A stretch of 64,000 nt of DNA from an uncultured Clostridia bacterium (GTDB lineage: Bacteria; Bacillota; Clostridia; Christensenellales; Borkfalkiaceae): contig CAJFTM010000048.1 of NCBI GenBank assembly GCA_904419945.1, positions 1 through 64,000 on the forward strand. The letters run 5' to 3'. The translations under genes and the position numbers were made by a program. Numbering within the stretch: the stretch's first letter is position 1; each line of letters opens with the position of its first letter. The notes below the pieces were generated by a model. It was not told the DNA's origin and did no database searches. It worked only from the letters and a program-made list of their open reading frames with translations. This document shows positions 1 to 64,000 of this stretch, piece after piece.

Positions 1-19
1 CAATATCTTGTGGTCAAAG

Positions 20-94
20 TGGTACTCCCGGCGGGAATCGAACCCACAACGGCCCCTTAGGAGGGGGCTGTTATATCCATTTAACTACGGAAGC
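20..94 (-). tRNA. tRNA-Arg (anticodon CCT)
   Basis: Read on the minus strand this folds as a complete tRNA: a 7-bp acceptor stem (GCTTCCG with CGGGAGT), a D arm, an anticodon arm with loop CTCCTAA, a TTCGATTC T-loop and an encoded CCA (positions 22-20). Anticodon CCT reads the arginine codon AGG. The 5' half through the anticodon loop is repeated exactly at 253-296. The call is firm because all arms pair. Confidence 0.95.
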
Positions 95-110
95 ATATTA
101 AATTTTATTG

Positions 111-179
111 CACGAGGCAGAAATGATTGTCGGAAAAAATTTTATACCAAAATTTATACCAACATTTTTCCGCCCCGTG
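111..179. repeat. Nested inverted repeat with 10-bp direct repeats
   Basis: Outer arms CACGAGGC (111-118) and GCCCCGTG (172-179) pair with one mismatch, and inner arms GGAAAAA (132-138) and TTTTTCC (165-171) pair perfectly. The interior holds the 10-mer TTTATACCAA twice (141-150, 153-162), 12 bp apart. It lies between the two tRNA-Arg copies. Function is unknown; a recombination-site remnant is possible. The rest of 297-490 shows no gene. Confidence 0.5.
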
Positions 180-228
180 AAAAATAGCATAAATCAAGCA
201 GTTTTGCTCGAAAAACGTGCGTTTTGGG

Positions 229-296
229 CAATATCTTGTGGATAGAACAATACCTTAGGAGGGGGCTGTTATATCCATTTAACTACGGAAGCATAT
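229..296 (-). pseudogene. Truncated tandem copy of tRNA-Arg(CCT)
   Basis: Positions 253-296 repeat 55-98 without mismatch over 44 bp, covering the tRNA 5' half from upstream of the acceptor stem through the anticodon loop. Positions 229-241 repeat 1-13, the sequence just 3' of the intact tRNA. Between these blocks the intact copy has 41 bp (the tRNA 3' half) and this copy has 11 unrelated bp. It cannot fold as a tRNA. Either a tandem duplication decayed by internal deletion, or recombination took place in the anticodon loop. Confidence 0.8.
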
Positions 297-490
297 CGCT
301 ATTATATTACTACACTTTGATTCAAAAAGCAATTAATTTTTTCCGTTAGCCGGAAAATTCTAAAAAGAATATACCGTTTGGGTATTGTTTTGACATGATT
401 AAACATTTAGCGGGCTAAATCATTGGGGTGCTGTTATGTTAAGTATTAAAAATTATTATTGCGAAACGAATAAAATAATTGACCAAAGCA

Positions 491-519
491 TTGCTTTTTT
501 GTTGGAAATCCGATATAAT
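491..519 (+). promoter_or_regulatory. Promoter of the decarboxylase operon
   Basis: TTGCTT (491-496), a 17-bp spacer and a perfect TATAAT (514-519) precede the first gene of the operon. Predicted transcription start is near 526, followed by an AAGGAGG ribosome site ahead of the ATG at 560. Confidence 0.75.
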
Positions 520-559
520 GAAACGTGGAAAGATTTTAAATGTACTATAAGGAGGGCGT

Positions 560-1945
560 ATGGATAAGATCAAGTTGTTGCAGTCAAGACGTGAACAAGT
601 TCTGGCTGCGGGAACCGAGATCCGCAAGACGATTTCTTCATTGATCGATGCAGATAGTTTTGTTGAACTGTCCGGCTTTAGTTTTTCGAAAAACGAATTC
701 TTCGATTCAAAAGCGGAAGGGGAAGGCGTTGTGACAGGCTTCGCGACCATTGACGGGTATCCCGTTTATATTGCGGCCCAAAATTTTGCCGTTCTACACG
801 GCGGAGTCAGTAAGGCTGGATGCGAAAAGATGTTAAAAATGCTTTCTCTTGCAGAAAAAAATTCTACGCCGGTCATCTATATTTTGCATAGCCGCGGCGT
901 CCAAATCGGCGAAGGGGTGACCGTTTTAGAAGGTTTGGCACAGTTGCTCAGTAAGGCCGCCAAACTGCACGGCGTCGTGCCGCAATTTGCTGTCGTAAAT
1001 GGAGAAGTGTACGGACAGAGTGCCCTTCTTGCAGCGTGTGCAGATTTTACTTTCTTTTTAAAAGCAGGGATCCTTACGGCGGATAGTCCGCTCGTTATCT
1101 CAGCTAAAAGCGGAAAGAACATCCCGAGTGAACAAGTCGGCGGAGCGACCGCTCTGTCCCATACGGGGCTTGTCTCTTTTATTGCTGACGATTTTGCATA
1201 CGTGCGCGAAAAAATTCACAAAATTTTGGATGTTTTACCAGACTACAGCGGCGCCGTTATCGATAACGGCACAGATTTAAATGCGGCATATCCCGCATTG
1301 GACGAACATTGCACGGCTGATGCTTTGATCGAGGCCGTCTTTGATACAGATACCGCCATAGAAATCGGAGGGGAGTATTCTCCGGGGGTGCGCTGTATCC
1401 TCGGCAGAGTCGGCGGCATTTCCGTTGCGGCCATAGTTTTTGATGCGGAAAACGGAGTTTTACTGGATGCAGACAACATTGCCAAAATTACAGAGTTCGC
1501 AGAATTTGCTTCTTATTACAGCCTTCCCTTTGTTACCTTTACAGACACATGCGGCATTCGCCCCGACCTTATGACGAATGACAGCCGCGTTTTGAAAAAT
1601 TGTTTCAAATTATTAGAGACATACGATTTGATCGAGAGCGCTAAAATTGCTGTGGTCTGGAAAAAAGCTGTTGGCTTAGGCTACACTTTATTTGCGGCCA
1701 AATCGGCAGGGTTTGATTACAGTTACGCCTTTGCGACAGCGCAGATCTCACTCTTTGAAAATACGAAAGGCGCTGAAATTGAATTTGCCGATGAAAATGC
1801 ACCCGCAGAAAAACTTGCAGACCGCTATGCGGACGAGCATGCTGACCCGATCAATGCGGCTAAAAATGGATACATCGATAATATTATCCGCCCGCAGTTT
1901 GTGCGGCAGTACCTGATCGCATCGCTGCAGATGCTCCTGAAGTGA
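560..1945 (+). CDS. Carboxyltransferase subunit (MmdA/PccB-like)
   Basis: A 461-residue carboxyltransferase of the acetyl/propionyl-CoA carboxylase beta family, with N-terminal (about 30-220) and C-terminal (about 265-440) crotonase-like halves. The ATG follows AAGGAGG at good spacing. In this family the enzyme moves CO2 between an acyl-CoA and carrier-bound biotin. It heads an operon with OadG-like, biotin carrier, OadB and OadA-like genes, so a methylmalonyl-CoA decarboxylase or transcarboxylase alpha role is likely. It is shorter than typical members (about 510) and divergent: where relatives have DVPGF it reads DTCGI, and the usual Gly-Gly-Ala-Tyr segment reads GLGY. Substrate is therefore uncertain. 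Confidence 0.8.
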   Translation: MDKIKLLQSRREQVLAAGTEIRKTISSLIDADSFVELSGFSFSKNEFFDSKAEGEGVVTGFATIDGYPVYIAAQNFAVLHGGVSKAGCEKMLKMLSLAEKNSTPVIYILHSRGVQIGEGVTVLEGLAQLLSKAAKLHGVVPQFAVVNGEVYGQSALLAACADFTFFLKAGILTADSPLVISAKSGKNIPSEQVGGATALSHTGLVSFIADDFAYVREKIHKILDVLPDYSGAVIDNGTDLNAAYPALDEHCTADALIEAVFDTDTAIEIGGEYSPGVRCILGRVGGISVAAIVFDAENGVLLDADNIAKITEFAEFASYYSLPFVTFTDTCGIRPDLMTNDSRVLKNCFKLLETYDLIESAKIAVVWKKAVGLGYTLFAAKSAGFDYSYAFATAQISLFENTKGAEIEFADENAPAEKLADRYADEHADPINAAKNGYIDNIIRPQFVRQYLIASLQMLLK

Positions 1946-1955
1946 GGTGACTGAT

Positions 1956-2309
1956 ATGCTTCAATCTTTATTAGCTGCGGGTCGTGATCTTTTTGATGAT
2001 ACTACAGGAAACGCAATACCATGGATATCGATATCTGAATCGCTCTTGTACGCGCTGCTCGGATTTATCGTCACGTTCATCGGGATCATCCTCCTGATCT
2101 TCATCGTCTGGCTGTGCGGCAAGGCCGTCAATCGGCTATCCGTATGGAGCGGAAAAAAGAAAGAGCCCGCACAGACGGCGGAAACGGCCGCTGAAGAGGA
2201 CGGCATCAGCGATGAGGTGCGCGTGGCGATCATCGCTGCACTTGCGGCTTATTACGCCGATGAAGCCGGAACCTGTGAATTCAAAGTCAAAAGAATCAAG
2301 AGATTATAA
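1956..2309 (+). CDS. OadG-like small membrane subunit
   Basis: A 117-residue protein with one strong hydrophobic helix (about residues 26-52) followed by a basic/acidic cytoplasmic tail, the layout of OadG/MmdD, the small subunit that helps assemble Na+-translocating decarboxylases in the membrane. An upstream in-frame GTG at 1947 exists, but the ATG at 1956 is preferred because AGGTGA ends 5 bp before it. It starts 10 bp after the carboxyltransferase stop and precedes the biotin carrier. Sequence is poorly conserved in this family, so the call rests on topology and context. Confidence 0.7.
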   Translation: MLQSLLAAGRDLFDDTTGNAIPWISISESLLYALLGFIVTFIGIILLIFIVWLCGKAVNRLSVWSGKKKEPAQTAETAAEEDGISDEVRVAIIAALAAYYADEAGTCEFKVKRIKRL

Positions 2310-2329
2310 GGGAAAAGGAGAAATATATC

Positions 2330-2686
2330 ATGCGCAAATTTATCATTACGATCGACGGGAAGAATTACGAAGTGGGGGTCGAAGAGGTCGCTGCGGATGC
2401 TGTGGCTCCGGCTATGCCTGCGGCAACTCCTTCTGTCTCAAAACCTGCAGCTTTCGCTGCTGATGTTTCGGCAAATGGAGAAAAATTGCTTTCTCCTTTC
2501 CCCGGCTTGATCAAACAATTTCTTGTTGAAGAAGGCGCAACCGTCAAAAAAGATCAACCTGTGCTTGTTTTGGAAGCAATGAAGATGGATAATGACATCA
2601 CCTCTCCTTGCGACGGCAAGATCTCTTTTAAGACAGCCGTCGGCAACAATGTCGAGACCAATGCTCTGCTCGCGGTGATCGGCTGA
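2330..2686 (+). CDS. Biotin carboxyl carrier protein
   Basis: A 118-residue carrier. The N-terminus (1-20) resembles the start of BCCP/MmdC subunits, followed by an Ala/Pro-rich flexible linker (about 22-45) and a biotinyl domain (about 50-118) with the EAMKM motif. Lys85 is the expected biotinylation site. A strong AAAGGAG precedes the ATG. It would carry CO2 between the carboxyltransferase at 560, the OadA-like enzyme at 4206 and the membrane pump subunit at 2700. No biotin carboxylase (ATP-dependent) gene is in the operon, which fits decarboxylation or transcarboxylation. Confidence 0.93.
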   Translation: MRKFIITIDGKNYEVGVEEVAADAVAPAMPAATPSVSKPAAFAADVSANGEKLLSPFPGLIKQFLVEEGATVKKDQPVLVLEAMKMDNDITSPCDGKISFKTAVGNNVETNALLAVIG

Positions 2687-2699
2687 CGGGTGACGCGCG

Positions 2700-4145
2700 A
2701 TGGGGTGGTTATCTTCTATCGGCGATATGCTTGTGAATTTGTGGGAGTCTTCCGGACTTGCCAACGGCGACTGGCAGAATTATGTCATGATCGTCGTTTC
2801 CCTCGTTCTCATGTATCTCGCCATCGTTAAAAAATTCGAGCCTTTGCTGCTCCTGCCGATCGCATTTGGTATGTTCTTGATTAACATACCCGGCGCGCAG
2901 AATATCGTATGGGGCAGGTATGAGGTAGGCATCAATCATGACGGTACGATTGAATATGCTGGCGTTTATCTCGATAAGTTGACGGATGCCATCATCTATG
3001 TACGCGACGGCTACCTCAACGGCGATGTGTTGACGTATTACGCGGACTTTGCGGCGCTGCAATCGGGAACGGCGACCACGCTCACCCTGACCGGAGATTT
3101 TTCCGAATTATACACCCTTCAGGGGTTTGTGCAGGGGAGCATTGAAAGCGGTAAGGCTGTTTTTGAAAGCGATGCTTTGATTTTGAGCCAAAGCTATATG
3201 GATGTAACAAACCGCGGGCTCTTGTGGTATTTATACTATGGTGTGGAAAATGTTATCTACCCGCCACTCATCTTTATGGGCATCGGTGCGATGACCGATT
3301 TCGGTCCGCTGATCGCCAACCCGAAGAGCATGCTGATCGGTGCAGGAGCGCAGCTCGGCGTATTTATGACCCTTGTAGGAGCTGTCATCCTTGGTTTTGA
3401 TGCCGCTGCAGCAGCTTCTATTGCAATTATCGGCGGAGCGGACGGGCCGACAGCTATCTACCTAACGCAGCAACTTTCGGGATTTACAAACGAAGATCTG
3501 CTCGCAACAATTGCGATTGCGGCGTATTCGTATATGGCTCTCATCCCGATCATTCAAAAGCCGATCATGAAACTTTTGACGACAAAAAAAGAGCGAGCCA
3601 TCAAAATGAAGCAGCTGCGAGAAGTAACCAAACTGGAAAAAATAATTTTTCCGATCCTTACTACGCTCATTGTCGGTTTATTATTACCGGATGCCATTCC
3701 GTTGCTCGGTATGCTCATGCTCGGCAACTTGATGCGCGAGAGCGGTGTCGTCGATCGGCTTTCCACGCAAGCGCAGAACGGGCTGATGAATACGATCACG
3801 ATCTTTCTCGGCGTTTCTGTCGGATGTAAAGCGGTCGGTACGACCTTCCTGACGGTTGATACGTTGTCCATCATTGCGCTCGGTTTGTTCGCCTTCTGCT
3901 TCGGCACGGTCGGCGGTTTGTTGACGGCAAAGGTCATGAATAAACTGTCCGGCGGAAAGATCAATCCTTTGATCGGCTCTGCCGGGGTATCGGCGGTCCC
4001 GATGGCCGCCCGAATATCGGAAGACGTTGGCCGGGAAGAAGATCCGAGCAATCACTTGCTGATGCATGCAATGGGACCGAATGTGGCTGGTGTCATCGGT
4101 TCGGCGATCGCCGCAGGGTTTTTATTGGCCTGCTTCGGCGGTTGA
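2700..4145 (+). CDS. oadB: Na+-translocating decarboxylase beta subunit
   Basis: A 481-residue polytopic membrane protein with the OadB/MmdB signature GGADGPTAIY (about 245-254), the segment that holds the Asp needed for Na+ transport. Family members decarboxylate carboxybiotin and couple this to Na+ export. Most are about 370-435 residues; here about 100 extra soluble residues (roughly 70-172) sit between the first hydrophobic segment and the core that resumes at LLWYLYYG. The insert is rich in Tyr, Thr, Asp and Gly and lacks membrane segments, so it is probably extracytoplasmic. The start follows a GGGTGA site. Family certain; whether the pump serves oxaloacetate or methylmalonyl-CoA is inferred. 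Confidence 0.92.
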   Translation: MGWLSSIGDMLVNLWESSGLANGDWQNYVMIVVSLVLMYLAIVKKFEPLLLLPIAFGMFLINIPGAQNIVWGRYEVGINHDGTIEYAGVYLDKLTDAIIYVRDGYLNGDVLTYYADFAALQSGTATTLTLTGDFSELYTLQGFVQGSIESGKAVFESDALILSQSYMDVTNRGLLWYLYYGVENVIYPPLIFMGIGAMTDFGPLIANPKSMLIGAGAQLGVFMTLVGAVILGFDAAAAASIAIIGGADGPTAIYLTQQLSGFTNEDLLATIAIAAYSYMALIPIIQKPIMKLLTTKKERAIKMKQLREVTKLEKIIFPILTTLIVGLLLPDAIPLLGMLMLGNLMRESGVVDRLSTQAQNGLMNTITIFLGVSVGCKAVGTTFLTVDTLSIIALGLFAFCFGTVGGLLTAKVMNKLSGGKINPLIGSAGVSAVPMAARISEDVGREEDPSNHLLMHAMGPNVAGVIGSAIAAGFLLACFGG

Positions 4146-4205
4146 TAAAAGAAAGAGGAGTTTCGCTTTCTTGCGATTCCGTCTGATTAAATTAGGAGAA
4201 TAGTA

Positions 4206-5621
4206 ATGGCTGAAAATAATGGAAAAAAAGTCATGATCACCGATACCATCCTTCGAGATGCGCACCAATCGCAAGCGGCAACACGTATGCGCACTGAAGA
4301 GATGTTGCCTGTTTTGGAACAGTTGGATGAGATCGGATATTATTCATTGGAAGCATGGGGAGGCGCAACATTCGATACTTGTCTGCGCTACCTCAATGAA
4401 GATCCTTGGGAGCGGCTCCGTACGCTGAAAAAGCACCTCAAGAAGACGCCGATCCAAATGCTCCTGCGAGGACAAAATTTGTTGGGGTATCGCCATTATT
4501 CGGATGATGTTGTAGAAAAATTTGTTGCAAAATCAATCGAGAATGGTGTCGGTATCGTTCGTGTATTCGATGCGCTCAATGATCCGCGAAATCTTGAAAC
4601 ATCCATCAAGGCGATCAAAAAATATGGGGGGATCTGTGAGGCGGCGATCAGTTATACAACCAGCCCCGTCCATACGACAGAATATTTTGTGCAGCTTGCC
4701 AAACAGTTGGAAAGTATGGGGGCGGATAATATCTGCATCAAAGATATGGCCAATCTCCTATTGCCGTACACCGCATATGACCTTGTATCCCGCCTGAAAA
4801 AGGAATTAAAGCCGGAGACAAAGGTGCATTTGCATACGCATAACACGGCGGGTACGGGCGATATGGTGAATCTGAAAGCGATTGAGGCAGGCGTCGATAT
4901 CGTCGACTGTGCGCTGTCTCCGCTCGGAAATGGCACCAGCCAGCCTGCAACGGAGCCGTTGGTTGCGACGCTTGCCGGAACTCCCTATGATACGGGTATC
5001 GATATCCATAAACTTTTACCGATCGTGGAACATTTTAAAGGGGTAGCGGAACGTTTGAAAAAAGACGGGTTCCTCTCGCCTAAAGTATTATCCATCGATA
5101 TCAACGCACTCATTTATCAAGTACCCGGCGGTATGTTGTCAAATCTTATCTCCCAACTCAAACAGCAGGGTAAATCAGATAAACTCGCAGAGGTATTAGC
5201 GGAAGTTCCGAATGTGCGAAAAGATTGCGGCTATCCGCCCCTCGTAACGCCTTCCAGCCAAATCGTCGGAACACAGGCGGTTTTAAATGTGCTTTCCGGT
5301 GAGCGCTATAAAATGGTCACCAAAGAATTTAAAGGCATTCTGCGCGGAGAATATGGCAAATTGCCTGCAGAACCCGATCCCGATGTCGTTAAAAAATGTA
5401 TCGGGGACGAAAAGCGCATTACCTATCGTCCGGCTGATGATTTGAAGCCGGAATACGAACAGTTCAAGGCAGAAATTGCCGAATATGTAGAACAAGAAGA
5501 GGATATACTCTCGTATGCAGTATTTGGACAAGTAGCGCTCAACTTCTTTAAATGGCGCAAGGCTGCGAAAGACGGGGTGGATAAAAACCTTACCGACGGC
5601 AGCGGCGTATATCCGGTATAA
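4206..5621 (+). CDS. oadA: OadA/5S-type carboxyltransferase, no biotin domain
   Basis: A 471-residue pyruvate/oxaloacetate carboxyltransferase: a TIM barrel opening with DTILRDAHQS and a conserved C-terminal cap. Visible metal/active-site elements are the first Asp, the barrel lysine in IKDMANLL and the His pair in HLHTHNTAG. The protein stops after the cap, so unlike full OadA or pyruvate carboxylase it lacks its own biotinyl domain and must use the carrier at 2330. This is the transcarboxylase 5S / PycB arrangement. Together the operon could move CO2 between oxaloacetate/pyruvate and an acyl-CoA, or decarboxylate through OadB. A terminator-like hairpin follows. Confidence 0.9.
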   Translation: MAENNGKKVMITDTILRDAHQSQAATRMRTEEMLPVLEQLDEIGYYSLEAWGGATFDTCLRYLNEDPWERLRTLKKHLKKTPIQMLLRGQNLLGYRHYSDDVVEKFVAKSIENGVGIVRVFDALNDPRNLETSIKAIKKYGGICEAAISYTTSPVHTTEYFVQLAKQLESMGADNICIKDMANLLLPYTAYDLVSRLKKELKPETKVHLHTHNTAGTGDMVNLKAIEAGVDIVDCALSPLGNGTSQPATEPLVATLAGTPYDTGIDIHKLLPIVEHFKGVAERLKKDGFLSPKVLSIDINALIYQVPGGMLSNLISQLKQQGKSDKLAEVLAEVPNVRKDCGYPPLVTPSSQIVGTQAVLNVLSGERYKMVTKEFKGILRGEYGKLPAEPDPDVVKKCIGDEKRITYRPADDLKPEYEQFKAEIAEYVEQEEDILSYAVFGQVALNFFKWRKAAKDGVDKNLTDGSGVYPV

Positions 5622-5628
5622 TCGTACA

Positions 5629-5675
5629 GCAGGGCAGGGATAGCTTGAGCTAAACTCTGCTCTGCCTGCATTTTT
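5629..5675 (+). terminator. Rho-independent terminator of the decarboxylase operon
   Basis: An 11-bp stem (5629-5639 with 5655-5665, two G-U pairs) extended by an inner TAGC/GCTA stem with a TTGA loop, then a T5 run at 5671-5675. It lies just after the OadA-like stop and 12 bp before the next start, so the flavoprotein gene may be partly read through. Confidence 0.6.
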
Positions 5676-5686
5676 GGATAATTGCC

Positions 5687-6901
5687 ATGAAGAAAGTGAT
5701 CGTGATCGGGGCAGGTGCCTCCGGATTGATGGCGGCATACGCAGCGGCCATACGCGGCCATGAGGTTCTCGTTCTTGAGCGGAATGAAAAAGCCGGTAAA
5801 AAGATTTACATCACGGGAAAAGGACGCTGTAATGTGACGAATGATGTGACCGCAGAAGATTTTTTCCCAAATGTCGTACACAATGCTAAATTTTTAAAAA
5901 GTTGCATATATCAATTTCCGCCGGAACGAATGATGCAGTTATTAGAAGACGGCGGGCTGCGGCTAAAAACAGAGCGAGGAAACCGTGTTTTTCCTGCATC
6001 GGATAAAGCGAGTGATGTCACGAAATGTCTTGAGCATTATTGTCGATCTGCAGGTGTTATCTTTTCTTTTACAGAACGAGTGCATGAAATTGAAGTTTTA
6101 CAAAGTACTCTGTTTCGCATAAAAACAGATAAAAGGATGCTGGAAGCTGATGCAGCGATTGTCTGCACGGGAGGAATTTCCTATCCAGCAACAGGGAGCA
6201 CGGGGGACGGATATATCTTTGCTCGCAATCTCGGTTTACACATCAAGGCTTTGCGTCCGGCGCTTTGCGGGATCGAGTGCATTGACTGTGAATCTTTACA
6301 GGGCTTATCGCTTAGAAATGTTTCTCTTGCGGCATATCAGGAAAGCCATAAAATTGCTTCATTTTTTGGCGAAATGCTCTTTACTCATTTTGGGATCTCA
6401 GGGCCCATTGCTTTATCTATGTCGAGTGTGATCAATGAGCGGGAGCTTTCTTCTGTGCGTTTATCTCTTGACCTAAAACCGGCTCTCGACGCGGCAATAC
6501 TTGACAAACGACTGCTGCGCGAATTTGACTCGCATAAAAATAGGCAAATCATACACGTTCTTGAAGAGTTACTTCCAAAGCGTATGATTCTGCCAGTGCT
6601 CAAACAAAGTGCGGTTCTGCCCACTACGCCTGTACATTCTGTCTCAAAAGCACAGCGTGCATCATTATTGCGGACATTAAAGGATTTTTCCTTATGGCCG
6701 CGATCCTTACGCCCAGTCGAAGAAGCAATCGTTACGGCTGGAGGAATTGATGTAAAGGAGATCGATCCAAAGACGATGCAATGTAAAAAATATAAAGGGC
6801 TTGCGTTCTGCGGAGAATTGCTCGACGTCGACGCCTTTACAGGCGGATTCAATTTGCAAATCGCTTTTGCAACAGGATATACCGCTGGAAATGCAATTTA
6901 A
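5687..6901 (+). CDS. BaiN/HI0933-family NAD(P)/FAD-dependent oxidoreductase
   Basis: A 404-residue flavoprotein of the YhiN/HI0933 family. It opens with the Rossmann motif VIGAGASGLMAA and the paired acidic residue in LVLERN, followed by the family signature GKGRCNVTN near residue 47, and ends with a second FAD-contact segment (GGFNLQIAFATGYTAG). Length is normal. Relatives are called BaiN in bile-acid-converting clostridia, but members are widespread and most have no proven substrate, so bile-acid activity should not be assumed here. It sits between the decarboxylase terminator and the cmk cluster. Confidence 0.88.
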   Translation: MKKVIVIGAGASGLMAAYAAAIRGHEVLVLERNEKAGKKIYITGKGRCNVTNDVTAEDFFPNVVHNAKFLKSCIYQFPPERMMQLLEDGGLRLKTERGNRVFPASDKASDVTKCLEHYCRSAGVIFSFTERVHEIEVLQSTLFRIKTDKRMLEADAAIVCTGGISYPATGSTGDGYIFARNLGLHIKALRPALCGIECIDCESLQGLSLRNVSLAAYQESHKIASFFGEMLFTHFGISGPIALSMSSVINERELSSVRLSLDLKPALDAAILDKRLLREFDSHKNRQIIHVLEELLPKRMILPVLKQSAVLPTTPVHSVSKAQRASLLRTLKDFSLWPRSLRPVEEAIVTAGGIDVKEIDPKTMQCKKYKGLAFCGELLDVDAFTGGFNLQIAFATGYTAGNAI

Positions 6902-6913
6902 TGTTTTATATAG

Positions 6914-6937
6914 AGTAGTATGTTACACATTATTGAT
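6914..6937 (+). promoter_or_regulatory. Intergenic 24-bp motif, copy A
   Basis: A 24-mer beginning AGTAGTATGTTACACATT, matching three other intergenic copies (14207-14230, 18553-18576, 48610-48633). This is the most divergent copy in its right half. It lies 18 bp upstream of the cmk-fusion start codon. Role unknown. Confidence 0.5.
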
Positions 6938-6955
6938 CAATATTAAGGAGTTTTT

Positions 6956-7963
6956 ATGTTAATCGCTATACGCGGAGCAATATCCGCTGAAGCTGATACG
7001 CCGGAGGAAATCCGCAGCGCTGTCCGCGAATTGATGGATGAAATCAGCCAAAGGAATCATTTGCTGGAAAAGGACATTGTCTGTATCTTACTTTCCAATA
7101 CGAACGATATTCATTCGCTCTATCCTGCCAAAGCAGTTCGTGAGGCTGGTTTTGCCCGTGCGGCGCTCTTCTCGTCCGCTGAACCGGAAATTGTTGGCGC
7201 CCTGCCCCTGTGTATCCGCATGATGATTTTAGTGGAAAGCGCGGAAGCGCCGAAACATGTCTATTTGCGTAAAGCTGCCGGCCTCCGTAAAGATCGCGTT
7301 CTTTTTTCTGTTGCCTTGGACGGGCCTTCCGGAAGCGGCAAAAGCACGGCTGCGAAACAGCTGGCTAAGGAACTCGATATTTTGTATCTTGATACTGGGG
7401 CAATGTACAGGGCATGTGCAATTCAAGCGCTGCGCGCCGGGTTGCATGATTTTACAGAAGAAAATGTAAGCCCGCTTTTAAAAAATCTCAACTTACACGT
7501 TGTTTATGAAAACGGTGCACAGCGTACAATATTAGATGGGGAAGATATCTCCGAAATGATCCGTCAGCCAGAAGTTTCGATGGCAGCATCTCATATTTCC
7601 GCGCTGCGCTGTGTGCGTGAAAAAATGGTGGAAATGCAGCGCAAAATCGCATCCGAATGTTCATGTGTGCTGGATGGGCGTGATATCGGTACGATCGTTC
7701 TCCCGCACGCGGATTGCAAATTTTTTATCACGGCATCCGTCGAAGTGCGTGCAAGACGCCGCTTTGATGAATTAAAGACCAAGGGATTTGATGTCAGCTT
7801 TGACGTCGTAAAGAGAGAGATCGAGGAGCGCGATCACAATGATGCAACGCGTACCGTTTCGCCGCTGCGGCGCGCCGAGGATGCCGAATGGATCGACACA
7901 TCGGACATGTCAGTAGAGCAGGTCGTTGCGCTTTTAAAGCAGAAGATCCAGGAAAAGATCTGA
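6956..7963 (+). CDS. cmk: Fusion: AroH-type chorismate mutase - cytidylate kinase
   Basis: A 335-residue two-domain protein. Residues 1-115 match AroH-class chorismate mutase from end to end (IRGA start, YPAKAVRE, LCIRMM, HVYLRKA). Likely counterparts of the B. subtilis AroH active residues are Arg6, Glu76, Arg88 and Tyr103. Residues 117-335 form a normal-length cytidylate kinase with a P-loop at 123-131 (GPSGSGKST), LDTGAMYRA and LDGRDIGT. No stop or frameshift separates them, and AAGGAG precedes only the first ATG. The protein should make both prephenate and CDP/dCDP. It heads the plsC-ispH/rpsA cluster typical of Clostridia. Confidence 0.92.
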   Translation: MLIAIRGAISAEADTPEEIRSAVRELMDEISQRNHLLEKDIVCILLSNTNDIHSLYPAKAVREAGFARAALFSSAEPEIVGALPLCIRMMILVESAEAPKHVYLRKAAGLRKDRVLFSVALDGPSGSGKSTAAKQLAKELDILYLDTGAMYRACAIQALRAGLHDFTEENVSPLLKNLNLHVVYENGAQRTILDGEDISEMIRQPEVSMAASHISALRCVREKMVEMQRKIASECSCVLDGRDIGTIVLPHADCKFFITASVEVRARRRFDELKTKGFDVSFDVVKREIEERDHNDATRTVSPLRRAEDAEWIDTSDMSVEQVVALLKQKIQEKI

Positions 7964-7973
7964 AGGAAGCGAG

Positions 7974-8597
7974 ATGTTGACATACGGATTTCTGAAAAAG
8001 TTTATGGTTGCTGTTACGCAGATCTTGTTCCCGTTCAAACTGGTGAGGAAGGAAAAAGTGAAAGACGGCGCCTGCGTATTGGTGGGTAATCATTACCGCA
8101 TTTGGGATATCGTTCATATGGCGTGCACAACTAGAGAAAAGGTTCATTTTATCACGAAAAAAGAACTTTATAAAAATAAGTTTTTGGCACATTTATGCGA
8201 CATCGTGGAGGCGATTCCCGTCTCGCGTGACGGTCAAGATGCAAAAGCTGTTATGACCGCCCTGCGTTATTTAAAAAACGGCGACAAGATCTCTATGTTT
8301 CCCGAAGGGACGCGCAACCGCACGGATGAAGATCTGCTTCCATTGAAGGGCGGCGCTGCTATGTTTGCGATCAAAGCAAAGGCTCCCGTTTATCCGGTCA
8401 TGTGTCCGCATAAAACCCGCTTATTCCGTCGTACAAAGATCCTCGTCGGCGATCCCATCGATCTCTCTGCATTCTATGACCGCCGTCTGACCGCAGAAGA
8501 TTATGAGGAGGCTGAGGAGATTATCCGCGAAAAGATGCTCGAAACCAAGCGCACGGCGATCGAAATGTTTACTAAGAAAAAGAAGAAGCGACAATGA
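7974..8597 (+). CDS. plsC: 1-acyl-sn-glycerol-3-phosphate acyltransferase
   Basis: A 207-residue PlsC-family acyltransferase. The catalytic HX4D motif appears as NHYRIWD (about 40), and the substrate-binding motif as FPEGTRNR (about 105). The enzyme adds the second acyl chain in phospholipid synthesis at the cytoplasmic membrane. It starts 10 bp after the cmk fusion and its stop overlaps the next start (ATGA), so the three genes are co-translated. The C-terminus is strongly lysine-rich. Confidence 0.9.
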   Translation: MLTYGFLKKFMVAVTQILFPFKLVRKEKVKDGACVLVGNHYRIWDIVHMACTTREKVHFITKKELYKNKFLAHLCDIVEAIPVSRDGQDAKAVMTALRYLKNGDKISMFPEGTRNRTDEDLLPLKGGAAMFAIKAKAPVYPVMCPHKTRLFRRTKILVGDPIDLSAFYDRRLTAEDYEEAEEIIREKMLETKRTAIEMFTKKKKKRQ

Positions 8598-10699
8598 ATG
8601 TAACAGTTGCAAAGAGCAGCGGGTTCTGCAGCGGCGTGCAACATGCTGTCGACACCGCAATGCGGGTTGAGCCGGAAAATGTTTATCTTTTAGGTGAGCT
8701 GATCCATAATCCGTCTGTAACGGATGCTGTCCGTGCGCGCGGGATTATAACAGTAGAGTCAGTTGATGAAGTCCCTCAAGGCGCGACACTTATTTTACGT
8801 TCACATGGAGTCGGACGTCTTGTCTATGAAGCTTGCACACAAAAGGGGATCCGCATCATCGATTGCACTTGTCCGTTTGTCCGGCATACGCAGGAAATCG
8901 TGCGAAACAGCACTTCGATAGGAAAAACGGTTCTCGTAATCGGAGAAAAAACGCATCCGGAAGTGATCGGCCTGTGCGGCTGGGGGAACGGAAGGGTGCT
9001 TGTCTTGGAAGATGAAAACGCAGATTTAAGCAGTCTGCTCGGGCAAAAAATTGTTGTTGTGGCGCAAACGACTTGTTCGGAAGAAAAATTTAAAAAAATT
9101 CTTCAAAATATTGAAAAAGTTTGTGGAAAAACAGTTGAGATTTTCAAAACAATTTGTTATACTACTAAGGAGCGTCAGAAGGAAGCAGCAGCTCTTGCTG
9201 AACAGAACGATGCGATGATCGTGATCGGGGGGCTCAACAGCAGCAATACAAACAAGCTGTATGAGATCTGCCGAGAAAGATGCGCACATGTGTTTCGGCT
9301 TGCAGATGCGAGCGACTTTGAGTTTCAAAAAATCAAAAAATTTAAAAATGTAGGAATTGTGTCCGGGGCATCTACTCCGCACACGCAAACGCAGGAGGTT
9401 CTTTTTAAGATGGAAAACAATACAGAAGTGAAAGCAACGAACGAAATGGAAGAAGTCGTTGCACAGATGGATAACGGCCAGTCCAAATTAAAGAAAGGTC
9501 AGCTTGTGACAGCGATCATTTCTTCGGCATCCGACGAAGGTGTGGCTGTGTTGTTACCGTTCTTCAAAAAGGAAATCTTGCTGGAAAAAGACGAGATCGA
9601 GTGCGATGAGTATAAGCCGGAAGATTATGCCGCTAAAATCGGCGAGGAAATCGAAGTTATGGTCGTTTCGGCATCGAATCCCGTCCGCCTTTCGCAGAAA
9701 GCAATCGCTCAGCTGAAAGAGGAAGAGGAGAAGATCGAGTCGATCAGCAACGGCGAAGAATTTGACGTCATCTGCACCGGCTTCAACAAAGGCGGGCTTA
9801 CGGCTTCGATGGGGACTTATTCGGTTTTTGTCCCTGCTAAGGAGATCCGTATGGGCTATGTCAAAGAGCTTGAAAAATATGTTGGCAAAAAACTGCGTTT
9901 GAAAGCTCTTGAAATCAAAAAGTCGGAACGGAAAAAGGAAATCATCGCCTCGCAGCGCGTTATTCTCGAAGAGGAGAAAGCAGCTCGCGACGCAGCGAAA
10001 GCGGAACAGGAAGCGGAATTCTTTGCGAATATTCACGTCGGCGATGTCGTAGAAGGCAAAGTCGAACGTGCTACAAACTTCGGTGCGTTCGTTTCCGTCA
10101 ATGGGTTTGACTGTCTCGCGCATATCTCGGATCTGTCCTGGGCCGGTACAAAAAATGTTACCGACGTATTGGAGATCGGAAAGCGCTATCAGTTTAAGGT
10201 TTTGAAAGTAGACGCGGAAAATAAGAAGGTATCTATCGGTTATAAACAGTTACAGCCGCAGCCGTGGGATCTTGTCGCCGAAAAGTATAAGGAAGGAGAT
10301 GTCGTTCACGGTAAAGTTGTCCGCATCGTTCCGTTCGGCGCATTTGTAGAGGTAGAAAACGGTGTAGACGGGCTTGTGCATGTTTCGCAGATTTCTCACG
10401 AATGGCTCGAGAATCCGACTTCAGTCCTTTCTATCGGGGAGGAAATCGACGCAAAGATCCTTGTGCTTGATCCAGCGAACAAAAAAATGACTCTTTCGAT
10501 CAAAGCTCTTTTGCCTGAACCGGAAGTTACGAAAGTTCGTTCCCGTCGCGATGATGATAAGGACAAGGGCGAGCGCAGAGCTCGTAAGCCTCGTCAGCCG
10601 AGAGAGAATCGGGAAGAAGACGAATTCAGAGAATGGACGGAAGGCGGCGTTGGCGGTGCTTCCATTGCGGAAATGTTGCAAAACAAAAACAACGACTAA
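8594..10699 (+). CDS. ispH: Fusion: IspH (HMBPP reductase) - ribosomal protein S1
   Basis: A 701-residue fusion. Residues 1-275 are IspH, the last enzyme of the MEP isoprenoid pathway: the three [4Fe-4S] ligands are Cys12, Cys93 and Cys188, with His121 in THPE and the SGASTP segment. Residues about 300-660 carry four S1 RNA-binding repeats; the third and fourth are the most canonical (VEGKVERATNFGAFV and VHGKVVRIVPFGAFV). The tail is Arg/Lys rich. Such IspH-S1 fusions are known in Clostridia. The start overlaps the plsC stop by 4 bp. A strong terminator hairpin follows. Confidence 0.95.
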   Translation: MNVTVAKSSGFCSGVQHAVDTAMRVEPENVYLLGELIHNPSVTDAVRARGIITVESVDEVPQGATLILRSHGVGRLVYEACTQKGIRIIDCTCPFVRHTQEIVRNSTSIGKTVLVIGEKTHPEVIGLCGWGNGRVLVLEDENADLSSLLGQKIVVVAQTTCSEEKFKKILQNIEKVCGKTVEIFKTICYTTKERQKEAAALAEQNDAMIVIGGLNSSNTNKLYEICRERCAHVFRLADASDFEFQKIKKFKNVGIVSGASTPHTQTQEVLFKMENNTEVKATNEMEEVVAQMDNGQSKLKKGQLVTAIISSASDEGVAVLLPFFKKEILLEKDEIECDEYKPEDYAAKIGEEIEVMVVSASNPVRLSQKAIAQLKEEEEKIESISNGEEFDVICTGFNKGGLTASMGTYSVFVPAKEIRMGYVKELEKYVGKKLRLKALEIKKSERKKEIIASQRVILEEEKAARDAAKAEQEAEFFANIHVGDVVEGKVERATNFGAFVSVNGFDCLAHISDLSWAGTKNVTDVLEIGKRYQFKVLKVDAENKKVSIGYKQLQPQPWDLVAEKYKEGDVVHGKVVRIVPFGAFVEVENGVDGLVHVSQISHEWLENPTSVLSIGEEIDAKILVLDPANKKMTLSIKALLPEPEVTKVRSRRDDDKDKGERRARKPRQPRENREEDEFREWTEGGVGGASIAEMLQNKNND

Positions 10700-10712
10700 T
10701 GCATTAAAAAAG

Positions 10713-10736
10713 AAGCCCCGCGTTTGCGGGGCTTTT
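10713..10736 (+). terminator. Terminator hairpin between ispH-rpsA and htpG
   Basis: A perfect 9-bp GC-rich stem AAGCCCCGC/GCGGGGCTT with a GTTT loop, ending in TTTT (10733-10736). It ends 8 bp before the htpG ribosome site. Confidence 0.85.
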
Positions 10737-10756
10737 CAATATTCGGAGGTGTTAAT

Positions 10757-12643
10757 ATGGCTAAACAAGGGAATATTCGTATTTCTAGCGAAAACATGAT
10801 GCCGATCATCAAAAAATGGCTTTATTCTGACAAAGACATTTTTTTGCGTGAGATCGTAGCGAATGCAGTCGATGCGATCACAAAATTTAAAAAACTTGCA
10901 GACCTCGGTGAAGCTGCCGCGGATGATCAAGAATATAATGTCAAGATCGCCATTGATAAAGAGGCAGGCACATTGACTGTCGAAGATAACGGCATTGGCA
11001 TGACGGAAGAAGAGGTCGAAAAATACATCACGCAGATCGCTTTTTCCGGCGCTGCGGATTTTTTGGAAAAATACGAAAAGGCGGGCGGCGAAGGTATTAT
11101 CGGCCACTTCGGGCTTGGTTTTTATTCCGCTTATATGGTCTCTGAAAATATCGAGATCTTTACGAAATCTTACCGCGAAAATGCCGTTGGCGTGCATTGG
11201 GAATCGGACGGCGAGAGCACCTATACGATAGAGGAATGTGACTTGGCAAATCGCGGCACGCGTATTGTCATGCACATCGCTAAAGATGAAAAGGAATTTT
11301 TGGAAGAAGGCGTTATCCGTTCTCTTATTGAAAAATATTGCGCCTTTATGCCATATCCGATTTATCTAAACTTTACCGGTAAAGATGATAAAGCATTGAA
11401 TGATACGCAACCTCTTTACTTAAAGGCGCCCAAAGATTGTACAGAAGAAGAATATAAAGATTTTTATCGAAAGACATTCCACGACTATCATGATCCTCTT
11501 TTTTGGATTCATCTGAATATGGACTATCCTTTTCGCTTAAAGGGGATCCTGTATTTCCCGAAAGTGAAGAGTAAGGTCGAGCTGGAACGCGGAAAAGTCA
11601 AATTATATTGCAATCAAGTTTTCATTGCCGATAACATTAAAGAGGTAATCCCCGAGTATCTGCTCCTTTTAAACGGTGTGATCGATTGCCCGGATATTCC
11701 TTTAAACGTTTCGCGCAGCTTCTTGCAAAACGATCGGCAAGTTCAGAAAATTTCTAAACATATCACGAAGAAAGTTTCCGATAAATTGACCGGACTCTAT
11801 AAAACTGACCGGGAAAAATTTGAAGCTTGCTGGAATGACATCTCTGTCTTTGTTAAATTGGGCTACATAAAGGATGAAGATTTTTACAGCCGCGTTAAAG
11901 ACTGCATTATTTATAAGGATCTGAACGGAAAATACTGCACGCTTGCCGAATTTGTGAATGGCGAGACAACGCCTATAACAAAACCTGTAAAAGAAAACGC
12001 TGAGGAAGAAGCTGCAGAAAAAAGAGAGGATTCCGAGGCGAATCATGACGAGGCGAAGGAGCCAACCACTATCTACTATATTTCTGATGAAGTCGGACAG
12101 GCGCAGTACATCCATTTGTTCCGCGAATCCGGATTAAATGCCATCATCTGCGATACGTTCATCGATCCACATTTTCTGAGTTATCTCGAGTTTAAAGAAT
12201 CCGGCAAATATCGTTTCTTGCGTATTGATGCTGACATCGATGCTGCATTGAAAGAAGGCACTACTGATGCTGAAACAAATAAAGCACTCACTGAAGCCTT
12301 TCGAGCATCTCTCAATAATACAACGATTTCTGTCAAAGCAGAAATGCTTAAAAGCACCGAGATTCCAGCTATTATCAATGTTTCCGAGATGTCTCGCAGA
12401 TTCGGTGAAATGAACGCCTTTTACGGCCTTGCAGGGGCCAATGCTGACCGCGACATGACTTTAATCATCAATACGGCAAATCCTGTTATACAGGCATTTA
12501 TGGGCTTAGAAGACGAAAAGAAAAAATTTGTTGCCAATCAGGTCTATTATCTCGCTATGCTTTCTTATAAAAAACTCAGCCCTGAGGAAATGAAAGCATT
12601 TTCTGACAACAGTGTCACATTGCTCCGAGAATGGATTCGTTAA
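10757..12643 (+). CDS. htpG: Molecular chaperone HtpG (Hsp90)
   Basis: A 628-residue bacterial Hsp90. The GHKL ATPase domain shows NAVDA (36-40), DNGIGM (77-82) and the lid motif GHFGLGF (116-122); middle and C-terminal dimerisation domains follow. An acidic Glu/Ala-rich linker sits near 410-435. The ATG at 10757 is chosen because GGAGGT ends 6 bp upstream; an earlier in-frame ATG at 10724 lies inside the preceding terminator. The 57-bp gap to the upstream gene is mostly terminator, so transcription depends on readthrough or on a promoter within the S1 coding region. No heat-shock operator such as CIRCE is visible upstream. Confidence 0.95.
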   Translation: MAKQGNIRISSENMMPIIKKWLYSDKDIFLREIVANAVDAITKFKKLADLGEAAADDQEYNVKIAIDKEAGTLTVEDNGIGMTEEEVEKYITQIAFSGAADFLEKYEKAGGEGIIGHFGLGFYSAYMVSENIEIFTKSYRENAVGVHWESDGESTYTIEECDLANRGTRIVMHIAKDEKEFLEEGVIRSLIEKYCAFMPYPIYLNFTGKDDKALNDTQPLYLKAPKDCTEEEYKDFYRKTFHDYHDPLFWIHLNMDYPFRLKGILYFPKVKSKVELERGKVKLYCNQVFIADNIKEVIPEYLLLLNGVIDCPDIPLNVSRSFLQNDRQVQKISKHITKKVSDKLTGLYKTDREKFEACWNDISVFVKLGYIKDEDFYSRVKDCIIYKDLNGKYCTLAEFVNGETTPITKPVKENAEEEAAEKREDSEANHDEAKEPTTIYYISDEVGQAQYIHLFRESGLNAIICDTFIDPHFLSYLEFKESGKYRFLRIDADIDAALKEGTTDAETNKALTEAFRASLNNTTISVKAEMLKSTEIPAIINVSEMSRRFGEMNAFYGLAGANADRDMTLIINTANPVIQAFMGLEDEKKKFVANQVYYLAMLSYKKLSPEEMKAFSDNSVTLLREWIR

Positions 12644-12659
12644 AGTTAATTATAAAAAA

Positions 12660-12696
12660 GATGGAGGCCGGTTCTTTAGAGCCGGCCTCCATCTTT
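12660..12696. terminator. Bidirectional terminator after htpG
   Basis: A 15-bp stem (12660-12674 with 12679-12693, one G-U) with a TTTA loop. On the plus strand it is followed by TTT; on the minus strand by a T6 run (12659-12654), so it is the stronger terminator for transcripts arriving from the hflX side. Confidence 0.8.
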
Positions 12697-12737
12697 AGCA
12701 GGTAAGCGCTAAAAAAGAAGAAACAAAAATATTAAAA

Positions 12738-12920
12738 GAGGAGCGAAGTTACAGGCGAAGGTAAAGTAACTACAGAAGACCCGTTAACGGGTCACAAGCA
12801 ACCAATACGTGGCAGGGGACATCACCTATTGCGACTTGCGCAGACAAGTAGCAAACAGGCTAACTGCCCGAAAATGGAAGCCCACAGGCAAAGTCTGTGG
12901 GCTTCCATTCCATTTTAACA
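12738..12920 (+). ncRNA. Candidate structured non-coding RNA (class undetermined)
   Basis: No convincing protein is encoded between htpG and hflX, yet the stretch is GC-richer than typical spacers and full of local pairings: GTTAC/GTAAC (12749-12772), the 16-bp palindrome GACCCGTTAACGGGTC, a GGCAG/CTGCC pair enclosing about 50 nt, and an inner ACTTG/CAAGT hairpin. It ends in a strong terminator-like hairpin. Size (about 180 nt) fits an abundant small RNA of Clostridia; raiA RNA and 6S RNA are possibilities I could not test. No clear promoter is visible on either strand, so the strand is inferred from the 3' hairpin. Confidence 0.45.
12873..12916 (+). terminator. Terminator at the end of the candidate RNA
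   Basis: A perfect 15-bp stem (12873-12887 with 12895-12909) around a 7-nt loop, then CCATTTTAAC. On the minus strand the same stem is followed by TTTTCGG, so it may also stop hflX transcripts, which end at 12951. Confidence 0.75.
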
Positions 12921-12950
12921 AAGTCTCCGTTTCTGTTTATACGGTTGATT

Positions 12951-14198
12951 TCAATTTTCGTCGTAAAAAGTTACAAACTTTTTTAAATAAATCTGCGGAA
13001 TGCGAACAGTCAATTGAACGCAGTCATCCAAATAGCGAAAACCATATTCCGTTGCATATTTTTTAATACGGGTATATTCGCTCATACGTGTATATGGAAT
13101 ACGCAGACGCCGAACGACAAGTTCCGATGAAAAACGTGCTAAAATCTCTTTCTTTAAACGCTCGATCCCGACACCTTGCTTGGCAGAAATAAAAATCGCA
13201 TCATGGGGGTAATCTTCGAACGATTCGATCGTTTCACACTTATTCATGACGACAAGATGAGGAACCCTACAGTTTAATTTTTCCAATGTTTCCAATGTTG
13301 TTTCATATTGCATATTAAAATCAGATGTTGCATCGCAAACAATCAATACCAAATCACAATATAGTGCACTTTCTAGCGTGGAATGAAAGGCTGAAATTAA
13401 ATTATGGGGCAATTCACGCAAAAAACCAACTGTATCCGTCAACATGAAATCGATGCCCTCGATCGTGAACTTGCGTGTCGTAGGATCTAATGTTGCAAAT
13501 AATCGATCTTCAGCGAGTACGTTTGCCCCCGTCAGGAAATTGAGGAGGGTTGATTTACCAGTATTTGTATACCCAACTAAGGCAATACGGCGTACAGCTT
13601 CTTTCTCTCTGCGTGCATTGATTAGGTCACGACTATTTTTCATCGCCTCTAATCGCTCTTTTAAGTAAGAAATTCGCATACGAATACGACGACGATCTGT
13701 TTCTAACTTTGTTTCCCCTGGCCCACGCGTTCCGATCCCGCCGCCAAGTCGTGAAAGTGCCTCACCCTTTCCCTTGAGTCTCGGATACAAATATTGTAAC
13801 TGCGCGAGTTCGACTTGTAATTTACCTTCACTGCTTTTTGCATTGCGTGCAAAGATCTCTAAGATAAGCGTAGTGCGATCGATTACCTTTTTATTGTCTA
13901 GGGCAGCGGAGATGTTTAATGTCTGTGAAGGTGATAATTCACCATTAAAGAGAATTGTTACATCCAACCCATTCAAACGGGAGCGCAGTTCTTGCAATTT
14001 ACCGGCGCCGATCACCGTTGCCGGATTTATTTCACGAACCTTTTGAAAAATTGTTCCGGCATAAAGAGCACCGGCGCTATTGATCAAAGAAATCGCTTCA
14101 TCCCGCAAAGCGGTGGCATGATTGTCACTGAAATCCGGTTGCAAGATGTATATCTTTTCCTTTAATCCGTAAGAATCAATATTTTCTCGAATTCCCAT
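12951..14198 (-). CDS. hflX: Ribosome-associated GTPase HflX
   Basis: A 415-residue HflX GTPase, which in other bacteria splits stalled ribosomes after stress. The N-terminal domain carries the family signature RLGGGIGTRGPGETKLE (150-166). The G domain shows G1 GYTNTGKST (209-217), switch TLDPTTR (236-242) and G3 DTVG (255-258). The G4 motif reads NKCE (319-322), not NKxD: the guanine-specificity Asp is Glu, which may alter nucleotide preference. No good Shine-Dalgarno precedes the ATG, and the 24-bp motif copy B lies just upstream. Transcribed convergently with htpG. Confidence 0.94.
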   Translation of the reverse strand: MGIRENIDSYGLKEKIYILQPDFSDNHATALRDEAISLINSAGALYAGTIFQKVREINPATVIGAGKLQELRSRLNGLDVTILFNGELSPSQTLNISAALDNKKVIDRTTLILEIFARNAKSSEGKLQVELAQLQYLYPRLKGKGEALSRLGGGIGTRGPGETKLETDRRRIRMRISYLKERLEAMKNSRDLINARREKEAVRRIALVGYTNTGKSTLLNFLTGANVLAEDRLFATLDPTTRKFTIEGIDFMLTDTVGFLRELPHNLISAFHSTLESALYCDLVLIVCDATSDFNMQYETTLETLEKLNCRVPHLVVMNKCETIESFEDYPHDAIFISAKQGVGIERLKKEILARFSSELVVRRLRIPYTRMSEYTRIKKYATEYGFRYLDDCVQLTVRIPQIYLKKFVTFYDEN

Positions 14199-14206
14199 TT
14201 TTACAG

Positions 14207-14230
14207 AGTACTATGTTTAATATAAATTGA
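14207..14230 (+). promoter_or_regulatory. Intergenic 24-bp motif, copy B
   Basis: A 24-mer beginning AGTACTATGTTTAATATAAA; its left half is identical to copy C. It fills most of the 37-bp gap between the xerS-like stop (14236) and the hflX start (14198), both on the minus strand. Confidence 0.55.
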
Positions 14231-14235
14231 TAAAA

Positions 14236-15288
14236 TTAATCACTTTTGGGAGGTTCGCGCAATTTTACTTTGTCCGCCACATTGCGTCGAATATCCTCAC
14301 TGATTGCAGCATAGTGCTTTCTTGTTGTATTAACATCCTTATGCCCAAGAACATCAGCAACAACATAAATATCTTTTGTCTCGCGATATAATTGCGTCCC
14401 GTAAGTGCTGCGCAATTTGTGGGGGGAAATTTTTTTTAACGGCGAAACGATACGGCTATATTTTTTAACTAAATTTTCAACAGCACGAATACTGATTCTG
14501 TGCATTTTAATTGACAAAAACAGGGCGTGTTCATTCTCCGGAGTATTTTTATCTTCTTCCTTATAAGCTAAATATTGTGCCAAAGCATCAGCAACTTCTT
14601 CGGAAAAGTAGAGGATCGCTTGATTTCCGCCTTTCCTTATAACTTTAAAACTATTCGTTGTAAAGTCTATATCTTCATTATTCAATCCAACCAGTTCACT
14701 GATACGAATCCCTGTCCCCAAAAACAGCGTAAGAATAGCAACATCTCGAATGCGCGTTTTTTCATGAAAAGCACGCTGATGATTGCTCATTCCGCTGCCA
14801 GTCTCGGCACAATTAAGGAGATCAGCAACTTCATTTGCCTCTAAGCGAATGATTTCTTTTTCATGCAATTTTGGCATGGAAACTTTAGCGGCATTATCGA
14901 CACTAATTTGATCTTTCCGGAAAAAGTACTTAAATAACGCTCGAACCGTTGATAATTTTCTGGCTTTTGCTCGTTCGTTGCAAGTTTCGTAGGTTCCTCG
15001 GAACTCATAGTGGGTTAAATAGCTCAAAAATCGTTCAATGTCATGGCTTGAAACTGTTTCAAGATCACTTAAAGTGATTGCTCGAACATTTTTGCCATTT
15101 AAGCACTTTTTGGAAAGAAAATCAAAAAAAATACGCAAATCGTAAGCGTAATTAAGGCGCGTCAGTGTGCTCGTTTGGTTTTCAATGCCTAAAAAATAAT
15201 CCTCAACAAACGGCGGCAAATCACTTTTTAAAGCCTCGATGCGTTCTAAATTCTTAATATTCCGTTTTTGATAAAAGGTCTCAGCCAT
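14236..15288 (-). CDS. XerS-like tyrosine recombinase
   Basis: A 350-residue site-specific recombinase with an N-terminal SAM-like core-binding domain (about 25-130) and a catalytic domain (about 150-345). The catalytic set is complete: Arg195, Lys219, His290, Arg293, His316 and nucleophile Tyr326. The length and long N-terminal segment match single-protein XerS recombinases (about 356 residues) more than XerC/XerD (about 300). A role in chromosome dimer resolution at dif is plausible, but an element-borne integrase cannot be excluded. The second ATG (15288) is chosen because the promoter predicts transcription starting exactly on its A; the earlier ATG at 15306 lies upstream of that start. 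Confidence 0.82.
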   Translation of the reverse strand: MAETFYQKRNIKNLERIEALKSDLPPFVEDYFLGIENQTSTLTRLNYAYDLRIFFDFLSKKCLNGKNVRAITLSDLETVSSHDIERFLSYLTHYEFRGTYETCNERAKARKLSTVRALFKYFFRKDQISVDNAAKVSMPKLHEKEIIRLEANEVADLLNCAETGSGMSNHQRAFHEKTRIRDVAILTLFLGTGIRISELVGLNNEDIDFTTNSFKVIRKGGNQAILYFSEEVADALAQYLAYKEEDKNTPENEHALFLSIKMHRISIRAVENLVKKYSRIVSPLKKISPHKLRSTYGTQLYRETKDIYVVADVLGHKDVNTTRKHYAAISEDIRRNVADKVKLREPPKSD

Positions 15289-15294
15289 ACCGAT

Positions 15295-15323
15295 ATTATA
15301 ACGCAATGCTCGAAAAAAAGCAA
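15295..15323 (-). promoter_or_regulatory. Promoter of the xerS-like gene, apparently leaderless
   Basis: On the minus strand TTGCTT (15323-15318), 17 bp, TATAAT (15300-15295), then six bases and ATG. If initiation is at the usual distance from the -10, +1 is the A of the start codon at 15288. No Shine-Dalgarno precedes this ATG. Confidence 0.7.
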
Positions 15324-15422
15324 TGGTTTAAAAAATTTACTTAAAGAGAAACGCTAAGAAAAATTTTGAGGTAGTGGATAACGCAAGCATGTTTGTTGCT
15401 TTAGTAGTGGAGAAACAAGACG

Positions 15423-15482
15423 CACCAAACACTGCGTAAAACGCGACTTTTACGCAGTGTTTGGTGTATTTTTCGCAGTGTT
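15423..15482. repeat. 19-bp palindrome with three AACACTGCG/CGCAGTGTT copies
   Basis: Arms 15423-15441 and 15448-15466 pair perfectly over 19 bp around a 6-nt loop, followed on + by TATTTTT. The core 9-mer AACACTGCG is at 15428-15436, its complement at 15453-15461, and a third copy in the same orientation as the second at 15474-15482, exactly 21 bp further. It may be a terminator for the protease operon (minus strand, T-rich beyond), but the extra spaced copy suggests a protein-binding or recombination site. The flanks, 15324-15422 and 15483-15535, hold nothing recognisable. Confidence 0.6.
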
Positions 15483-15535
15483 CGCGTCAAATAAAAAATT
15501 TACGAGTGGCGGCCTTCGCTGGAGATTTATTTTTT

Positions 15536-15751
15536 ATGATTCGTTTTTATGTTAAGGTTCTCAAGGCTCGGCAGTCTGGCAATGCGTATGCTCAGCTGTT
15601 CGTTGGTCTCGGTTATCGCGTCGTGCGTCTCGACAAAAATTGCAGTTTTTACGACTTGATTCCTGAGCTTTGCGGGTATCGTGATTTGGACGATCTCTTG
15701 GAAGCTCATCCTGTCGATGACGTCATCACGCTTGCCGAATTTATAAAATAA
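15536..15751 (+). CDS. Small protein of unknown function (71 aa)
   Basis: A 71-residue ORF on the strand opposite its neighbours. The ATG at 15536 has GGAG 11 bp upstream; an in-frame ATG at 15461 lies inside the palindrome and is unlikely. Composition looks protein-like: a basic beta-rich start (MIRFYVKVLKARQSGN), then YAQLFVGLGYR and an acidic C-terminal part that could be a short helical domain. I do not recognise a family with confidence; it resembles small proteins seen on mobile single-stranded DNA elements, but that is an impression only. It overlaps the 3' end of the protease gene by 11 bp. Confidence 0.5.
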   Translation: MIRFYVKVLKARQSGNAYAQLFVGLGYRVVRLDKNCSFYDLIPELCGYRDLDDLLEAHPVDDVITLAEFIK

Positions 15752-17648
15752 TGACGCCGTTTCCGCTTTGATTGTGTTCCACGGCCTCCAAAAAAGATAC
15801 CGCATAAGACGCAGGAATTGCCCAACTGACATTTTCATACCCATAGTCAGATACGAGCTCGCCGCCAAGACCTAGCGTGTTGATACCGACAACGCGACCG
15901 GATGCATCGAATAACGGACCTCCTGAATTACCTCCGTTGATTGGACAATCTGTTTGAATCATGTCATAACCATATTCATCTCTGTATCTCGCAAAATTGG
16001 GTACAGATACGACGCCGGACGAAATAGCAACGCCATAAGCAACACCGTTGCCGATCGCATAAACCTTTTCACTGCGTTCAGGCAAAGTTGAATATAATTC
16101 GCAAGCCTCAATAAAACCATCAATTACACCGAACTCGGTCTCTGTGCGAATTGTATTTTGGAAACGCAGTACGGCAAGATCTCCTTGTTGCTGATACGCA
16201 ACAATATCCATTGGTAACAAGATAAATCTCCCCAATAAATCAGTTCCGCGCTCAAAAACGCAGTACACAGAAATTCCGTTTAAATCAACTGTTGTATTCG
16301 CATTTCCTGTAGCTATTTGATTTTGTTCAGCTAATTTGTTAAGCACATGTAAGTTCGTTAAAACAGTTCCGTCTGTATCGACAAGGAAACCGCTGCCTTC
16401 TGACAATCCGATGACCGATTCGCTGCCGATATGATCAAAGTAAACAATAATTTTAACTGTTTTGTCTAAATTATTACCGGCGATATACTGTGCATTCGTT
16501 GCCTTTTGATCAACATCATAACCCTGTTTAGAAAAAACAACTTCAGATGCTGCCGAAGCGACAAAATAGTCAGTGCTGCCAATATACTCACTAATCATAT
16601 TTGCTACGGCTGGGCGACGGCGCATCAATATCTGGGCAACGGGGTCTGTTGCCATCTCAATTGTATCGGCATTTTGAATGATACTGTCTCCCGCATTTGA
16701 TGTTGCGGACGATTCTTCATACACAATTTCAAGTGCTGCTTCCGCAAGAATATCTCGAATATTGGAAGATGGTATAGCAAAAGAAATTCCAAAAGCATCA
16801 CTTTGTGCATAACGCGCAGTCGTTTCCGCTTTACGATTGATCAGCCCGATAACTTTTCCCTCCGCATTTAGTAACGGAGCGCCTTCATTCCCAACATTTG
16901 TTTGGACGCTCGTTTGAATCAAATAAGTAAAAGATCCGTCAAAAAAGTGACTCCCATCTGCATAATCAAATGCTGATGCATGTGTATTAAATGGCTTAGA
17001 AACAATGCCAGATGAAGCAAATCCTGACCGAACACCTTGATCATTGAGAATGCATCCAATCAATAAACAATTTTCCCCATACTCTAATACGTCAGAATCG
17101 GCAAACGACAATGCCTGCGGTATACTGCATTCCTGCCCCATCAGCGAAGTATATTTGCCTTCTGCGGTTCCGTCAACGGATAAAACCGCAATATCTGCGT
17201 TCGCAACCGCAAAATCCGGAACGCCTTCTCCTACCCGATAAAACCATCCGAAAGGTCCCTTAGCACTATAGCCATATAAACTTGCAACAGCAGAATTACC
17301 ATCTGCAAAAGTCACAGACAATGACAGCTGCGTATTCATATCGACAACAAGTGAAGCCGATGTTAAAATATACCCGTTTGAATCATCAATTATAAAGCCG
17401 CTTCCGTAGGACGGCTCACCATTAGGCCGCGTTATTTGGATGGTAACAACGCTCTCTGCAGCAACTTGATATGCTTCTGTAAAATCTGTATCCCGTGAAG
17501 ATGTCGGCATATATTCAATTTCATGACGGTTGTTGAAAATTGTTTGATTGCTCTCAGAATTTGCGCATGCTGAAAACATAAAAACGAGACTGCTGCTTAT
17601 GGCGAGAATCCATGCGCAAATTTTTAATGATCGATAAAATTTTCTCAT
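15741..17648 (-). CDS. Tandem trypsin-fold lipoprotein, first domain dead, second active
   Basis: A 635-residue exported lipoprotein with a signal sequence ending in lipobox FSAC (Cys28). Two chymotrypsin-like (HtrA-type) domains follow, without PDZ domains. Domain 1 (about 60-300) keeps Asp152, but the His motif TNxHV reads TSAS (His to Ser99) and the Ser motif GNSGGP reads GNEGAP (Ser to Glu255), so it cannot cleave peptides by the usual triad. Domain 2 (about 365-635) is intact: His434 (TNLHV), Asp490 (GDLAVL) and Ser575 (GNSGGP). The start overlaps the previous gene by 4 bp (ATGA). A surface protease with a regulatory or scaffold pseudo-domain is the likely design. Confidence 0.88.
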   Translation of the reverse strand: MRKFYRSLKICAWILAISSSLVFMFSACANSESNQTIFNNRHEIEYMPTSSRDTDFTEAYQVAAESVVTIQITRPNGEPSYGSGFIIDDSNGYILTSASLVVDMNTQLSLSVTFADGNSAVASLYGYSAKGPFGWFYRVGEGVPDFAVANADIAVLSVDGTAEGKYTSLMGQECSIPQALSFADSDVLEYGENCLLIGCILNDQGVRSGFASSGIVSKPFNTHASAFDYADGSHFFDGSFTYLIQTSVQTNVGNEGAPLLNAEGKVIGLINRKAETTARYAQSDAFGISFAIPSSNIRDILAEAALEIVYEESSATSNAGDSIIQNADTIEMATDPVAQILMRRRPAVANMISEYIGSTDYFVASAASEVVFSKQGYDVDQKATNAQYIAGNNLDKTVKIIVYFDHIGSESVIGLSEGSGFLVDTDGTVLTNLHVLNKLAEQNQIATGNANTTVDLNGISVYCVFERGTDLLGRFILLPMDIVAYQQQGDLAVLRFQNTIRTETEFGVIDGFIEACELYSTLPERSEKVYAIGNGVAYGVAISSGVVSVPNFARYRDEYGYDMIQTDCPINGGNSGGPLFDASGRVVGINTLGLGGELVSDYGYENVSWAIPASYAVSFLEAVEHNQSGNGVIIL

Positions 17649-18544
17649 TCTGCCACCTCTGAGATTGCAACTGTATATGGAATCGGAATTTGCAATTTTG
17701 CAGAAACTTTCTCTAAATAATCAAGTAAAGATTTTACGCCGATTCCACGTGTCGCATTTTCAGTAAATGTCCAGTTGCCCCCCTCATCAACTTGCTGCAA
17801 TTTTTCAGAAATCAGGCCAATCATATAGCCATTTTGATCCAAAATTGCGCCGCCATACATTTCCGGACTTACGGCGGCCGTGATAAAAAGAGAATCGTCG
17901 ACATCGTCAACGAAAGCCACAATGCCACTCGTCACCGAACGATAAAAATATTCTGCAATATATGGAAATTGTACTTCATTGATTACATTGCCGACGGCAT
18001 TTCCAATAGCAAAACAACTTTGACCGGGTACGTCCGCTGACGCAAATTCAGCGACGATCGGAAATCCCTCAACTTCGGCGCCATCATTTTCAGAAATGTA
18101 AAATTGATCATAAAACAAAAATAGGGAGAGTCCGCTCTCCTCATCCAAATTGACGATTTCCAATCGATAGAGTGCATTATTAGCCCCATATGCCTCCGGT
18201 AATACAGCATATACGGCCGTCCATGTACCGGTATATGTTTCACCGTTTTCGTCCACATATGTTGGCCGCGCGGCAAACTCTGTCGAAAGGACATAGCCCT
18301 CCCGATTGATGATAACACCAGATGTTACGTTGACGATCGTTCCAAATTCCATCTCCGCAGAAAAACTTCCGATAGAGACTAACGAAACTACCGCATCCTG
18401 CCTGCGTGTAAAAATGTCCGTTCCTTGAGACACATCACCTGCACTATTATACTGCAAATGAACCTTTACCGGCAACTCGGTTCGCAATACGAAAGCTGAG
18501 CATCCTCCAAGTAAAAGTAAAATGAACGAAAGGATAAGTTTCAT
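17645..18544 (-). CDS. Trypsin-fold pseudoprotease lipoprotein
   Basis: A 299-residue protein with a short signal peptide and lipobox LLGGC (Cys15). The body looks like one trypsin-fold domain related to its neighbour: SGVIINREGYVLSTE corresponds to the region that normally holds the catalytic His, but the His position is Phe90; CFAIGN corresponds to the conserved Gly-Asn segment; and EMYGGA stands where GNSGGP is expected, so Ser is Tyr230. Catalysis is therefore not expected. It is translationally coupled to the double-domain protease (4-bp overlap), suggesting a partner, inhibitor or substrate-binding role. The 24-bp motif copy C lies just upstream. Confidence 0.75.
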   Translation of the reverse strand: MKLILSFILLLLGGCSAFVLRTELPVKVHLQYNSAGDVSQGTDIFTRRQDAVVSLVSIGSFSAEMEFGTIVNVTSGVIINREGYVLSTEFAARPTYVDENGETYTGTWTAVYAVLPEAYGANNALYRLEIVNLDEESGLSLFLFYDQFYISENDGAEVEGFPIVAEFASADVPGQSCFAIGNAVGNVINEVQFPYIAEYFYRSVTSGIVAFVDDVDDSLFITAAVSPEMYGGAILDQNGYMIGLISEKLQQVDEGGNWTFTENATRGIGVKSLLDYLEKVSAKLQIPIPYTVAISEVAE

Positions 18545-18552
18545 AAATAAAC

Positions 18553-18576
18553 CTTAATTATGTTAAACATAGTACT
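18553..18576 (-). promoter_or_regulatory. Intergenic 24-bp motif, copy C
   Basis: On the minus strand AGTACTATGTTTAACATAAT and four more bases. It contains the palindromic core TATGTTTAACATA and lies 8 bp upstream of the pseudoprotease start, in the 47-bp gap after the amylase gene. Confidence 0.55.
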
Positions 18577-18591
18577 ATTCATATAGGACAT

Positions 18592-20403
18592 TTATATGGG
18601 TTTATTACTTAAAATTGTATACGTTTGCGGCGTTATTGTATAATGATCTGTAAACGGCAGTCTGCCATGCAAAAGATCAAAAAGTTTCCCTCGATAAGAT
18701 AATTCGTACTTTTTGTAACCACGATTCATGATAACAACAGCAACCTCTTTGCCCTTTCGCCGTTCAAATACTAAACAACTTTCATCAGCAAATAACTCCG
18801 TATAATCGCTGTCACAAAATACCGAAAGAGATGAACGTATTTCTGCAAGGCGACGAAAATGCTCAAGCATATCTATATCCATATGGTCCCAATCAAAAGG
18901 GAACCGACAGAATGGATCTGAATAGCCCTCCATTCCAATTTCATCACCGTAATAGATGCATGGCACCCCGAAAACGGTAAATAATAAAACCGTCGCTGCT
19001 TTTACCCGCTCCTTGGCAACGGCACGGGTTTCTGCGTCCATCCATGTACGGCTCATCTCCTCTTTCGTAAAGGCATGAATTCCGCCCATTGCAGTCAAAA
19101 TGCGCGCTGTATCATGTGTTCCAAGAATGTTCATAAGCGAATCCAATACAGATTTCGGGTAATTATCGCGCAACATTGCAACGGTTTGGCGGAACATCGT
19201 CGTATTGTTACTCATAATGAACTGTATGATCGCATCTTTTAGCGGATAGTTCATAACACTATCCAGCTCTTTTCCCCAAAAATATTTTCGCCGTTTACTA
19301 TAGGCGATCTTGTTTGAAGCATCCTCCCAAACTTCACCTAAAACGATGGCCTCAGTATCCATATCCTTTACAGCCGTTCGAATTTTTTCGATAAATTCAT
19401 CCGGGAGTTCATCCGCTACATCCAAACGATATCCACCTAGAGGATATTTAAGCCAACGTTTTAAGACGCCATTTTCACCCGCTATGTACTCAGCGTACGA
19501 AGGGCACTCCTCATTTACAGCAGGCAAATTATCAATTCCCCACCATGCGTGATATTTATCCGGATATTGAATGAAACTATACCACGCATAGTACTCTGAA
19601 TCCTTTGATTGATAAGCTCCTACACTCGGATAACGGCCATATTTATTAAAATACAAGCTGTCATCGCCGGTATGATTGAATACTCCATCTAAGATGATAC
19701 GGATACCGCGCTTGCGGCATTCTTCCACAAGTTGCGCAAATTCCTCTTCCGTCCCAAATGTCGGATCGATTTCCATAAAATCCCCGGTATCATAACGATG
19801 GTTGGAAAAGGAACGAAAAATCGGATTTAGATATAAAATCGTAACATGCAGACCCTGTAAGTAATCAAGCTTTTCGATGATACCGCGGATATTGCCACCA
19901 AAAAAATCATTGTTGAGAACTTTCCCTTCCGCATTCATTCGATATTCTGGGGCTTCATTCCAATGTGCGTGCAGCCATTTTTCCGGAGATACCGTAACCG
20001 CGCCACTGCGATAAAATCGATCCGGGAAAATTTGATACATGATCCCACCCTTGAACCATTCAGGGGTGTTAAAGCCTTTTTCATAAACCAAAATCTGATA
20101 TGCGATGACTGATTCTGAAAATTCCAGATTACGGAATTTTCCACAACCAGCGGTTTTCTCGTTCCCAAACTGAAAATAATAAAAATATAAGCCCGGATCC
20201 GGCAGATTTAAGAGCAATTTCCAACCGTCCGCAACTTTGTCCATATGCAAATATTGAGCCCCAGACTGTCCGTCCCTGGAAAGGACGAACAGACAAGGCT
20301 CATTACTCATACCGTAAACACGGATTTCTAAATTTTGATTTTGCTCAATCCCGCCAATAATGCTTTTACAACGCATGTCTAAGGGATTATAGTAGATATT
20401 CAT
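18592..20403 (-). CDS. GH13 alpha-glycosidase (neopullulanase/cyclomaltodextrinase-like)
   Basis: A 603-residue cytoplasmic enzyme (no signal peptide). An N-terminal beta domain (about 1-115) precedes a GH13 barrel with the usual acids: nucleophile Asp in GYRLDVADE, acid/base Glu in VLGEVWED and stabiliser Asp in LGTHDTAR. Conserved region I reads DGVFNHTG. The N-domain plus barrel layout matches maltogenic amylase/neopullulanase-type enzymes. It ends the glycogen operon, 10 bp after glgP, and probably trims the maltodextrins left by phosphorylase. Exact specificity is not visible. Confidence 0.85.
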   Translation of the reverse strand: MNIYYNPLDMRCKSIIGGIEQNQNLEIRVYGMSNEPCLFVLSRDGQSGAQYLHMDKVADGWKLLLNLPDPGLYFYYFQFGNEKTAGCGKFRNLEFSESVIAYQILVYEKGFNTPEWFKGGIMYQIFPDRFYRSGAVTVSPEKWLHAHWNEAPEYRMNAEGKVLNNDFFGGNIRGIIEKLDYLQGLHVTILYLNPIFRSFSNHRYDTGDFMEIDPTFGTEEEFAQLVEECRKRGIRIILDGVFNHTGDDSLYFNKYGRYPSVGAYQSKDSEYYAWYSFIQYPDKYHAWWGIDNLPAVNEECPSYAEYIAGENGVLKRWLKYPLGGYRLDVADELPDEFIEKIRTAVKDMDTEAIVLGEVWEDASNKIAYSKRRKYFWGKELDSVMNYPLKDAIIQFIMSNNTTMFRQTVAMLRDNYPKSVLDSLMNILGTHDTARILTAMGGIHAFTKEEMSRTWMDAETRAVAKERVKAATVLLFTVFGVPCIYYGDEIGMEGYSDPFCRFPFDWDHMDIDMLEHFRRLAEIRSSLSVFCDSDYTELFADESCLVFERRKGKEVAVVIMNRGYKKYELSYRGKLFDLLHGRLPFTDHYTITPQTYTILSNKPI

Positions 20404-20413
20404 ATCATAAAAA

Positions 20414-22849
20414 TTAAGCTTTGAGTGATTTTAAATGCCAAATATTATCTGCATATTCCTTAATGCTGCGGTCTGCAGAGAAAATGCCGGCGCTTGCAAT
20501 ATTGTTGAGTGAAATCTTTGCCCACAGCATCTTCTCTGACCGATAGAGATCTTTTACCTTTTTCTGCGTCAAATGATAAGACTCGAAGTCGGCCATACAC
20601 ATATACGGATCAGCAACCGGTGTACCTGTTAAGAGATAATTGGCAATCTCAGAGAACGATTCGCCATTAAAACCACGTAACAGCATCTCGACGACTCTGC
20701 GGATCAGTGGGTTCTGATTATATTGCAGACTTGCATTATAACCTTTCGACCACATCTCCTCGACCTCATCCGCGCGCAAACCAAAAATGAAAATATTATC
20801 TTGCCCAACAGCTTCGCTCATTTCAACATTTGCGCCATCTAATGTTCCGATCGTAAGCGCACCGTTGATCATAAATTTCATATTGCCGGTGCCGCTCGCC
20901 TCTTTGCCCGCAAGCGAAATTTGCTCACTGACTTCCGTCGCGGGGATCATCTTTTCAGCCATCGAAACGTTATAGTCTTCCATGTAAACGACATTCAGTT
21001 TTTCATGGACTTTCGGATGCTTTTTAATATCTTCTGCAAGGTAACAGATCAATTTGATAAACTGTTTTGCACGCAAATAACCGGGGGCTGCTTTTGCCCC
21101 GAAAATAAACGTCTGCGGCTGGATATCCTTATCCGGATTATCCAACAACTCTGCATACAAAGCGATGATATTCATCGTATTCAGAAGCTGACGTTTGTAT
21201 TCGTGCATACGTTTGGCTTGCACATCAAAAACGCTGTTCGGATCGATTACAACGCCCTCTTTCTTGAATGCGTAATCAGCAAACTGCTTCTTTTTGACCT
21301 GTTTTATCTCTGTCAAGCGCTTTAAAACGCTTTCATCGTCTGCAAATTTTTTAAACTTTGAAAGCTGCATTGCATCTTTAACGTATCCATCGCCGATGCA
21401 GTCGTTGAGCAATTCGCAAAGCTCAGGGTTAGATTGGCACAACCAACGGCGATGCGCAATACCGTTTGTAACATTTGTAAACTTTTCCGGCCAAATCTGA
21501 TAGAATCCGTTAAAGATGCTATTTTTAATGATGTCACTGTGCAGAGCTGATACGCCGTTAACTTTATGTGACCCGATGACCGACAAATTTGCCATGCGGA
21601 CCTGACCATTTGAAATGACAACCATTCGCTCGATAAACTGGTGCTGCCCAGGGAAACGAGCCCATAAATCATTGCAAAAACGTCGGTTGATCTCTTTCAG
21701 AATCATATGGATACGAGGCAAGCGTCTCGCAATTAAATCTTCCTGCCAAGTCTCCAACGCTTCTGCCATAACGGTATGGTTCGTATAGGCAAATGTCGAT
21801 GTAACGATATTCCACGCGTCATCCCATGTAAATCCGTTTTCATCCATCAAAAGCCGCATCAATTCGGGGATCGCAAGTGCGGGATGCGTATCGTTGATGT
21901 GGATCGCTGCCTGCTGCGGAAGCAAACTGAGGGGGCCATAACGATGTTTATGGTCATTGATGATATTCTGCAAAGAAGCAGAAACCAGGAAATATTGCTG
22001 CTTCAAACGCAGAGATTTACCCTCATAATGATCATCTGCAGGATAAAGAACTTTGGAAATAACTTCCGCTTCATTCTCTTCCTGCATACAACGCAGATAA
22101 TCACCCTGAGAAAAGAGCTTCATGTCAAAATGAGAAATGTTGCGGGCTCTCCACAAACGAAGAACAGAAACGGCCTCACAATCCTTTCCGGATATCATCA
22201 TGTCATAAGCGACGGCTTCAACTTCTTTGTATCCGCCGTAAGTTACTTTTAAACCGTTTTCCGTCCAATCCTCTTTGACCCATCCGTCAAATTTCACAGT
22301 ACAAGATTTATCGCTGCGCTGTGTTAACCAAACCTCACCGCCCGGAAGCCAAATATCCGGTAACTCTGTCTGCCACCCGTCGACGATTTTTTGTTTGAAC
22401 AGACCATAATCATAACGTATGGAGTAGCCCATGGCCGGGTAATTCCCGGTAGCGAGTGCATCCATAAAACATGCCGCAAGCCGCCCCAATCCGCCATTTC
22501 CGAGTCCGGCGTCCGGCTCCTGTTCATATAGATCTTCCAGCGTGAGATTAAAATACTTCAGCGCTTTGCTGTATGCATCGCCAAGGCCCAAATTATAAAT
22601 ATTGTTTTTGAGTGATCTGCCGAGCAAAAATTCCATGCAAAGATAATAAACACGCTTGCCTTTTTTGCTCTTCATTACCCTATGGAACTGCTGACGCTTT
22701 TCCAGGAGGATATCTCGTACACTCATGACGACAGCTTTATAGATCTGATCGATCGTCGCTTCCTTTGGCGAAACGCCGAAATAGCGCGACAGCTTGCCCT
22801 GGATCAATGCCTGCACTTCTTTTTCGGTAATGCTTTTCGTACTGCTCAT
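20414..22849 (-). CDS. glgP: Glycogen phosphorylase
   Basis: An 811-residue GT35 phosphorylase, normal length. The pyridoxal-phosphate lysine lies in the C-terminal motif KEASGTGNMKFMINGA, and the N-terminal part carries the conserved GLGNGGLGRLAACF. It releases glucose 1-phosphate from glycogen or maltodextrin ends. Located between glgA and the GH13 enzyme, so one transcript encodes both synthesis and breakdown. Residues of the animal-type N-terminal phosphorylation site are not apparent. Confidence 0.96.
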   Translation of the reverse strand: MSSTKSITEKEVQALIQGKLSRYFGVSPKEATIDQIYKAVVMSVRDILLEKRQQFHRVMKSKKGKRVYYLCMEFLLGRSLKNNIYNLGLGDAYSKALKYFNLTLEDLYEQEPDAGLGNGGLGRLAACFMDALATGNYPAMGYSIRYDYGLFKQKIVDGWQTELPDIWLPGGEVWLTQRSDKSCTVKFDGWVKEDWTENGLKVTYGGYKEVEAVAYDMMISGKDCEAVSVLRLWRARNISHFDMKLFSQGDYLRCMQEENEAEVISKVLYPADDHYEGKSLRLKQQYFLVSASLQNIINDHKHRYGPLSLLPQQAAIHINDTHPALAIPELMRLLMDENGFTWDDAWNIVTSTFAYTNHTVMAEALETWQEDLIARRLPRIHMILKEINRRFCNDLWARFPGQHQFIERMVVISNGQVRMANLSVIGSHKVNGVSALHSDIIKNSIFNGFYQIWPEKFTNVTNGIAHRRWLCQSNPELCELLNDCIGDGYVKDAMQLSKFKKFADDESVLKRLTEIKQVKKKQFADYAFKKEGVVIDPNSVFDVQAKRMHEYKRQLLNTMNIIALYAELLDNPDKDIQPQTFIFGAKAAPGYLRAKQFIKLICYLAEDIKKHPKVHEKLNVVYMEDYNVSMAEKMIPATEVSEQISLAGKEASGTGNMKFMINGALTIGTLDGANVEMSEAVGQDNIFIFGLRADEVEEMWSKGYNASLQYNQNPLIRRVVEMLLRGFNGESFSEIANYLLTGTPVADPYMCMADFESYHLTQKKVKDLYRSEKMLWAKISLNNIASAGIFSADRSIKEYADNIWHLKSLKA

Positions 22850-22871
22850 GTCCTACTCCTACCGTTAAAAA

Positions 22872-24677
22872 TTATTTCAACATTTCCCCATATACTTTTT
22901 CGTACTCTTTCGCGGAGCGCTGCCAGCTGAAATCGACGGACATGACACGCCGCATCAATTCCGGCCAAAAATCTTTATTATAATAACAGTTGATCGCTTC
23001 ACGAATGACGTACAACATATCATATGCATTATAATTTGCAAAAGTAAACCCATTGCCACCATTGCCAACCGGTTTAATGCTATCATACAAGCCGCCCGTT
23101 TCACGGACGATCGGTACTGTTCCATATCGGCTGGCAATCATCTGTGAAAGCCCACACGGCTCCGATTTAGACGGCATCAAGAACAGATCTGCCCCGGAAT
23201 AGATCTTTCTGGACAAATCCGGATTAAAGGCGATAATCGTAACCAACTTCCCGACATAACGCCGCGAAAGATCTGTAAAGAAATTTTCGTAGGAGGAATC
23301 GCCTTTCCCTAATATTATGACCTGAACATCCTGCCGCAATACCTCTTCGATTACCGTTCTGACAAGATCAAGTCCCTTATGTGCAACCAATCGCGAAATA
23401 ATTGCGATAATCGGCGTATCAGGTTTGACGGGCAGGTTGAACATTTTTTGCAGTTCTTCCTTGCAACGCTTTTTCGGTTCAAGATCATCGATATTATAAT
23501 GGCTGAAAATAGAAATATCCGTGGCCGGATTATATGCATCCGTATCAATACCGTTCAAAATGCCGACCAATTTGAACTCATTGCGGCGGACGATCGGATC
23601 CAATCCATGCGAATAATACGGATCTTTGATCTCCATCGCATAATGAGGGCTGACAGTGGAAAATTTTTCACTGCATTCGATCGCGGCCTTCATCAAATTG
23701 ATGCATTTATTATACTCGAGCAAATATTTCCAAGTATTTGAAATGCCGAACAGATCTTCTAAAATATCCAGAGAATATTTCCCTTGATATTCAATATTAT
23801 GGATTGTAAACAATGCACGAATAAACTGATATTCCGGGCGGAAGCAATAAATCGTTTTCAGATAAATCGCCGCCAACGCAGCCTGCCAATCATGACAATG
23901 CATAATCTCTGGATAAAAATTCAAGAACGGCATGATTTCCATGACGCTGCGGCAGAAGAAGGCGTAACGCTCACCGTCATCATAATATCCATAGCAACCG
24001 GGACGTTTAAAATAATATTCGTTGTCGATGAAATAGAACGTTACGCCATTCATTTCATAGCTGAAAATACCGCAATATTGATTGCGCCATGCCAGCGGCA
24101 CAAAGATATTTCCCAAATATTTAAATTTACTGCGATAATCCCAGGAAATATCCGAATATAAAGGAATGACAACGCGGACGTCGTAATTTTCATTCGCCGC
24201 CAAAGCTTTCGACAAAGAGCCGATCACTTCCGCTAACCCACCCGTCGCAATAAACGGAGTAGACTCGGATGCAACAAACAGAATTTTTTTCTTAGGCATA
24301 ACCGTGATTTCTGACACCTCCTCAATCTCAATTTCCTGCTGTTGTGTGCTTTCAGCTGGTTCCTGCACGACGTTGGCTGCGGCTGGTGCTTCGGAAGAAA
24401 CAGCCATTTCATCTTCCGCCCTATCCACAGCAGCCCGTTCGACGTTTGCTGTTTCGGCGGGAGTCTCTGCTTGCGCATTGACTGCGCCTTCTTCAACCTC
24501 AGTTACTACAGTTTTTTTCTTTGCACGAGGTTTACGAGCTGTCGGCTTTTTAACAGGCTCTTTTGAAGAACCGGACATTTCACTCGCAGCAATCGTATCC
24601 TCTTTCACAGCAGTTGTTGTCGTCCCCTTCTCAATGACGGCGTCATCCGCTTTTTTGCTCTTTGTCTTTGCCGGCAT
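22872..24677 (-). CDS. glgA: Glycogen synthase with long low-complexity N-terminus
   Basis: A 601-residue GT5 glycogen synthase, ADP-glucose dependent in this family. The catalytic core begins at MPKKKILFVASE (about residue 127) and is of normal length (about 475); the C-terminal SKSEPCGLSQ segment corresponds to the conserved acceptor/donor loop. Two oddities: about 126 extra residues rich in Ala, Lys, Glu, Thr and Pro precede the core, with a basic patch KPRAKKK; and the N-terminal KxGG loop reads ATGG, so the usual ADP-glucose-contacting Lys is Ala. The ATG at 24677 is preferred over 24686, since GGAGG lies 11 rather than 2 bases upstream. Confidence 0.92.
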   Translation of the reverse strand: MPAKTKSKKADDAVIEKGTTTTAVKEDTIAASEMSGSSKEPVKKPTARKPRAKKKTVVTEVEEGAVNAQAETPAETANVERAAVDRAEDEMAVSSEAPAAANVVQEPAESTQQQEIEIEEVSEITVMPKKKILFVASESTPFIATGGLAEVIGSLSKALAANENYDVRVVIPLYSDISWDYRSKFKYLGNIFVPLAWRNQYCGIFSYEMNGVTFYFIDNEYYFKRPGCYGYYDDGERYAFFCRSVMEIMPFLNFYPEIMHCHDWQAALAAIYLKTIYCFRPEYQFIRALFTIHNIEYQGKYSLDILEDLFGISNTWKYLLEYNKCINLMKAAIECSEKFSTVSPHYAMEIKDPYYSHGLDPIVRRNEFKLVGILNGIDTDAYNPATDISIFSHYNIDDLEPKKRCKEELQKMFNLPVKPDTPIIAIISRLVAHKGLDLVRTVIEEVLRQDVQVIILGKGDSSYENFFTDLSRRYVGKLVTIIAFNPDLSRKIYSGADLFLMPSKSEPCGLSQMIASRYGTVPIVRETGGLYDSIKPVGNGGNGFTFANYNAYDMLYVIREAINCYYNKDFWPELMRRVMSVDFSWQRSAKEYEKVYGEMLK

Positions 24678-24713
24678 AAAAATCATTTCCTCCTTAAATT
24701 ATACAATTTTTGA

Positions 24714-25820
24714 TCAGATCATCGTCCCTTTAGCGAGGAAGTACGGCTGAATCTCGCAGCCGGACAATTCGCGACGATCGCGGATAACGACATTTTTATC
24801 GGTAATGACGCAGTTCATACGAACATTTTCACCGATCACCGTATCCTGCATTACGATCGAGTTACGAACGACCGTTCCCCGCCCGACTTTGACTCCGCGG
24901 AAAAGAATGCTGTTTTCGACCGTGCCTTCTACAATGCAGCCATCCGACACGAGAGAATTACGCACATCGGCAAAATCACCGTACTTAGAAGGCGCTGAAT
25001 CACGTACCTTTGTATAGATGTCACGATCTCCGAACAACTCGTCGCGAATGGGTTTGTTCAGAAGCTCCATATTGTGCGTAAAATAAGCACGGAGCGAATC
25101 GATCGTCGCATGATACCCGTGGAAATCATATGCGAAAATCTTCAAGCTAACGATATTGCGGCGCAAGATATCCTCTTCGAAGCTCTTGTAGCCGTGCACT
25201 GTTGCATCGTTGATCAAGCGCAGCAGGAAATTGCGATTAATAATCAGAATATTGCTGAAAAATTTATTTGAGCCGCCTACCGAATCATTGATTTTAAGGT
25301 CGACGACACGCCCGGATTCATCCGATTGGACGAGCGTATAATGGGACGAGTTGCCGATCTCTTCGTTATGACAGACAAGGGTAATATCCGCCTGTTTTGC
25401 CTCATGATAATCGATCACCTTCGTAAAATCCATGTGATAGACGCCGTCACAGTCGCAAAGGATCACATAATCCTCATTGCGGCGCGCTAAAAACCCGGTA
25501 ATCCCCTTCAATGCCTCTAAACGGCTACGATACAGCCCGCCATTATCGATTGCTCCAAACGGAGGCAACAAGACGAGGCCGCCGGTCTTACGGGCAAGAT
25601 CCCAATCTTTACCGCTGCCAAGGTGATCCATCAAAGATTGATAATTGTTTTTGGTGATGATCCCGACCGTTGTAACACCGGAATTGACAAGATTGGAAAG
25701 TGCAAAATCGATCAGACGATACCGGCCGCCATACGGAAGCGAACCCATTGTCCTCTGGTGCGAGAGCTCAGGAACATTATCGTCATGAATATTTGAAAAA
25801 ATTACGCCAACTGCAGACAT
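24714..25820 (-). CDS. glgD: ADP-glucose pyrophosphorylase, GlgD subunit
   Basis: A 368-residue GlgC homologue of the GlgD type, with an N-terminal nucleotidyltransferase domain and a C-terminal left-handed beta-helix. The nucleotide loop is altered: where GlgC has [10 protein letters not shown], this protein has IFSNIHDDNVPELS, as usual for GlgD, so it is probably a regulatory partner that activates GlgC. Retained features include GGRYRLIDFALSN. It lies 2 bp downstream of glgC. Confidence 0.95.
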   Translation of the reverse strand: MSAVGVIFSNIHDDNVPELSHQRTMGSLPYGGRYRLIDFALSNLVNSGVTTVGIITKNNYQSLMDHLGSGKDWDLARKTGGLVLLPPFGAIDNGGLYRSRLEALKGITGFLARRNEDYVILCDCDGVYHMDFTKVIDYHEAKQADITLVCHNEEIGNSSHYTLVQSDESGRVVDLKINDSVGGSNKFFSNILIINRNFLLRLINDATVHGYKSFEEDILRRNIVSLKIFAYDFHGYHATIDSLRAYFTHNMELLNKPIRDELFGDRDIYTKVRDSAPSKYGDFADVRNSLVSDGCIVEGTVENSILFRGVKVGRGTVVRNSIVMQDTVIGENVRMNCVITDKNVVIRDRRELSGCEIQPYFLAKGTMI

Positions 25821-25822
25821 GA

Positions 25823-27028
25823 TTACGCTTCCTCCCCTTCTTTAATAGACTTATCGATAATACTGCCGGCTGCGATCTTAGCCCCTTTGCCGACTTTAAT
25901 GCCTCGCCCGAGCACGGCGATCCCTTTTGCCGCTTCCTTATCTTCGCCGACTTTTGCGCCATCATCGACGGTAACACTCTCGTCGATGATCGCATATTTA
26001 ACGACAGCCCCTTTGTGAATGACCGTATTGCTCATAATGACACTGTCCTGCACGACAGCGCCTTCTTCGATGACGACATTACTAGATAATACGCTGTTTT
26101 CGACCGTTCCATAAACTTCACAGCCGAGCGCAATCATGGAGTTTTTCACGACCGAGTGATCCCCCATATATTCAGGAGGCGCCAACGGATTGCGCGAATG
26201 AATCTTCCACGCAGTATTCGCGACGTCGAACGCAGGATCTTCGCCCAACAAATCCATATTCGCTTCCCAAAGAGAGCTAATGGTTCCGACGTCTTTCCAA
26301 TATCCCTCAAAGCGATATGCGAACATCTTCTCGCCGGCATTCAGCATTGCAGGCAGAACATTTTTACCGAAATCCTTGGAAGAATTCGGATCGTTTTCAT
26401 CCGCTTCCAAATATTTATACATCTTTTCAGCCGTGAATATGTACACGCCCATGGAAGCGAGCGTGCTCTTCGGCTGCTTCGGTTTTTCTTCAAACTCGTA
26501 GACCGAGCCATCCGGATTTGTATTGAGGATACCAAAACGAGAAGCTTCCTTTAAAGGTACTTCAATGGCCGCAATGGTGCAGTCCGCCCCTTTATCGATG
26601 TGTGCGCGCAACATTCTGCTGTAATCCATTTTGTAAATGTGATCACCCGACAAAATGAGGACATAGGACGGATTGTACATCTTGATAAAATTCAAATTCT
26701 GGTAAATTGCGTTGGCCGTCCCCTCATACCATGCAGATTTTGACTTTTTCTGATACGGCGAAAGTACATGAACCCCGCCAAAATTCCGGTCAAGATCCCA
26801 AGGCTGTCCGTTGCCGATGTACTCATTGAGCACAAGCGGCTGATACTGCGTCAGAACACCAACAGTATCGATCCCCGAGTTGACGCAATTCGAAAGCGGA
26901 AAATCGATGATACGATACTTTGCGCCAAACGGCACTGCCGGCTTTGCAATATTGTTTGTCAGAGCATAAAGTCTGCTACCCTGCCCGCCGGCAAGCAACA
27001 TTGCAACGCACTCTTTCTTTCTTTGCAT
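25823..27028 (-). CDS. glgC: Glucose-1-phosphate adenylyltransferase, catalytic subunit
   Basis: A 401-residue GlgC. The ATP-binding loop [14 protein letters not shown] (about 11-24) is intact, followed by [19 protein letters not shown] and the sugar-binding [10 protein letters not shown] segment; the beta-helix domain follows. It makes ADP-glucose, the committed step of glycogen synthesis, probably as a heteromer with GlgD. Second gene of the operon after glgB. Confidence 0.97.
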
Positions 27029-27084
27029 ATTCTACCCCCAAAAATTTATTTGACTGATTTATCAAATACGCGGCCGAAATACGG

Positions 27085-28968
27085 TCACAGTATTTTCTGC
27101 AAATAGACGCAACTCAACTTCGGCATTTCGATTTTAATCGAATGTTCTTTGCCGTGGCTCGGCTTTCGCTCGGTATTAAAAATCCTCTTTTTCATTTCGC
27201 CGTTGCCGCCGAATTTCGGATGATCTGTATTGAATACAACTTTGTATTTTCCCTTCGGCACCCCAAGACGATAGCCTTCTGCTTTTGCACCTGAAAAGTT
27301 TACGACAACGAGATACGTATTCTGCGCTTTATCCTTCCGCAGATATGCGACAATGTTGCGGTCCGCATCATTTGCAGCGATCCATTCAAATCCGTCCCAA
27401 GAATCTTCGATCTCATAAAAAGCAGGGGTCTCCGCATAAAAATGATTTAATGCGGCATTCATATCTGACAATTTCTGATGGAGAGGATACTCTTTCAGGA
27501 AAAAGTCAAGGCCCTCTTTATAGTTCCATTCCTTGAATTGACCAAACTCACATCCCATAAACAGCAACTTTTTGCCGGGATGAGACATCATATATCCCAT
27601 AAATGCGCGCAGATTTGCGAATTTTTCTTCATAACTGCCGGGCATTTTATCCAATAACGAGCGTTTACCATATACAACTTCGTCATGAGAAATGGGAAGT
27701 ACATAATTTTCAGTAAATGCATACATCATCGAAAAGGTCAACTTATTATGATTGCCCTTGCGGAAATACGGATCTGTCTGCATATAATCGAGGACGTCAT
27801 TCATCCAGCCCATATTCCACTTAAAATTAAAACCGAGGCCGCCAATATCGACCGGCTTTGTGACCAACGGCCAAGCCGTTGACTCTTCGGCGATCATTAA
27901 AGCATCCGGGAATCGCGAAAAGATAGTCGAATTTAGTCGCCGTAAAAATTCGATTGCCTCGAGATTCTTATTTTCGCCATATTTGTTGGGAAGCCATTCG
28001 CCCGGACGCTTATCGTAATCCAAATACAGCATCGACGCGACAGCATCGACACGCAATCCATCAATATGGAATTTATCAAAGAAAAAATATGCATTTGAAA
28101 TCAAGAAGGACAAAATCTCGTTTCGGCCATAATCAAAGCGACGGGTCCCCCAGCTCTTATGCTCCTGCCGATCCCACGCGGGGCTCTCGTAAAGCGGCTG
28201 ACCGTCAAACTCATATAAACCGTGAGCATCCTTCGGGAAATGTGCCGGGACCCAGTCCATAATGACGCCGATGCCGTTTTTATGGCATTCGTTGACGAGG
28301 TGCATAAAATCATGCGGCGTGCCCAGGCGGGAAGTAATCGCATAATATCCGGTCACTTGGTACCCCCAAGAGCCATCGTACGGATATTCGCACAGCGGCA
28401 TAAATTCGACGTGCGTATAGCCCATCTCTTTCAAATACGGAATAAGCTCATCGACCAATTTATTAAAATCGAAATAATTACCGTCACCGTACTGTCGCCA
28501 AGAAAGCGCATTCATCTCATAGATATTCATCGGAGAAGTATACGGATTTTTGGCTTTCCGCTTTTTCAGATATTCTTTATCCGACCATTTAAATCCTCTC
28601 AGGTCATATGTTTTTGAGGCTGTCTTAGAAGGCGTCTCTGCATGAAATGCATACGGGTCCGCTTTATACAAAAAGCGTCCGTCCTTCGTTCGGATACAAT
28701 ATTTATAAACAGAATAATTTTTTAACCCCGGAACAAACAATTCATATGTTTCGCCGTCTAAAAGCCTCCGCATCTGATTTGCATCCGGATTCCATTCATT
28801 GAAATCGCCGACAACGGAAACCGCCTCCGCATGCGGCGCCCATACGCGAAAAATATATCCCTTTTTATTCTCTTCCGAATATGGATGAGCCCCGAAAAAC
28901 TCATACGCCTCATAATTCTTTCCGTGATGAAAAACATATAAAGGGAAATCGACCGTCGATTGCATCAT
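27085..28968 (-). CDS. glgB: 1,4-alpha-glucan branching enzyme
   Basis: A 627-residue GH13 branching enzyme with an N-terminal CBM48-like domain (FRVWAPHAEAVSVVGDFNEW) and a catalytic barrel: nucleophile Asp in GLRVDAVASMLYLDY, Glu in MIAEESTAWP and Asp in ISHDEVVYGK. It introduces alpha-1,6 branches in glycogen. First gene of the glgB-C-D-A-P-amylase operon; GGAGG lies upstream of the ATG and a consensus promoter 44-72 bp upstream. Confidence 0.96.
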   Translation of the reverse strand: MMQSTVDFPLYVFHHGKNYEAYEFFGAHPYSEENKKGYIFRVWAPHAEAVSVVGDFNEWNPDANQMRRLLDGETYELFVPGLKNYSVYKYCIRTKDGRFLYKADPYAFHAETPSKTASKTYDLRGFKWSDKEYLKKRKAKNPYTSPMNIYEMNALSWRQYGDGNYFDFNKLVDELIPYLKEMGYTHVEFMPLCEYPYDGSWGYQVTGYYAITSRLGTPHDFMHLVNECHKNGIGVIMDWVPAHFPKDAHGLYEFDGQPLYESPAWDRQEHKSWGTRRFDYGRNEILSFLISNAYFFFDKFHIDGLRVDAVASMLYLDYDKRPGEWLPNKYGENKNLEAIEFLRRLNSTIFSRFPDALMIAEESTAWPLVTKPVDIGGLGFNFKWNMGWMNDVLDYMQTDPYFRKGNHNKLTFSMMYAFTENYVLPISHDEVVYGKRSLLDKMPGSYEEKFANLRAFMGYMMSHPGKKLLFMGCEFGQFKEWNYKEGLDFFLKEYPLHQKLSDMNAALNHFYAETPAFYEIEDSWDGFEWIAANDADRNIVAYLRKDKAQNTYLVVVNFSGAKAEGYRLGVPKGKYKVVFNTDHPKFGGNGEMKKRIFNTERKPSHGKEHSIKIEMPKLSCVYLQKIL

Positions 28969-29011
28969 CTTCCTCCATCGTTACGGCAGCGTACTGCCTG
29001 TCTTCTTAGAT

Positions 29012-29040
29012 ATTATACAATAGAACGGAACAATTTTCAA
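29012..29040 (-). promoter_or_regulatory. glg operon promoter
   Basis: On the minus strand TTGAAA (29040-29035), a 17-bp spacer and TATAAT (29017-29012). This consensus promoter can drive all six glycogen genes; no other promoter or terminator is evident within the operon. Confidence 0.8.
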
Positions 29041-29047
29041 TAGTTCC
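29027..29047. promoter_or_regulatory. Palindromic candidate operator over the glg -35 box
   Basis: Imperfect inverted repeat: GGAAC (29027-29031) and GTTCC (29043-29047) with partial symmetry inside. It spans the -35 element, a position where a bound repressor would block polymerase. The regulator is unknown. Confidence 0.4.
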
Positions 29048-29143
29048 GCGAAAAAAGTCAAAAAAATTTGCAAAAAACGTGGCGGATCGTTCTCTTGATC
29101 CCAGTTGCATGTCCAAAAACCAATATAAAAAACAAAGGATTTT

Positions 29144-29180
29144 AATAAATATACATTTTCTTGAATAATGTATATTTATT
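29144..29180 (-). terminator. AT-rich hairpin downstream of the O-antigen-ligase-like gene
   Basis: A perfect 14-bp AT-rich stem (29144-29157 with 29167-29180), starting 5 bp after the stop codon at 29185. The minus-strand tail is TTAAAATCC. Weak as a terminator by GC content; it may act as an mRNA 3' stabiliser. Confidence 0.45.
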
Positions 29181-29184
29181 TGAT

Positions 29185-30732
29185 CTAAACAAAAGTTGGA
29201 AAACGCTTTTCAGCTCGTTCTGTATGCCAAAGGGCGCCACGCGAATGGTTATTAACGTCCAATTCCCACAAGCCAAGTGCAAGCGAATAAAGAAGGGCCG
29301 GAAAGATGTGAAAAACATGATTATCTAAGAGAGATGCCCCACTGACAGCCAGAAAAATACTGAGATACAGAATTCTGTCTGCCGTCGGACGTCGAAAAAG
29401 AAGACACAATACTTGCGAGATATGATATAAATACGCCATCATGCCGATAAGTCCACAGCTCGCAAAAATCTGCACAAAGATATTGTGATACATATCCGGG
29501 AACACCCAATTGGCAATATCGAATCCAAAGTCCGGATAAAAGTGTATATAAAATCCTGACCCGAAAAGTGGCGCCGACAAAAATTTTTCCCAGCCAAATT
29601 GCCAAATGGCAAAGCGATTTGAATCTCCAAAACCGCGATCAAAAATAGTTGCAAAAATTTCACGAATACGGTCGAAAAATAAAAAGCCGATTGCTGCAAT
29701 GCCCGCGATCATGAAAAGATTACAGCCGCGCACAAAGGCACGCCTGGGGCTGCGCACTACAGAGAGAATGATTGCCCCCCCAACCAGTAAAACGCCTCCC
29801 GTCAACAGAGCCGTTCGGCTGAGCGTACAAGCGATTGCGCCCAATTGCAAAAATGCAAACAGATAAAACAACCAGCCGTGCCGCAATTTATAAACAAGGT
29901 ACAGCGATGCCGGTAAAAACATAGCCAACATGCCGCCAAAATTATTGCTCATCCCCCATCCGGCGATCATGGCATCCTTATTGATAGATAGATCGGAAAG
30001 GATCGATCCTTCTGCCAAGAAATTCTGCAAAATTTGCAATCCTGTAATACTGATCCCGCTTGCCGTCTGAAACACTTCCCGAAACAGCAATGCGTATATT
30101 ATTTGCAAAAAGATTACGATTCCGGCTGCCGCGCAACATGTCGCAAAATAGCACCCGTTATCGGATCGCTGCGAACCTGTACATCGCACAAAAAAATAGA
30201 TCGCGACAAAAGAAGCAGCGATCAGCGCGCCGAATAAAAAATCTTGCAGCACATACTCTGGAGACAGCGCACCATTTAATAAAAAAGCAATCAACAACGC
30301 GATCATCCCGCCTTGCAGACCCTTCGGATGAATGCCAAAGCGCTCTTTCTTTGCGAGAGCCATGCGGACGACAAGCATCGCAACGGCGATTACGCCTAAA
30401 ACACCGAGCGAAACGAACGTAGCGATCGAATTAAAAAAATCAGAGTCAGCCTGCGGCGTATGCATCCAACTGGTCGAATATACAATGAGCACGACCGGCG
30501 GCAAAACGGCTCGTACATCTTTAGCAAATAAACAAATAAACGTGATGAGCAGAGCCGTGACCCCATAGACAAACGCTTCCAGTCCAAGAATAGAACTTAT
30601 CAACACCAATGCAGCATAAATACATATAAATGCATACCCATCTATAAATTCACAAAAATTGCGAACCGAAAAATGACCACTTCGTGACACATCACACAAA
30701 GGAACAAATGATCTTCTCCGTATGCTTTCCAT
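29185..30732 (-). CDS. O-antigen ligase/polymerase-like membrane protein
   Basis: A 515-residue polytopic membrane protein with about a dozen hydrophobic helices. It has a Wzy/WaaL-type C-terminal region: a long extracytoplasmic segment after about residue 370 (GSGFYIHFYPDFGFD and NIFVQIFASCGLIGM) resembles the conserved H-N-x-x-Q pattern of O-antigen ligase family proteins. In Gram-positives such proteins polymerise or attach cell-surface glycans. AGGAG lies before the ATG. It stands alone between the glg operon and tRNA-Leu, with no glycan cluster nearby, so its polymer cannot be named. Confidence 0.75.
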   Translation of the reverse strand: MESIRRRSFVPLCDVSRSGHFSVRNFCEFIDGYAFICIYAALVLISSILGLEAFVYGVTALLITFICLFAKDVRAVLPPVVLIVYSTSWMHTPQADSDFFNSIATFVSLGVLGVIAVAMLVVRMALAKKERFGIHPKGLQGGMIALLIAFLLNGALSPEYVLQDFLFGALIAASFVAIYFFVRCTGSQRSDNGCYFATCCAAAGIVIFLQIIYALLFREVFQTASGISITGLQILQNFLAEGSILSDLSINKDAMIAGWGMSNNFGGMLAMFLPASLYLVYKLRHGWLFYLFAFLQLGAIACTLSRTALLTGGVLLVGGAIILSVVRSPRRAFVRGCNLFMIAGIAAIGFLFFDRIREIFATIFDRGFGDSNRFAIWQFGWEKFLSAPLFGSGFYIHFYPDFGFDIANWVFPDMYHNIFVQIFASCGLIGMMAYLYHISQVLCLLFRRPTADRILYLSIFLAVSGASLLDNHVFHIFPALLYSLALGLWELDVNNHSRGALWHTERAEKRFPTFV

Positions 30733-30791
30733 TCAGCTTCTCCTTCGTTTGCCGAGTATCTTTGATCGGTATGCATCGACCATATTATAAG

Positions 30792-30819
30792 AAAAGAGCA
30801 TCGCGATCGCGATGCTCTT
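30792..30819 (-). terminator. Terminator of tRNA-Leu(GAG)
   Basis: A 26-bp perfect palindrome (30794-30819) built on GAGCATCGC/GCGATGCTC; on the minus strand it follows the tRNA 3' end and runs into TTTTC. Confidence 0.8.
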
Positions 30820-30822
30820 CTT

Positions 30823-30907
30823 TGGTGTGAAGAATGGGACTTGAACCCACACGGATTTCTCCATACGCCCCTCAAACGTACGCGTCTGCCAGTTCCGCCA
30901 TCCTCAC
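30823..30907 (-). tRNA. tRNA-Leu (anticodon GAG)
   Basis: An 85-nt class II tRNA on the minus strand: acceptor GTGAGGA, an anticodon arm TACGT/GCGTA with loop TTGAGGG (anticodon GAG, codons CTC/CTT), a long variable arm, T-loop TTCAAGTC and an encoded CCA at 30825-30823. Its own promoter and terminator flank it. Confidence 0.95.
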
Positions 30908-30918
30908 AAGCAAGATTA

Positions 30919-30947
30919 ATTTTACTATATCGCGAATAAAAAGTCAA
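30919..30947 (-). promoter_or_regulatory. Promoter of tRNA-Leu(GAG)
   Basis: On the minus strand TTGACT (30947-30942), a 17-bp spacer and TAAAAT (30924-30919), 12 bp before the tRNA 5' end. It begins one base after the stop of the transglycosylase gene. Confidence 0.75.
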
Positions 30948-30948
30948 G

Positions 30949-31491
30949 TTATCCGTAAAAGAATTTGTAACAAAAATAAAAATTTTTTGTCCGACGGACA
31001 TAGGATCGCGTTTCCGGATACGGGATACAAATCAGTTCGCCATTCGAATTGGTCAATTCCGGATCAGAAAGCCAACGACGTACTGTACCTTCCCCTGCAT
31101 TGTATGCTGCAAGTATCTCTTCCAACCGATCAAAACGATCCGATAAATAACGGAGATAGCCGACACCCAACCGGATATTCTCCTCCGGATCCGTCAATTC
31201 GCCGCTACTGCCGAGTATTGTCTGCATAAACTGCGCCGTTGAAGGCATCAATTGCATTATCCCGATCGCCCCGGCTCCGCTGACTGCATCAGCCCGAAAA
31301 TTACTTTCCGCGCGAATCACCGCAAAGACAAGTTCTTCCTCAACGCCAAACTCTTCCGCTTTCGCACAAATCAAAGCCTCTCTTCTTTTAGGTACCCAAA
31401 AAGCATATATACCGATGAAAAAAGCAATGATCACCAGCAGGCAAATAATTGCCGCCAATACTTTACTTCTCCGATTGAGCCTCCAGTGCAT
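30949..31491 (-). CDS. Membrane-anchored lytic transglycosylase (SLT domain)
   Basis: A 180-residue protein: one N-terminal membrane helix (about 11-32), then a Slt-type lysozyme-fold domain. The catalytic Glu lies in AVIRAESNF, followed by GAIGIMQLMPSTA and the C-terminal AYNAGEG motif. It cleaves peptidoglycan with anhydro-muropeptide formation. The ATG at 31491 has AGGTGG just upstream and overlaps the coaE 3' end by 29 bp; a TTG inside (SD GGAG 9 bases upstream) is an alternative start. A longer in-frame ATG at 31539 lies deep in coaE and is unlikely. Confidence 0.88.
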   Translation of the reverse strand: MHWRLNRRSKVLAAIICLLVIIAFFIGIYAFWVPKRREALICAKAEEFGVEEELVFAVIRAESNFRADAVSGAGAIGIMQLMPSTAQFMQTILGSSGELTDPEENIRLGVGYLRYLSDRFDRLEEILAAYNAGEGTVRRWLSDPELTNSNGELICIPYPETRSYVRRTKNFYFCYKFFYG

Positions 31492-32068
31492 ATACCACCT
31501 GTCTGACCGCCGTATGCAGAGCGGCCATATTCCCGTCATTATCTATTACAGTATGCCCAAGGAGCGAATTTTTTTCATAATCAAACTGATTTTTTATACG
31601 GGCCAACACCTGCTCGCGCGTCAAACCATCGCGACGACTGACCGCCTGTATCCTCTGCTCTAACGGGCGGCGGACAACGATCACTCCATCGAACGTATTC
31701 TCATATCCCCCCTCCAACAAAAGAGGAACCTCGGCAAAGACAAGCATACTGTCACTTTGCACAGCTTCCATCAAATCCCAAAGGCGCCGCATGATCACGG
31801 GATGCGTGATCGCATCCAATGTTTGTAAGGCTGTAGCATCAGTAAAAACGATTTCAGCCAACGCCGCACGATCGAGTTTTCCAGCGTTCATGCAGCTCGG
31901 AAAGCGAGTGCAGAGCTCTTTTCGAACAAAGGGATCATCATAAATTCCACGCGCAACTGCATCTGCAGAAAAGACCGGATATCCTAATTCCTCGATGATA
32001 TGAGTTACCGTGCTTTTTCCGCTGCCGATCCCGCCTGTGATGGCAATATAACGTTTACTTTGCTTCAT
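31463..32068 (-). CDS. coaE: Dephospho-CoA kinase
   Basis: A 201-residue CoaE, the last step of CoA synthesis. The P-loop GGIGSGKST is near residue 11; the core shows VFSADAVAR, FAEVPLLLEGG and the basic lid RRDGLTREQVLARI. Its start overlaps the polA stop by 14 bp, the common polA-coaE arrangement of Firmicutes, and its end overlaps the transglycosylase start. Confidence 0.95.
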   Translation of the reverse strand: MKQSKRYIAITGGIGSGKSTVTHIIEELGYPVFSADAVARGIYDDPFVRKELCTRFPSCMNAGKLDRAALAEIVFTDATALQTLDAITHPVIMRRLWDLMEAVQSDSMLVFAEVPLLLEGGYENTFDGVIVVRRPLEQRIQAVSRRDGLTREQVLARIKNQFDYEKNSLLGHTVIDNDGNMAALHTAVRQVVYALEAQSEK

Positions 32069-34616
32069 ACCAATTTCTTCCGCAATGAACCTCCGCTACG
32101 AGCGGAACAGCAAGCTCCACCGCATGTTCCATTTCCGTCTTTAAAATATTTGCGACCTCTTCCTGTTCATCCATCCAAGCGTCGATAACGAGTTCGTCGT
32201 GCACCTGCAGGATCAATTGCGAACGGAATCTTCCCTGATGCAGCCGATCGGCAATGCGGATCATGGCAAGCTTAATTATATCGGCGCTGCTGCCCTGCAA
32301 AGGCATATTCATCGCCGCGCGCTCGCCAAAAGAGCGCACATTATAATTGGAAGAGCGGATCTCCGCAATCATTCTTTTGCGCCCCAACAATGTCGTCACA
32401 TATCCATTTTTGCGCGCGAATGCGACATTTTCATCCATATATTTTTTCACATCCGAATACCGTTCGAAATAACGGCGAATGTATTCACCGGCTTGTTTCG
32501 TCGAAATATGCAAATTCGCAGCAAGGCCAAAATCACTGATGCCGTAAATAATGCCGAAATTGACGGCCTTCGCTTCCCGACGCTGCGCGGGGGTGACGGC
32601 ACCCAACGGCACTTCGAACACCTGCGATGCCGTCAATGCATGGATATCCTGTCCCTCGCGGTATGCCTCGATCAATTCTTTACATCCGGAAAAATGAGCG
32701 AGTAATCGCAGCTCGATCTGCGAATAATCGGCATCAATCAAAATGCGCCCTTTATCTCGCGCAATAAATAGCTTACGCAGTTCGCGCCCTTCCTCGTCCC
32801 GAACCGGAATATTCTGCAAATTCGGATTCAAACTGGACAGCCGCCCCGTCGATGTCTGCACCTGATTATAGGTCGTATGCACGAGATGCGTATTCGGATC
32901 GATCAGCGGCTTAAACCCATCGATATATGTCGACAGCAATTTTTGCAAATGGCGACAATGGAGAACATCCCGGACAATTTCGTAATCATCCTGCAATTTT
33001 TCCAGTACATCTGCGCTTGTCGAATACGTTCCCCTTTTACTCTTTTTAGGAGCCGGGATGCCAAGCTTTTCAAACAAGATCTTTCCCAGCTGCATCGGCG
33101 AGTTTAGGTTAAAGGTTTCTCCTGCCAAACGATAAATGCGCTCTGTGATCGCCGCGATCTGTTCGCGGTATCTCTTTTCGAACTGTTCAGACATAGCAGT
33201 ATCGATCATGACGCCATCTTCTTCCATTTCGAAGAGAACATCGCTTAAAGGCAATTCGACGTCACGATACAGCGACTCCATTCCTTGTTCTTTCAGTTTC
33301 TCTGAAAAAGAACCAAACATCCGAAATACGCCATACGCAGGATGAGTTTCGCTCAGCCCCTCACTCTGCAGAGCAAATGCAAGATTGTCATCCCTGCCGC
33401 TGTAATCGATCAAATACTTCATCAGAGAAACGTCTTCCGCTTTGGTAAGCAGCTCTGCCCCATGTGACCGAAGCATATGCCAAAAAGCTTTTTTGCCATA
33501 TAAGATCGCCGTTTGAGAAGGATTCGAAAACAACCCGCTCAGAGCGCAATTAAAATCTTCATCCGAAAGTCCGTCATCCAAAAGCGTTTGACGCATCCTT
33601 ACTATATATTCTTTCCCATCGCTATATACATGAATACCGTCTTGTACGCGCGCCACAGCAAAAATTTTTGCTTCACTCATCACGGATAAAAATTTTTTCG
33701 TCTCTGAGACTGTAACGAGTTCGGCAAAAATCTCTTGTTGTTTTTGTTGCGCCGGTTCTCCCTTTTCAAATAAATCTAATTTTAAAAAAGAGGTAAACTC
33801 CAGCTGCAAAAACTGTGTCCGTACTTCTTCCGAAAAGGGCATGTAAATCTCGCCGGCATCCTCCGGCAAATCGAGCGGAACATTTCGATCGATCGTCGCA
33901 AGCGTACGCGAAAGATAGGCCGATTCACGCCCGGCTTCCAGCTTTTTTTGTACGGAAGGCGCTGTTTCATCGATGTGAGTATAGACGCCGTCTAAATTTC
34001 CAAAGCGCTGTATAAGCGACCGCGCCGTTTTTTCACCGACACCTGGAACACCCGGGATGTTGTCAGAAGCGTCCCCCATGAGCGCCTTCATATCAATCAC
34101 TTGAGCGGGAGCATAGCCCACGATCGCTTCAAAATTTTCCCAGTTCAGTTTTAACAGTTCTGAAACACCTGTCTTGGTAAAATAAACATCTGTGCACTCG
34201 TCCACGAGCTGATATGCATCTCGGTCACCCGTAATAATAATGCTCTTTGTATCGGCAAACCGATGCGACAGCGTACCGATCAAATCATCCGCCTCATACC
34301 CCTCCTTTTCGCATATTGTAAAGCGCATAGAACGAAGCAATTCCTTTAGGATGTTAACCTGAACGACAAGATCTTCCGGCATCGGTTTGCGAGTTGCCTT
34401 ATAACTTTCATACATTTTATGCCGAAAGGTCGGAGCCTTCAGATCGAACGCGACAATCAATCCTTCCGGATGAATATCCGATAACAATTTCAATAATAGT
34501 TTGATAAACCCAAAAACCGCATTCGTCGGCGTACCGTCGCGCGTCGTAAGAGGTCGCATACCATAATAGGCTCGATTGAGCAAACTGTTACCGTCGATCA
34601 AGACAAGATTTTTCAT
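32055..34616 (-). CDS. polA: DNA polymerase I
   Basis: An 853-residue family A polymerase. It has an N-terminal 5'-3' exonuclease (NSLLNRAYYG, YEADDLIGTL, ITGDRDAYQL, GDASDNIPGVPGVGEKTA). The middle 3'-5' exonuclease-like domain lacks the usual acidic residues (FAVARVQDG), so proofreading is not expected, as in Bacillus Pol I. Polymerase motifs A (DADYSQIELR), B (KAVNFGIIYG) and C (QVHDELV) are intact. It repairs gaps and removes Okazaki primers. A promoter lies 42-70 bp upstream. Confidence 0.97.
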   Translation of the reverse strand: MKNLVLIDGNSLLNRAYYGMRPLTTRDGTPTNAVFGFIKLLLKLLSDIHPEGLIVAFDLKAPTFRHKMYESYKATRKPMPEDLVVQVNILKELLRSMRFTICEKEGYEADDLIGTLSHRFADTKSIIITGDRDAYQLVDECTDVYFTKTGVSELLKLNWENFEAIVGYAPAQVIDMKALMGDASDNIPGVPGVGEKTARSLIQRFGNLDGVYTHIDETAPSVQKKLEAGRESAYLSRTLATIDRNVPLDLPEDAGEIYMPFSEEVRTQFLQLEFTSFLKLDLFEKGEPAQQKQQEIFAELVTVSETKKFLSVMSEAKIFAVARVQDGIHVYSDGKEYIVRMRQTLLDDGLSDEDFNCALSGLFSNPSQTAILYGKKAFWHMLRSHGAELLTKAEDVSLMKYLIDYSGRDDNLAFALQSEGLSETHPAYGVFRMFGSFSEKLKEQGMESLYRDVELPLSDVLFEMEEDGVMIDTAMSEQFEKRYREQIAAITERIYRLAGETFNLNSPMQLGKILFEKLGIPAPKKSKRGTYSTSADVLEKLQDDYEIVRDVLHCRHLQKLLSTYIDGFKPLIDPNTHLVHTTYNQVQTSTGRLSSLNPNLQNIPVRDEEGRELRKLFIARDKGRILIDADYSQIELRLLAHFSGCKELIEAYREGQDIHALTASQVFEVPLGAVTPAQRREAKAVNFGIIYGISDFGLAANLHISTKQAGEYIRRYFERYSDVKKYMDENVAFARKNGYVTTLLGRKRMIAEIRSSNYNVRSFGERAAMNMPLQGSSADIIKLAMIRIADRLHQGRFRSQLILQVHDELVIDAWMDEQEEVANILKTEMEHAVELAVPLVAEVHCGRNWYEAK

Positions 34617-34657
34617 TCTACATTCCTTATTTTACGTCAAAGACAGGAGATGTACTC

Positions 34658-34686
34658 ATTATAGCAAAATCCTATCCAAGATGCAA
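34658..34686 (-). promoter_or_regulatory. polA-coaE-slt promoter
   Basis: On the minus strand TTGCAT (34686-34681), a 17-bp spacer and TATAAT (34663-34658), downstream of the acpP terminator. Confidence 0.75.
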
Positions 34687-34709
34687 CCGCTCCTTTATAC
34701 AATCCCATG

Positions 34710-34743
34710 AAAAGCGTCCCGCATTATATTTCTGCGGGGCGTC
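34710..34743 (-). terminator. acpP terminator
   Basis: A 10-bp GC-rich stem (34714-34723 with 34733-34742, two G-U pairs) followed on the minus strand by TTTT (34713-34710). It lies 6 bp after the acpP stop. Confidence 0.75.
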
Positions 34744-34749
34744 ATCCAA

Positions 34750-34986
34750 TTACTTTTCCAGTTTTTCGATCATATCGACAATATCCTGCACAGTCTTGAC
34801 GTTGACGATATCATCTTCCGGAATCGAGATCCCGTAATCATCTTCTAAAGAGATCAGAAGCTCGACGACATCCAGTGAATCTGCCCCGAGATCTTTGACC
34901 ACATCGCTTTGCGGCGTGATTTTTTCCGGCTTGAGATTCAACTGTTTGGCGAGCATATCACGAACCTTCTCAAACATAACAATCAT
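34750..34986 (-). CDS. acpP: Acyl carrier protein
   Basis: A 78-residue acidic four-helix acyl carrier protein. The phosphopantetheine attachment serine lies in GADSLDVVEL. It carries growing fatty acyl chains. Two ATGs are possible: the first (34986) is 3 bases from AAAGGAGG, the second (34977) is 12 bases away and would give the standard 75-residue protein; the sequence does not decide. It is transcribed alone, with its own promoter and terminator, rather than in a fab operon. Confidence 0.95.
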   Translation of the reverse strand: MIVMFEKVRDMLAKQLNLKPEKITPQSDVVKDLGADSLDVVELLISLEDDYGISIPEDDIVNVKTVQDIVDMIEKLEK

Positions 34987-35006
34987 GATCCTCCTTTATT
35001 GTGACT

Positions 35007-35035
35007 ATTTTACTAAATCTGACTTATTTTGTCAA
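35007..35035 (-). promoter_or_regulatory. acpP promoter
   Basis: On the minus strand a perfect TTGACA (35035-35030), a 17-bp spacer and TAAAAT (35012-35007). This is among the strongest promoters in the window, fitting high ACP demand. Confidence 0.8.
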
Positions 35036-35039
35036 TATT

Positions 35040-37244
35040 TTATTGTGCTTTTGCCGACTGTTTTTTCCTTACGGCAGGATTTTTCATCGTCAAACCAATC
35101 CGATTTTTCTTGATATCGACATCTTTGACCCAAACTTTGATCCTTTGCCCCACCTCCAAAACATCAGAAGGATGTCTGATATAACGATCAGTGATCTCAG
35201 ACAGATGAACAAGTCCGTCCTGATGAACGCCAATATCTACAAACGCACCGAAGTCGACCACATTGCGAACCGTCCCGATCAATTCCATTCCAGGCACGAG
35301 ATCCTTAATATCCATGATATCCTGTCTGAGTATGGGTTGGGGAAAAGATTCGCGGATGTCACGGCCCGGCTTGATAATCTCAACTACGATATCCTTTAAA
35401 GTCGGAATATCCGAACCGATCTCATGCGCGACCTTATCTTCTCCATATTCACGCACTTTTTTCGGAAGATCAGTAATCTTTCCCTCTTTTACATCCTCTG
35501 CCGTGTAGCCAAACAAGGTCAATAACTTTTGTGCCGCGTCATACGATTCAGGGTGAACAGCCGTATTATCAAGAATATTTTTGCCGTCTGTAATTCGCAA
35601 AAAACCCGCGCACTGTGTAAAGGCCTTTTCCCCAAGTTTGGGGACCTTCAAGATCTCCCGTCTCGAATAAAATTGACCATGCTCTTCGCGGTAAGCCACA
35701 ATATTTTTTGCAATACCGGCATTTAATCCGGCCACGTACTTCAAGAGCGAAACGCTGGCCGTATTCAAATCCACGCCAACGCTATTGACGCAATCTTCCA
35801 GCACTCCTGACAAAACGCTGTCCAATCGCTTTTTATCCATATCGTGCTGGTATTGTCCGACCCCGATCGACTTTGGATCAATTTTGATCAATTCCGCCAA
35901 AGGATCCTGCAATCTGCGCGCGATCGATACGGCACTGCGTTCTGCAACATCAAAATCAGGGAATTCTTCCGCCCCAAGCGGGCTTGCAGAATAGACAGAT
36001 GCCCCCGCTTCAGAAACGACGATATAGGCCACTTCGCGGCCGGTCTCCTTCTGAATCTCCTTGATCAGCTCCGCAACAAAAATTTCGCTCTCTTTTGAAG
36101 CTGTACCGTTCCCGATCGAAATAATCTCGACGCCGTATTTTGCGATCAGCTCTTTTAACTTTACTTTTGCCGCCTCAATATTTTGTTTGGGCCCGGGCGT
36201 AGGATAGACGACGGTTTTATCTAATACTTTACCTGTCCCATCCACGACAGCGATTTTACAGCCTGTACGATATGCCGGATCCAGTCCAAGCGTCACTTTA
36301 TTTTTAACCGGAGGCTGCATCAAAAGCGGCTTCAAATTCAACTCAAATGTTTTAATCGCCTGTTCGCTCGCATTTTCCGTTAAAAAGGCGCGCACTTCAC
36401 GTTCAATAGAAGGATACAGCAACCGCGTATAACCATCATCCACAGCTTCCTTCACAAGCTGCGTTGCATAGCCGCCGTTTTTCAAATAAGCGGCTCCGGC
36501 CACGCGCTTAGCGATCTCATCGTTGAAAGTGATCTTAACTTTTAAAAATCCTTCTTTTTCGCCGCGGTTAATAGCGAGCACACGGTGCCCCTTGATTTCT
36601 GCAACATTTTCTGCATGATCGGCATACATTTCGTATGTCTTGGCCCCATCTTGTTCGGCATTAACGAGTTTCGTCTCGATTTCGCCGTTTTTCAAGAAAA
36701 GATTTCGCAATTTTTTGCGTACATTCGCATCATCTGAAACGATTTCCGCAATAATGTCTTTCGCTCCTGCGATTGCAGCAGCTATATCCGGCACTCCTTT
36801 ATCGGCATCAACATACTTTTCAGCTTCTGTCAGGACATCGCCGTTGGGGTCTTGAGATAAAATATAGTCTGCGAGAGGTTGCAGCCCCCGTTCGATTGCA
36901 ACACTTGCTCTCGTCTTTTTTTTCTGTTTATAGGGCCGATACAAATCTTCGACCTCTGTCAGCGTCGCTGCAGCATCAATCGCTCTTTGCAGCTCCTCCG
37001 TCATTTTGCCCTGTTCCGAAATCGATTTACAAACTTCCTCTTTACGCTTTTCCAAGTTGCGCAGATATTGCAGCCGCTCGTCCAATTCACGCAAAACCTG
37101 ATCATCACAGCTGCCAGTCATCTCTTTACGATAACGTGCAATAAACGGAATGGTATTCCCTTCATCGATCAGGCTGACAATGTTTTGCATATGCTCAGCG
37201 CGTATAGCCGGAAATTCATCTGACAACTTCTTAATGATATCCAT
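35040..37244 (-). CDS. tex: Tex-family RNA-binding transcription accessory protein
   Basis: A 734-residue Tex protein: an N-terminal helical region, a YqgF/RNase H-like domain (LGLDPAYRTGCKIAVVDGTG), a helix-hairpin-helix pair (VGVDLNTASVSLLKYVAGL) and a C-terminal S1 domain (VRNVVDFGAFVDIGVHQDGL). Tex relatives bind nucleic acid and act with RNA polymerase. Length is slightly below the usual 720-780. GGAG lies 7 bases before the ATG. Confidence 0.95.
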   Translation of the reverse strand: MDIIKKLSDEFPAIRAEHMQNIVSLIDEGNTIPFIARYRKEMTGSCDDQVLRELDERLQYLRNLEKRKEEVCKSISEQGKMTEELQRAIDAAATLTEVEDLYRPYKQKKKTRASVAIERGLQPLADYILSQDPNGDVLTEAEKYVDADKGVPDIAAAIAGAKDIIAEIVSDDANVRKKLRNLFLKNGEIETKLVNAEQDGAKTYEMYADHAENVAEIKGHRVLAINRGEKEGFLKVKITFNDEIAKRVAGAAYLKNGGYATQLVKEAVDDGYTRLLYPSIEREVRAFLTENASEQAIKTFELNLKPLLMQPPVKNKVTLGLDPAYRTGCKIAVVDGTGKVLDKTVVYPTPGPKQNIEAAKVKLKELIAKYGVEIISIGNGTASKESEIFVAELIKEIQKETGREVAYIVVSEAGASVYSASPLGAEEFPDFDVAERSAVSIARRLQDPLAELIKIDPKSIGVGQYQHDMDKKRLDSVLSGVLEDCVNSVGVDLNTASVSLLKYVAGLNAGIAKNIVAYREEHGQFYSRREILKVPKLGEKAFTQCAGFLRITDGKNILDNTAVHPESYDAAQKLLTLFGYTAEDVKEGKITDLPKKVREYGEDKVAHEIGSDIPTLKDIVVEIIKPGRDIRESFPQPILRQDIMDIKDLVPGMELIGTVRNVVDFGAFVDIGVHQDGLVHLSEITDRYIRHPSDVLEVGQRIKVWVKDVDIKKNRIGLTMKNPAVRKKQSAKAQ

Positions 37245-37323
37245 TCGATCACTCCGTAATAATTAGGCAGTCGTGTGACTTTTCAGCACACGCGTTTTAT
37301 TGTATCATACTTTTCTGAGATTT

Positions 37324-38022
37324 TCATCCCTTTTTCCAAAGTTTCAAAAAGTTTTTTTGTTCGTCCGACAAACGGTAACTCTCGCACGCTTTTTGAATTG
37401 CCTTATTCTTCGTCCCTAAAGCGAGATTCCCGTTTTGTATATATTTGACCCCCTCTTCATAAAACCGGACAAGAACCTCACATAAAAGCCAGGCTGCACC
37501 CATGTGTGCATAATAAAACTGTGCCTCAGCACGGTCAAGCGCTGAGGTAATAAAATCAAGATATTCTCGCTCCATATAATTTCCTAATAAACAAACATAG
37601 GCAAACCTCTGTGTAAATTCTTTCTTTTGTCTGATATAGTACTCTATTTTCTGTAAAAAACTCCTTTTCTCTGCTATAGGAATCCGCAAAGTAGAGCAAA
37701 AAACATCACAGACAGACCAGCCGTCCATGATACCCACTATATATCGGATCCATGAAACACGTTCGGAAAAAAGTACCTTCCGATACCCCGCACATAAACA
37801 TTTCAACAAACGGATCTCATAGATATCATGCGGGAAATGAAACAACTCTTCTATAGAAAAATCTTCTTCTTGCACGAGCTTTTTCGCATATGTACGCAGT
37901 TGAGGAATACGCACGCCGATACTGGAACCTCCCGGAATATTGGCGATCCGTTCATTAAAAACTCGATAGTGTTCATCGCTTATAGCATAAAAGTCCGCAA
38001 GGATATCCTCAAATTTTTTCAT
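37324..38022 (-). CDS. AlkD-like DNA alkylation repair protein
   Basis: A 232-residue all-helical HEAT-like protein of the AlkC/AlkD DNA alkylation repair family. The N-terminus carries the family pattern GVRIPQLRTYAKKL, and the central WSVCD segment contains the likely catalytic Asp. AlkD-type glycosylases excise positively charged alkylpurines without base flipping. Its start overlaps the end of the deoxyinosine glycosylase gene by 14 bp, so the two repair enzymes are translationally coupled. Confidence 0.85.
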   Translation of the reverse strand: MKKFEDILADFYAISDEHYRVFNERIANIPGGSSIGVRIPQLRTYAKKLVQEEDFSIEELFHFPHDIYEIRLLKCLCAGYRKVLFSERVSWIRYIVGIMDGWSVCDVFCSTLRIPIAEKRSFLQKIEYYIRQKKEFTQRFAYVCLLGNYMEREYLDFITSALDRAEAQFYYAHMGAAWLLCEVLVRFYEEGVKYIQNGNLALGTKNKAIQKACESYRLSDEQKNFLKLWKKG

Positions 38023-38530
38023 CGCCGTTCTTTACCTCGTTTTTCTTTTTTCCATTCAAAACTGCATCCAATGCCGTGACCCATGCCTGCTCATTATAAT
38101 GCGAATTCGCAGGACTTGTAGAAGGAAGGCACAGATATGGGATCGCGATCCCGCTATATTGTTCACAAAACAAACGAAACGCCGTTGTGCCGTTCAATAA
38201 AATACTTTGGATCGGCGCCACACATAATATTTCGTTCAGATCCGCCAATACGTAATTACGAATACTCGCATCAGCAGAACCATGAATGGAACATGACACA
38301 ACAATATCCCAAAGTGCGATACCGTGCTGCAATACAAACAAACGCCTCTCGAGGGCTCCTTCGCCGATCTGTTCGCCAAAGTAACGCCCAAGCATCGGCC
38401 AAAACCGATTTTGCTTGTTTCCATAATAAAACTCGACCTTACGGCTCTTAACGGAAGGAAAGCTCCCTAAAATCAAAACGTGGCAATCTTCATCGAATAC
38501 CGGCAAAAATCCATGAATTATGTCAGGCAT
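38009..38530 (-). CDS. DNA-deoxyinosine (hypoxanthine) glycosylase
   Basis: A 173-residue member of the uracil-DNA glycosylase superfamily, hypoxanthine-DNA glycosylase branch. Signature segments are ILGSFPSVKSR (about 20-30), YYGNKQNRFW and the C-terminal LPSTSPAN. The family removes hypoxanthine formed by adenine deamination. Coupled to the AlkD-like gene by a 14-bp overlap; the M16 peptidase gene ends 32 bp upstream. Confidence 0.85.
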   Translation of the reverse strand: MPDIIHGFLPVFDEDCHVLILGSFPSVKSRKVEFYYGNKQNRFWPMLGRYFGEQIGEGALERRLFVLQHGIALWDIVVSCSIHGSADASIRNYVLADLNEILCVAPIQSILLNGTTAFRLFCEQYSGIAIPYLCLPSTSPANSHYNEQAWVTALDAVLNGKKKNEVKNGDEKI

Positions 38531-38562
38531 AATACCTTAAAAAACCGATCTTTATATAAAAA

Positions 38563-39816
38563 TTAACGAGGCATTTGAATCGGAGCATCGATTTTCCCCA
38601 CGGCAGCCGCAGCCATGTGTTCCGTATGGAAGTTACATTCCAGTGCCTGCGCACAATCATCTAATGTTAAGGCCCCAATCTCCCGAATACGGCGCTCAAC
38701 ATCCAAAAGATCATCATTATACAACATATATTTTCCATATGCCAACATTTGCGATGCCGTATTTTCCTGCGCAAGAATAATCGATGATTTCAACTGCTCT
38801 TTTCCGCGCGAAAATTCATCTTCCGTGATCTTTTCACGGCGCAAAACATGGATCGTCTCAGCGATCGCATCACACGCCTTCTCCACATTAGCAGGATTAA
38901 CGCCGGCATAAACAGTCAAAACACCGCCTTCCGTATAGGAAGAAATATAGGAGTAGACGGTATATGCAAGTCCCAACTGTTCACGAACACGCTGAAACAG
39001 GCGAGAACTCATCCCACCGCCGAGAACCGCATTGACAATGAGTGCGGCATCCATACGCTTGTCCTCTCTTGAAAGTGAAGGATATGCATAAGCAATGTGC
39101 ACCTGTTCGATATCCTTGACTCGAAATAAACTTTGTCCGCAAAGGTCTAACTGCTTTTTTCGAGGCAAATAAATCCGTTGACAAAAATTTGCCTCAATAT
39201 ATTTTTCTACAAGTTCTTCCGCAAAATGAGGCTCTACATTGCCGGCAAAAGAAACCACGATATTTTCCGGATTGTAGCGTTCATCGATATATTGATAAAG
39301 CTCCTTGCGGGAAAATCGACGTACATTTTCTGCCGGCCCAAGAATGGAACGGCCATAACCGGTCTTACCGTAATACGCTTCAGCAAGCACATCCAAACAA
39401 AGATCATCCGGCGTATCCTCTGTCATCGCGATCTCTTCTAATACCACGCTTTTTTCTCTTTCCATCTCATCTTCTGGGAAAGTTGATTTCAACACCAAAT
39501 CTGCCAGGATTTCGAAAGCCTCGCCCACGTGTTCAGAAGTCGACTTTGCATAGTAACAGGTAATATCCTTTGATGTAAAAGCGTTCGTCTGCGCGCCAAT
39601 GCGATCCATCGCATCAGAAATTTCAAAGGCGCTTCTCTTTTCTGTCCCTTTAAACATCATATGTTCAATAAAATGCGAGATCCCGTTTTCCACAGCCGTT
39701 TCATAACAAGACCCTGTCCCCACAAGCACGCCCATACTTACCGAAAGCAACCCTTCCATTTTCTTGACGACAAGCCGTAAGCCGCTTGGGAATTTTTTAT
39801 GGTAAACCATATCCAT
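38563..39816 (-). CDS. M16 family zinc peptidase (YmxG/processing-peptidase-like)
   Basis: A 417-residue pitrilysin/processing-peptidase relative. The inverted zinc motif HxxEH is at ISHFIEHMMFKG (about 47-58), with the downstream Glu in the expected helix, and the C-terminal half shows the usual RVREQLGLAYTVYSY segment. Such single-unit M16B proteins are common in Firmicutes beside RNA or cell-envelope genes; substrates are mostly unknown. AGGAG precedes the ATG. Confidence 0.92.
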   Translation of the reverse strand: MDMVYHKKFPSGLRLVVKKMEGLLSVSMGVLVGTGSCYETAVENGISHFIEHMMFKGTEKRSAFEISDAMDRIGAQTNAFTSKDITCYYAKSTSEHVGEAFEILADLVLKSTFPEDEMEREKSVVLEEIAMTEDTPDDLCLDVLAEAYYGKTGYGRSILGPAENVRRFSRKELYQYIDERYNPENIVVSFAGNVEPHFAEELVEKYIEANFCQRIYLPRKKQLDLCGQSLFRVKDIEQVHIAYAYPSLSREDKRMDAALIVNAVLGGGMSSRLFQRVREQLGLAYTVYSYISSYTEGGVLTVYAGVNPANVEKACDAIAETIHVLRREKITEDEFSRGKEQLKSSIILAQENTASQMLAYGKYMLYNDDLLDVERRIREIGALTLDDCAQALECNFHTEHMAAAAVGKIDAPIQMPR

Positions 39817-39845
39817 ATCTGTAGTTCTCCTATCGCTGCAATTTT

Positions 39846-40565
39846 TTAACCCTGTGCAACGCCTGCGATGTTGACAGACACTCTGACAGGTTCAAGACCG
39901 TTTTCTAAATAATTTTGCAAAATGGAGGGAAGCGCCTTAACTGTTTCTGCCGTCGGATGCATTAAGACAAGATCTCCCCCGCATACGCCATCTGTTGCCC
40001 TTTCAAAAATCAATGCCATATCCTGATCTTGCCGAGCCGTCGTATCCTTAGACCATTGTATTACATTATATCCCAACGATTCGGCAGCCTTTATAACTTC
40101 ATCAGAATCATGGCCGTACGGAGAAGAAAATAAGGACATGGATTCTCCCGTCAACATCTGTATAAGTTCTCCGCACAGACGTATTTCCTCCTGATTCCTT
40201 TCATACGAAAGTTTGCCCGGATCCAGGCAAAAATAACCGCAATTGCCCAATTCATGCCCGCGCAGAACGATTTCACGCAACACTCCCGCATAATCGTCCG
40301 CCCAGCAGCCTCCGATAAAAAAAGTTGCCGTTACACCATAATCATCCAAAACGTCTAAAATCTGCGAGACATATGATTCTCCCGCATACACATGAAACAT
40401 TGGAGAAACATACCGACTTTTACGATCGCCTTCATAATAGACATGTTCAGATTGCTGACTGACCGTTGAAATGCCGAGCGGATAAAAACATACAATCCCA
40501 ACAACCAACAAAAGCCCCGCCAAACATAGATTTGTAAATACGGTGATTTTTGAGAAACGCCTCAA
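39846..40565 (-). CDS. Degenerate NodB-fold (polysaccharide deacetylase-like) membrane protein
   Basis: A 239-residue protein with an N-terminal membrane helix (about 8-30) and a polysaccharide-deacetylase fold. The family core is recognisable (SYVSQILDVLDDYGVTATFF, HELGN), but the metal site is gone: TFDDG reads MFHVYAG (56-62), H-S/T-x-x-H reads CGYFC (109-113), and RPPYG reads SSPYG (147-151). Deacetylase activity is not expected. The TTG at 40565 is chosen because GGGAGG lies 9 bases upstream; the longer frame runs back to the mutS2 stop without a ribosome site. A hairpin overlaps this ribosome site. Confidence 0.72.
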   Translation of the reverse strand: MRRFSKITVFTNLCLAGLLLVVGIVCFYPLGISTVSQQSEHVYYEGDRKSRYVSPMFHVYAGESYVSQILDVLDDYGVTATFFIGGCWADDYAGVLREIVLRGHELGNCGYFCLDPGKLSYERNQEEIRLCGELIQMLTGESMSLFSSPYGHDSDEVIKAAESLGYNVIQWSKDTTARQDQDMALIFERATDGVCGGDLVLMHPTAETVKALPSILQNYLENGLEPVRVSVNIAGVAQG

Positions 40566-40577
40566 ATCTACACACCT

Positions 40578-40615
40578 CCCATTCACAACATTATCTCTGT
40601 CAATGTATGAATGGG
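40578..40615 (-). promoter_or_regulatory. Inverted repeat overlapping the ribosome site of the NodB-like gene
   Basis: On the minus strand CCCATTCA (40615-40608) pairs with TGAATGGG (40585-40578), with further pairing CATT/AATG inside. The 3' arm ends in the GGG of the GGGAGG ribosome site (40580-40575), so in mRNA the hairpin could partly mask translation initiation. Confidence 0.45.
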
Positions 40616-40673
40616 ACAATAAACTTATACCAAAGCAATATGGCAGTTCCTTCGCCATATACACTTTGACCAA

Positions 40674-43040
40674 TTAGCGAAGTTTAACGATCGTAACACC
40701 CGCTTCCCCCTCTCCGTATGCGCCGGATCGAAATTCCTGAACATTCGGCATCTCACGCAAATGACGCCGAATCCCTTCTTTCAATTTTCCCGTACCGACA
40801 CCGTGAATTATTTTAACCTCCTCTAATCCGGCAAGCACGGCTTTATCAATAAAGGAATCTACTTCTTGTATTGCCTCCGGAACCGTCATTCCCAATAAAT
40901 TAATTTCCGTCTTGACAGCCAAAACAGGTTCTGTCTGTCGCACAACGTGAACGCGCTCGGTCTTTTTGCGCGCATTCCCTTCTACAGCTTGCAAGTCTTT
41001 CTCCTTGACATTCAGCCGCATACTGCCGACAAGAACTTCCACCTCCTTTTTCTTTTCGTGTACAGATAGCACTTCACCGATTGCTCCGATCGCTTTGACA
41101 AAAACATGATCTCCGCCATGCAATGCGGCAACTGAAATCGGCTTTGCCGACGGGCGCTCTTCCTCTTCCATTTCCGAATCATATGCCTTATCAGCCAATC
41201 GATTCTTTAAGGTACGGGCGCGTATTAAATCCGCTTCCGTCAGCGCACTCTTTTTAGCAATCTCTTCAATTTGTAAAAGAAGCTCATCGGCTTGTTCCGT
41301 TCGCTCGCGAACAATCCGCCGACTTTCCATCTTTGCCGTTGCAAATAACTTTTCGTGCTCGCGTTTTAGTTTTTCACGCTCCGTATTGACTTCTGCGAGC
41401 TTTATACCCCACTCTTTCTTTAACAGTTCTGCCTGTTTTTTTGCTTCATCCGCCTCAATGCGGCTTTGCTCAGCTGTACGCAAAATATTTTCAAACCTTT
41501 GCCCATCCGCTGAAAGATTCGCAACGGCATCGTCTAAAACGGATTCCGGCAACCCGAGCCGCCTCGAGATCGCAATCGCATTGCTGCTGCCGGGCACGCC
41601 GAGATCGATTCGATACAGAGGCTGTAAGGTATTCATATCAAATTCCATACTGGCATTTTCGATCCCATCTGCCGCATATGCAAATTCTTTCAACGAGGTA
41701 TAATGAGTTGTAACGATTCCGCGGCTGCCACGCCGCAATAATTCAGACAAAATCGCCTTTGCAAGGGCCTGCCCTTCATCCGGATCCGTCCCGCCTCCAA
41801 GCTCATCAATCAATACAAGACTCTTTGCGTCCGCATGCGCAAGAATCCCAATAATATTGCTGATATGTGAAGAGAAGGTCGATAAATTTTCTTCGATCGA
41901 TTGAGCGTCTCCGATATCGCAGAAAATCGACGAAAATACGGATACCTCAGTCCCTTCGCCCGCCGGCAAAAAGAGGCCGCAGCAAGCCATCATGCAAAAC
42001 AAACCGCACATTTTTAGAGTAACGGTTTTGCCGCCTGTATTGGGCCCCGAAATCAAAAGGAACCGGTCTTTTTTCCCAAAGGCAAGCGAAACAGGTATAG
42101 CCGTCTTGGGATCAAGCAACGGGTGACGCCCCTTGACAATGCAAAGCATACCCGCATTGTTGAGTTTAGGACATACGCATTTATTTTTATAACCATACTC
42201 TGCCTTTGCATAGGCAGCATCTATTTCACAAAGTCGTTGAATATCAGCAAGCAAGGACTCCGCCATTGTCCCGACGCGGTGTGAAAGCTGTGCAAGAATG
42301 CGCTCAATTTCCTCCTTTTCAGCAACAGCCAACTCCCGCAACTCATTGTTCATGTCTAAAATCTGTTCAGGTTCGATAAAAAAAGTAGCGCCGCTCGCGG
42401 AACGGTCGTGCACAAAACCGCGGATCTTTGTTTTATGCTCGGCACGAACAGGTAACACATATCGGTTATCCCTCATTGTTACGATCGCATCCTGCAGGTA
42501 CTTAGCCCCTTCCCCGCTCAGATATTCGCTCAATTTAGCGCGGATCCGTTCATTGAGAGAGCGTATGGAACGGCGTATATCAAACAGCGCATCACTCGCA
42601 TAATCACTCACCTCATCTTCACCAATGATCTTTTCCAAAATATCGCGTTCTAACACTTCATCAAAATAGATTCCCGATGCGATCTCCCGCAAATGAACGG
42701 AATACTCTTCTGGCAAGCCCTGTATAGAACGATAGGCAACGCGCGCCGAACGCAGGAGCGCTGCTACAGCCAAAAGTTCACCGCAAGAAAGCGCCGCTCC
42801 TTTCCGCGCGCGTTCTAACTCATCATCCAATAAAGGAAAAACTTCAATATGACCAACCCCATAGCGAAACAGTGCAGTATCAGCTTCAGCCGACAATTGC
42901 AGCAATGCTTCAGCCTCCGATAAAGTGACGCTCGGCCGCAAAGAAACAATTTGCCGCTTTGTCTCATCTAAAGAAGCGTACCCAGCAACACTGGTGAGCA
43001 CTTTATTTAATTCCAATTTTTTTAAAACAATCTCTTCCAT
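40674..43040 (-). CDS. mutS2: Endonuclease MutS2
   Basis: A 788-residue MutS2. Core/lever and ATPase domains with Walker A GPNTGGKT (332-339) and Walker B LVLIDELGGGTDPDEG; a coiled-coil rich in Glu/Lys (about 505-610); a KOW-like linker; and a C-terminal Smr domain (about 712-788) with HGVGTGKL. MutS2 proteins suppress homologous recombination, and some split collided ribosomes. It lacks the MutS mismatch-recognition domain, as expected. Confidence 0.96.
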   Translation of the reverse strand: MEEIVLKKLELNKVLTSVAGYASLDETKRQIVSLRPSVTLSEAEALLQLSAEADTALFRYGVGHIEVFPLLDDELERARKGAALSCGELLAVAALLRSARVAYRSIQGLPEEYSVHLREIASGIYFDEVLERDILEKIIGEDEVSDYASDALFDIRRSIRSLNERIRAKLSEYLSGEGAKYLQDAIVTMRDNRYVLPVRAEHKTKIRGFVHDRSASGATFFIEPEQILDMNNELRELAVAEKEEIERILAQLSHRVGTMAESLLADIQRLCEIDAAYAKAEYGYKNKCVCPKLNNAGMLCIVKGRHPLLDPKTAIPVSLAFGKKDRFLLISGPNTGGKTVTLKMCGLFCMMACCGLFLPAGEGTEVSVFSSIFCDIGDAQSIEENLSTFSSHISNIIGILAHADAKSLVLIDELGGGTDPDEGQALAKAILSELLRRGSRGIVTTHYTSLKEFAYAADGIENASMEFDMNTLQPLYRIDLGVPGSSNAIAISRRLGLPESVLDDAVANLSADGQRFENILRTAEQSRIEADEAKKQAELLKKEWGIKLAEVNTEREKLKREHEKLFATAKMESRRIVRERTEQADELLLQIEEIAKKSALTEADLIRARTLKNRLADKAYDSEMEEEERPSAKPISVAALHGGDHVFVKAIGAIGEVLSVHEKKKEVEVLVGSMRLNVKEKDLQAVEGNARKKTERVHVVRQTEPVLAVKTEINLLGMTVPEAIQEVDSFIDKAVLAGLEEVKIIHGVGTGKLKEGIRRHLREMPNVQEFRSGAYGEGEAGVTIVKLR

Positions 43041-43074
43041 GTTATTTCATTCAACAAGATCCGATTTCATCCAA

Positions 43075-45324
43075 TTATCGGATTCCCTTTTTCGAAGCGC
43101 CAGCAGTCAATACCCCGGCCTTTCCCAATAAAATACTCTCTTTTTCTTGATCCGTCGACGCACTAAAATCAAAAAGCCTGTTACTGAGTGAAGTGTCGAT
43201 CCGCATCGGCATACAATTATATAAAGCAAATCGACAGACGGAACGCTCGTTGCGCAATAATGGAAAGGCGCGCTTTCCTTCATCTCTCAAAATATACCGT
43301 GTACGTCGGTTGCAAGAAGAACAAGTTTTTCCAAACGGGCAATGGCCGAGATCCATCACGCGCGTCCTGCCGCCGGCAAATACAAAAGCGGAAGGAAAGC
43401 CGATTTCATCGATTTCAAACAATGAGAGTTCTTTAGAAACGGCGACATTCACAGCCCCGGCATTCAAGGCACCCTCTACATCCACACGATTAAACAAATT
43501 CATTCCCGTCCCGGCGAACAACGGCATACCTTTACACAAATGAAAAGCGAAATTGCCCTCCGCGTAAATGCCGTCAAATAGAGGAAATAATTCTTGATAG
43601 AGGACAAGATCCTCTCCCGTACAATAGGCCGGCACATAAACATATTTATGTCTGGCAAAGTACTTCGCATTTTCTAAAAAAGCGCGAATACTTTTCATAT
43701 CTTTACAATCGACCGGATCCAAAATTGCAAAATCAATTTTTATATTCCGATAACACTTCGAGGTGAAATCGCGGTCAATTATCGCTATCTGCCCTTCCGC
43801 AGTCCTTTTTCTTGGCAAGACTGGTTTTTGATATACCCTCTTTATAAGCTGCGGATGTACATTTGCCAGCTTGTTATAGATATCAGACCAAACCTTTCGC
43901 CGAAAAGCATTGAGCTGTGAACGCACAATAAAACTCGCGCCGTCCGTCTCAATGTGCTCACAACATATTGAAAAGGGTAATCCATCGACCTTCTCAAAAC
44001 ATTCGATCAGATCCTGTGCCGATATTGGGCGAGTCCGCGAGACCTCAGCAATAAAATCAGTCTGCGCCTCGTAATTACCAAAGGCTCCCTGTACTTGTAC
44101 GAATAACGGTTCTCCCGCCTTTAAACGAAGCGAAACCTTTAATGTGATTTTACGGCGCAAAGCTTGCAAATGCTCTGCCACTCCCCTGTCCGCTGTGACG
44201 CAGACCGCATCTCCCTCGCGATACTTTTCAAAATTCGGTAAGTAAAATCCTCCCTTTGCCTTAGGATAGAAATCACGCCAAACCGCTCCGCCGATTTCTT
44301 CCTTTCCCTTCCGGATAATCTTAAAACCATCCTGGTCATGCACGGTAAAAGTTGAATGCACAAACACATAGCGCCCGCTTTGATCGCGCCGCCCGATTGT
44401 TCCGATTGGCTCGCCGATATGTCCTTGAATATCAGAGGCGAGCAAATTTTTGTCCTGTCCGAATAAGTATCCTTGTGTATAATTCCCACGATTATACGTC
44501 CGCTTCAGCGCTGACAGGTCTTGCGCCAGAATTGCGTTTTCTCCGTCTAGTATATCGCGGTAATAGCGCACGGCAGCCCCCACATAGGATGCGGAACGCA
44601 TTCGCCCTTCAATCTTGCACGATGATACGCCCGCCCGCGCTAGCACTTTTATATTCTCACTCACGCATAAATCAGATAGAGAAAGTCTATAGGCCGGCTT
44701 TTCGAAATTGGGCCTGTCAATGGTATACCTTTTGCGACAAGGTTGTTTACAAAATCCCCTATTTCCGCTATTCCCCCCAATCACAGAAGAAAAATAACAT
44801 TGTCCCGAAAAACAAGTGCATAGCGCTCCCTGAATGAAGCACTCCGTTTCAATGACTTTTGAAATACGTTCAATATCGGCAAGCAGCGTTTCCCTCGCGA
44901 GGATCACGCGCGAAAAACCAAAATCTTTCGCCAATTTCGCGCCATCTTCGTTACATATTCCGGCTTGCGTAGATAAGTGTAGTTCTATCTCCGGGTAACA
45001 TTCTTTGAGGCGCTTCCCGAGGAATAGGTCCTGCACAATCAGAGCATCCGCACCCGAATTCCAAGCCTGTAAAGCCTCCTCCATAAAGAGGTCGACTTCT
45101 TTCTCTTTAATCAAAGTGTTGAGTGCAACATAGACTTTTGCGCCGAAAACATGCGCCAATCGAACAGAGTCTTCTAGGTTATCCAGTGTAAAATTAACTG
45201 CCGATTTGCGCGCAGAAAAATCTTGCAAGCCAAGATAAATAGCATCTGCACCGGCATATAGCGCCGTTTCAAATGCTTCACGATCACCGGCCGGCGCCAA
45301 TAATTCTATCGTCTGTTGCATCAT
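43075..45324 (-). CDS. Peptidase U32 family protein (RlhA-like)
   Basis: A 749-residue U32 protein: an N-terminal TIM-barrel (LLAPAGDREAFETALYAGAD), the U32 signature with its cysteines (CTCFSGQCY through CKQPCRKRY, about 170-195), a DUF3656-type middle region and a second half ending with CPFGKTCSSC. Family members such as E. coli RlhA are linked to 23S rRNA hydroxylation and prephenate-dependent chemistry rather than proteolysis. The cysteine sets suggest an iron-sulfur cluster. The start may be the second Met (45321). Confidence 0.88.
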   Translation of the reverse strand: MMQQTIELLAPAGDREAFETALYAGADAIYLGLQDFSARKSAVNFTLDNLEDSVRLAHVFGAKVYVALNTLIKEKEVDLFMEEALQAWNSGADALIVQDLFLGKRLKECYPEIELHLSTQAGICNEDGAKLAKDFGFSRVILARETLLADIERISKVIETECFIQGALCTCFSGQCYFSSVIGGNSGNRGFCKQPCRKRYTIDRPNFEKPAYRLSLSDLCVSENIKVLARAGVSSCKIEGRMRSASYVGAAVRYYRDILDGENAILAQDLSALKRTYNRGNYTQGYLFGQDKNLLASDIQGHIGEPIGTIGRRDQSGRYVFVHSTFTVHDQDGFKIIRKGKEEIGGAVWRDFYPKAKGGFYLPNFEKYREGDAVCVTADRGVAEHLQALRRKITLKVSLRLKAGEPLFVQVQGAFGNYEAQTDFIAEVSRTRPISAQDLIECFEKVDGLPFSICCEHIETDGASFIVRSQLNAFRRKVWSDIYNKLANVHPQLIKRVYQKPVLPRKRTAEGQIAIIDRDFTSKCYRNIKIDFAILDPVDCKDMKSIRAFLENAKYFARHKYVYVPAYCTGEDLVLYQELFPLFDGIYAEGNFAFHLCKGMPLFAGTGMNLFNRVDVEGALNAGAVNVAVSKELSLFEIDEIGFPSAFVFAGGRTRVMDLGHCPFGKTCSSCNRRTRYILRDEGKRAFPLLRNERSVCRFALYNCMPMRIDTSLSNRLFDFSASTDQEKESILLGKAGVLTAGASKKGIR

Positions 45325-45363
45325 AACTCCCTTTAGCCCTTGTGCTGCTTACCGCCAATGGTT

Positions 45364-45546
45364 TCATCTCTCTTTTTCATCATTGACATCAGAAATGATC
45401 TTGTCAATTTTAATCGTTGCAAAATCATGTATGTCCAAACATTTGCCGCAATTATCACACACCTTATTCGGATCTAAATCGCACATCTCACACTCGAGAC
45501 AACCGATGCAATCCCGGTCGTATAAAACACACTTTTGTGTCTCCAT
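45364..45546 (-). CDS. Small eight-cysteine protein, probable metal binding
   Basis: A 60-residue protein with eight Cys: Cys6, then a CxxCxxCxxC run (13, 16, 19, 22), then CxxCxxC (30, 33, 36), followed by a charged C-terminal tail. The spacing suits an iron-sulfur cluster or zinc site, but it is not a standard ferredoxin. A strong promoter lies upstream, divergent from lexA; the ATG is 14 bases from the GGGAGG site, which is long. It leads into the U32 gene 39 bp downstream. I do not recognise a characterised family. Confidence 0.75.
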   Translation of the reverse strand: METQKCVLYDRDCIGCLECEMCDLDPNKVCDNCGKCLDIHDFATIKIDKIISDVNDEKER

Positions 45547-45571
45547 CGTAACTTATTAAACCTCCCTGAAA

Positions 45572-45600
45572 ATTATAGCACTTTCATTCAAAATAATCAA
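45572..45600 (-). promoter_or_regulatory. Promoter of the Cys-rich protein/U32 unit
   Basis: On the minus strand TTGATT (45600-45595), a 17-bp spacer and TATAAT (45577-45572), divergent from the lexA promoter about 20 bp away. Confidence 0.72.
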
Positions 45601-45609
45601 TATTTTTAT

Positions 45610-45648
45610 AAACATTTGTTTGCTTTTTAAGACGTTGTCTGTTATAAT
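45610..45648 (+). promoter_or_regulatory. lexA promoter with candidate LexA box
   Basis: TTGCTT (45620-45625), a 17-bp spacer and TATAAT (45643-45648). The palindrome AAACATTTGTTT (45610-45621) abuts the -35 box and resembles Gram-positive LexA boxes (GAACnnnnGTTC), though with A in place of G at the ends. Autoregulation by LexA is likely but not shown. Confidence 0.6.
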
Positions 45649-45673
45649 AATAGAGAGCAGCAGGAGGTTCAAA

Positions 45674-46264
45674 ATGTCTGAAAACAGCCGCAATAAAATG
45701 CAAGCCGTACTCAATTACATCAATACATACAATGCCGAAAACGGCTATTCGCCGACCGTACGCGAAATTTGTGCTGAGCTGCACATTAAATCAACGGCCT
45801 CCGCCTATTATTATCTTGAAAAATTGACAAACGAAGGACTTCTTTCGCGCTCTCCCAATAAGAACAGAGCTGTTAGCTTTAAAAAGAGTTCTTCCATCAA
45901 TATCCCGCTGATTGGTACGGTTACAGCAGGCCAACCGATTTTTGCTTATGAAAATTATGAAGACTATTACTCTTTTCCCTCCGGCAGTTTCCAGGGAAGC
46001 GAGTTGTTTATGCTGAACGTAAAGGGAACAAGCATGATCGACGCCGGCATCCTCAACGGAGATAAAATTATCGTACGCCGCCAGCCAACGGCAGAAAACG
46101 GTGATATCGTCGTCGCCCTATTGGATGATAACGCGACCGTAAAACGCTTTTTCAAAGAAGAAGATCATTATGTATTACATCCGGAAAACCCGACCATGGA
46201 TGACATTATTGTTGAAGAAGTAACGATCCTCGGCAAAGTCATCGGGCTCGTTCGCAGCTTTTAA
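45674..46264 (+). CDS. lexA: SOS repressor LexA
   Basis: A 196-residue LexA. The N-terminal winged helix (1-68) shows GYSPTVREIC and TASAYYYLEKL. The S24 domain has the self-cleavage site Ala85-Gly86 (TVTAGQ), nucleophile Ser120 (GTSMIDAG) and Lys157 (ATVKRF). The ATG at 45674 follows AGGAGG; the upstream in-frame ATG at 45620 lies within the promoter. One of the few + genes in the right part of the window. Confidence 0.96.
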   Translation: MSENSRNKMQAVLNYINTYNAENGYSPTVREICAELHIKSTASAYYYLEKLTNEGLLSRSPNKNRAVSFKKSSSINIPLIGTVTAGQPIFAYENYEDYYSFPSGSFQGSELFMLNVKGTSMIDAGILNGDKIIVRRQPTAENGDIVVALLDDNATVKRFFKEEDHYVLHPENPTMDDIIVEEVTILGKVIGLVRSF

Positions 46265-46282
46265 AACAACTTTATCGTACTC

Positions 46283-46316
46283 AAGCAGCGCAGCATGGCG
46301 TTGCTTTTTTATTTTT
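46283..46316 (+). terminator. lexA terminator
   Basis: A 9-bp stem AAGCAGCGC/GCGTTGCTT (one G-U) with a 6-nt loop, then a long T-rich tract. It sits between convergent lexA and DUF1893 genes and may work for both. Confidence 0.75.
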
Positions 46317-46737
46317 TCGTTGGATCTGCCCGCAATTGGTTCACCTTTTCCCGCAATGCCATCAACGCCTCTTGTGCGTCGTCAATTTTTTCGACCGTTT
46401 GTTCCATCGGGCATATATCCGTTCCCGCACGATTGATAATATGATCGACTTTTACTCCGTACGAGTACGGAATATGAAAGCGGCACAAAACTTCTTCCCC
46501 GCCAATACTCAACACATCCGCAAAAATTTCTGCCGGTTGCAACAAGGCAAATAACAGAGCCGCTGCTTTACCGACAATTTTATCAGCAACGGAATAGCCC
46601 CGTAAATTTTGCCTTTCGTCGATCAGTGCTAAAAGAGGACGAATTCCGCGCTCGTCAGAAAAAATTCGCTTTTCTCCGCAAATACAGACGATGGAATGCC
46701 CTTTTAATTCTGTTTTTGCACATTCTATGTCTCGCAT
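46309..46737 (-). CDS. DUF1893 family protein
   Basis: A 142-residue protein matching DUF1893 (TM1506-type, deaminase-like fold): GIRPLLALID, GYSVADKIVGKAAALL, the central Tyr/Val segment and the C-terminal NRAGTDICPME. The conserved Cys and Asp pattern is present, but the activity of the family is not established. The ATG at 46737 is taken; a TTG 12 bp upstream sits too close to the AAGGAAGG site. Convergent with lexA; tRNA-Leu(CAA) lies behind it on the other strand. Confidence 0.8.
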   Translation of the reverse strand: MRDIECAKTELKGHSIVCICGEKRIFSDERGIRPLLALIDERQNLRGYSVADKIVGKAAALLFALLQPAEIFADVLSIGGEEVLCRFHIPYSYGVKVDHIINRAGTDICPMEQTVEKIDDAQEALMALREKVNQLRADPTKK

Positions 46738-46848
46738 ACTACTTAACAAACCTTCCTTAATTGACCATCCTGCTCAAAAGCAATCCAATACTTTGATTCG
46801 ATCTTTTGTAACGCTCAGCTAAAAATTTGCAAATCGATTTATTTTTAC

Positions 46849-46877
46849 TTGCCAAAACAACTATTTTATTGTATAAT
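46849..46877 (+). promoter_or_regulatory. Promoter of tRNA-Leu(CAA)
   Basis: TTGCCA (46849-46854), a 17-bp spacer and TATAAT (46872-46877), 20 bp before the tRNA 5' end. Confidence 0.78.
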
Positions 46878-46896
46878 ATTAACGTTAATGTAATTT

Positions 46897-46983
46897 GCCG
46901 CTGTGGTGAAATTGGCAGACGCGCTGGACTCAAAATCCAGTGGTAGCGATACCGTGTCGGTTCGAGTCCGACCAGCGGCACCA
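46897..46983 (+). tRNA. tRNA-Leu (anticodon CAA)
   Basis: An 87-nt class II tRNA: acceptor GCCGCTG/CAGCGGC, an anticodon arm CTGGA/TCCAG with loop CTCAAAA (anticodon CAA, codon TTG), a long variable arm, T-loop TTCGAGTC and an encoded CCA. A promoter and a terminator flank it. Confidence 0.96.
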
Positions 46984-46987
46984 CACA

Positions 46988-47019
46988 GAAAGTCACCTTA
47001 TCGGGTGACTTTCTTTTTC
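46988..47019 (+). terminator. Terminator of tRNA-Leu(CAA)
   Basis: A 10-bp stem GAAAGTCACC/GGGTGACTTTC with a short loop, then a T5 run. It may also serve the mrp gene, which ends at 47045 on the other strand. Confidence 0.82.
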
Positions 47020-47044
47020 TGAAATTATGCAGCCCGCAAGCATA

Positions 47045-47857
47045 TTAAGCTTGTTCGATCGCGTTGAATAAACTGTCCAAATAGTCCCCTTCAAATAATT
47101 CAATTAAGCCGTTATCCGCACATTTTGTCAATGAAGAATCGAAAGGGATCTGCGCAATATTTTTACAGCCGACCTGCTTTGCCAGCTCATCCACACGGCT
47201 CGAGCCAAAAACTTCAATTTTTCTGCCGCAATCAGGACACCTCACATAACTCATGTTTTCAACGATCCCCAAAATTGGAACATTCATTTTTTGTGCCATA
47301 TGTGCTGCTTTCAGGACAATCATTGAAACGAGATCCTGCGGAGTCGTCACAATGATGATTCCGTCTAAGGGGATAGACTGATATATGCTCAACGGAACAT
47401 CTCCCGTTCCAGGAGGCATATCGACAAACATATAATCCACATCATTCCAAATGACATCCGTCCAAAATTGTAAGACAGCCCCCGCAATAACCGGTCCGCG
47501 CCAAATAACAGGATCGGTATCTTCTTCCAATAAAAGATTCATTGACATAATTTCGATACCCTTTTTGCTGGATACCGGAAAAATGCCTAATTCTGTACCC
47601 GTCGCCTTTTCTGCAATGCCAAACATCTTCGGGATGGACGGACCCGTGATATCCGCGTCCAAAATCGCCGTATTGAAGCCATTACGGCGAGCGAGGACAG
47701 CCAGCATTGCCGTCGTCAACGATTTACCGACGCCGCCTTTACCGCTGACGATTCCGATCACTTTCTTGATTTTGCTCAATTCATGCGGCGCCTTGCGCAT
47801 GTCTCGCTGCGAACAATTTTCTCCGCAGCTGCCGCAATCATGTGTACACTCTGCCAT
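47045..47857 (-). CDS. Mrp/NBP35-type iron-sulfur carrier ATPase
   Basis: A 270-residue P-loop protein of the Mrp family. A short Cys-rich N-terminus (about 4-17, HDCGSCGENC) precedes the deviant Walker A GKGGVGKS (about 37-44) and Asp in MFVDMPPGTGDVPLS; the C-terminal CPDC pair (about 215) binds the bridging cluster in homologues. It probably assembles or transfers [4Fe-4S] clusters. It follows the tautomerase gene by 17 bp. Confidence 0.93.
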   Translation of the reverse strand: MAECTHDCGSCGENCSQRDMRKAPHELSKIKKVIGIVSGKGGVGKSLTTAMLAVLARRNGFNTAILDADITGPSIPKMFGIAEKATGTELGIFPVSSKKGIEIMSMNLLLEEDTDPVIWRGPVIAGAVLQFWTDVIWNDVDYMFVDMPPGTGDVPLSIYQSIPLDGIIIVTTPQDLVSMIVLKAAHMAQKMNVPILGIVENMSYVRCPDCGRKIEVFGSSRVDELAKQVGCKNIAQIPFDSSLTKCADNGLIELFEGDYLDSLFNAIEQA

Positions 47858-47874
47858 AATTAACTCCTCTCTAT

Positions 47875-48114
47875 TTATAACAAGCTTTTCGGATTGTACT
47901 CCGCCTTTTTATAAACAACATGAACCGGTTTTTCGGCGATTTCCCGCTGAAAAACAGTTTGCCATTCAACTGCGCTGTAATCCTCCACCGTGCAAGTCAC
48001 ATAATGATCCGAGCAATGCAATTCCTCCGTTAAAGCGCGAACCAATGCGGCTGCAAGGCGTTTTTTTTGTTCTTCGCTTCTGCCTTCCAACATTTTTACC
48101 GAGATGTGTGGCAT
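47875..48114 (-). CDS. 4-oxalocrotonate tautomerase-family protein
   Basis: A 79-residue tautomerase-superfamily protein. After Met removal Pro2 becomes the N-terminal catalytic proline (PHISVKMLEGRS). The following beta-alpha-beta unit fits the PptA/4-OT fold, but with a longer C-terminus (VVYKKAEYNPKSLL). Substrate unknown. AAAGGAGG precedes the ATG; it is first in the unit with mrp. Confidence 0.82.
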   Translation of the reverse strand: MPHISVKMLEGRSEEQKKRLAAALVRALTEELHCSDHYVTCTVEDYSAVEWQTVFQREIAEKPVHVVYKKAEYNPKSLL

Positions 48115-48150
48115 GATTACGCCTCCTTTTGCACAAATTACTGCCTCTTA

Positions 48151-48179
48151 TTATAATACAACAACAGGATTTTAGCAAC
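48151..48179 (-). promoter_or_regulatory. Promoter of the tautomerase-mrp unit
   Basis: On the minus strand TTGCTA (48179-48174), a 17-bp spacer and TATAAT (48156-48151). Confidence 0.75.
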
Positions 48180-48260
48180 TGTTCTGAGAGATATCTTATC
48201 CCATTCCTCCTATATCGCCGTTATATTTCACATTTTTCATTAGATTTTAAGTAAAATCAG

Positions 48261-48289
48261 TTGCAAAATTTCGATGTATAGTATACAAT
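48261..48289 (+). promoter_or_regulatory. SRP RNA promoter
   Basis: TTGCAA (48261-48266), a 17-bp spacer and TACAAT (48284-48289); predicted start near 48296. Confidence 0.72.
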
Positions 48290-48295
48290 AATAGA

Positions 48296-48545
48296 GCTGT
48301 GCTAGGTGGGGAGTTAGCGGTGCCCTGTATCTGCAATCCGCTATAGCAGAACTGAATGCCTCCCGCGGATTTATGCGTGGAAGGCCGCGCTCCGCAAGGG
48401 ATGTTGATCGCAAGGTCTTATGCAACGGGCTGCCGTGAACCGTGTCAGGATAGGGATATAGCAGCACTAAGCGGATTTGTCCGTGTGCCATAAGGAAGCT
48501 TTGCAGGAGTTACCTGCGGTTTTAACGCTTCGGCGCACATTTTCA
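48296..48545 (+). ncRNA. ffs: Signal recognition particle RNA, large (Alu-containing) form
   Basis: About 250 nt matching the Bacillus-type scRNA. The 5' Alu domain has GTGCTAGGTGGGGAG, GTAGCGGTGCCC-like and CTGCAATCCGCT segments; the middle carries the conserved CAACGGGCTG; helix 8 has GTCAGGATAGGG with AGCAGCACTAAG, the binding region for Ffh; and the 3' end (GCGCAC) closes on the 5' GTGC. The helix 8 asymmetric bubble region differs slightly from the B. subtilis sequence. It works in co-translational membrane targeting. The exact 3' end is uncertain; a terminator follows. Confidence 0.93.
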
Positions 48546-48574
48546 ACGGAGGATGCACAGTTTCTTTGCATACA

Positions 48575-48607
48575 AGGAGCCCGACATAAGTCGGGCTCCT
48601 TTATTTT
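48575..48607 (+). terminator. SRP RNA terminator
   Basis: A perfect 11-bp stem AGGAGCCCGAC/GTCGGGCTCCT with an ATAA loop, then TTATTTTT. Confidence 0.88.
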
Positions 48608-48609
48608 TG

Positions 48610-48633
48610 ATCATTTATGTTAGACATAATACT
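48610..48633 (-). promoter_or_regulatory. Intergenic 24-bp motif, copy D
   Basis: On the minus strand AGTATTATGTCTAACATAAA and four more bases. It lies between convergent ends (SRP RNA and SDR gene), so it is not positioned as a promoter for either. Confidence 0.55.
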
Positions 48634-48647
48634 GTTCAAAATTATAA

Positions 48648-49496
48648 TTATTGGCGATAAACTTTCCGATTTAAATAATGCGCTGTCTTTTCAGGCAATA
48701 CACGCTTCGCTACCGCATAAAACTTATTCCAACCGCCGCACTGTAACAAAAGCGGCGGATTTTTTTCACAAAACGCTTCCGCAACTGCTTTCGCGACCTC
48801 CCCTGCGCTCATACCTCCCTGTTCCATTCGCGCCAACGCTTCTGCTGCTCGCTTGACTTTGGGAGCATACTCACCAGACTCAATGTCCGAATAAATCTTT
48901 CGCTTAAACGTAAATGCTGTTGAAGTTCCCCCCGGCTGTATCGAACTTACATGGATATGATAGGGTTCCAACTCGATGGAAGCTCCTTTTACGAGCATAT
49001 CGACCGCCGCTTTCGAACTGCTGTAAAAACAGTCGAATGCGATGGGGAAAATACTGGCCATCGAGCTTACTAAAATAATGCGCCCACCCTTCTCTTTTAA
49101 AAACGGAACGATAGCTCGAATCGCCCGCAGCGCTCCAAAATAATTAACTTCGAATAAGTAACGATAGTCTTTTTCCGATGCGTATTCGATCGGCGCTGCC
49201 ATAGAAAAACCGGCACAATAGATCAATCCGTAGATTCCTTCCGCACTGAGAGCCGCCTCACGAATTGCTCGTTCCAAAGAATCACCATCGGCAACATCCG
49301 CTGTATAATTATGGATTTGACGCAGCGCGCAAGGAGTGCGCGAAATATTAAATACATTCAAACCGCGCCCTATTAGCCGCAGTGCTGTTTCATATCCAAT
49401 TCCGGAAGATGCACCGACAATGATTGCTGACCGCCCTTCATTCTGCATTTCCACCGCTTCAGTGCGTACCTCTTCCCTTCTTTCAATCGTGTCCAT
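48648..49496 (-). CDS. Short-chain dehydrogenase/reductase
   Basis: A 282-residue classical SDR. The nucleotide motif VGASSGIGYE (about 27-36) is followed by NISRTP, where the Arg suggests NADP(H). DVAD, YCAG (the NAG-like motif) and VSSMAS precede the catalytic YSSSK (Tyr and Lys). The C-terminal half is unlike fatty-acid FabG enzymes. The N-terminal ~20 residues are charged and not part of the fold. Substrate not predictable. Confidence 0.87.
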   Translation of the reverse strand: MDTIERREEVRTEAVEMQNEGRSAIIVGASSGIGYETALRLIGRGLNVFNISRTPCALRQIHNYTADVADGDSLERAIREAALSAEGIYGLIYCAGFSMAAPIEYASEKDYRYLFEVNYFGALRAIRAIVPFLKEKGGRIILVSSMASIFPIAFDCFYSSSKAAVDMLVKGASIELEPYHIHVSSIQPGGTSTAFTFKRKIYSDIESGEYAPKVKRAAEALARMEQGGMSAGEVAKAVAEAFCEKNPPLLLQCGGWNKFYAVAKRVLPEKTAHYLNRKVYRQ

Positions 49497-49535
49497 ATCT
49501 TAGAATATGGGCATGTAAATGCCATATTATACGTT

Positions 49536-50309
49536 TTAACCAAATAAAATATCCAACAACATCATGAGTGCAAAACCTCCCATGATACCATATAAGGCCG
49601 TCACCTTTCCTTCCCGTACACAGGATGGAATCAGCTCTCCACAAGCGACGATAATCATGGCACCGGCAGAAAAGGAAAGCGCCCACGGCAACAGAAGCTG
49701 TATCATTTGTACCGCAAGGGCGCCCAATACCCCCGCCACAATCTCTACCATCCCCGATAATTGTCCAAAGAAAAATGCTTTGCCTGCACGCATACCCATG
49801 CTGCGCAATGGAATTGCAACACAGAGCCCTTCCGGGAAATTCTGAATACCGATACCAAGTGCGAGCATACATGCTGAAATGAAGCCTTCTCCGTCTAAGA
49901 CGGATCCAAACGCTACACCGACCGCAAATCCTTCCGGAATGTTATGCAGAGTCATTGCAAAGCAAGTCAAAACACCGCTCCGTACGCCGTCCTTTGCAAA
50001 CCTCTCGCTCTTATTCAGCCATACATTTGTCAATAAAATAAAAACACATCCAACACAGAAGCCTCCCGTCAAAATGAGGGCTTCTGAAACGGAATCCCCG
50101 GATAAGCTCTCTTTCGCGGGCAGCAAAAGAGAAAAAAAACTCGCTGCGATCATGAGCCCGGCAGCCGTACCCTGCATTCCGTCAATAACTGCTGAATTGC
50201 ATCGCCGGATCACAAAGACAAGCGCTGCTCCGAGTGCCGTCATCATGTACGTAAAACAAGTCGCAAACAGAGCCTGCATCCAAGGCTGCTGCGACATGAT
50301 CCATTCCAC
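49536..50309 (-). CDS. ZIP family metal ion transporter
   Basis: A 257-residue membrane protein with eight predicted helices. Helix 4 carries HNIPEG and helix 5 carries NFPEGL, the metal-binding motifs of ZIP transporters (second His replaced by Asn). A short extracytoplasmic His-poor loop follows. It imports divalent metals such as Zn2+ or Mn2+. The listed start is GTG; an ATG 12 bp downstream is an alternative with AAGGTGG upstream. Confidence 0.92.
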   Translation of the reverse strand: MEWIMSQQPWMQALFATCFTYMMTALGAALVFVIRRCNSAVIDGMQGTAAGLMIAASFFSLLLPAKESLSGDSVSEALILTGGFCVGCVFILLTNVWLNKSERFAKDGVRSGVLTCFAMTLHNIPEGFAVGVAFGSVLDGEGFISACMLALGIGIQNFPEGLCVAIPLRSMGMRAGKAFFFGQLSGMVEIVAGVLGALAVQMIQLLLPWALSFSAGAMIIVACGELIPSCVREGKVTALYGIMGGFALMMLLDILFG

Positions 50310-50457
50310 CTTCGTTTTTCCTCCGCAAGTCTCTTTACCATTGTATGAGACACAAGAGGAAATCGTTCAATGAGCACTCCGCCATCACAACGAATACAAA
50401 AACACTTTCTCCATGATCACACCATCGATCGATTACATGATTTGTTCAAAATTTAGA

Positions 50458-50484
50458 TGAAAAAGGCGGGGCTTTTGCCCCGCC
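50458..50484 (-). terminator. Terminator after the CvpA-like gene
   Basis: A perfect 9-bp stem AGGCGGGGC/GCCCCGCCT with a TTTT loop (50463-50484), followed on the minus strand by TTTTT. It lies between the CvpA-like stop and the ZIP gene. Confidence 0.88.
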
Positions 50485-50536
50485 TGAACCGTAATGATGC
50501 TTTTACTATGTCTAAGTATCTTTCATTTTTTATCAT

Positions 50537-51088
50537 TCAATTAGCCGCAAAGATCTGCGTAAAGTCGATTGGATTATTGACATACAATGTCTTTAAAAAA
50601 GTTCCGTCCAATTTGACAAGCATATCCTGAATAAAGCCACTCGACTCAAACAGCGCAAAAATCGCAAAAACAAGCAACAGAAGGATCAATACGGCAACAA
50701 CCATCAAAGCCGCACCTAAAATGCTATTGATGATACGCATCGCAAGCACATCGATCGAAAACAATTTTTCCAATCCGAAAACGATCAACGATCTCAGTAA
50801 TTGTACCAGCAAGAATAAAATGATGTAATAAATAATCGTTGCCAAGCGGATCGTCGCAAAAAAGCTCCAAACTCCGCCAAGCCAATTATTCAACCAACTA
50901 ATCCCTTCCGCAACCGGACCGATCGAGGCAATCAACCCTCCGAAAGCAAAGCAGAAGACAACTGAAATAATGAACCCAAAGATACCATCCGTAAAAAACC
51001 GTAACGTTCTACCAAACCCAACAAACATACCTAAACCAGCCAAAAGAATCGCCACGACAATCGTCACAGCATCAATCACCATAAGCAC
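50537..51088 (-). CDS. CvpA-like integral membrane protein
   Basis: A 183-residue protein with four hydrophobic helices, a Gly-rich first helix pair (FVGFGRTLRFFTDG) and a final amphipathic segment. The layout resembles CvpA family membrane proteins. No enzymatic motif is visible. GGAGGAGG precedes two possible ATGs (51088 or 51082). It is followed by a strong terminator and preceded by DUF1846. Confidence 0.65.
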   Translation of the reverse strand: MLMVIDAVTIVVAILLAGLGMFVGFGRTLRFFTDGIFGFIISVVFCFAFGGLIASIGPVAEGISWLNNWLGGVWSFFATIRLATIIYYIILFLLVQLLRSLIVFGLEKLFSIDVLAMRIINSILGAALMVVAVLILLLLVFAIFALFESSGFIQDMLVKLDGTFLKTLYVNNPIDFTQIFAAN

Positions 51089-51182
51089 ACCTCCTCCATC
51101 ACAGCGAAACGTATTTCGCCTTCTTCTATATTTTTATTGTCCATTCATCGCAAAAATCAAACTAGAATAACTGCTATCTCTA

Positions 51183-52667
51183 TTAAAACCCGTATAGATC
51201 TTTACTGCCATATTCCGGCTCACAGGTCAGGCGGATCCCCAATTTCCTCATGACGGACTGATCAGCCTCCGGCAAAATACAAGAAGAATGAGCTTCACAG
51301 TCGCGCAGACGCACGAGCATACTCATAGCTTTTTCCGCGATTGGATTCGTTGCCGCACAAATCGAAAGGGCCGTCAAAACATCCCCAAGACTGAGCTTCA
51401 CCTTATCCTCTCGCAATACATCCTTTTTTAATCCTATGATGGGCGATAAAACGATAGGTGAAAGCAGCAACATATCGTCTGCAATCCTTGACAGCGTTTT
51501 GATCGCATTCAGTACGGCACTCGCACACGCTGTCATCAACTTATTTGATTTCCCCGTTACAAAGACGCCGTCTTCTAACTCCAAGGCAACAGCTGCACAA
51601 CCTGCTGTTTCCGCTTTCTCCAAAGCCGGTTTTACAACGGCACGGTCATTCACGGAAAGCTTGTTCTCATTCATCAACAAGCGAATCCTCTCGACCGTTT
51701 CTTTGGTGCAGTTACCCATCTTATAATCGCACTCTGCCTTATAATAGCGCCGAACGATCTCCTGCCGCGCAGCTTGTCGGACCGTTTCGTCATCAAAAAT
51801 GCCAAAACCGGCCATATTGACTCCCATATCCGTCGGCGATTGATAGATCCCTTCATCCCCCGTTATTTTCGCCAAAATCGAACGCACGATCGGGAAGCAT
51901 TCAATATCTCGATTATAATTTACGGTCGTTTCGCCGTACGCCTCTAAATGATAAGGATCAATCATATTAATGTCGCCCAAATCAGCCGTTGCCGCTTCAT
52001 ACGCGACGTTGACAGGATGACGCAATGGCAAGTTCCAAATTGGAAAAGTTTCAAACTTCGCATATCCGGCCCGCACACCCCTCTTATATTCATGATACAA
52101 TTGAGACAAGCACGTTGCCAATTTCCCGCTGCCGGGGCCCGGAGCCGTCACAACAACGAGCGGTTTTGTCGTCTCGATATAAGGATTTGCTCCATATCCC
52201 TCATCTGAAACGATGATATCAACTTCTGTCGGATATCCCTTTGTTTTATGATGAATATACGTTCGCAAGCCATGGTTTTTCAGTTTATTGATAAATTTAT
52301 CGGCCGCCGGCTGTCCTAAATACTGTGTCACAACGACGCTATTCATGTTTAGGCCAAGCCCGCGCAATTTATCGATCAAGCGCAGTACATCCGTACCATA
52401 CGGGATCCCGAAATCTGCGCGAATCTTATTGCGTTCAAGATCTGCACCACTGATCACAAAAATAATTTCTGACTGCTCCTTCAAAGTCAAAAGGATACGG
52501 CATTTTGCATCGCTCTCAAATCCGGGTAAAACCCTACAGGCGTGCATATCATCGAACAGTTTCCCGCCAAATTCTAAATACAACTTATTATCAAATTTGC
52601 GGATGCGTTCCAAGATTTTTTCGCTCTGCAGCTGGATATACCGATCGTTATCAAAACCTTTTTTCAT
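51183..52667 (-). CDS. DUF1846 family protein
   Basis: A 494-residue protein matching DUF1846 throughout (start KGFDNDRYIQLQSEKILERI; middle VTAPGPGSGKLATCLSQLYHEYKRG; later SPTDMGVNMAGFGI). The GPGSGK segment resembles a phosphate-binding loop. Typical length is 490-510. Members occur in many Firmicutes; I know of no firm function. It has its own promoter 33-61 bp upstream. Confidence 0.9.
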   Translation of the reverse strand: MKKGFDNDRYIQLQSEKILERIRKFDNKLYLEFGGKLFDDMHACRVLPGFESDAKCRILLTLKEQSEIIFVISGADLERNKIRADFGIPYGTDVLRLIDKLRGLGLNMNSVVVTQYLGQPAADKFINKLKNHGLRTYIHHKTKGYPTEVDIIVSDEGYGANPYIETTKPLVVVTAPGPGSGKLATCLSQLYHEYKRGVRAGYAKFETFPIWNLPLRHPVNVAYEAATADLGDINMIDPYHLEAYGETTVNYNRDIECFPIVRSILAKITGDEGIYQSPTDMGVNMAGFGIFDDETVRQAARQEIVRRYYKAECDYKMGNCTKETVERIRLLMNENKLSVNDRAVVKPALEKAETAGCAAVALELEDGVFVTGKSNKLMTACASAVLNAIKTLSRIADDMLLLSPIVLSPIIGLKKDVLREDKVKLSLGDVLTALSICAATNPIAEKAMSMLVRLRDCEAHSSCILPEADQSVMRKLGIRLTCEPEYGSKDLYGF

Positions 52668-52699
52668 TCGTATCTGTTCCTCGCGTTCATTACTTTGCT

Positions 52700-52728
52700 A
52701 TTATACCATACCCAAAGCAAGAATGCAA
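52700..52728 (-). promoter_or_regulatory. DUF1846 gene promoter
   Basis: On the minus strand TTGCAT (52728-52723), a 17-bp spacer and TATAAT (52705-52700), the same boxes as the polA promoter. Confidence 0.75.
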
Positions 52729-53031
52729 CGGCACCGAAGAAAAAATTTCCCCTGAACCGATTTTTCTATTTCCTGTTTGCCTAAAAAATGCCCTTACAGT
52801 CGTCCACGGCATAACTAGCAAGCTGGCTTGAAGAGGTTCGTTTTTTCAATAAGTCGTTCCAGCATCAAACCAACGCTCAAGTCCACGCCCCACTCGCAGG
52901 TCTTATAGTTGTTATACATAGCATTAAACAAAGATGAACGGCCCGGTTATTGAACGGGCCGCCAATAATATCTATTACTTATAAAGACATCCATTAAAAA
53001 AGTTACTCGCTATAAAACGATTCGTGCCGAT
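52729..53031. other. Intergenic stretch with a hairpin and a doubtful 34-codon ORF
   Basis: Between lysA and the DUF1846 promoter. It holds a 7-bp CGGCCCG/CGGGCCG hairpin (52939-52961) that could end lysA transcripts, though without a good T run. A minus-strand ORF (52919-52815, starting MYNNYKTCEWGVDLSVGLML) has plausible composition but no ribosome site; it may be a gene remnant. Nothing else recognised. Confidence 0.4.
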
Positions 53032-54357
53032 CTAACGCAAGCGCTCAGGAACCACATCGTTTCTCACGAGATCCTCATAAGTTTGTGGTTTAACGATATA
53101 ATCAGCCTTTCCCTTCCACACAAGCACGACAGGCGGGATCAAATTGCGATTATAGTTGCTGGCCATTGAATAATTGTACGCCCCGGTAGACAAAATTGCT
53201 AAAATATCCCCGCTATGTGCGTGGGGCAACTGCGCATCGACGCAGATCAAATCACCGCTTTCACAACACTTTCCCGCAATTGAAACCGTCTCCGTTGCCG
53301 CTTCACGTGCACGATTGGCGAGAATCGGCGTGTATTTTGCTTGATAAAGCGCATAACGCGGATTCTCAAACATACCGCCATCAATCGCAATATATTTGCG
53401 TACCCCCGGAATTTCTTTGATATTGCCGACCGTATACAGCGTAACGCCAGCTTCGCCGACGATCGATCGCCCAGGTTCGACCAATAGATACGGGCGCTTA
53501 ATGCCGTATTCGTCCGCTTTTATTTTCAGTTCCGCAATGATCGCACGCAGATAATCCGCATACTCGCTTTTGGAAATTTTTGCGTCTCCATCCGCATACC
53601 AAATACCGTAGCCGCCACCGAGATTCAAGACATCCGCTTCAAATCCATGTACCTGTTTCATCTGCGCCATAAACACCAACATTTTATCGACCGCCGCCGT
53701 AAAAGACTGCTTTTCAAAAATCTGCGATCCGATATGACAATGAAAGCCGCGCAAATGCAAATTCTTTTTTGTCAGCGCATATACCGTCACCTTTTCGGCC
53801 GTACCGTCCGCAAAGGAAAAGCCAAATTTGCTATCCGTCTTCGCCGTTTGAATAAAATGATGCGTATGAGCCTCCACGCCCGGGTTGACGCGGATCAATA
53901 TATCCTGAACCTTCCCTCGGGCAGCACACAGAGCATCCAACTGATCGATTTCAGCGTACACATCGACTACAACCGTCCCGACGCCGCAATCCAAAGCATA
54001 CTCCAATTCGGACAATAACTTATTATTTCCATGCAAATAGATCCGATCAGCCGGAAATCCGGCCTTCATAGCCGTAAACAATTCGCCGCCGGAGACAACG
54101 TCGATGCCAATCTTTTCTTCTGCCACGATCTTATAAATGGCCATACAGGAAAACGCTTTGGATGCATACAAAACCATACCGTTTCCCTCATATTCCTGCT
54201 CAATCGTATCCCGATAAATGGAACACATATCGCGGATATATTTTTCATCCATTACATACAGCGGCGTCCCGTATGTTTTTGCTAACTCGACCGCATCTGC
54301 GCCACCGATCTCTAAATGTCCAGCCTCGTTGATGCGCAACGTATCTCTATTGTTCAT
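53032..54357 (-). CDS. lysA: Diaminopimelate decarboxylase
   Basis: A 441-residue PLP enzyme, fold type III. The PLP lysine is in VLYASKAFSC; HIGSQIF, LNLGGGYGIWY and EPGRSIVGEAG are the other cofactor and substrate segments. It converts meso-DAP to lysine. The ATG at 54357 follows GGGAGG by 7 bases; the frame is open 38 codons upstream but without a ribosome site. Last gene after the ACT-domain protein and the arylpyruvate oxidation genes, an unusual position for lysine synthesis. ddh lies 6 kb away. Confidence 0.95.
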   Translation of the reverse strand: MNNRDTLRINEAGHLEIGGADAVELAKTYGTPLYVMDEKYIRDMCSIYRDTIEQEYEGNGMVLYASKAFSCMAIYKIVAEEKIGIDVVSGGELFTAMKAGFPADRIYLHGNNKLLSELEYALDCGVGTVVVDVYAEIDQLDALCAARGKVQDILIRVNPGVEAHTHHFIQTAKTDSKFGFSFADGTAEKVTVYALTKKNLHLRGFHCHIGSQIFEKQSFTAAVDKMLVFMAQMKQVHGFEADVLNLGGGYGIWYADGDAKISKSEYADYLRAIIAELKIKADEYGIKRPYLLVEPGRSIVGEAGVTLYTVGNIKEIPGVRKYIAIDGGMFENPRYALYQAKYTPILANRAREAATETVSIAGKCCESGDLICVDAQLPHAHSGDILAILSTGAYNYSMASNYNRNLIPPVVLVWKGKADYIVKPQTYEDLVRNDVVPERLR

Positions 54358-54481
54358 GGAAAGCCTCCCGAGAAATTTCAGTCTTTCGCTCTCATAAGAA
54401 TAAATAATGAACACCGATTTCCGATTTAAGCGAAGTACTATGCCAGATATAATCTGCCTATAATCACACAAAATTTCAACA

Positions 54482-54904
54482 TTAGAGTATCTTTTCCGAA
54501 AGAAGTTTGATACCCTTTTCAGTCAATAACTGCAATGCCCGCTCAGTATCTTCTACGCGCATTAAAATCTTTGCGGAATTATGATTTGTCAAGACGAACG
54601 AATACAAGTATTCAATGTTGATATTGGCGGCCTCTATCAGAGCAATAACCTCAGCTAAGGAGTTTGGTTTATCTTCTACCTCCACCCCGATCAACTCGGT
54701 TATGCCTACAGTAAAGCCCTCACGCTTCAAAATTTCGTAAGCCTTCTCGTTATCGCGCGCAATAAAGCGCACAATGCCGAAATCTTTTGTATCTGCAATG
54801 GAAAGAGTTACAAAGTCAATGCCCTCTTTACCCAAAGCATGCGTAAGCTTATACAACCTGCCAGGCCGATTCTCCATAAATACTGAAAGCTGCTTGACCA
54901 ACAT
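54482..54904 (-). CDS. Tandem ACT-domain protein
   Basis: A 140-residue protein made of two ACT domains (about 1-68 and 69-140) with the ligand-loop pattern MENRPGRLYKL in the first and EDKPNSLAEV in the second. This type commonly neighbours phenylacetate-CoA ligase and indolepyruvate oxidoreductase genes and probably senses an aromatic amino acid. It lies 58 bp after paaK and before lysA. Confidence 0.9.
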   Translation of the reverse strand: MLVKQLSVFMENRPGRLYKLTHALGKEGIDFVTLSIADTKDFGIVRFIARDNEKAYEILKREGFTVGITELIGVEVEDKPNSLAEVIALIEAANINIEYLYSFVLTNHNSAKILMRVEDTERALQLLTEKGIKLLSEKIL

Positions 54905-54962
54905 ACGATTTTCCTCCTTATAATTTTTAGTTTCTCAAAATATCGATACACAAGGAATATTT

Positions 54963-56276
54963 TTATTCTCTGCGATCAATGACACGTACCGCTTTGCCTT
55001 CACTTCGCTGAATGGATCCGCTTTCGCACAACTTAATCCTTGCACTCAGCCCAATATAAGAATTGATCTCTGTTTCGACCTTCTTTTTGATCGACTCAAT
55101 ATCTGAAACCTTGTCCGGCGTCAAATTACCTGCCAATTCAATATCGATCTCGATCACATCCAGGTTATTGATACGATCGACATAAATCATATAATGCGGA
55201 GAAACTCCTGCCACATTCATGATCGCAGCCTCGATTTGCGACGGGAAAACATTCACTCCGCGAATGATCAGCATATCGTCTGAGCGGCCTTTGACTTTGC
55301 TCATCTTCACCGTCGTCCGCCCGCACGCACACTTTCCTTCCGTCAGTGTACATAAATCGCGCGTACGATATCGTATCAACGGCTGCCCCGTTTTAGTGAT
55401 CGTTGTAAAGACAAGTTCGCCCTCGCTTCCATAAGGCAGCGGTTCCAGCGTAACCGGATCAATGATTTCCGGAATAAAATGATCTTCCTGCACATGGCTT
55501 CCGTGTTTCTGCATGCACTCCATCGCCACACCGGGGCCGCTAATCTCAGAAAGCCCATAAATATCCAGCGCATCGATATGCAGCAGACGTTCTAATTCGT
55601 CACGCATCTGATATGTCCACGGTTCTGCCCCAAATGCGCCGCCGATCAGCGAAAAATCCTCAATATTCATGCCAGCTTTTTCGATCTCTGTACCGAGGAA
55701 AATGGCGTACGACGGTGTGCAACAAAGGTGTGTTGCACCAAAATCACGCAGCAGCGTCAATTGGCGTATCGTATTGCCGGCGCTTGCCGGAACAGTACTT
55801 GCCCCGATTTTTTGCGCGCCGTAATGCGCTCCCAACCCGCCCGTAAATAATCCATAACCATATGCGACATGTACGAGCGAATCCTTTGTAACCCCGGCCA
55901 TAGCGAGAGAGCGCGCAGCGACCTCTGCCCAAACATCGACATCGTTCTGCGTATACCCGACGACCGTCAGCTTGCCCGTAGTTCCGGACGAAGCATGCAC
56001 CTCGACAATATCGCGAGCCGGAGCTGAATAAAAACCAAATGGATATGCTTCGCGCAAATCATGTTTGACCGTAAACGGTAACTTCTGCAAGTCTGCAACA
56101 GACCGAATATCAGACGGTTTCAGTTTGCATGCATCCATTTTTGCACGATACGGTTTACAATGATTGTAAACCAACTCGACCGTCTTACGCAGACGTTCGC
56201 TCTGCAAATTTTCAAATTCAGAGCGCGAAAGGCACTCAATTTCCGGACGGTAAATGTAATCTTTTACTTTAGACAT
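54963..56276 (-). CDS. paaK: Phenylacetate-CoA ligase (copy 1)
   Basis: A 437-residue AMP-forming arylacetate-CoA ligase. The phosphate loop SSGTTGKLTVVGYT (about 93-106), YGLSEISGPG, the RYRTRD hinge segment and a C-terminal MLIIRGVNVFPSQIE domain are all present. It interconverts arylacetate and arylacetyl-CoA. Fourth gene of the paaK-iorA-iorB-paaK-ACT-lysA unit, paralogous to the copy at 58642. Confidence 0.93.
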   Translation of the reverse strand: MSKVKDYIYRPEIECLSRSEFENLQSERLRKTVELVYNHCKPYRAKMDACKLKPSDIRSVADLQKLPFTVKHDLREAYPFGFYSAPARDIVEVHASSGTTGKLTVVGYTQNDVDVWAEVAARSLAMAGVTKDSLVHVAYGYGLFTGGLGAHYGAQKIGASTVPASAGNTIRQLTLLRDFGATHLCCTPSYAIFLGTEIEKAGMNIEDFSLIGGAFGAEPWTYQMRDELERLLHIDALDIYGLSEISGPGVAMECMQKHGSHVQEDHFIPEIIDPVTLEPLPYGSEGELVFTTITKTGQPLIRYRTRDLCTLTEGKCACGRTTVKMSKVKGRSDDMLIIRGVNVFPSQIEAAIMNVAGVSPHYMIYVDRINNLDVIEIDIELAGNLTPDKVSDIESIKKKVETEINSYIGLSARIKLCESGSIQRSEGKAVRVIDRRE

Positions 56277-56304
56277 TCGTTCTCCCCTTTATTCTAAATC
56301 TCTT

Positions 56305-56865
56305 TTATACGGCATCATAGCCAAGTGCAAATGCTTTACGATTCATCTCGATCGTCTTCTGCGGTATACTGGACAGCAGCGCTTCTTCAAACCGATCACG
56401 GTCAAAGCCCAACTTTTTACAGAGTGCCCCCAACATGACTGAATTTGCCGACTTTGCGTTTCCTGCTTCGATCGCCAACTTCAGAGCATCGATGCCGGTA
56501 CCCTTTAATTGAGCTTCAATCCCCTTCGGATATTCTGCGGCGCCCGTCACTACGGGCATCGGCATGATTTCTTGTGTCGAATACAATACTTCGCCATTCG
56601 GCTTTAAATAATGCGCATAACGCAGGGCCTCTAACTTTTCAAAAGCGAGAATCAGATCAGCCCCGCCTTCATCAATGATCGGAGACGCGATTTTCTGTCC
56701 AATGCGCACGTATGTCATGACGCTGCCGCCGCGCTGCGCCATGCCATGCACCTCGCTCAGCTTGACATCATATCCGCCCTCAAGTGCGTATTTACCTAAA
56801 ACGCGGCTGGCAAGCAGCGTGCCTTGTCCACCGACACCGACGATTAAAATATCCAAACTTTTCAC
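56305..56865 (-). CDS. iorB: Indolepyruvate:ferredoxin oxidoreductase beta subunit
   Basis: A 186-residue gamma-domain subunit with GVGGQGTLLASRVL near the N-terminus and EVHGMAQRGG. With IorA it oxidises aryl-2-oxoacids to aryl-acetyl-CoA with ferredoxin as acceptor. The GTG at 56865 is chosen: it comes one base after the iorA stop and has GGGGAGGTG upstream; an in-frame ATG 34 codons earlier lies inside iorA. Confidence 0.93.
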   Translation of the reverse strand: MKSLDILIVGVGGQGTLLASRVLGKYALEGGYDVKLSEVHGMAQRGGSVMTYVRIGQKIASPIIDEGGADLILAFEKLEALRYAHYLKPNGEVLYSTQEIMPMPVVTGAAEYPKGIEAQLKGTGIDALKLAIEAGNAKSANSVMLGALCKKLGFDRDRFEEALLSSIPQKTIEMNRKAFALGYDAV

Positions 56866-56866
56866 G

Positions 56867-58585
56867 TTAGCGCACCTCCCCTTCGATCGCTCCAAATTTA
56901 CATACTCCTTTGCACAGGCCACATTCTGTACAAAGAGAAACATCGATGGTAATACCATCCTTGCCATTGACGATCGCCGGACACCCTAACTTTAAGCAAG
57001 CCTTACACTTTTTACACAGACCATTGACACGGAACCCATTGTACAGCTTTTTTGTCAGCAGTACACAGGGTTTTTTTGCAATAATGACAGAGACCTCGTC
57101 CTTTGCCAATTCCTCTTTCACTGCGCGCTCCATCTCCCCAAGATCGCCCGGATCGACAGTACGTACATTCGGAACACCGACGGCGCGGCAAACCTCAGCC
57201 AGATCCAATTCATAGGTCGGTTCATTTTTAATCGTCTTGCCCGTTGCCGGATGATTTTGATGTCCAGTCATCCCTGTCGTACGGTTATCTAAGATGATGA
57301 CCGTTATCGGCGCCTTATTGTATACAGCGTCGATCAAACCGGTTATCCCGCTGTGAATGAATGTCGAATCTCCAATGACAGCGACTGAATGTTTGTGCGC
57401 TTCCGGATCCGCCTTATCAAAGCCGATTGCCATGCCGATACTTGCGCCCATGCACACGACAGCGTCCATTGATCCGAGCGGAGGCACCGCCCCCAGTGTA
57501 TAACAACCGATATCACCTAAAACATTTAATTTCAGTTTAGACAGCACATAAAACACACCGCGATGCGGACAGCCCGCACAGAGAACCGGCGGACGAGCCG
57601 GGACCTGCGCCGCCGAAACAGAATCCGCCTCACCCAAAATACAACGGCGGATAAGATTCGCCGAAAACTCTCCGCACCGGGGGAAAAGATTTTTTCCTTC
57701 TACATTGATACCGTGCGCCTTAATCAACGTCTCGATATGAGGAGCCAATTCTTCTGCGACGACACAACGATCGACACTCGACGCAAATTTTTTGATCAAC
57801 TCATAAGGAAGCGGGTAGACCATTCCGAGCTTCAGCACGCTCGCATCCGGTAAAGCTTCTTTGACATACTCGTATACACCGCCGGAACAAATAATGCCGA
57901 GTTTGTTATCCCCCATTTCTATGCGATTGATCGATAAAGAATCCGCATCTACAGAAAGCTTTGCCATGCGTTCTTCCACGACCGTATGCTTGACGCGCGC
58001 ATTAGCAGGCATCATAACATATTTTGCTATATTCTTTTCATACGCACGGAGGGGAAGCTCCTGTCTTTCTCCCAATTCAACAAGGCTCTGCGAATGGGCG
58101 ACGCGCGTCGTCAAGCGCAAAATTACAGGCGTATCATATTGCTCGGAAAGATCAAAAGCAAGCTTAGTAAACTCTTTTGCCTCCATACTGTCCGACGGTT
58201 CCAATACGGGAACCTGCGCACTGACAGCCGTCACGCGCGTATCCTGCTCATTTTGAGAACTAAATACAGACGGATCATCCGCCACTGCCACAACCAAGCC
58301 TCCATTGACTCCGGTATAGGACGCTGTAAACAGCGGATCGCATGCAACATTCAAACCCACATGCTTCATAGAAACGATCGTGCGGGCACCGCGAACAGAT
58401 GCGCCGATACCAACTTCCATAGCAACTTTTTCATTCGGAGACCATTCGCTATATACGTCATCGTAACGCGCAAGTTCCTCCGTGATCTCTGTGGACGGAG
58501 TCCCCGGATAAGCGGCCGCCACCCGCACTCCGGCTTCCCAAGCACCTCTGGCGACGGCAAAATCTCCCAACAACAATTTTTTCAT
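56867..58585 (-). CDS. iorA: Indolepyruvate:ferredoxin oxidoreductase alpha subunit
   Basis: A 572-residue IorA: an N-terminal pyrimidine-like domain (AAYPGTPSTEITEELA), a middle transketolase C-like domain, a TPP domain (GDIGCYTLGAVPP, VIGDSTFIHSGI, DNRTTGMTGHQNHP) and a C-terminal ferredoxin domain with two [4Fe-4S] sets (CKKCKACLKLGC and CTECGLCKGVC). Slightly shorter than typical (about 590). It contains all catalytic parts except the gamma-like subunit, supplied by iorB. Confidence 0.95.
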   Translation of the reverse strand: MKKLLLGDFAVARGAWEAGVRVAAAYPGTPSTEITEELARYDDVYSEWSPNEKVAMEVGIGASVRGARTIVSMKHVGLNVACDPLFTASYTGVNGGLVVAVADDPSVFSSQNEQDTRVTAVSAQVPVLEPSDSMEAKEFTKLAFDLSEQYDTPVILRLTTRVAHSQSLVELGERQELPLRAYEKNIAKYVMMPANARVKHTVVEERMAKLSVDADSLSINRIEMGDNKLGIICSGGVYEYVKEALPDASVLKLGMVYPLPYELIKKFASSVDRCVVAEELAPHIETLIKAHGINVEGKNLFPRCGEFSANLIRRCILGEADSVSAAQVPARPPVLCAGCPHRGVFYVLSKLKLNVLGDIGCYTLGAVPPLGSMDAVVCMGASIGMAIGFDKADPEAHKHSVAVIGDSTFIHSGITGLIDAVYNKAPITVIILDNRTTGMTGHQNHPATGKTIKNEPTYELDLAEVCRAVGVPNVRTVDPGDLGEMERAVKEELAKDEVSVIIAKKPCVLLTKKLYNGFRVNGLCKKCKACLKLGCPAIVNGKDGITIDVSLCTECGLCKGVCKFGAIEGEVR

Positions 58586-58641
58586 AATAACCTCAACCTC
58601 TGTAGATAGTTTACGAACATCAAAAATGAATCGGTGCTCGA

Positions 58642-59934
58642 TTACTTTTTGCGCAAATCTGTTACGCGCTTAACTTTTCCTTCTGTGCGAGGGATGGAAA
58701 AAGGCTCGACGAGCTTGACCTTGACATCCAGTTGCAACACGACGCGCAAATTGTGCTTAATCTTTGCGACGAGTGCCTCTAATTTTGAATAATCGGTCAA
58801 AAGAGAGGCATCGTCGACCTCGACGCGTACCTCGATCGTATCCATATAATTGACGCGATCTACGACGATCTCATACATCTTTCCCAGCTCATCCATTCCC
58901 ATCAGCACACTTTCAATTTGCGACGGGAACACATTGACCCCGCGGATAATCAGCATATCATCCGTCCGTCCAATTACGCGCGACATGCGCGCAAGGGTGC
59001 GGCCGCAGCGACACGGCTCATATGTAATGGAAGTAATATCTTTTGTCCGATAGCGAAGAACCGGCATTCCTTCTTTTGTGAGCGTCGTAATGACCATCTC
59101 ACCGAGCTCGCCTTCTCCCTGTACTCGATTATGATCCATATCGATGATCTCAGGGTAGAACATATCCTCATTGATATGCATCCCCGCCTTCTCGCGGCAT
59201 TCGCCAGATACGCCAGGGCCGCCGACCTCGGTCAAACCATAATTTTCTGTCGGAAGCGCGCCAAAAAGTTTCTGCAATGCTTCATGCATCTCAGCGGTAG
59301 ACGCTTCAGCCCCCATGCAGACAAGGCGAATCTTTAAATCAGATAAAATCCCCTGTTTCTTTGCCGTCTCCGCAAGATACATTGCGTAACTCGGCGTTGC
59401 GATCAAAGCCGTTGCCCCGAAATCTTTCATCAACATTAACTGTCTTTCCGTATTGCCGGAAGAAACAGGAACGACTGTTGCCCCCAATTTTTCTACACCA
59501 TAGTGCAAGCCAAATCCGCCGGTAAACAACCCATACCCGAATGCGACATGAAAAATATCTTCATCCGTCGCTCCGGCCATCGTTAAAATACGCGCAATAC
59601 AGGTAGACCAATTATCCAAATCTCTGCGTGTATACCCCCCGACAACAGGTTTACCCGTCGTCCCGGAAGATGCGTGCAAACGGACGATTTTTTTCATCGG
59701 TACAGCAAACATTCCAAACGGATAATTTTCGCGCAAGTCATCTTTTGTCGTATAAGGGATCAATTCAATATCTTTCAATGTACGGATATGTTCCGGCCGC
59801 AAACCGATCTCATCAAACCGGCGACGATACATCGGAACATTTTCATAAGCATAATGCACCGTATATTTTAAGCGCTCTAATTGCATTTCGCGCAATGCTT
59901 TACGATCAATTTTCTCAATCTCGGGACTGAACAT
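58642..59934 (-). CDS. paaK: Phenylacetate-CoA ligase (copy 2)
   Basis: A 430-residue paralogue of the 54963 gene, with SSGTTGKPVVGGYT, YGLTEVGGPG, RYRTKD and the same C-terminal domain. First gene of the operon, with GGAGG before the ATG and a promoter about 50-80 bp upstream. Two ligases around one IorAB suggests different arylacetyl substrates (for example indole-, phenyl- or hydroxyphenyl-acetyl-CoA) or opposite directions. Confidence 0.93.
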   Translation of the reverse strand: MFSPEIEKIDRKALREMQLERLKYTVHYAYENVPMYRRRFDEIGLRPEHIRTLKDIELIPYTTKDDLRENYPFGMFAVPMKKIVRLHASSGTTGKPVVGGYTRRDLDNWSTCIARILTMAGATDEDIFHVAFGYGLFTGGFGLHYGVEKLGATVVPVSSGNTERQLMLMKDFGATALIATPSYAMYLAETAKKQGILSDLKIRLVCMGAEASTAEMHEALQKLFGALPTENYGLTEVGGPGVSGECREKAGMHINEDMFYPEIIDMDHNRVQGEGELGEMVITTLTKEGMPVLRYRTKDITSITYEPCRCGRTLARMSRVIGRTDDMLIIRGVNVFPSQIESVLMGMDELGKMYEIVVDRVNYMDTIEVRVEVDDASLLTDYSKLEALVAKIKHNLRVVLQLDVKVKLVEPFSIPRTEGKVKRVTDLRKK

Positions 59935-59982
59935 GATTTCCTCCGCCTTAGGGATTATTCCAAAAATGAATTGTCATTATTT

Positions 59983-60011
59983 ATTTTATCACATTTCCAT
60001 CTCTGTTGCAA
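59983..60011 (-). promoter_or_regulatory. Promoter of the paaK-ior operon
   Basis: On the minus strand TTGCAA (60011-60006), a 17-bp spacer and TAAAAT (59988-59983). Confidence 0.7.
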
Positions 60012-60042
60012 TCCTTTCGTCAAAGTTCCCAAGATTTCACGC

Positions 60043-60078
60043 AAAAAAGAAGAGCTGTTCCGCAAGGCCAGCCCTTCT
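60043..60078 (-). terminator. ddh terminator
   Basis: A 10-bp stem AGAAGGGCTG/CAGCTCTTCT (60078-60048, one G-U) followed on the minus strand by a T5 run; it lies just after the ddh stop and before the ior operon promoter. Confidence 0.85.
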
Positions 60079-60099
60079 TAATCAAAATGACTCTTCGGA

Positions 60100-61080
60100 T
60101 CAAAGCAGTTGGCGGCGCTGTTCCTCTTCCGAAAGGGGACTTAAATACTTCGGCGCAATATCAAATGCAGTGAAAGCCCCTGCCTTTCCCTCGTTTGCCA
60201 AGCGACCGACTGCTCGCGCATATGCCACTAAAACGCTTGAGGTAAATTCCGGATTGCTGTCTAACTTCAAAGAAAATTCCATTAAAAAACGGTTTCCCGC
60301 AGCAGATTTTCCGGAACGCAAGACAAATCCGCCATGAGGGATCCCTGCATGATCGCGCAAAAGCTCCTCTTCGGAAATAAAATGCACCGTCGTATCATAA
60401 TCGGCAAAATAATCCGGCATCGTCTTAATATCATGTTCGATGCGTGCAAGGTCCGCACTCTCTTCCGCTACGACATAGCACTCGCGCGTATGCTTTTCAC
60501 GGGTGGTCAATTCCGGCTCCTCTCCCGCTCGAACACGGCGGAGAGCTTCTTCTACTGGAACGGTATATTGACGCGCATCCTTGACCCCATGCACGCGCCG
60601 AATGGCATCGCTATGTCCTTGACTGACGCCCTTCCCCCAAAAAGTATATGTTGAACCTTCTGCAAGAGCGGAATCAAAATAAATCCTGGCAAGAGAAAAG
60701 AGACCCGGATCCCATCCGATACTCATCGCGCCGACATGCCCCGCCTCTTTCGCCGCCGCATTCAATCTATCATAATATTCCGGAATGTGCGCATGCGTAT
60801 CAAAACTATCCACTGTATTGAACAAGCGCACTACCTCTACCGACTGACGAGGCAAATCTGTTGCGCTCCCGCCGCACAAGATCATGACATCGATCTTGCC
60901 GACATAATCGCTCAATGCATCCATCCGCTCCACTTTCACCGGCAATATGGGCTCTACTGTTGCAGGGTCTCTGCGCGTAAAAACGGCAACGACCTCTAAA
61001 TCCTCATTTTGTTCGGCCGCATATTGCACGCCGCGGCCCAAATTGCCATAGCCAACAATTCCGATTCGAATCTTGTTCAT
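60100..61080 (-). CDS. ddh: meso-Diaminopimelate dehydrogenase
   Basis: A 326-residue Ddh. It begins with the Rossmann motif GIVGYGNLGRGV and NADPH-contacting FTRR; CGGSATDLP, DSFDTHAHIPEY and SIGWDPGLFSL are characteristic of this family. It makes meso-DAP from tetrahydrodipicolinate in one NADPH-dependent step, bypassing the acylated intermediates. Monocistronic, ended by a terminator. Confidence 0.95.
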   Translation of the reverse strand: MNKIRIGIVGYGNLGRGVQYAAEQNEDLEVVAVFTRRDPATVEPILPVKVERMDALSDYVGKIDVMILCGGSATDLPRQSVEVVRLFNTVDSFDTHAHIPEYYDRLNAAAKEAGHVGAMSIGWDPGLFSLARIYFDSALAEGSTYTFWGKGVSQGHSDAIRRVHGVKDARQYTVPVEEALRRVRAGEEPELTTREKHTRECYVVAEESADLARIEHDIKTMPDYFADYDTTVHFISEEELLRDHAGIPHGGFVLRSGKSAAGNRFLMEFSLKLDSNPEFTSSVLVAYARAVGRLANEGKAGAFTAFDIAPKYLSPLSEEEQRRQLL

Positions 61081-61164
61081 GAATATTTACCTCTCAAATT
61101 GATTAAAAACCGAGAACCGCACCCAAAAACAAGTGCCAATCCCTTCACTTCTTGCACAAAGAAT

Positions 61165-61701
61165 TTAAATATCTGCTTCTGCCAGAATTTTTTTATCCAA
61201 ATCCTTCAGGATCACATGTGTTCCATCTAACAGCAAATAACTGCGCGGGGTACCATTTTTGGGCAACGACACCGATCCGCAGTTTGCGACAAGCACATGC
61301 CCCTTCCGTTCGATAAACCCTGTATGATAATGACCATAAAAGAAAGCATCCCCGCAATTTTTCGGCAGCATATCAATATGAAAACGATCTCCGTGCTGTA
61401 AAAATATCTTTTTACCGTTGATCAACAGCACACCTTCTGAAACAAATTCGAAGTTTGAGATCATCGTGTCAACGTCGCTGTCACAGTTACCCTTGATCAC
61501 CGTCAAAACACCGACCCGCTCATTGAGGATTTTAGCGACTCCCATTGGATCATACCCGTCCGGCAATGGATTGCGTGGACCATGATTATAAATATCGCCA
61601 AGCAATATGAGCTGAGAAGCGTCCTCTTCCTCCATCAATTCAACGACACGATGCGCATAGATACGAGAACCGTGAATATCCGAAGCAATTAAAATCTTCA
61701 T
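61165..61701 (-). CDS. YfcE-type metallophosphodiesterase
   Basis: A 178-residue calcineurin-like phosphoesterase. Metal motifs are in order: DIHGS, GDIYNHGPRN, GNCD and GHYHTG. Relatives (YfcE, MJ0936) hydrolyse phosphodiesters with Mn2+; the natural substrate is unknown. The ATG at 61701 is chosen over one 21 codons upstream because the conserved MKILIASDIHG start is there with AGGAG ahead. Confidence 0.9.
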   Translation of the reverse strand: MKILIASDIHGSRIYAHRVVELMEEEDASQLILLGDIYNHGPRNPLPDGYDPMGVAKILNERVGVLTVIKGNCDSDVDTMISNFEFVSEGVLLINGKKIFLQHGDRFHIDMLPKNCGDAFFYGHYHTGFIERKGHVLVANCGSVSLPKNGTPRSYLLLDGTHVILKDLDKKILAEADI

Positions 61702-61813
61702 TGATAGATGACTCCTATATGAATATAAAACTGCAAAAACGGCGCGAAAGGCACCGTTCTGCAAAAATTCTGCTCATTTATAAAGTACTTTGTCTGACAT
61801 ACAACGCATTCCA

Positions 61814-62863
61814 TTACTTATGTGAAAACTTGTACGTCGTAGCAAAGTGGTAAATCTTATTTTTATCATAGACCGGATCGCCGTGCATAGCATAGGACGG
61901 ACAATTCACCGCATTGGGAATAAACTGCGTCTCTAAACATAAACCGGCATATGCACCATAATGCCCGGACTTACCGTCGCTATTCATGGTATTACATGTA
62001 TACAATTGTAACGCCGGTTTATTCGTAAGGACCTCCATCGTGATCCCAGTCTGTTCGCTCGATACTTCAGCCGCCTTCACAAACTCATTCGGCCGCTTGT
62101 TTAACAAATAATTGACATCATATCCTTGCTGCCGAACAACATCCGCATCCGACGTATCACCGATCCTCTCTCCGATTTTATGCGGCACTCGGAAATCAAA
62201 AGGAGTACCTGTCACGTTGCGGAAAGAACCATGCGGAATCAGCGCATCGTCTGTCGGCGTAATCTTATCCGCATTGATCGTCAATGTATGATCGAGCACA
62301 TCGCCCTCCGCCTCCCCATTTAAGTTAAAGCAGGCGTGATTCGTCATATTGATGACCGTCTTCCGATCCGACATCGCGGCATACTCAATTCGGAGTTCTC
62401 CGTCGATCAAAGAATATCGAACCTGTACACTTAAATTTCCCGGATAATTTTCTTCTCCTTCCGGGCTGGCCATACTCAGGGCCAATGTATTTCCGTCCCT
62501 GCCTTCAAAGACATAATTCCAAAGTTTTTTATCAAAACCGACCTGTCCGCCGTGCAAATGATGACCGTGATCATTTTTATAAAGGTCATAATCGATACCG
62601 TCAATACACATGCGGCCGTTTTCGATACGATTTGCGCAGCGACCTATGATGCCGCCGATATATTCCGGATGGCGCTCGTAACTTGCCACGTCATTATACC
62701 CGAGAACCACGTCTACGGGATAACCTCGTTTATCCGCAACGCGCAAAGACTGGATGATCCCTCCCATACTCAGGATCACGGCCTCGTTAATGCCGTCCCT
62801 GATCCGAAACGCCATAACGTTTCTGCCGTCTGCCGTCTTCCCGAATATGCTTGATTGTATCAT
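61814..62863 (-). CDS. galM: Aldose 1-epimerase (galactose mutarotase)
   Basis: A 349-residue GalM. Substrate-binding NRIENGRM and HHLHGG, catalytic His in MTNHACFNLNG and catalytic Glu in LCLETQFIPNAVN are all visible. It interconverts alpha and beta anomers of hexoses. No galactose genes are adjacent. Confidence 0.94.
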   Translation of the reverse strand: MIQSSIFGKTADGRNVMAFRIRDGINEAVILSMGGIIQSLRVADKRGYPVDVVLGYNDVASYERHPEYIGGIIGRCANRIENGRMCIDGIDYDLYKNDHGHHLHGGQVGFDKKLWNYVFEGRDGNTLALSMASPEGEENYPGNLSVQVRYSLIDGELRIEYAAMSDRKTVINMTNHACFNLNGEAEGDVLDHTLTINADKITPTDDALIPHGSFRNVTGTPFDFRVPHKIGERIGDTSDADVVRQQGYDVNYLLNKRPNEFVKAAEVSSEQTGITMEVLTNKPALQLYTCNTMNSDGKSGHYGAYAGLCLETQFIPNAVNCPSYAMHGDPVYDKNKIYHFATTYKFSHK

Positions 62864-63001
62864 TTCGCACCTGACTCCTTGAGAGAATTTCTATGATCTG
62901 CGCCCCAATCCGGAGCAATCATTCAAAATCAAACCAAACGTCGTTTTAATACCGGGATATCACCAATTCACCGACGTACAATTTACCTTCCCACACAAGA
63001 T

Positions 63002-63032
63002 ATAGAGGGAGAATTTATCATTCTCCCTCTAT
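63002..63032. terminator. Hairpin between trpB2 and galM
   Basis: A perfect 13-bp stem (63002-63014 with 63020-63032) around TTATC. It lies 50 bp after the trpB2 stop. T runs are weak on both strands. Confidence 0.6.
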
Positions 63033-63082
63033 TATACCACTAAAAAACTTCTTTGTAAATGATTTTACCGAATTTTATCCGC

Positions 63083-64000
63083 TTATTTATTCTGCGGGAT
63101 ATCCGGAATAGACGCAAAGCCTTTCGCAAGATCTTCATCTGTCGGAATCGTATCCGTCATAGTCCCGTCATTGTATTGTTTATAAGCGGCCATATCAAAA
63201 TATCCCGTGCCCGTCAAGCCGAACAAAATGGTTTTCGCCTCTCCGGTCTCCTTACATTTGAGCGCCTCATCGATCGCGACACGGATCGCATGGCTGGACT
63301 CCGGCGCGGGCAAAATACCCTCCGTCCGAGCAAACTGTTCAGCTGCCTCAAAGACTTTTGTCTGCTCTACGGCAACGGCCCTCATAAGCCCATCATGATA
63401 GAGCTCGGAAACAATCGGACTCATGCCGTGATAACGCAAGCCGCCAGCATGGCTCGCCGAGGGCATGAATCCGCAGCCCAGCGTATACATTTTGGCGAGC
63501 GGTGTAATTTTAGCACTGTCGCAGAAATCATACACGAATTTACCGCGCGTCAGAGAAGGACAGCTCGCCGGTTCGACCCCGATAAATTCGATATCATTTT
63601 TGCCCTGGATCTTATCACCCATAAACGGAGCAATCAACCCGCCGAAGTTAGAACCGCCGCCGACACAGCCAATGATGATATCCGGCCGGACACCGTATTT
63701 TTCCATCGCGGCCTTACTCTCAAGTCCAATGACTGACTGATGAAGTACAACGTGATCGAGAACGCTTCCAAGGACGTAGCGGCAACCGGGCGTCGAAACC
63801 GCCTTTTCAACCGCTTCACTGATAGCACAGCCGAGCGATCCGCCCGTCCCAGGGAACTCCTTCAAAATCTTGCGACCGGCCTCCGTCGTATCGGAGGGCG
63901 ATGGAATGACATTCGCTCCATATGTACGCATAACCTCTTTGCGATACGGCTTCTGCTCGCTGGAAACTTTGACCATATAAACGGAAAGATCCAATCCGTA
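63083..64000 (-). CDS. Tryptophan synthase beta-like (TrpB2), 5' end outside the window
   Basis: The frame is open to the window edge, so the N-terminus is missing; 305 residues are visible. It matches TrpB2-type tryptophan synthase beta: GLDLSVYMVKVSSEQKPYRK, the PLP phosphate-binding GCVGGGSNFGG, then EPASCPSL and the C-terminal PESSHAI segment. The PLP lysine lies beyond the edge. TrpB2 enzymes make tryptophan from indole and serine, often without TrpA. Confidence 0.92.
   Translation of the reverse strand, partial: YGLDLSVYMVKVSSEQKPYRKEVMRTYGANVIPSPSDTTEAGRKILKEFPGTGGSLGCAISEAVEKAVSTPGCRYVLGSVLDHVVLHQSVIGLESKAAMEKYGVRPDIIIGCVGGGSNFGGLIAPFMGDKIQGKNDIEFIGVEPASCPSLTRGKFVYDFCDSAKITPLAKMYTLGCGFMPSASHAGGLRYHGMSPIVSELYHDGLMRAVAVEQTKVFEAAEQFARTEGILPAPESSHAIRVAIDEALKCKETGEAKTILFGLTGTGYFDMAAYKQYNDGTMTDTIPTDEDLAKGFASIPDIPQNK

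Follow-up and report, generated by a model that had tools for sequence, protein, structure and literature searches.

A conserved gene pair for two lipoproteins with two inactive and one intact HtrA-type domains in a genus of Clostridia

A pair of lipoprotein genes with three HtrA-type domains

The stretch of DNA analysed here (the window) comprises 64,000 nucleotides from an uncultured Clostridia bacterium and carries, on the minus strand, two overlapping genes that we call A (17645..18544) and B (15741..17648). Gene A encodes a 299-aa lipoprotein with the lipobox LGGC15, one HtrA-type fold and no catalytic residues, and gene B a 635-aa lipoprotein with the lipobox FSAC28 and two HtrA-type domains. 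Each protein begins with a signal peptide that ends in the lipobox, and among homologues the lipobox Cys is invariant in B (C28) and nearly so in A (C15). The stop codon of A and the start codon of B share a 4-bp ATGA (17645..17648), through which translation of the two genes may be coupled. Along the minus strand, B is divided into an inactive domain 1 (approximately residues 52–312, 16713..17495), an interdomain linker with the lowest conservation within the protein (approximately residues 313–385, 16494..16712), and domain 2 (approximately residues 386–632, 15753..16493). The open reading frames, their strand, the overlap and both lipobox cysteines had been described in an earlier note made from the letters of this DNA, and all were as given there.

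The Pfam family Trypsin_2 matches A once (5.8e-9) and B as two stretches (5.9e-40), and in sequence comparison HtrA proteases are the nearest solved proteins to B. The absence of PDZ domains, also claimed in the earlier note, agrees with the lack of any Pfam PDZ match in A or B, and the B chain ends just past domain 2. A strong hairpin of 20 pairs (15422..15467) lies between B and the recombinase gene that follows it; the hairpin has a T-rich tail on the plus strand, with a weaker one on the minus strand, and is likely the terminator of the A-B unit. Its arm sequence has no other occurrence in the window. A plus-strand open frame of 71 aa (15536-15751) runs towards the end of B and shares 11 bp with it; this frame has no Pfam match and no homologue among the related loci compared.

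AlphaFold models of A and B were computed as single chains, with 21 natural sequences in the input alignments, and were confident, with a pLDDT of 85.8 and a pTM of 0.84 for A, and 86.5 and 0.85 for the full two-domain chain of B. Modelled A resembles the protease domains of DegP and DegS at Z 22–23 (top Z 23.0, DegP), residues from approximately 50 to 307 of B (domain 1) resemble HtrA1 (highest Z, 24.9), DegQ and DegP, and residues from approximately 381 to 631 (domain 2) resemble DegP at Z 25.2. As the models of all three domains match HtrA proteases, A and B together are predicted to hold three HtrA protease folds (Z 23–25 to DegP, DegS and HtrA1), in keeping with the trypsin folds that had been read from the sequence.

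In A the triad positions are occupied by F90/G138/Y230, with E228 at the position of the oxyanion Gly. Domain 1 of B has S99/D152/E255, retaining the Asp, and has Gly253 in its oxyanion loop, and domain 2 carries the complete triad H434/D490/S575 within which the Ser motif is GNSGG. The residues previously named at the His and Ser positions of A and of B domain 1, and the triad of B domain 2, were right; to these we add that the Asp is also lost from A (G138) and is kept in B domain 1 (D152). Conservation of these sites was counted over 23 analysable A-B pairs. The triad is incomplete in every A protein among them: Gly stands at the Asp position in 23/23, Ser is never found at the Ser position (0/23), a non-Gly residue replaces the oxyanion Gly in 22/23, and the His position holds E, S, D, Q, A, H, F, T or L, with His in two of the 23. 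Since the His and Ser positions of A vary, there is no fixed repurposed site at them. A complete triad is likewise found in none of the 23 copies of B domain 1, where the His position is mostly Ser and the catalytic Ser gives way to Glu or another residue (Ser in 0/23), while the Asp is retained in 21/23 and the oxyanion-loop Gly in 22/23. Judged by these residues, A is dead throughout, whereas B domain 1, lacking His and Ser, retains more of the groove. The intact triad that marks the HtrA/Deg group (S1C) is thus present only in B domain 2, where H/D/S and GNSGG are invariant (23/23), and not in A or B domain 1. B position 552, which corresponds to the Arg of loop L3, is F, M or another non-Arg residue in all 23 pairs, and MucD has Arg at the aligned position. 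In other HtrAs the L3 Arg relays activation, so any activation relay in B domain 2 must differ.

Distribution, selection and origin of the pair

The source genome (1.68 Mb in 49 contigs) falls in a genus to which MAGs named Candidatus Borkfalkia also belong; the host genus is Candidatus Borkfalkia or close to it. Strong homologues of B are present in 23 of 40 genomes of the genus and in one genome of another genus in the family. When related genomes were searched for the same gene pair, a check proposed in the earlier note, all 24 genomes with B were found to have an adjoining A; one further genome (G022) has an A gene at a contig end. The pair is missing from 16/40 genomes of the genus and is thus dispensable. 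Across a sample of 301 genomes from the family, A was matched only in the source genus (g1) and in genus g12, besides a weak match in g16 (8.7e-11) that covers part of an HtrA-like frame only. A scan of GTDB contigs with the B sequence alone found no relatives; the B alignment did work as a query. From these searches the pair appears to be confined to two genera of the family, its own (Borkfalkia-type MAGs) and one other.

The spacing between A and B ranges from -8 to +27 bp, with exactly -4 in 8 of the 23 pairs in which it was measured. Most of the neighbourhood is common to these loci, with genes for glycogen phosphorylase and an amylase on the A side and for a tyrosine recombinase and a GTPase of HflX type on the B side. 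Three genomes that lack the pair have the amylase gene directly beside the recombinase gene, with no HtrA remnant between them, which indicates that A and B are missing as a unit.

Mean identity among homologues is 37% for A, 40% for B domain 1, 26% for the linker and 49% for B domain 2, and the matched frames contain no internal stop codon. Where it could be computed, dN/dS is 0.07–0.22, a rough value because dS is near saturation. In a tree of 72 HtrA domains, A, B domain 1 and B domain 2 each form one group, and A is placed with B domain 2 (99/96) and B domain 1 apart, on long branches; alternative groupings of A with B domain 1 (p-AU 0.171) and of B domain 1 with B domain 2 (0.129) were not rejected. 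A family of the same order (f8; genomes G067 and G096) also has neighbouring lipoproteins, a 267-aa dead HtrA (Y/G/F) and a 279-aa active HtrA, encoded at 4576-5379 and 5382-6221 of locus L061 and at 3789-4592 and 4595-5434 of locus L062. These resemble A-B in being adjoining dead and active HtrA lipoproteins, but the active f8 protein is single-domain. The tree groups the dead f8 protein with its own active neighbour (91/81), and a grouping of A with the dead f8 protein was again not rejected (p-AU 0.325). Parallel and shared origins of the f8 pair and A-B both seem compatible with these tree tests.

Relation to known protease-pseudoprotease systems

By layout, the closest known system is CspBA/CspC of Clostridioides difficile and Paraclostridium bifermentans, in which two coupled genes encode three subtilisin-fold domains, one of them active (PMC6199464, PMC6464247). 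As in A-B, two of the three protease domains are dead, and one of these two shares a chain with the active domain. The dead domains of CspBA/CspC regulate, and those of A-B would have the same role. Csp proteins, however, have the subtilisin (S8) fold, a spore location and a role in germination, whereas A and B are HtrA-fold lipoproteins for which no link to sporulation was found. The arrangement also differs, as the active domain of the fusion is N-terminal in CspBA and C-terminal in B, and the gene for the dead single-domain protein lies downstream in the Csp locus and upstream (A) here.

By fold, and in having a dead HtrA that aids an active one, the nearest precedent is MamO/MamE of magnetotactic bacteria, where the dead HtrA MamO activates MamE-dependent proteolysis by an active HtrA and carries a surface di-histidine metal site (PMC4794232). 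In both systems a degenerate and an active HtrA come from one gene region, and the oxyanion Gly (position 193) is lost from MamO as it is from A. Unlike A, which has a lipid anchor and no domain added to its single HtrA fold, MamO carries a C-terminal transporter domain and binds metal in the formation of magnetite; a second dead domain, fused to the active one, is found only in B.

The precedent for a dead domain within the chain is plant Deg7, which has one active and one degenerate HtrA domain per chain, with the dead one involved in trimerization (PMC3473262, citing Schuhmann et al. 2011). In Deg7 the active domain is N-terminal and the dead one C-terminal, four PDZ domains are present, and no second gene supplies a dead partner; B has the reverse order and no PDZ. 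A and B share the fold of HtrA/Deg (S1C) proteases and lack their usual C-terminal PDZ, which is usual but not universal among HtrAs, plant Deg5 having none (PMC3473262).

Taken over their sequences and models, A and B are not fully matched by any one of these systems, each of CspBA/CspC, MamO and Deg7 having a defining feature that A and B lack. A literature search on HtrA pseudoprotease lipoproteins in Firmicutes turned up nothing that corresponds to A-B. The earlier note's impression of an undescribed layout therefore stands for this precise arrangement, with three HtrA domains spread over two lipoproteins and no PDZ, which was not found in the literature searched, and has to be tempered by the functional precedents.

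Possible roles of the inactive domains

We suggest that A and B are probably a conserved membrane-anchored pseudoprotease-protease pair of HtrA type, in which the dead folds scaffold or gate a single active site. Two copies are dead in every related species with the pair, which suggests that these conserved dead copies steer the one working protease. The earlier note's proposal that pseudoprotease domains serve one active domain is favored to this extent by conservation, co-occurrence and predicted fold. Each protein would be held by its lipid anchor at the outer surface of the cell membrane, and the two would assemble as a hetero-oligomer. The dead domains would act on B domain 2 without catalysis, as neighbours that shape its activation loops; they may also offer a binding surface for substrate or ligand, and would fill the role that PDZ domains have in ordinary HtrAs. 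HtrA1 subunits activate one another independently of PDZ (PMC5666011), and this, together with the part taken by the dead domain of Deg7 in trimerization, makes it conceivable that dead neighbours shape B domain 2. The HtrAs of S. pneumoniae and other Gram-positive bacteria are monomers according to PMC12745498, so the logic of the trimer may not carry over; the lack of the L3 Arg in B domain 2 likewise speaks against a trimeric form. A more specific version, offered only tentatively, has A and the two domains of B assemble into a pseudo-trimer, the counterpart of the HtrA homotrimer, with a single working site among the three and the dead subunits as sensors replacing PDZ; if true, an HtrA equivalent of CspBA/CspC would have been reached independently, in a different protease fold.

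Few bacterial pseudoproteases have been studied, and a genus-wide, PDZ-free pair with one live and two dead HtrA domains would give a handle on the non-catalytic contribution of neighbours within an HtrA assembly. Steering by the dead domains would also show that the Csp logic of 'two dead, one live' has arisen in common gut bacteria with a protease fold unrelated to that of Csp. The genome has two other HtrA lipoproteins, both with full triads, and these have a long C-terminal region past the protease domain that A and B lack. They are themselves a tandem pair (G000:C8, L072 3839-5266 and 5244-7010), the second protein of which has a long KDGQDG-rich, collagen-like stretch.

Among the alternatives, the one with some appreciable chance of being right is that the dead domains are surface adhesins, receptors or binders of metal or other ligands, co-expressed with the protease as independent parts, much as MamO has a metal role. 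Pseudoproteases can acquire unrelated binding roles (PMC4794232), and A is the fastest-diverging of the three domains (37% identity), with variable His and Ser positions. Independence fits poorly with the finding that B never occurs without A, and A without B only at a contig end, and with the union of domains 1 and 2 in one chain whose whole model is confident (pTM 0.85). We consider it improbable that B domain 1 and A present substrate to B domain 2, or hold it in an inhibitory, zymogen-like clamp that is removed by proteolysis. The Asp (21/23) and oxyanion-loop Gly (22/23) kept in B domain 1 mean that its groove may still bind peptides, and variation is greatest in the linker (26% identity), as such a clamp might have it; but no cleavage motif or prodomain was found, and the separate lipid anchors of A and B fit a stable complex equally well.

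Local decay, by which A and B domain 1 would be redundant duplicates losing function and kept by chance, has the least to recommend it of all. Dead-site residues do differ between species and 16/40 genomes of the genus lack the pair; against this, open frames are intact and lipoboxes and folds conserved in all homologues, the change from Asp to Gly in A is invariant, there are signs of purifying selection, and A and B co-occur fully across a genus in which synonymous sites are close to saturation. The conservation of the dead sites, which the earlier note had put forward as a check on this point, contradicts local decay, with full triads in 0/23 copies of A and 0/23 of B domain 1.

A spore or germination module like CspBA/CspC, with dead domains restraining the active protease until a germinant is sensed, is also very unlikely, slightly more so than the clamp. 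Csp loci share the logic of A-B, and the genome has Spo0A above the curated cut-off. Yet the fold is that of trypsin and HtrA rather than the subtilisin fold of Csp, the genes around the pair are of glycogen/amylase, recombinase and HflX-like types, none of them for spores, and SpoIVA-like genes occur in 38/40 genomes of the genus, with or without the pair, so that the pair does not track sporulation. In most genomes of the genus the SpoIVA-like proteins (for example G000:C11:21009-22019, locus L168, and those of L170 and L171) match the profile only from approximately position 140, their N-terminal ATPase part looking shortened, and a minority of genomes match it in full length. In the protein of L171 the P-loop Lys looks replaced (GPPACGRH).
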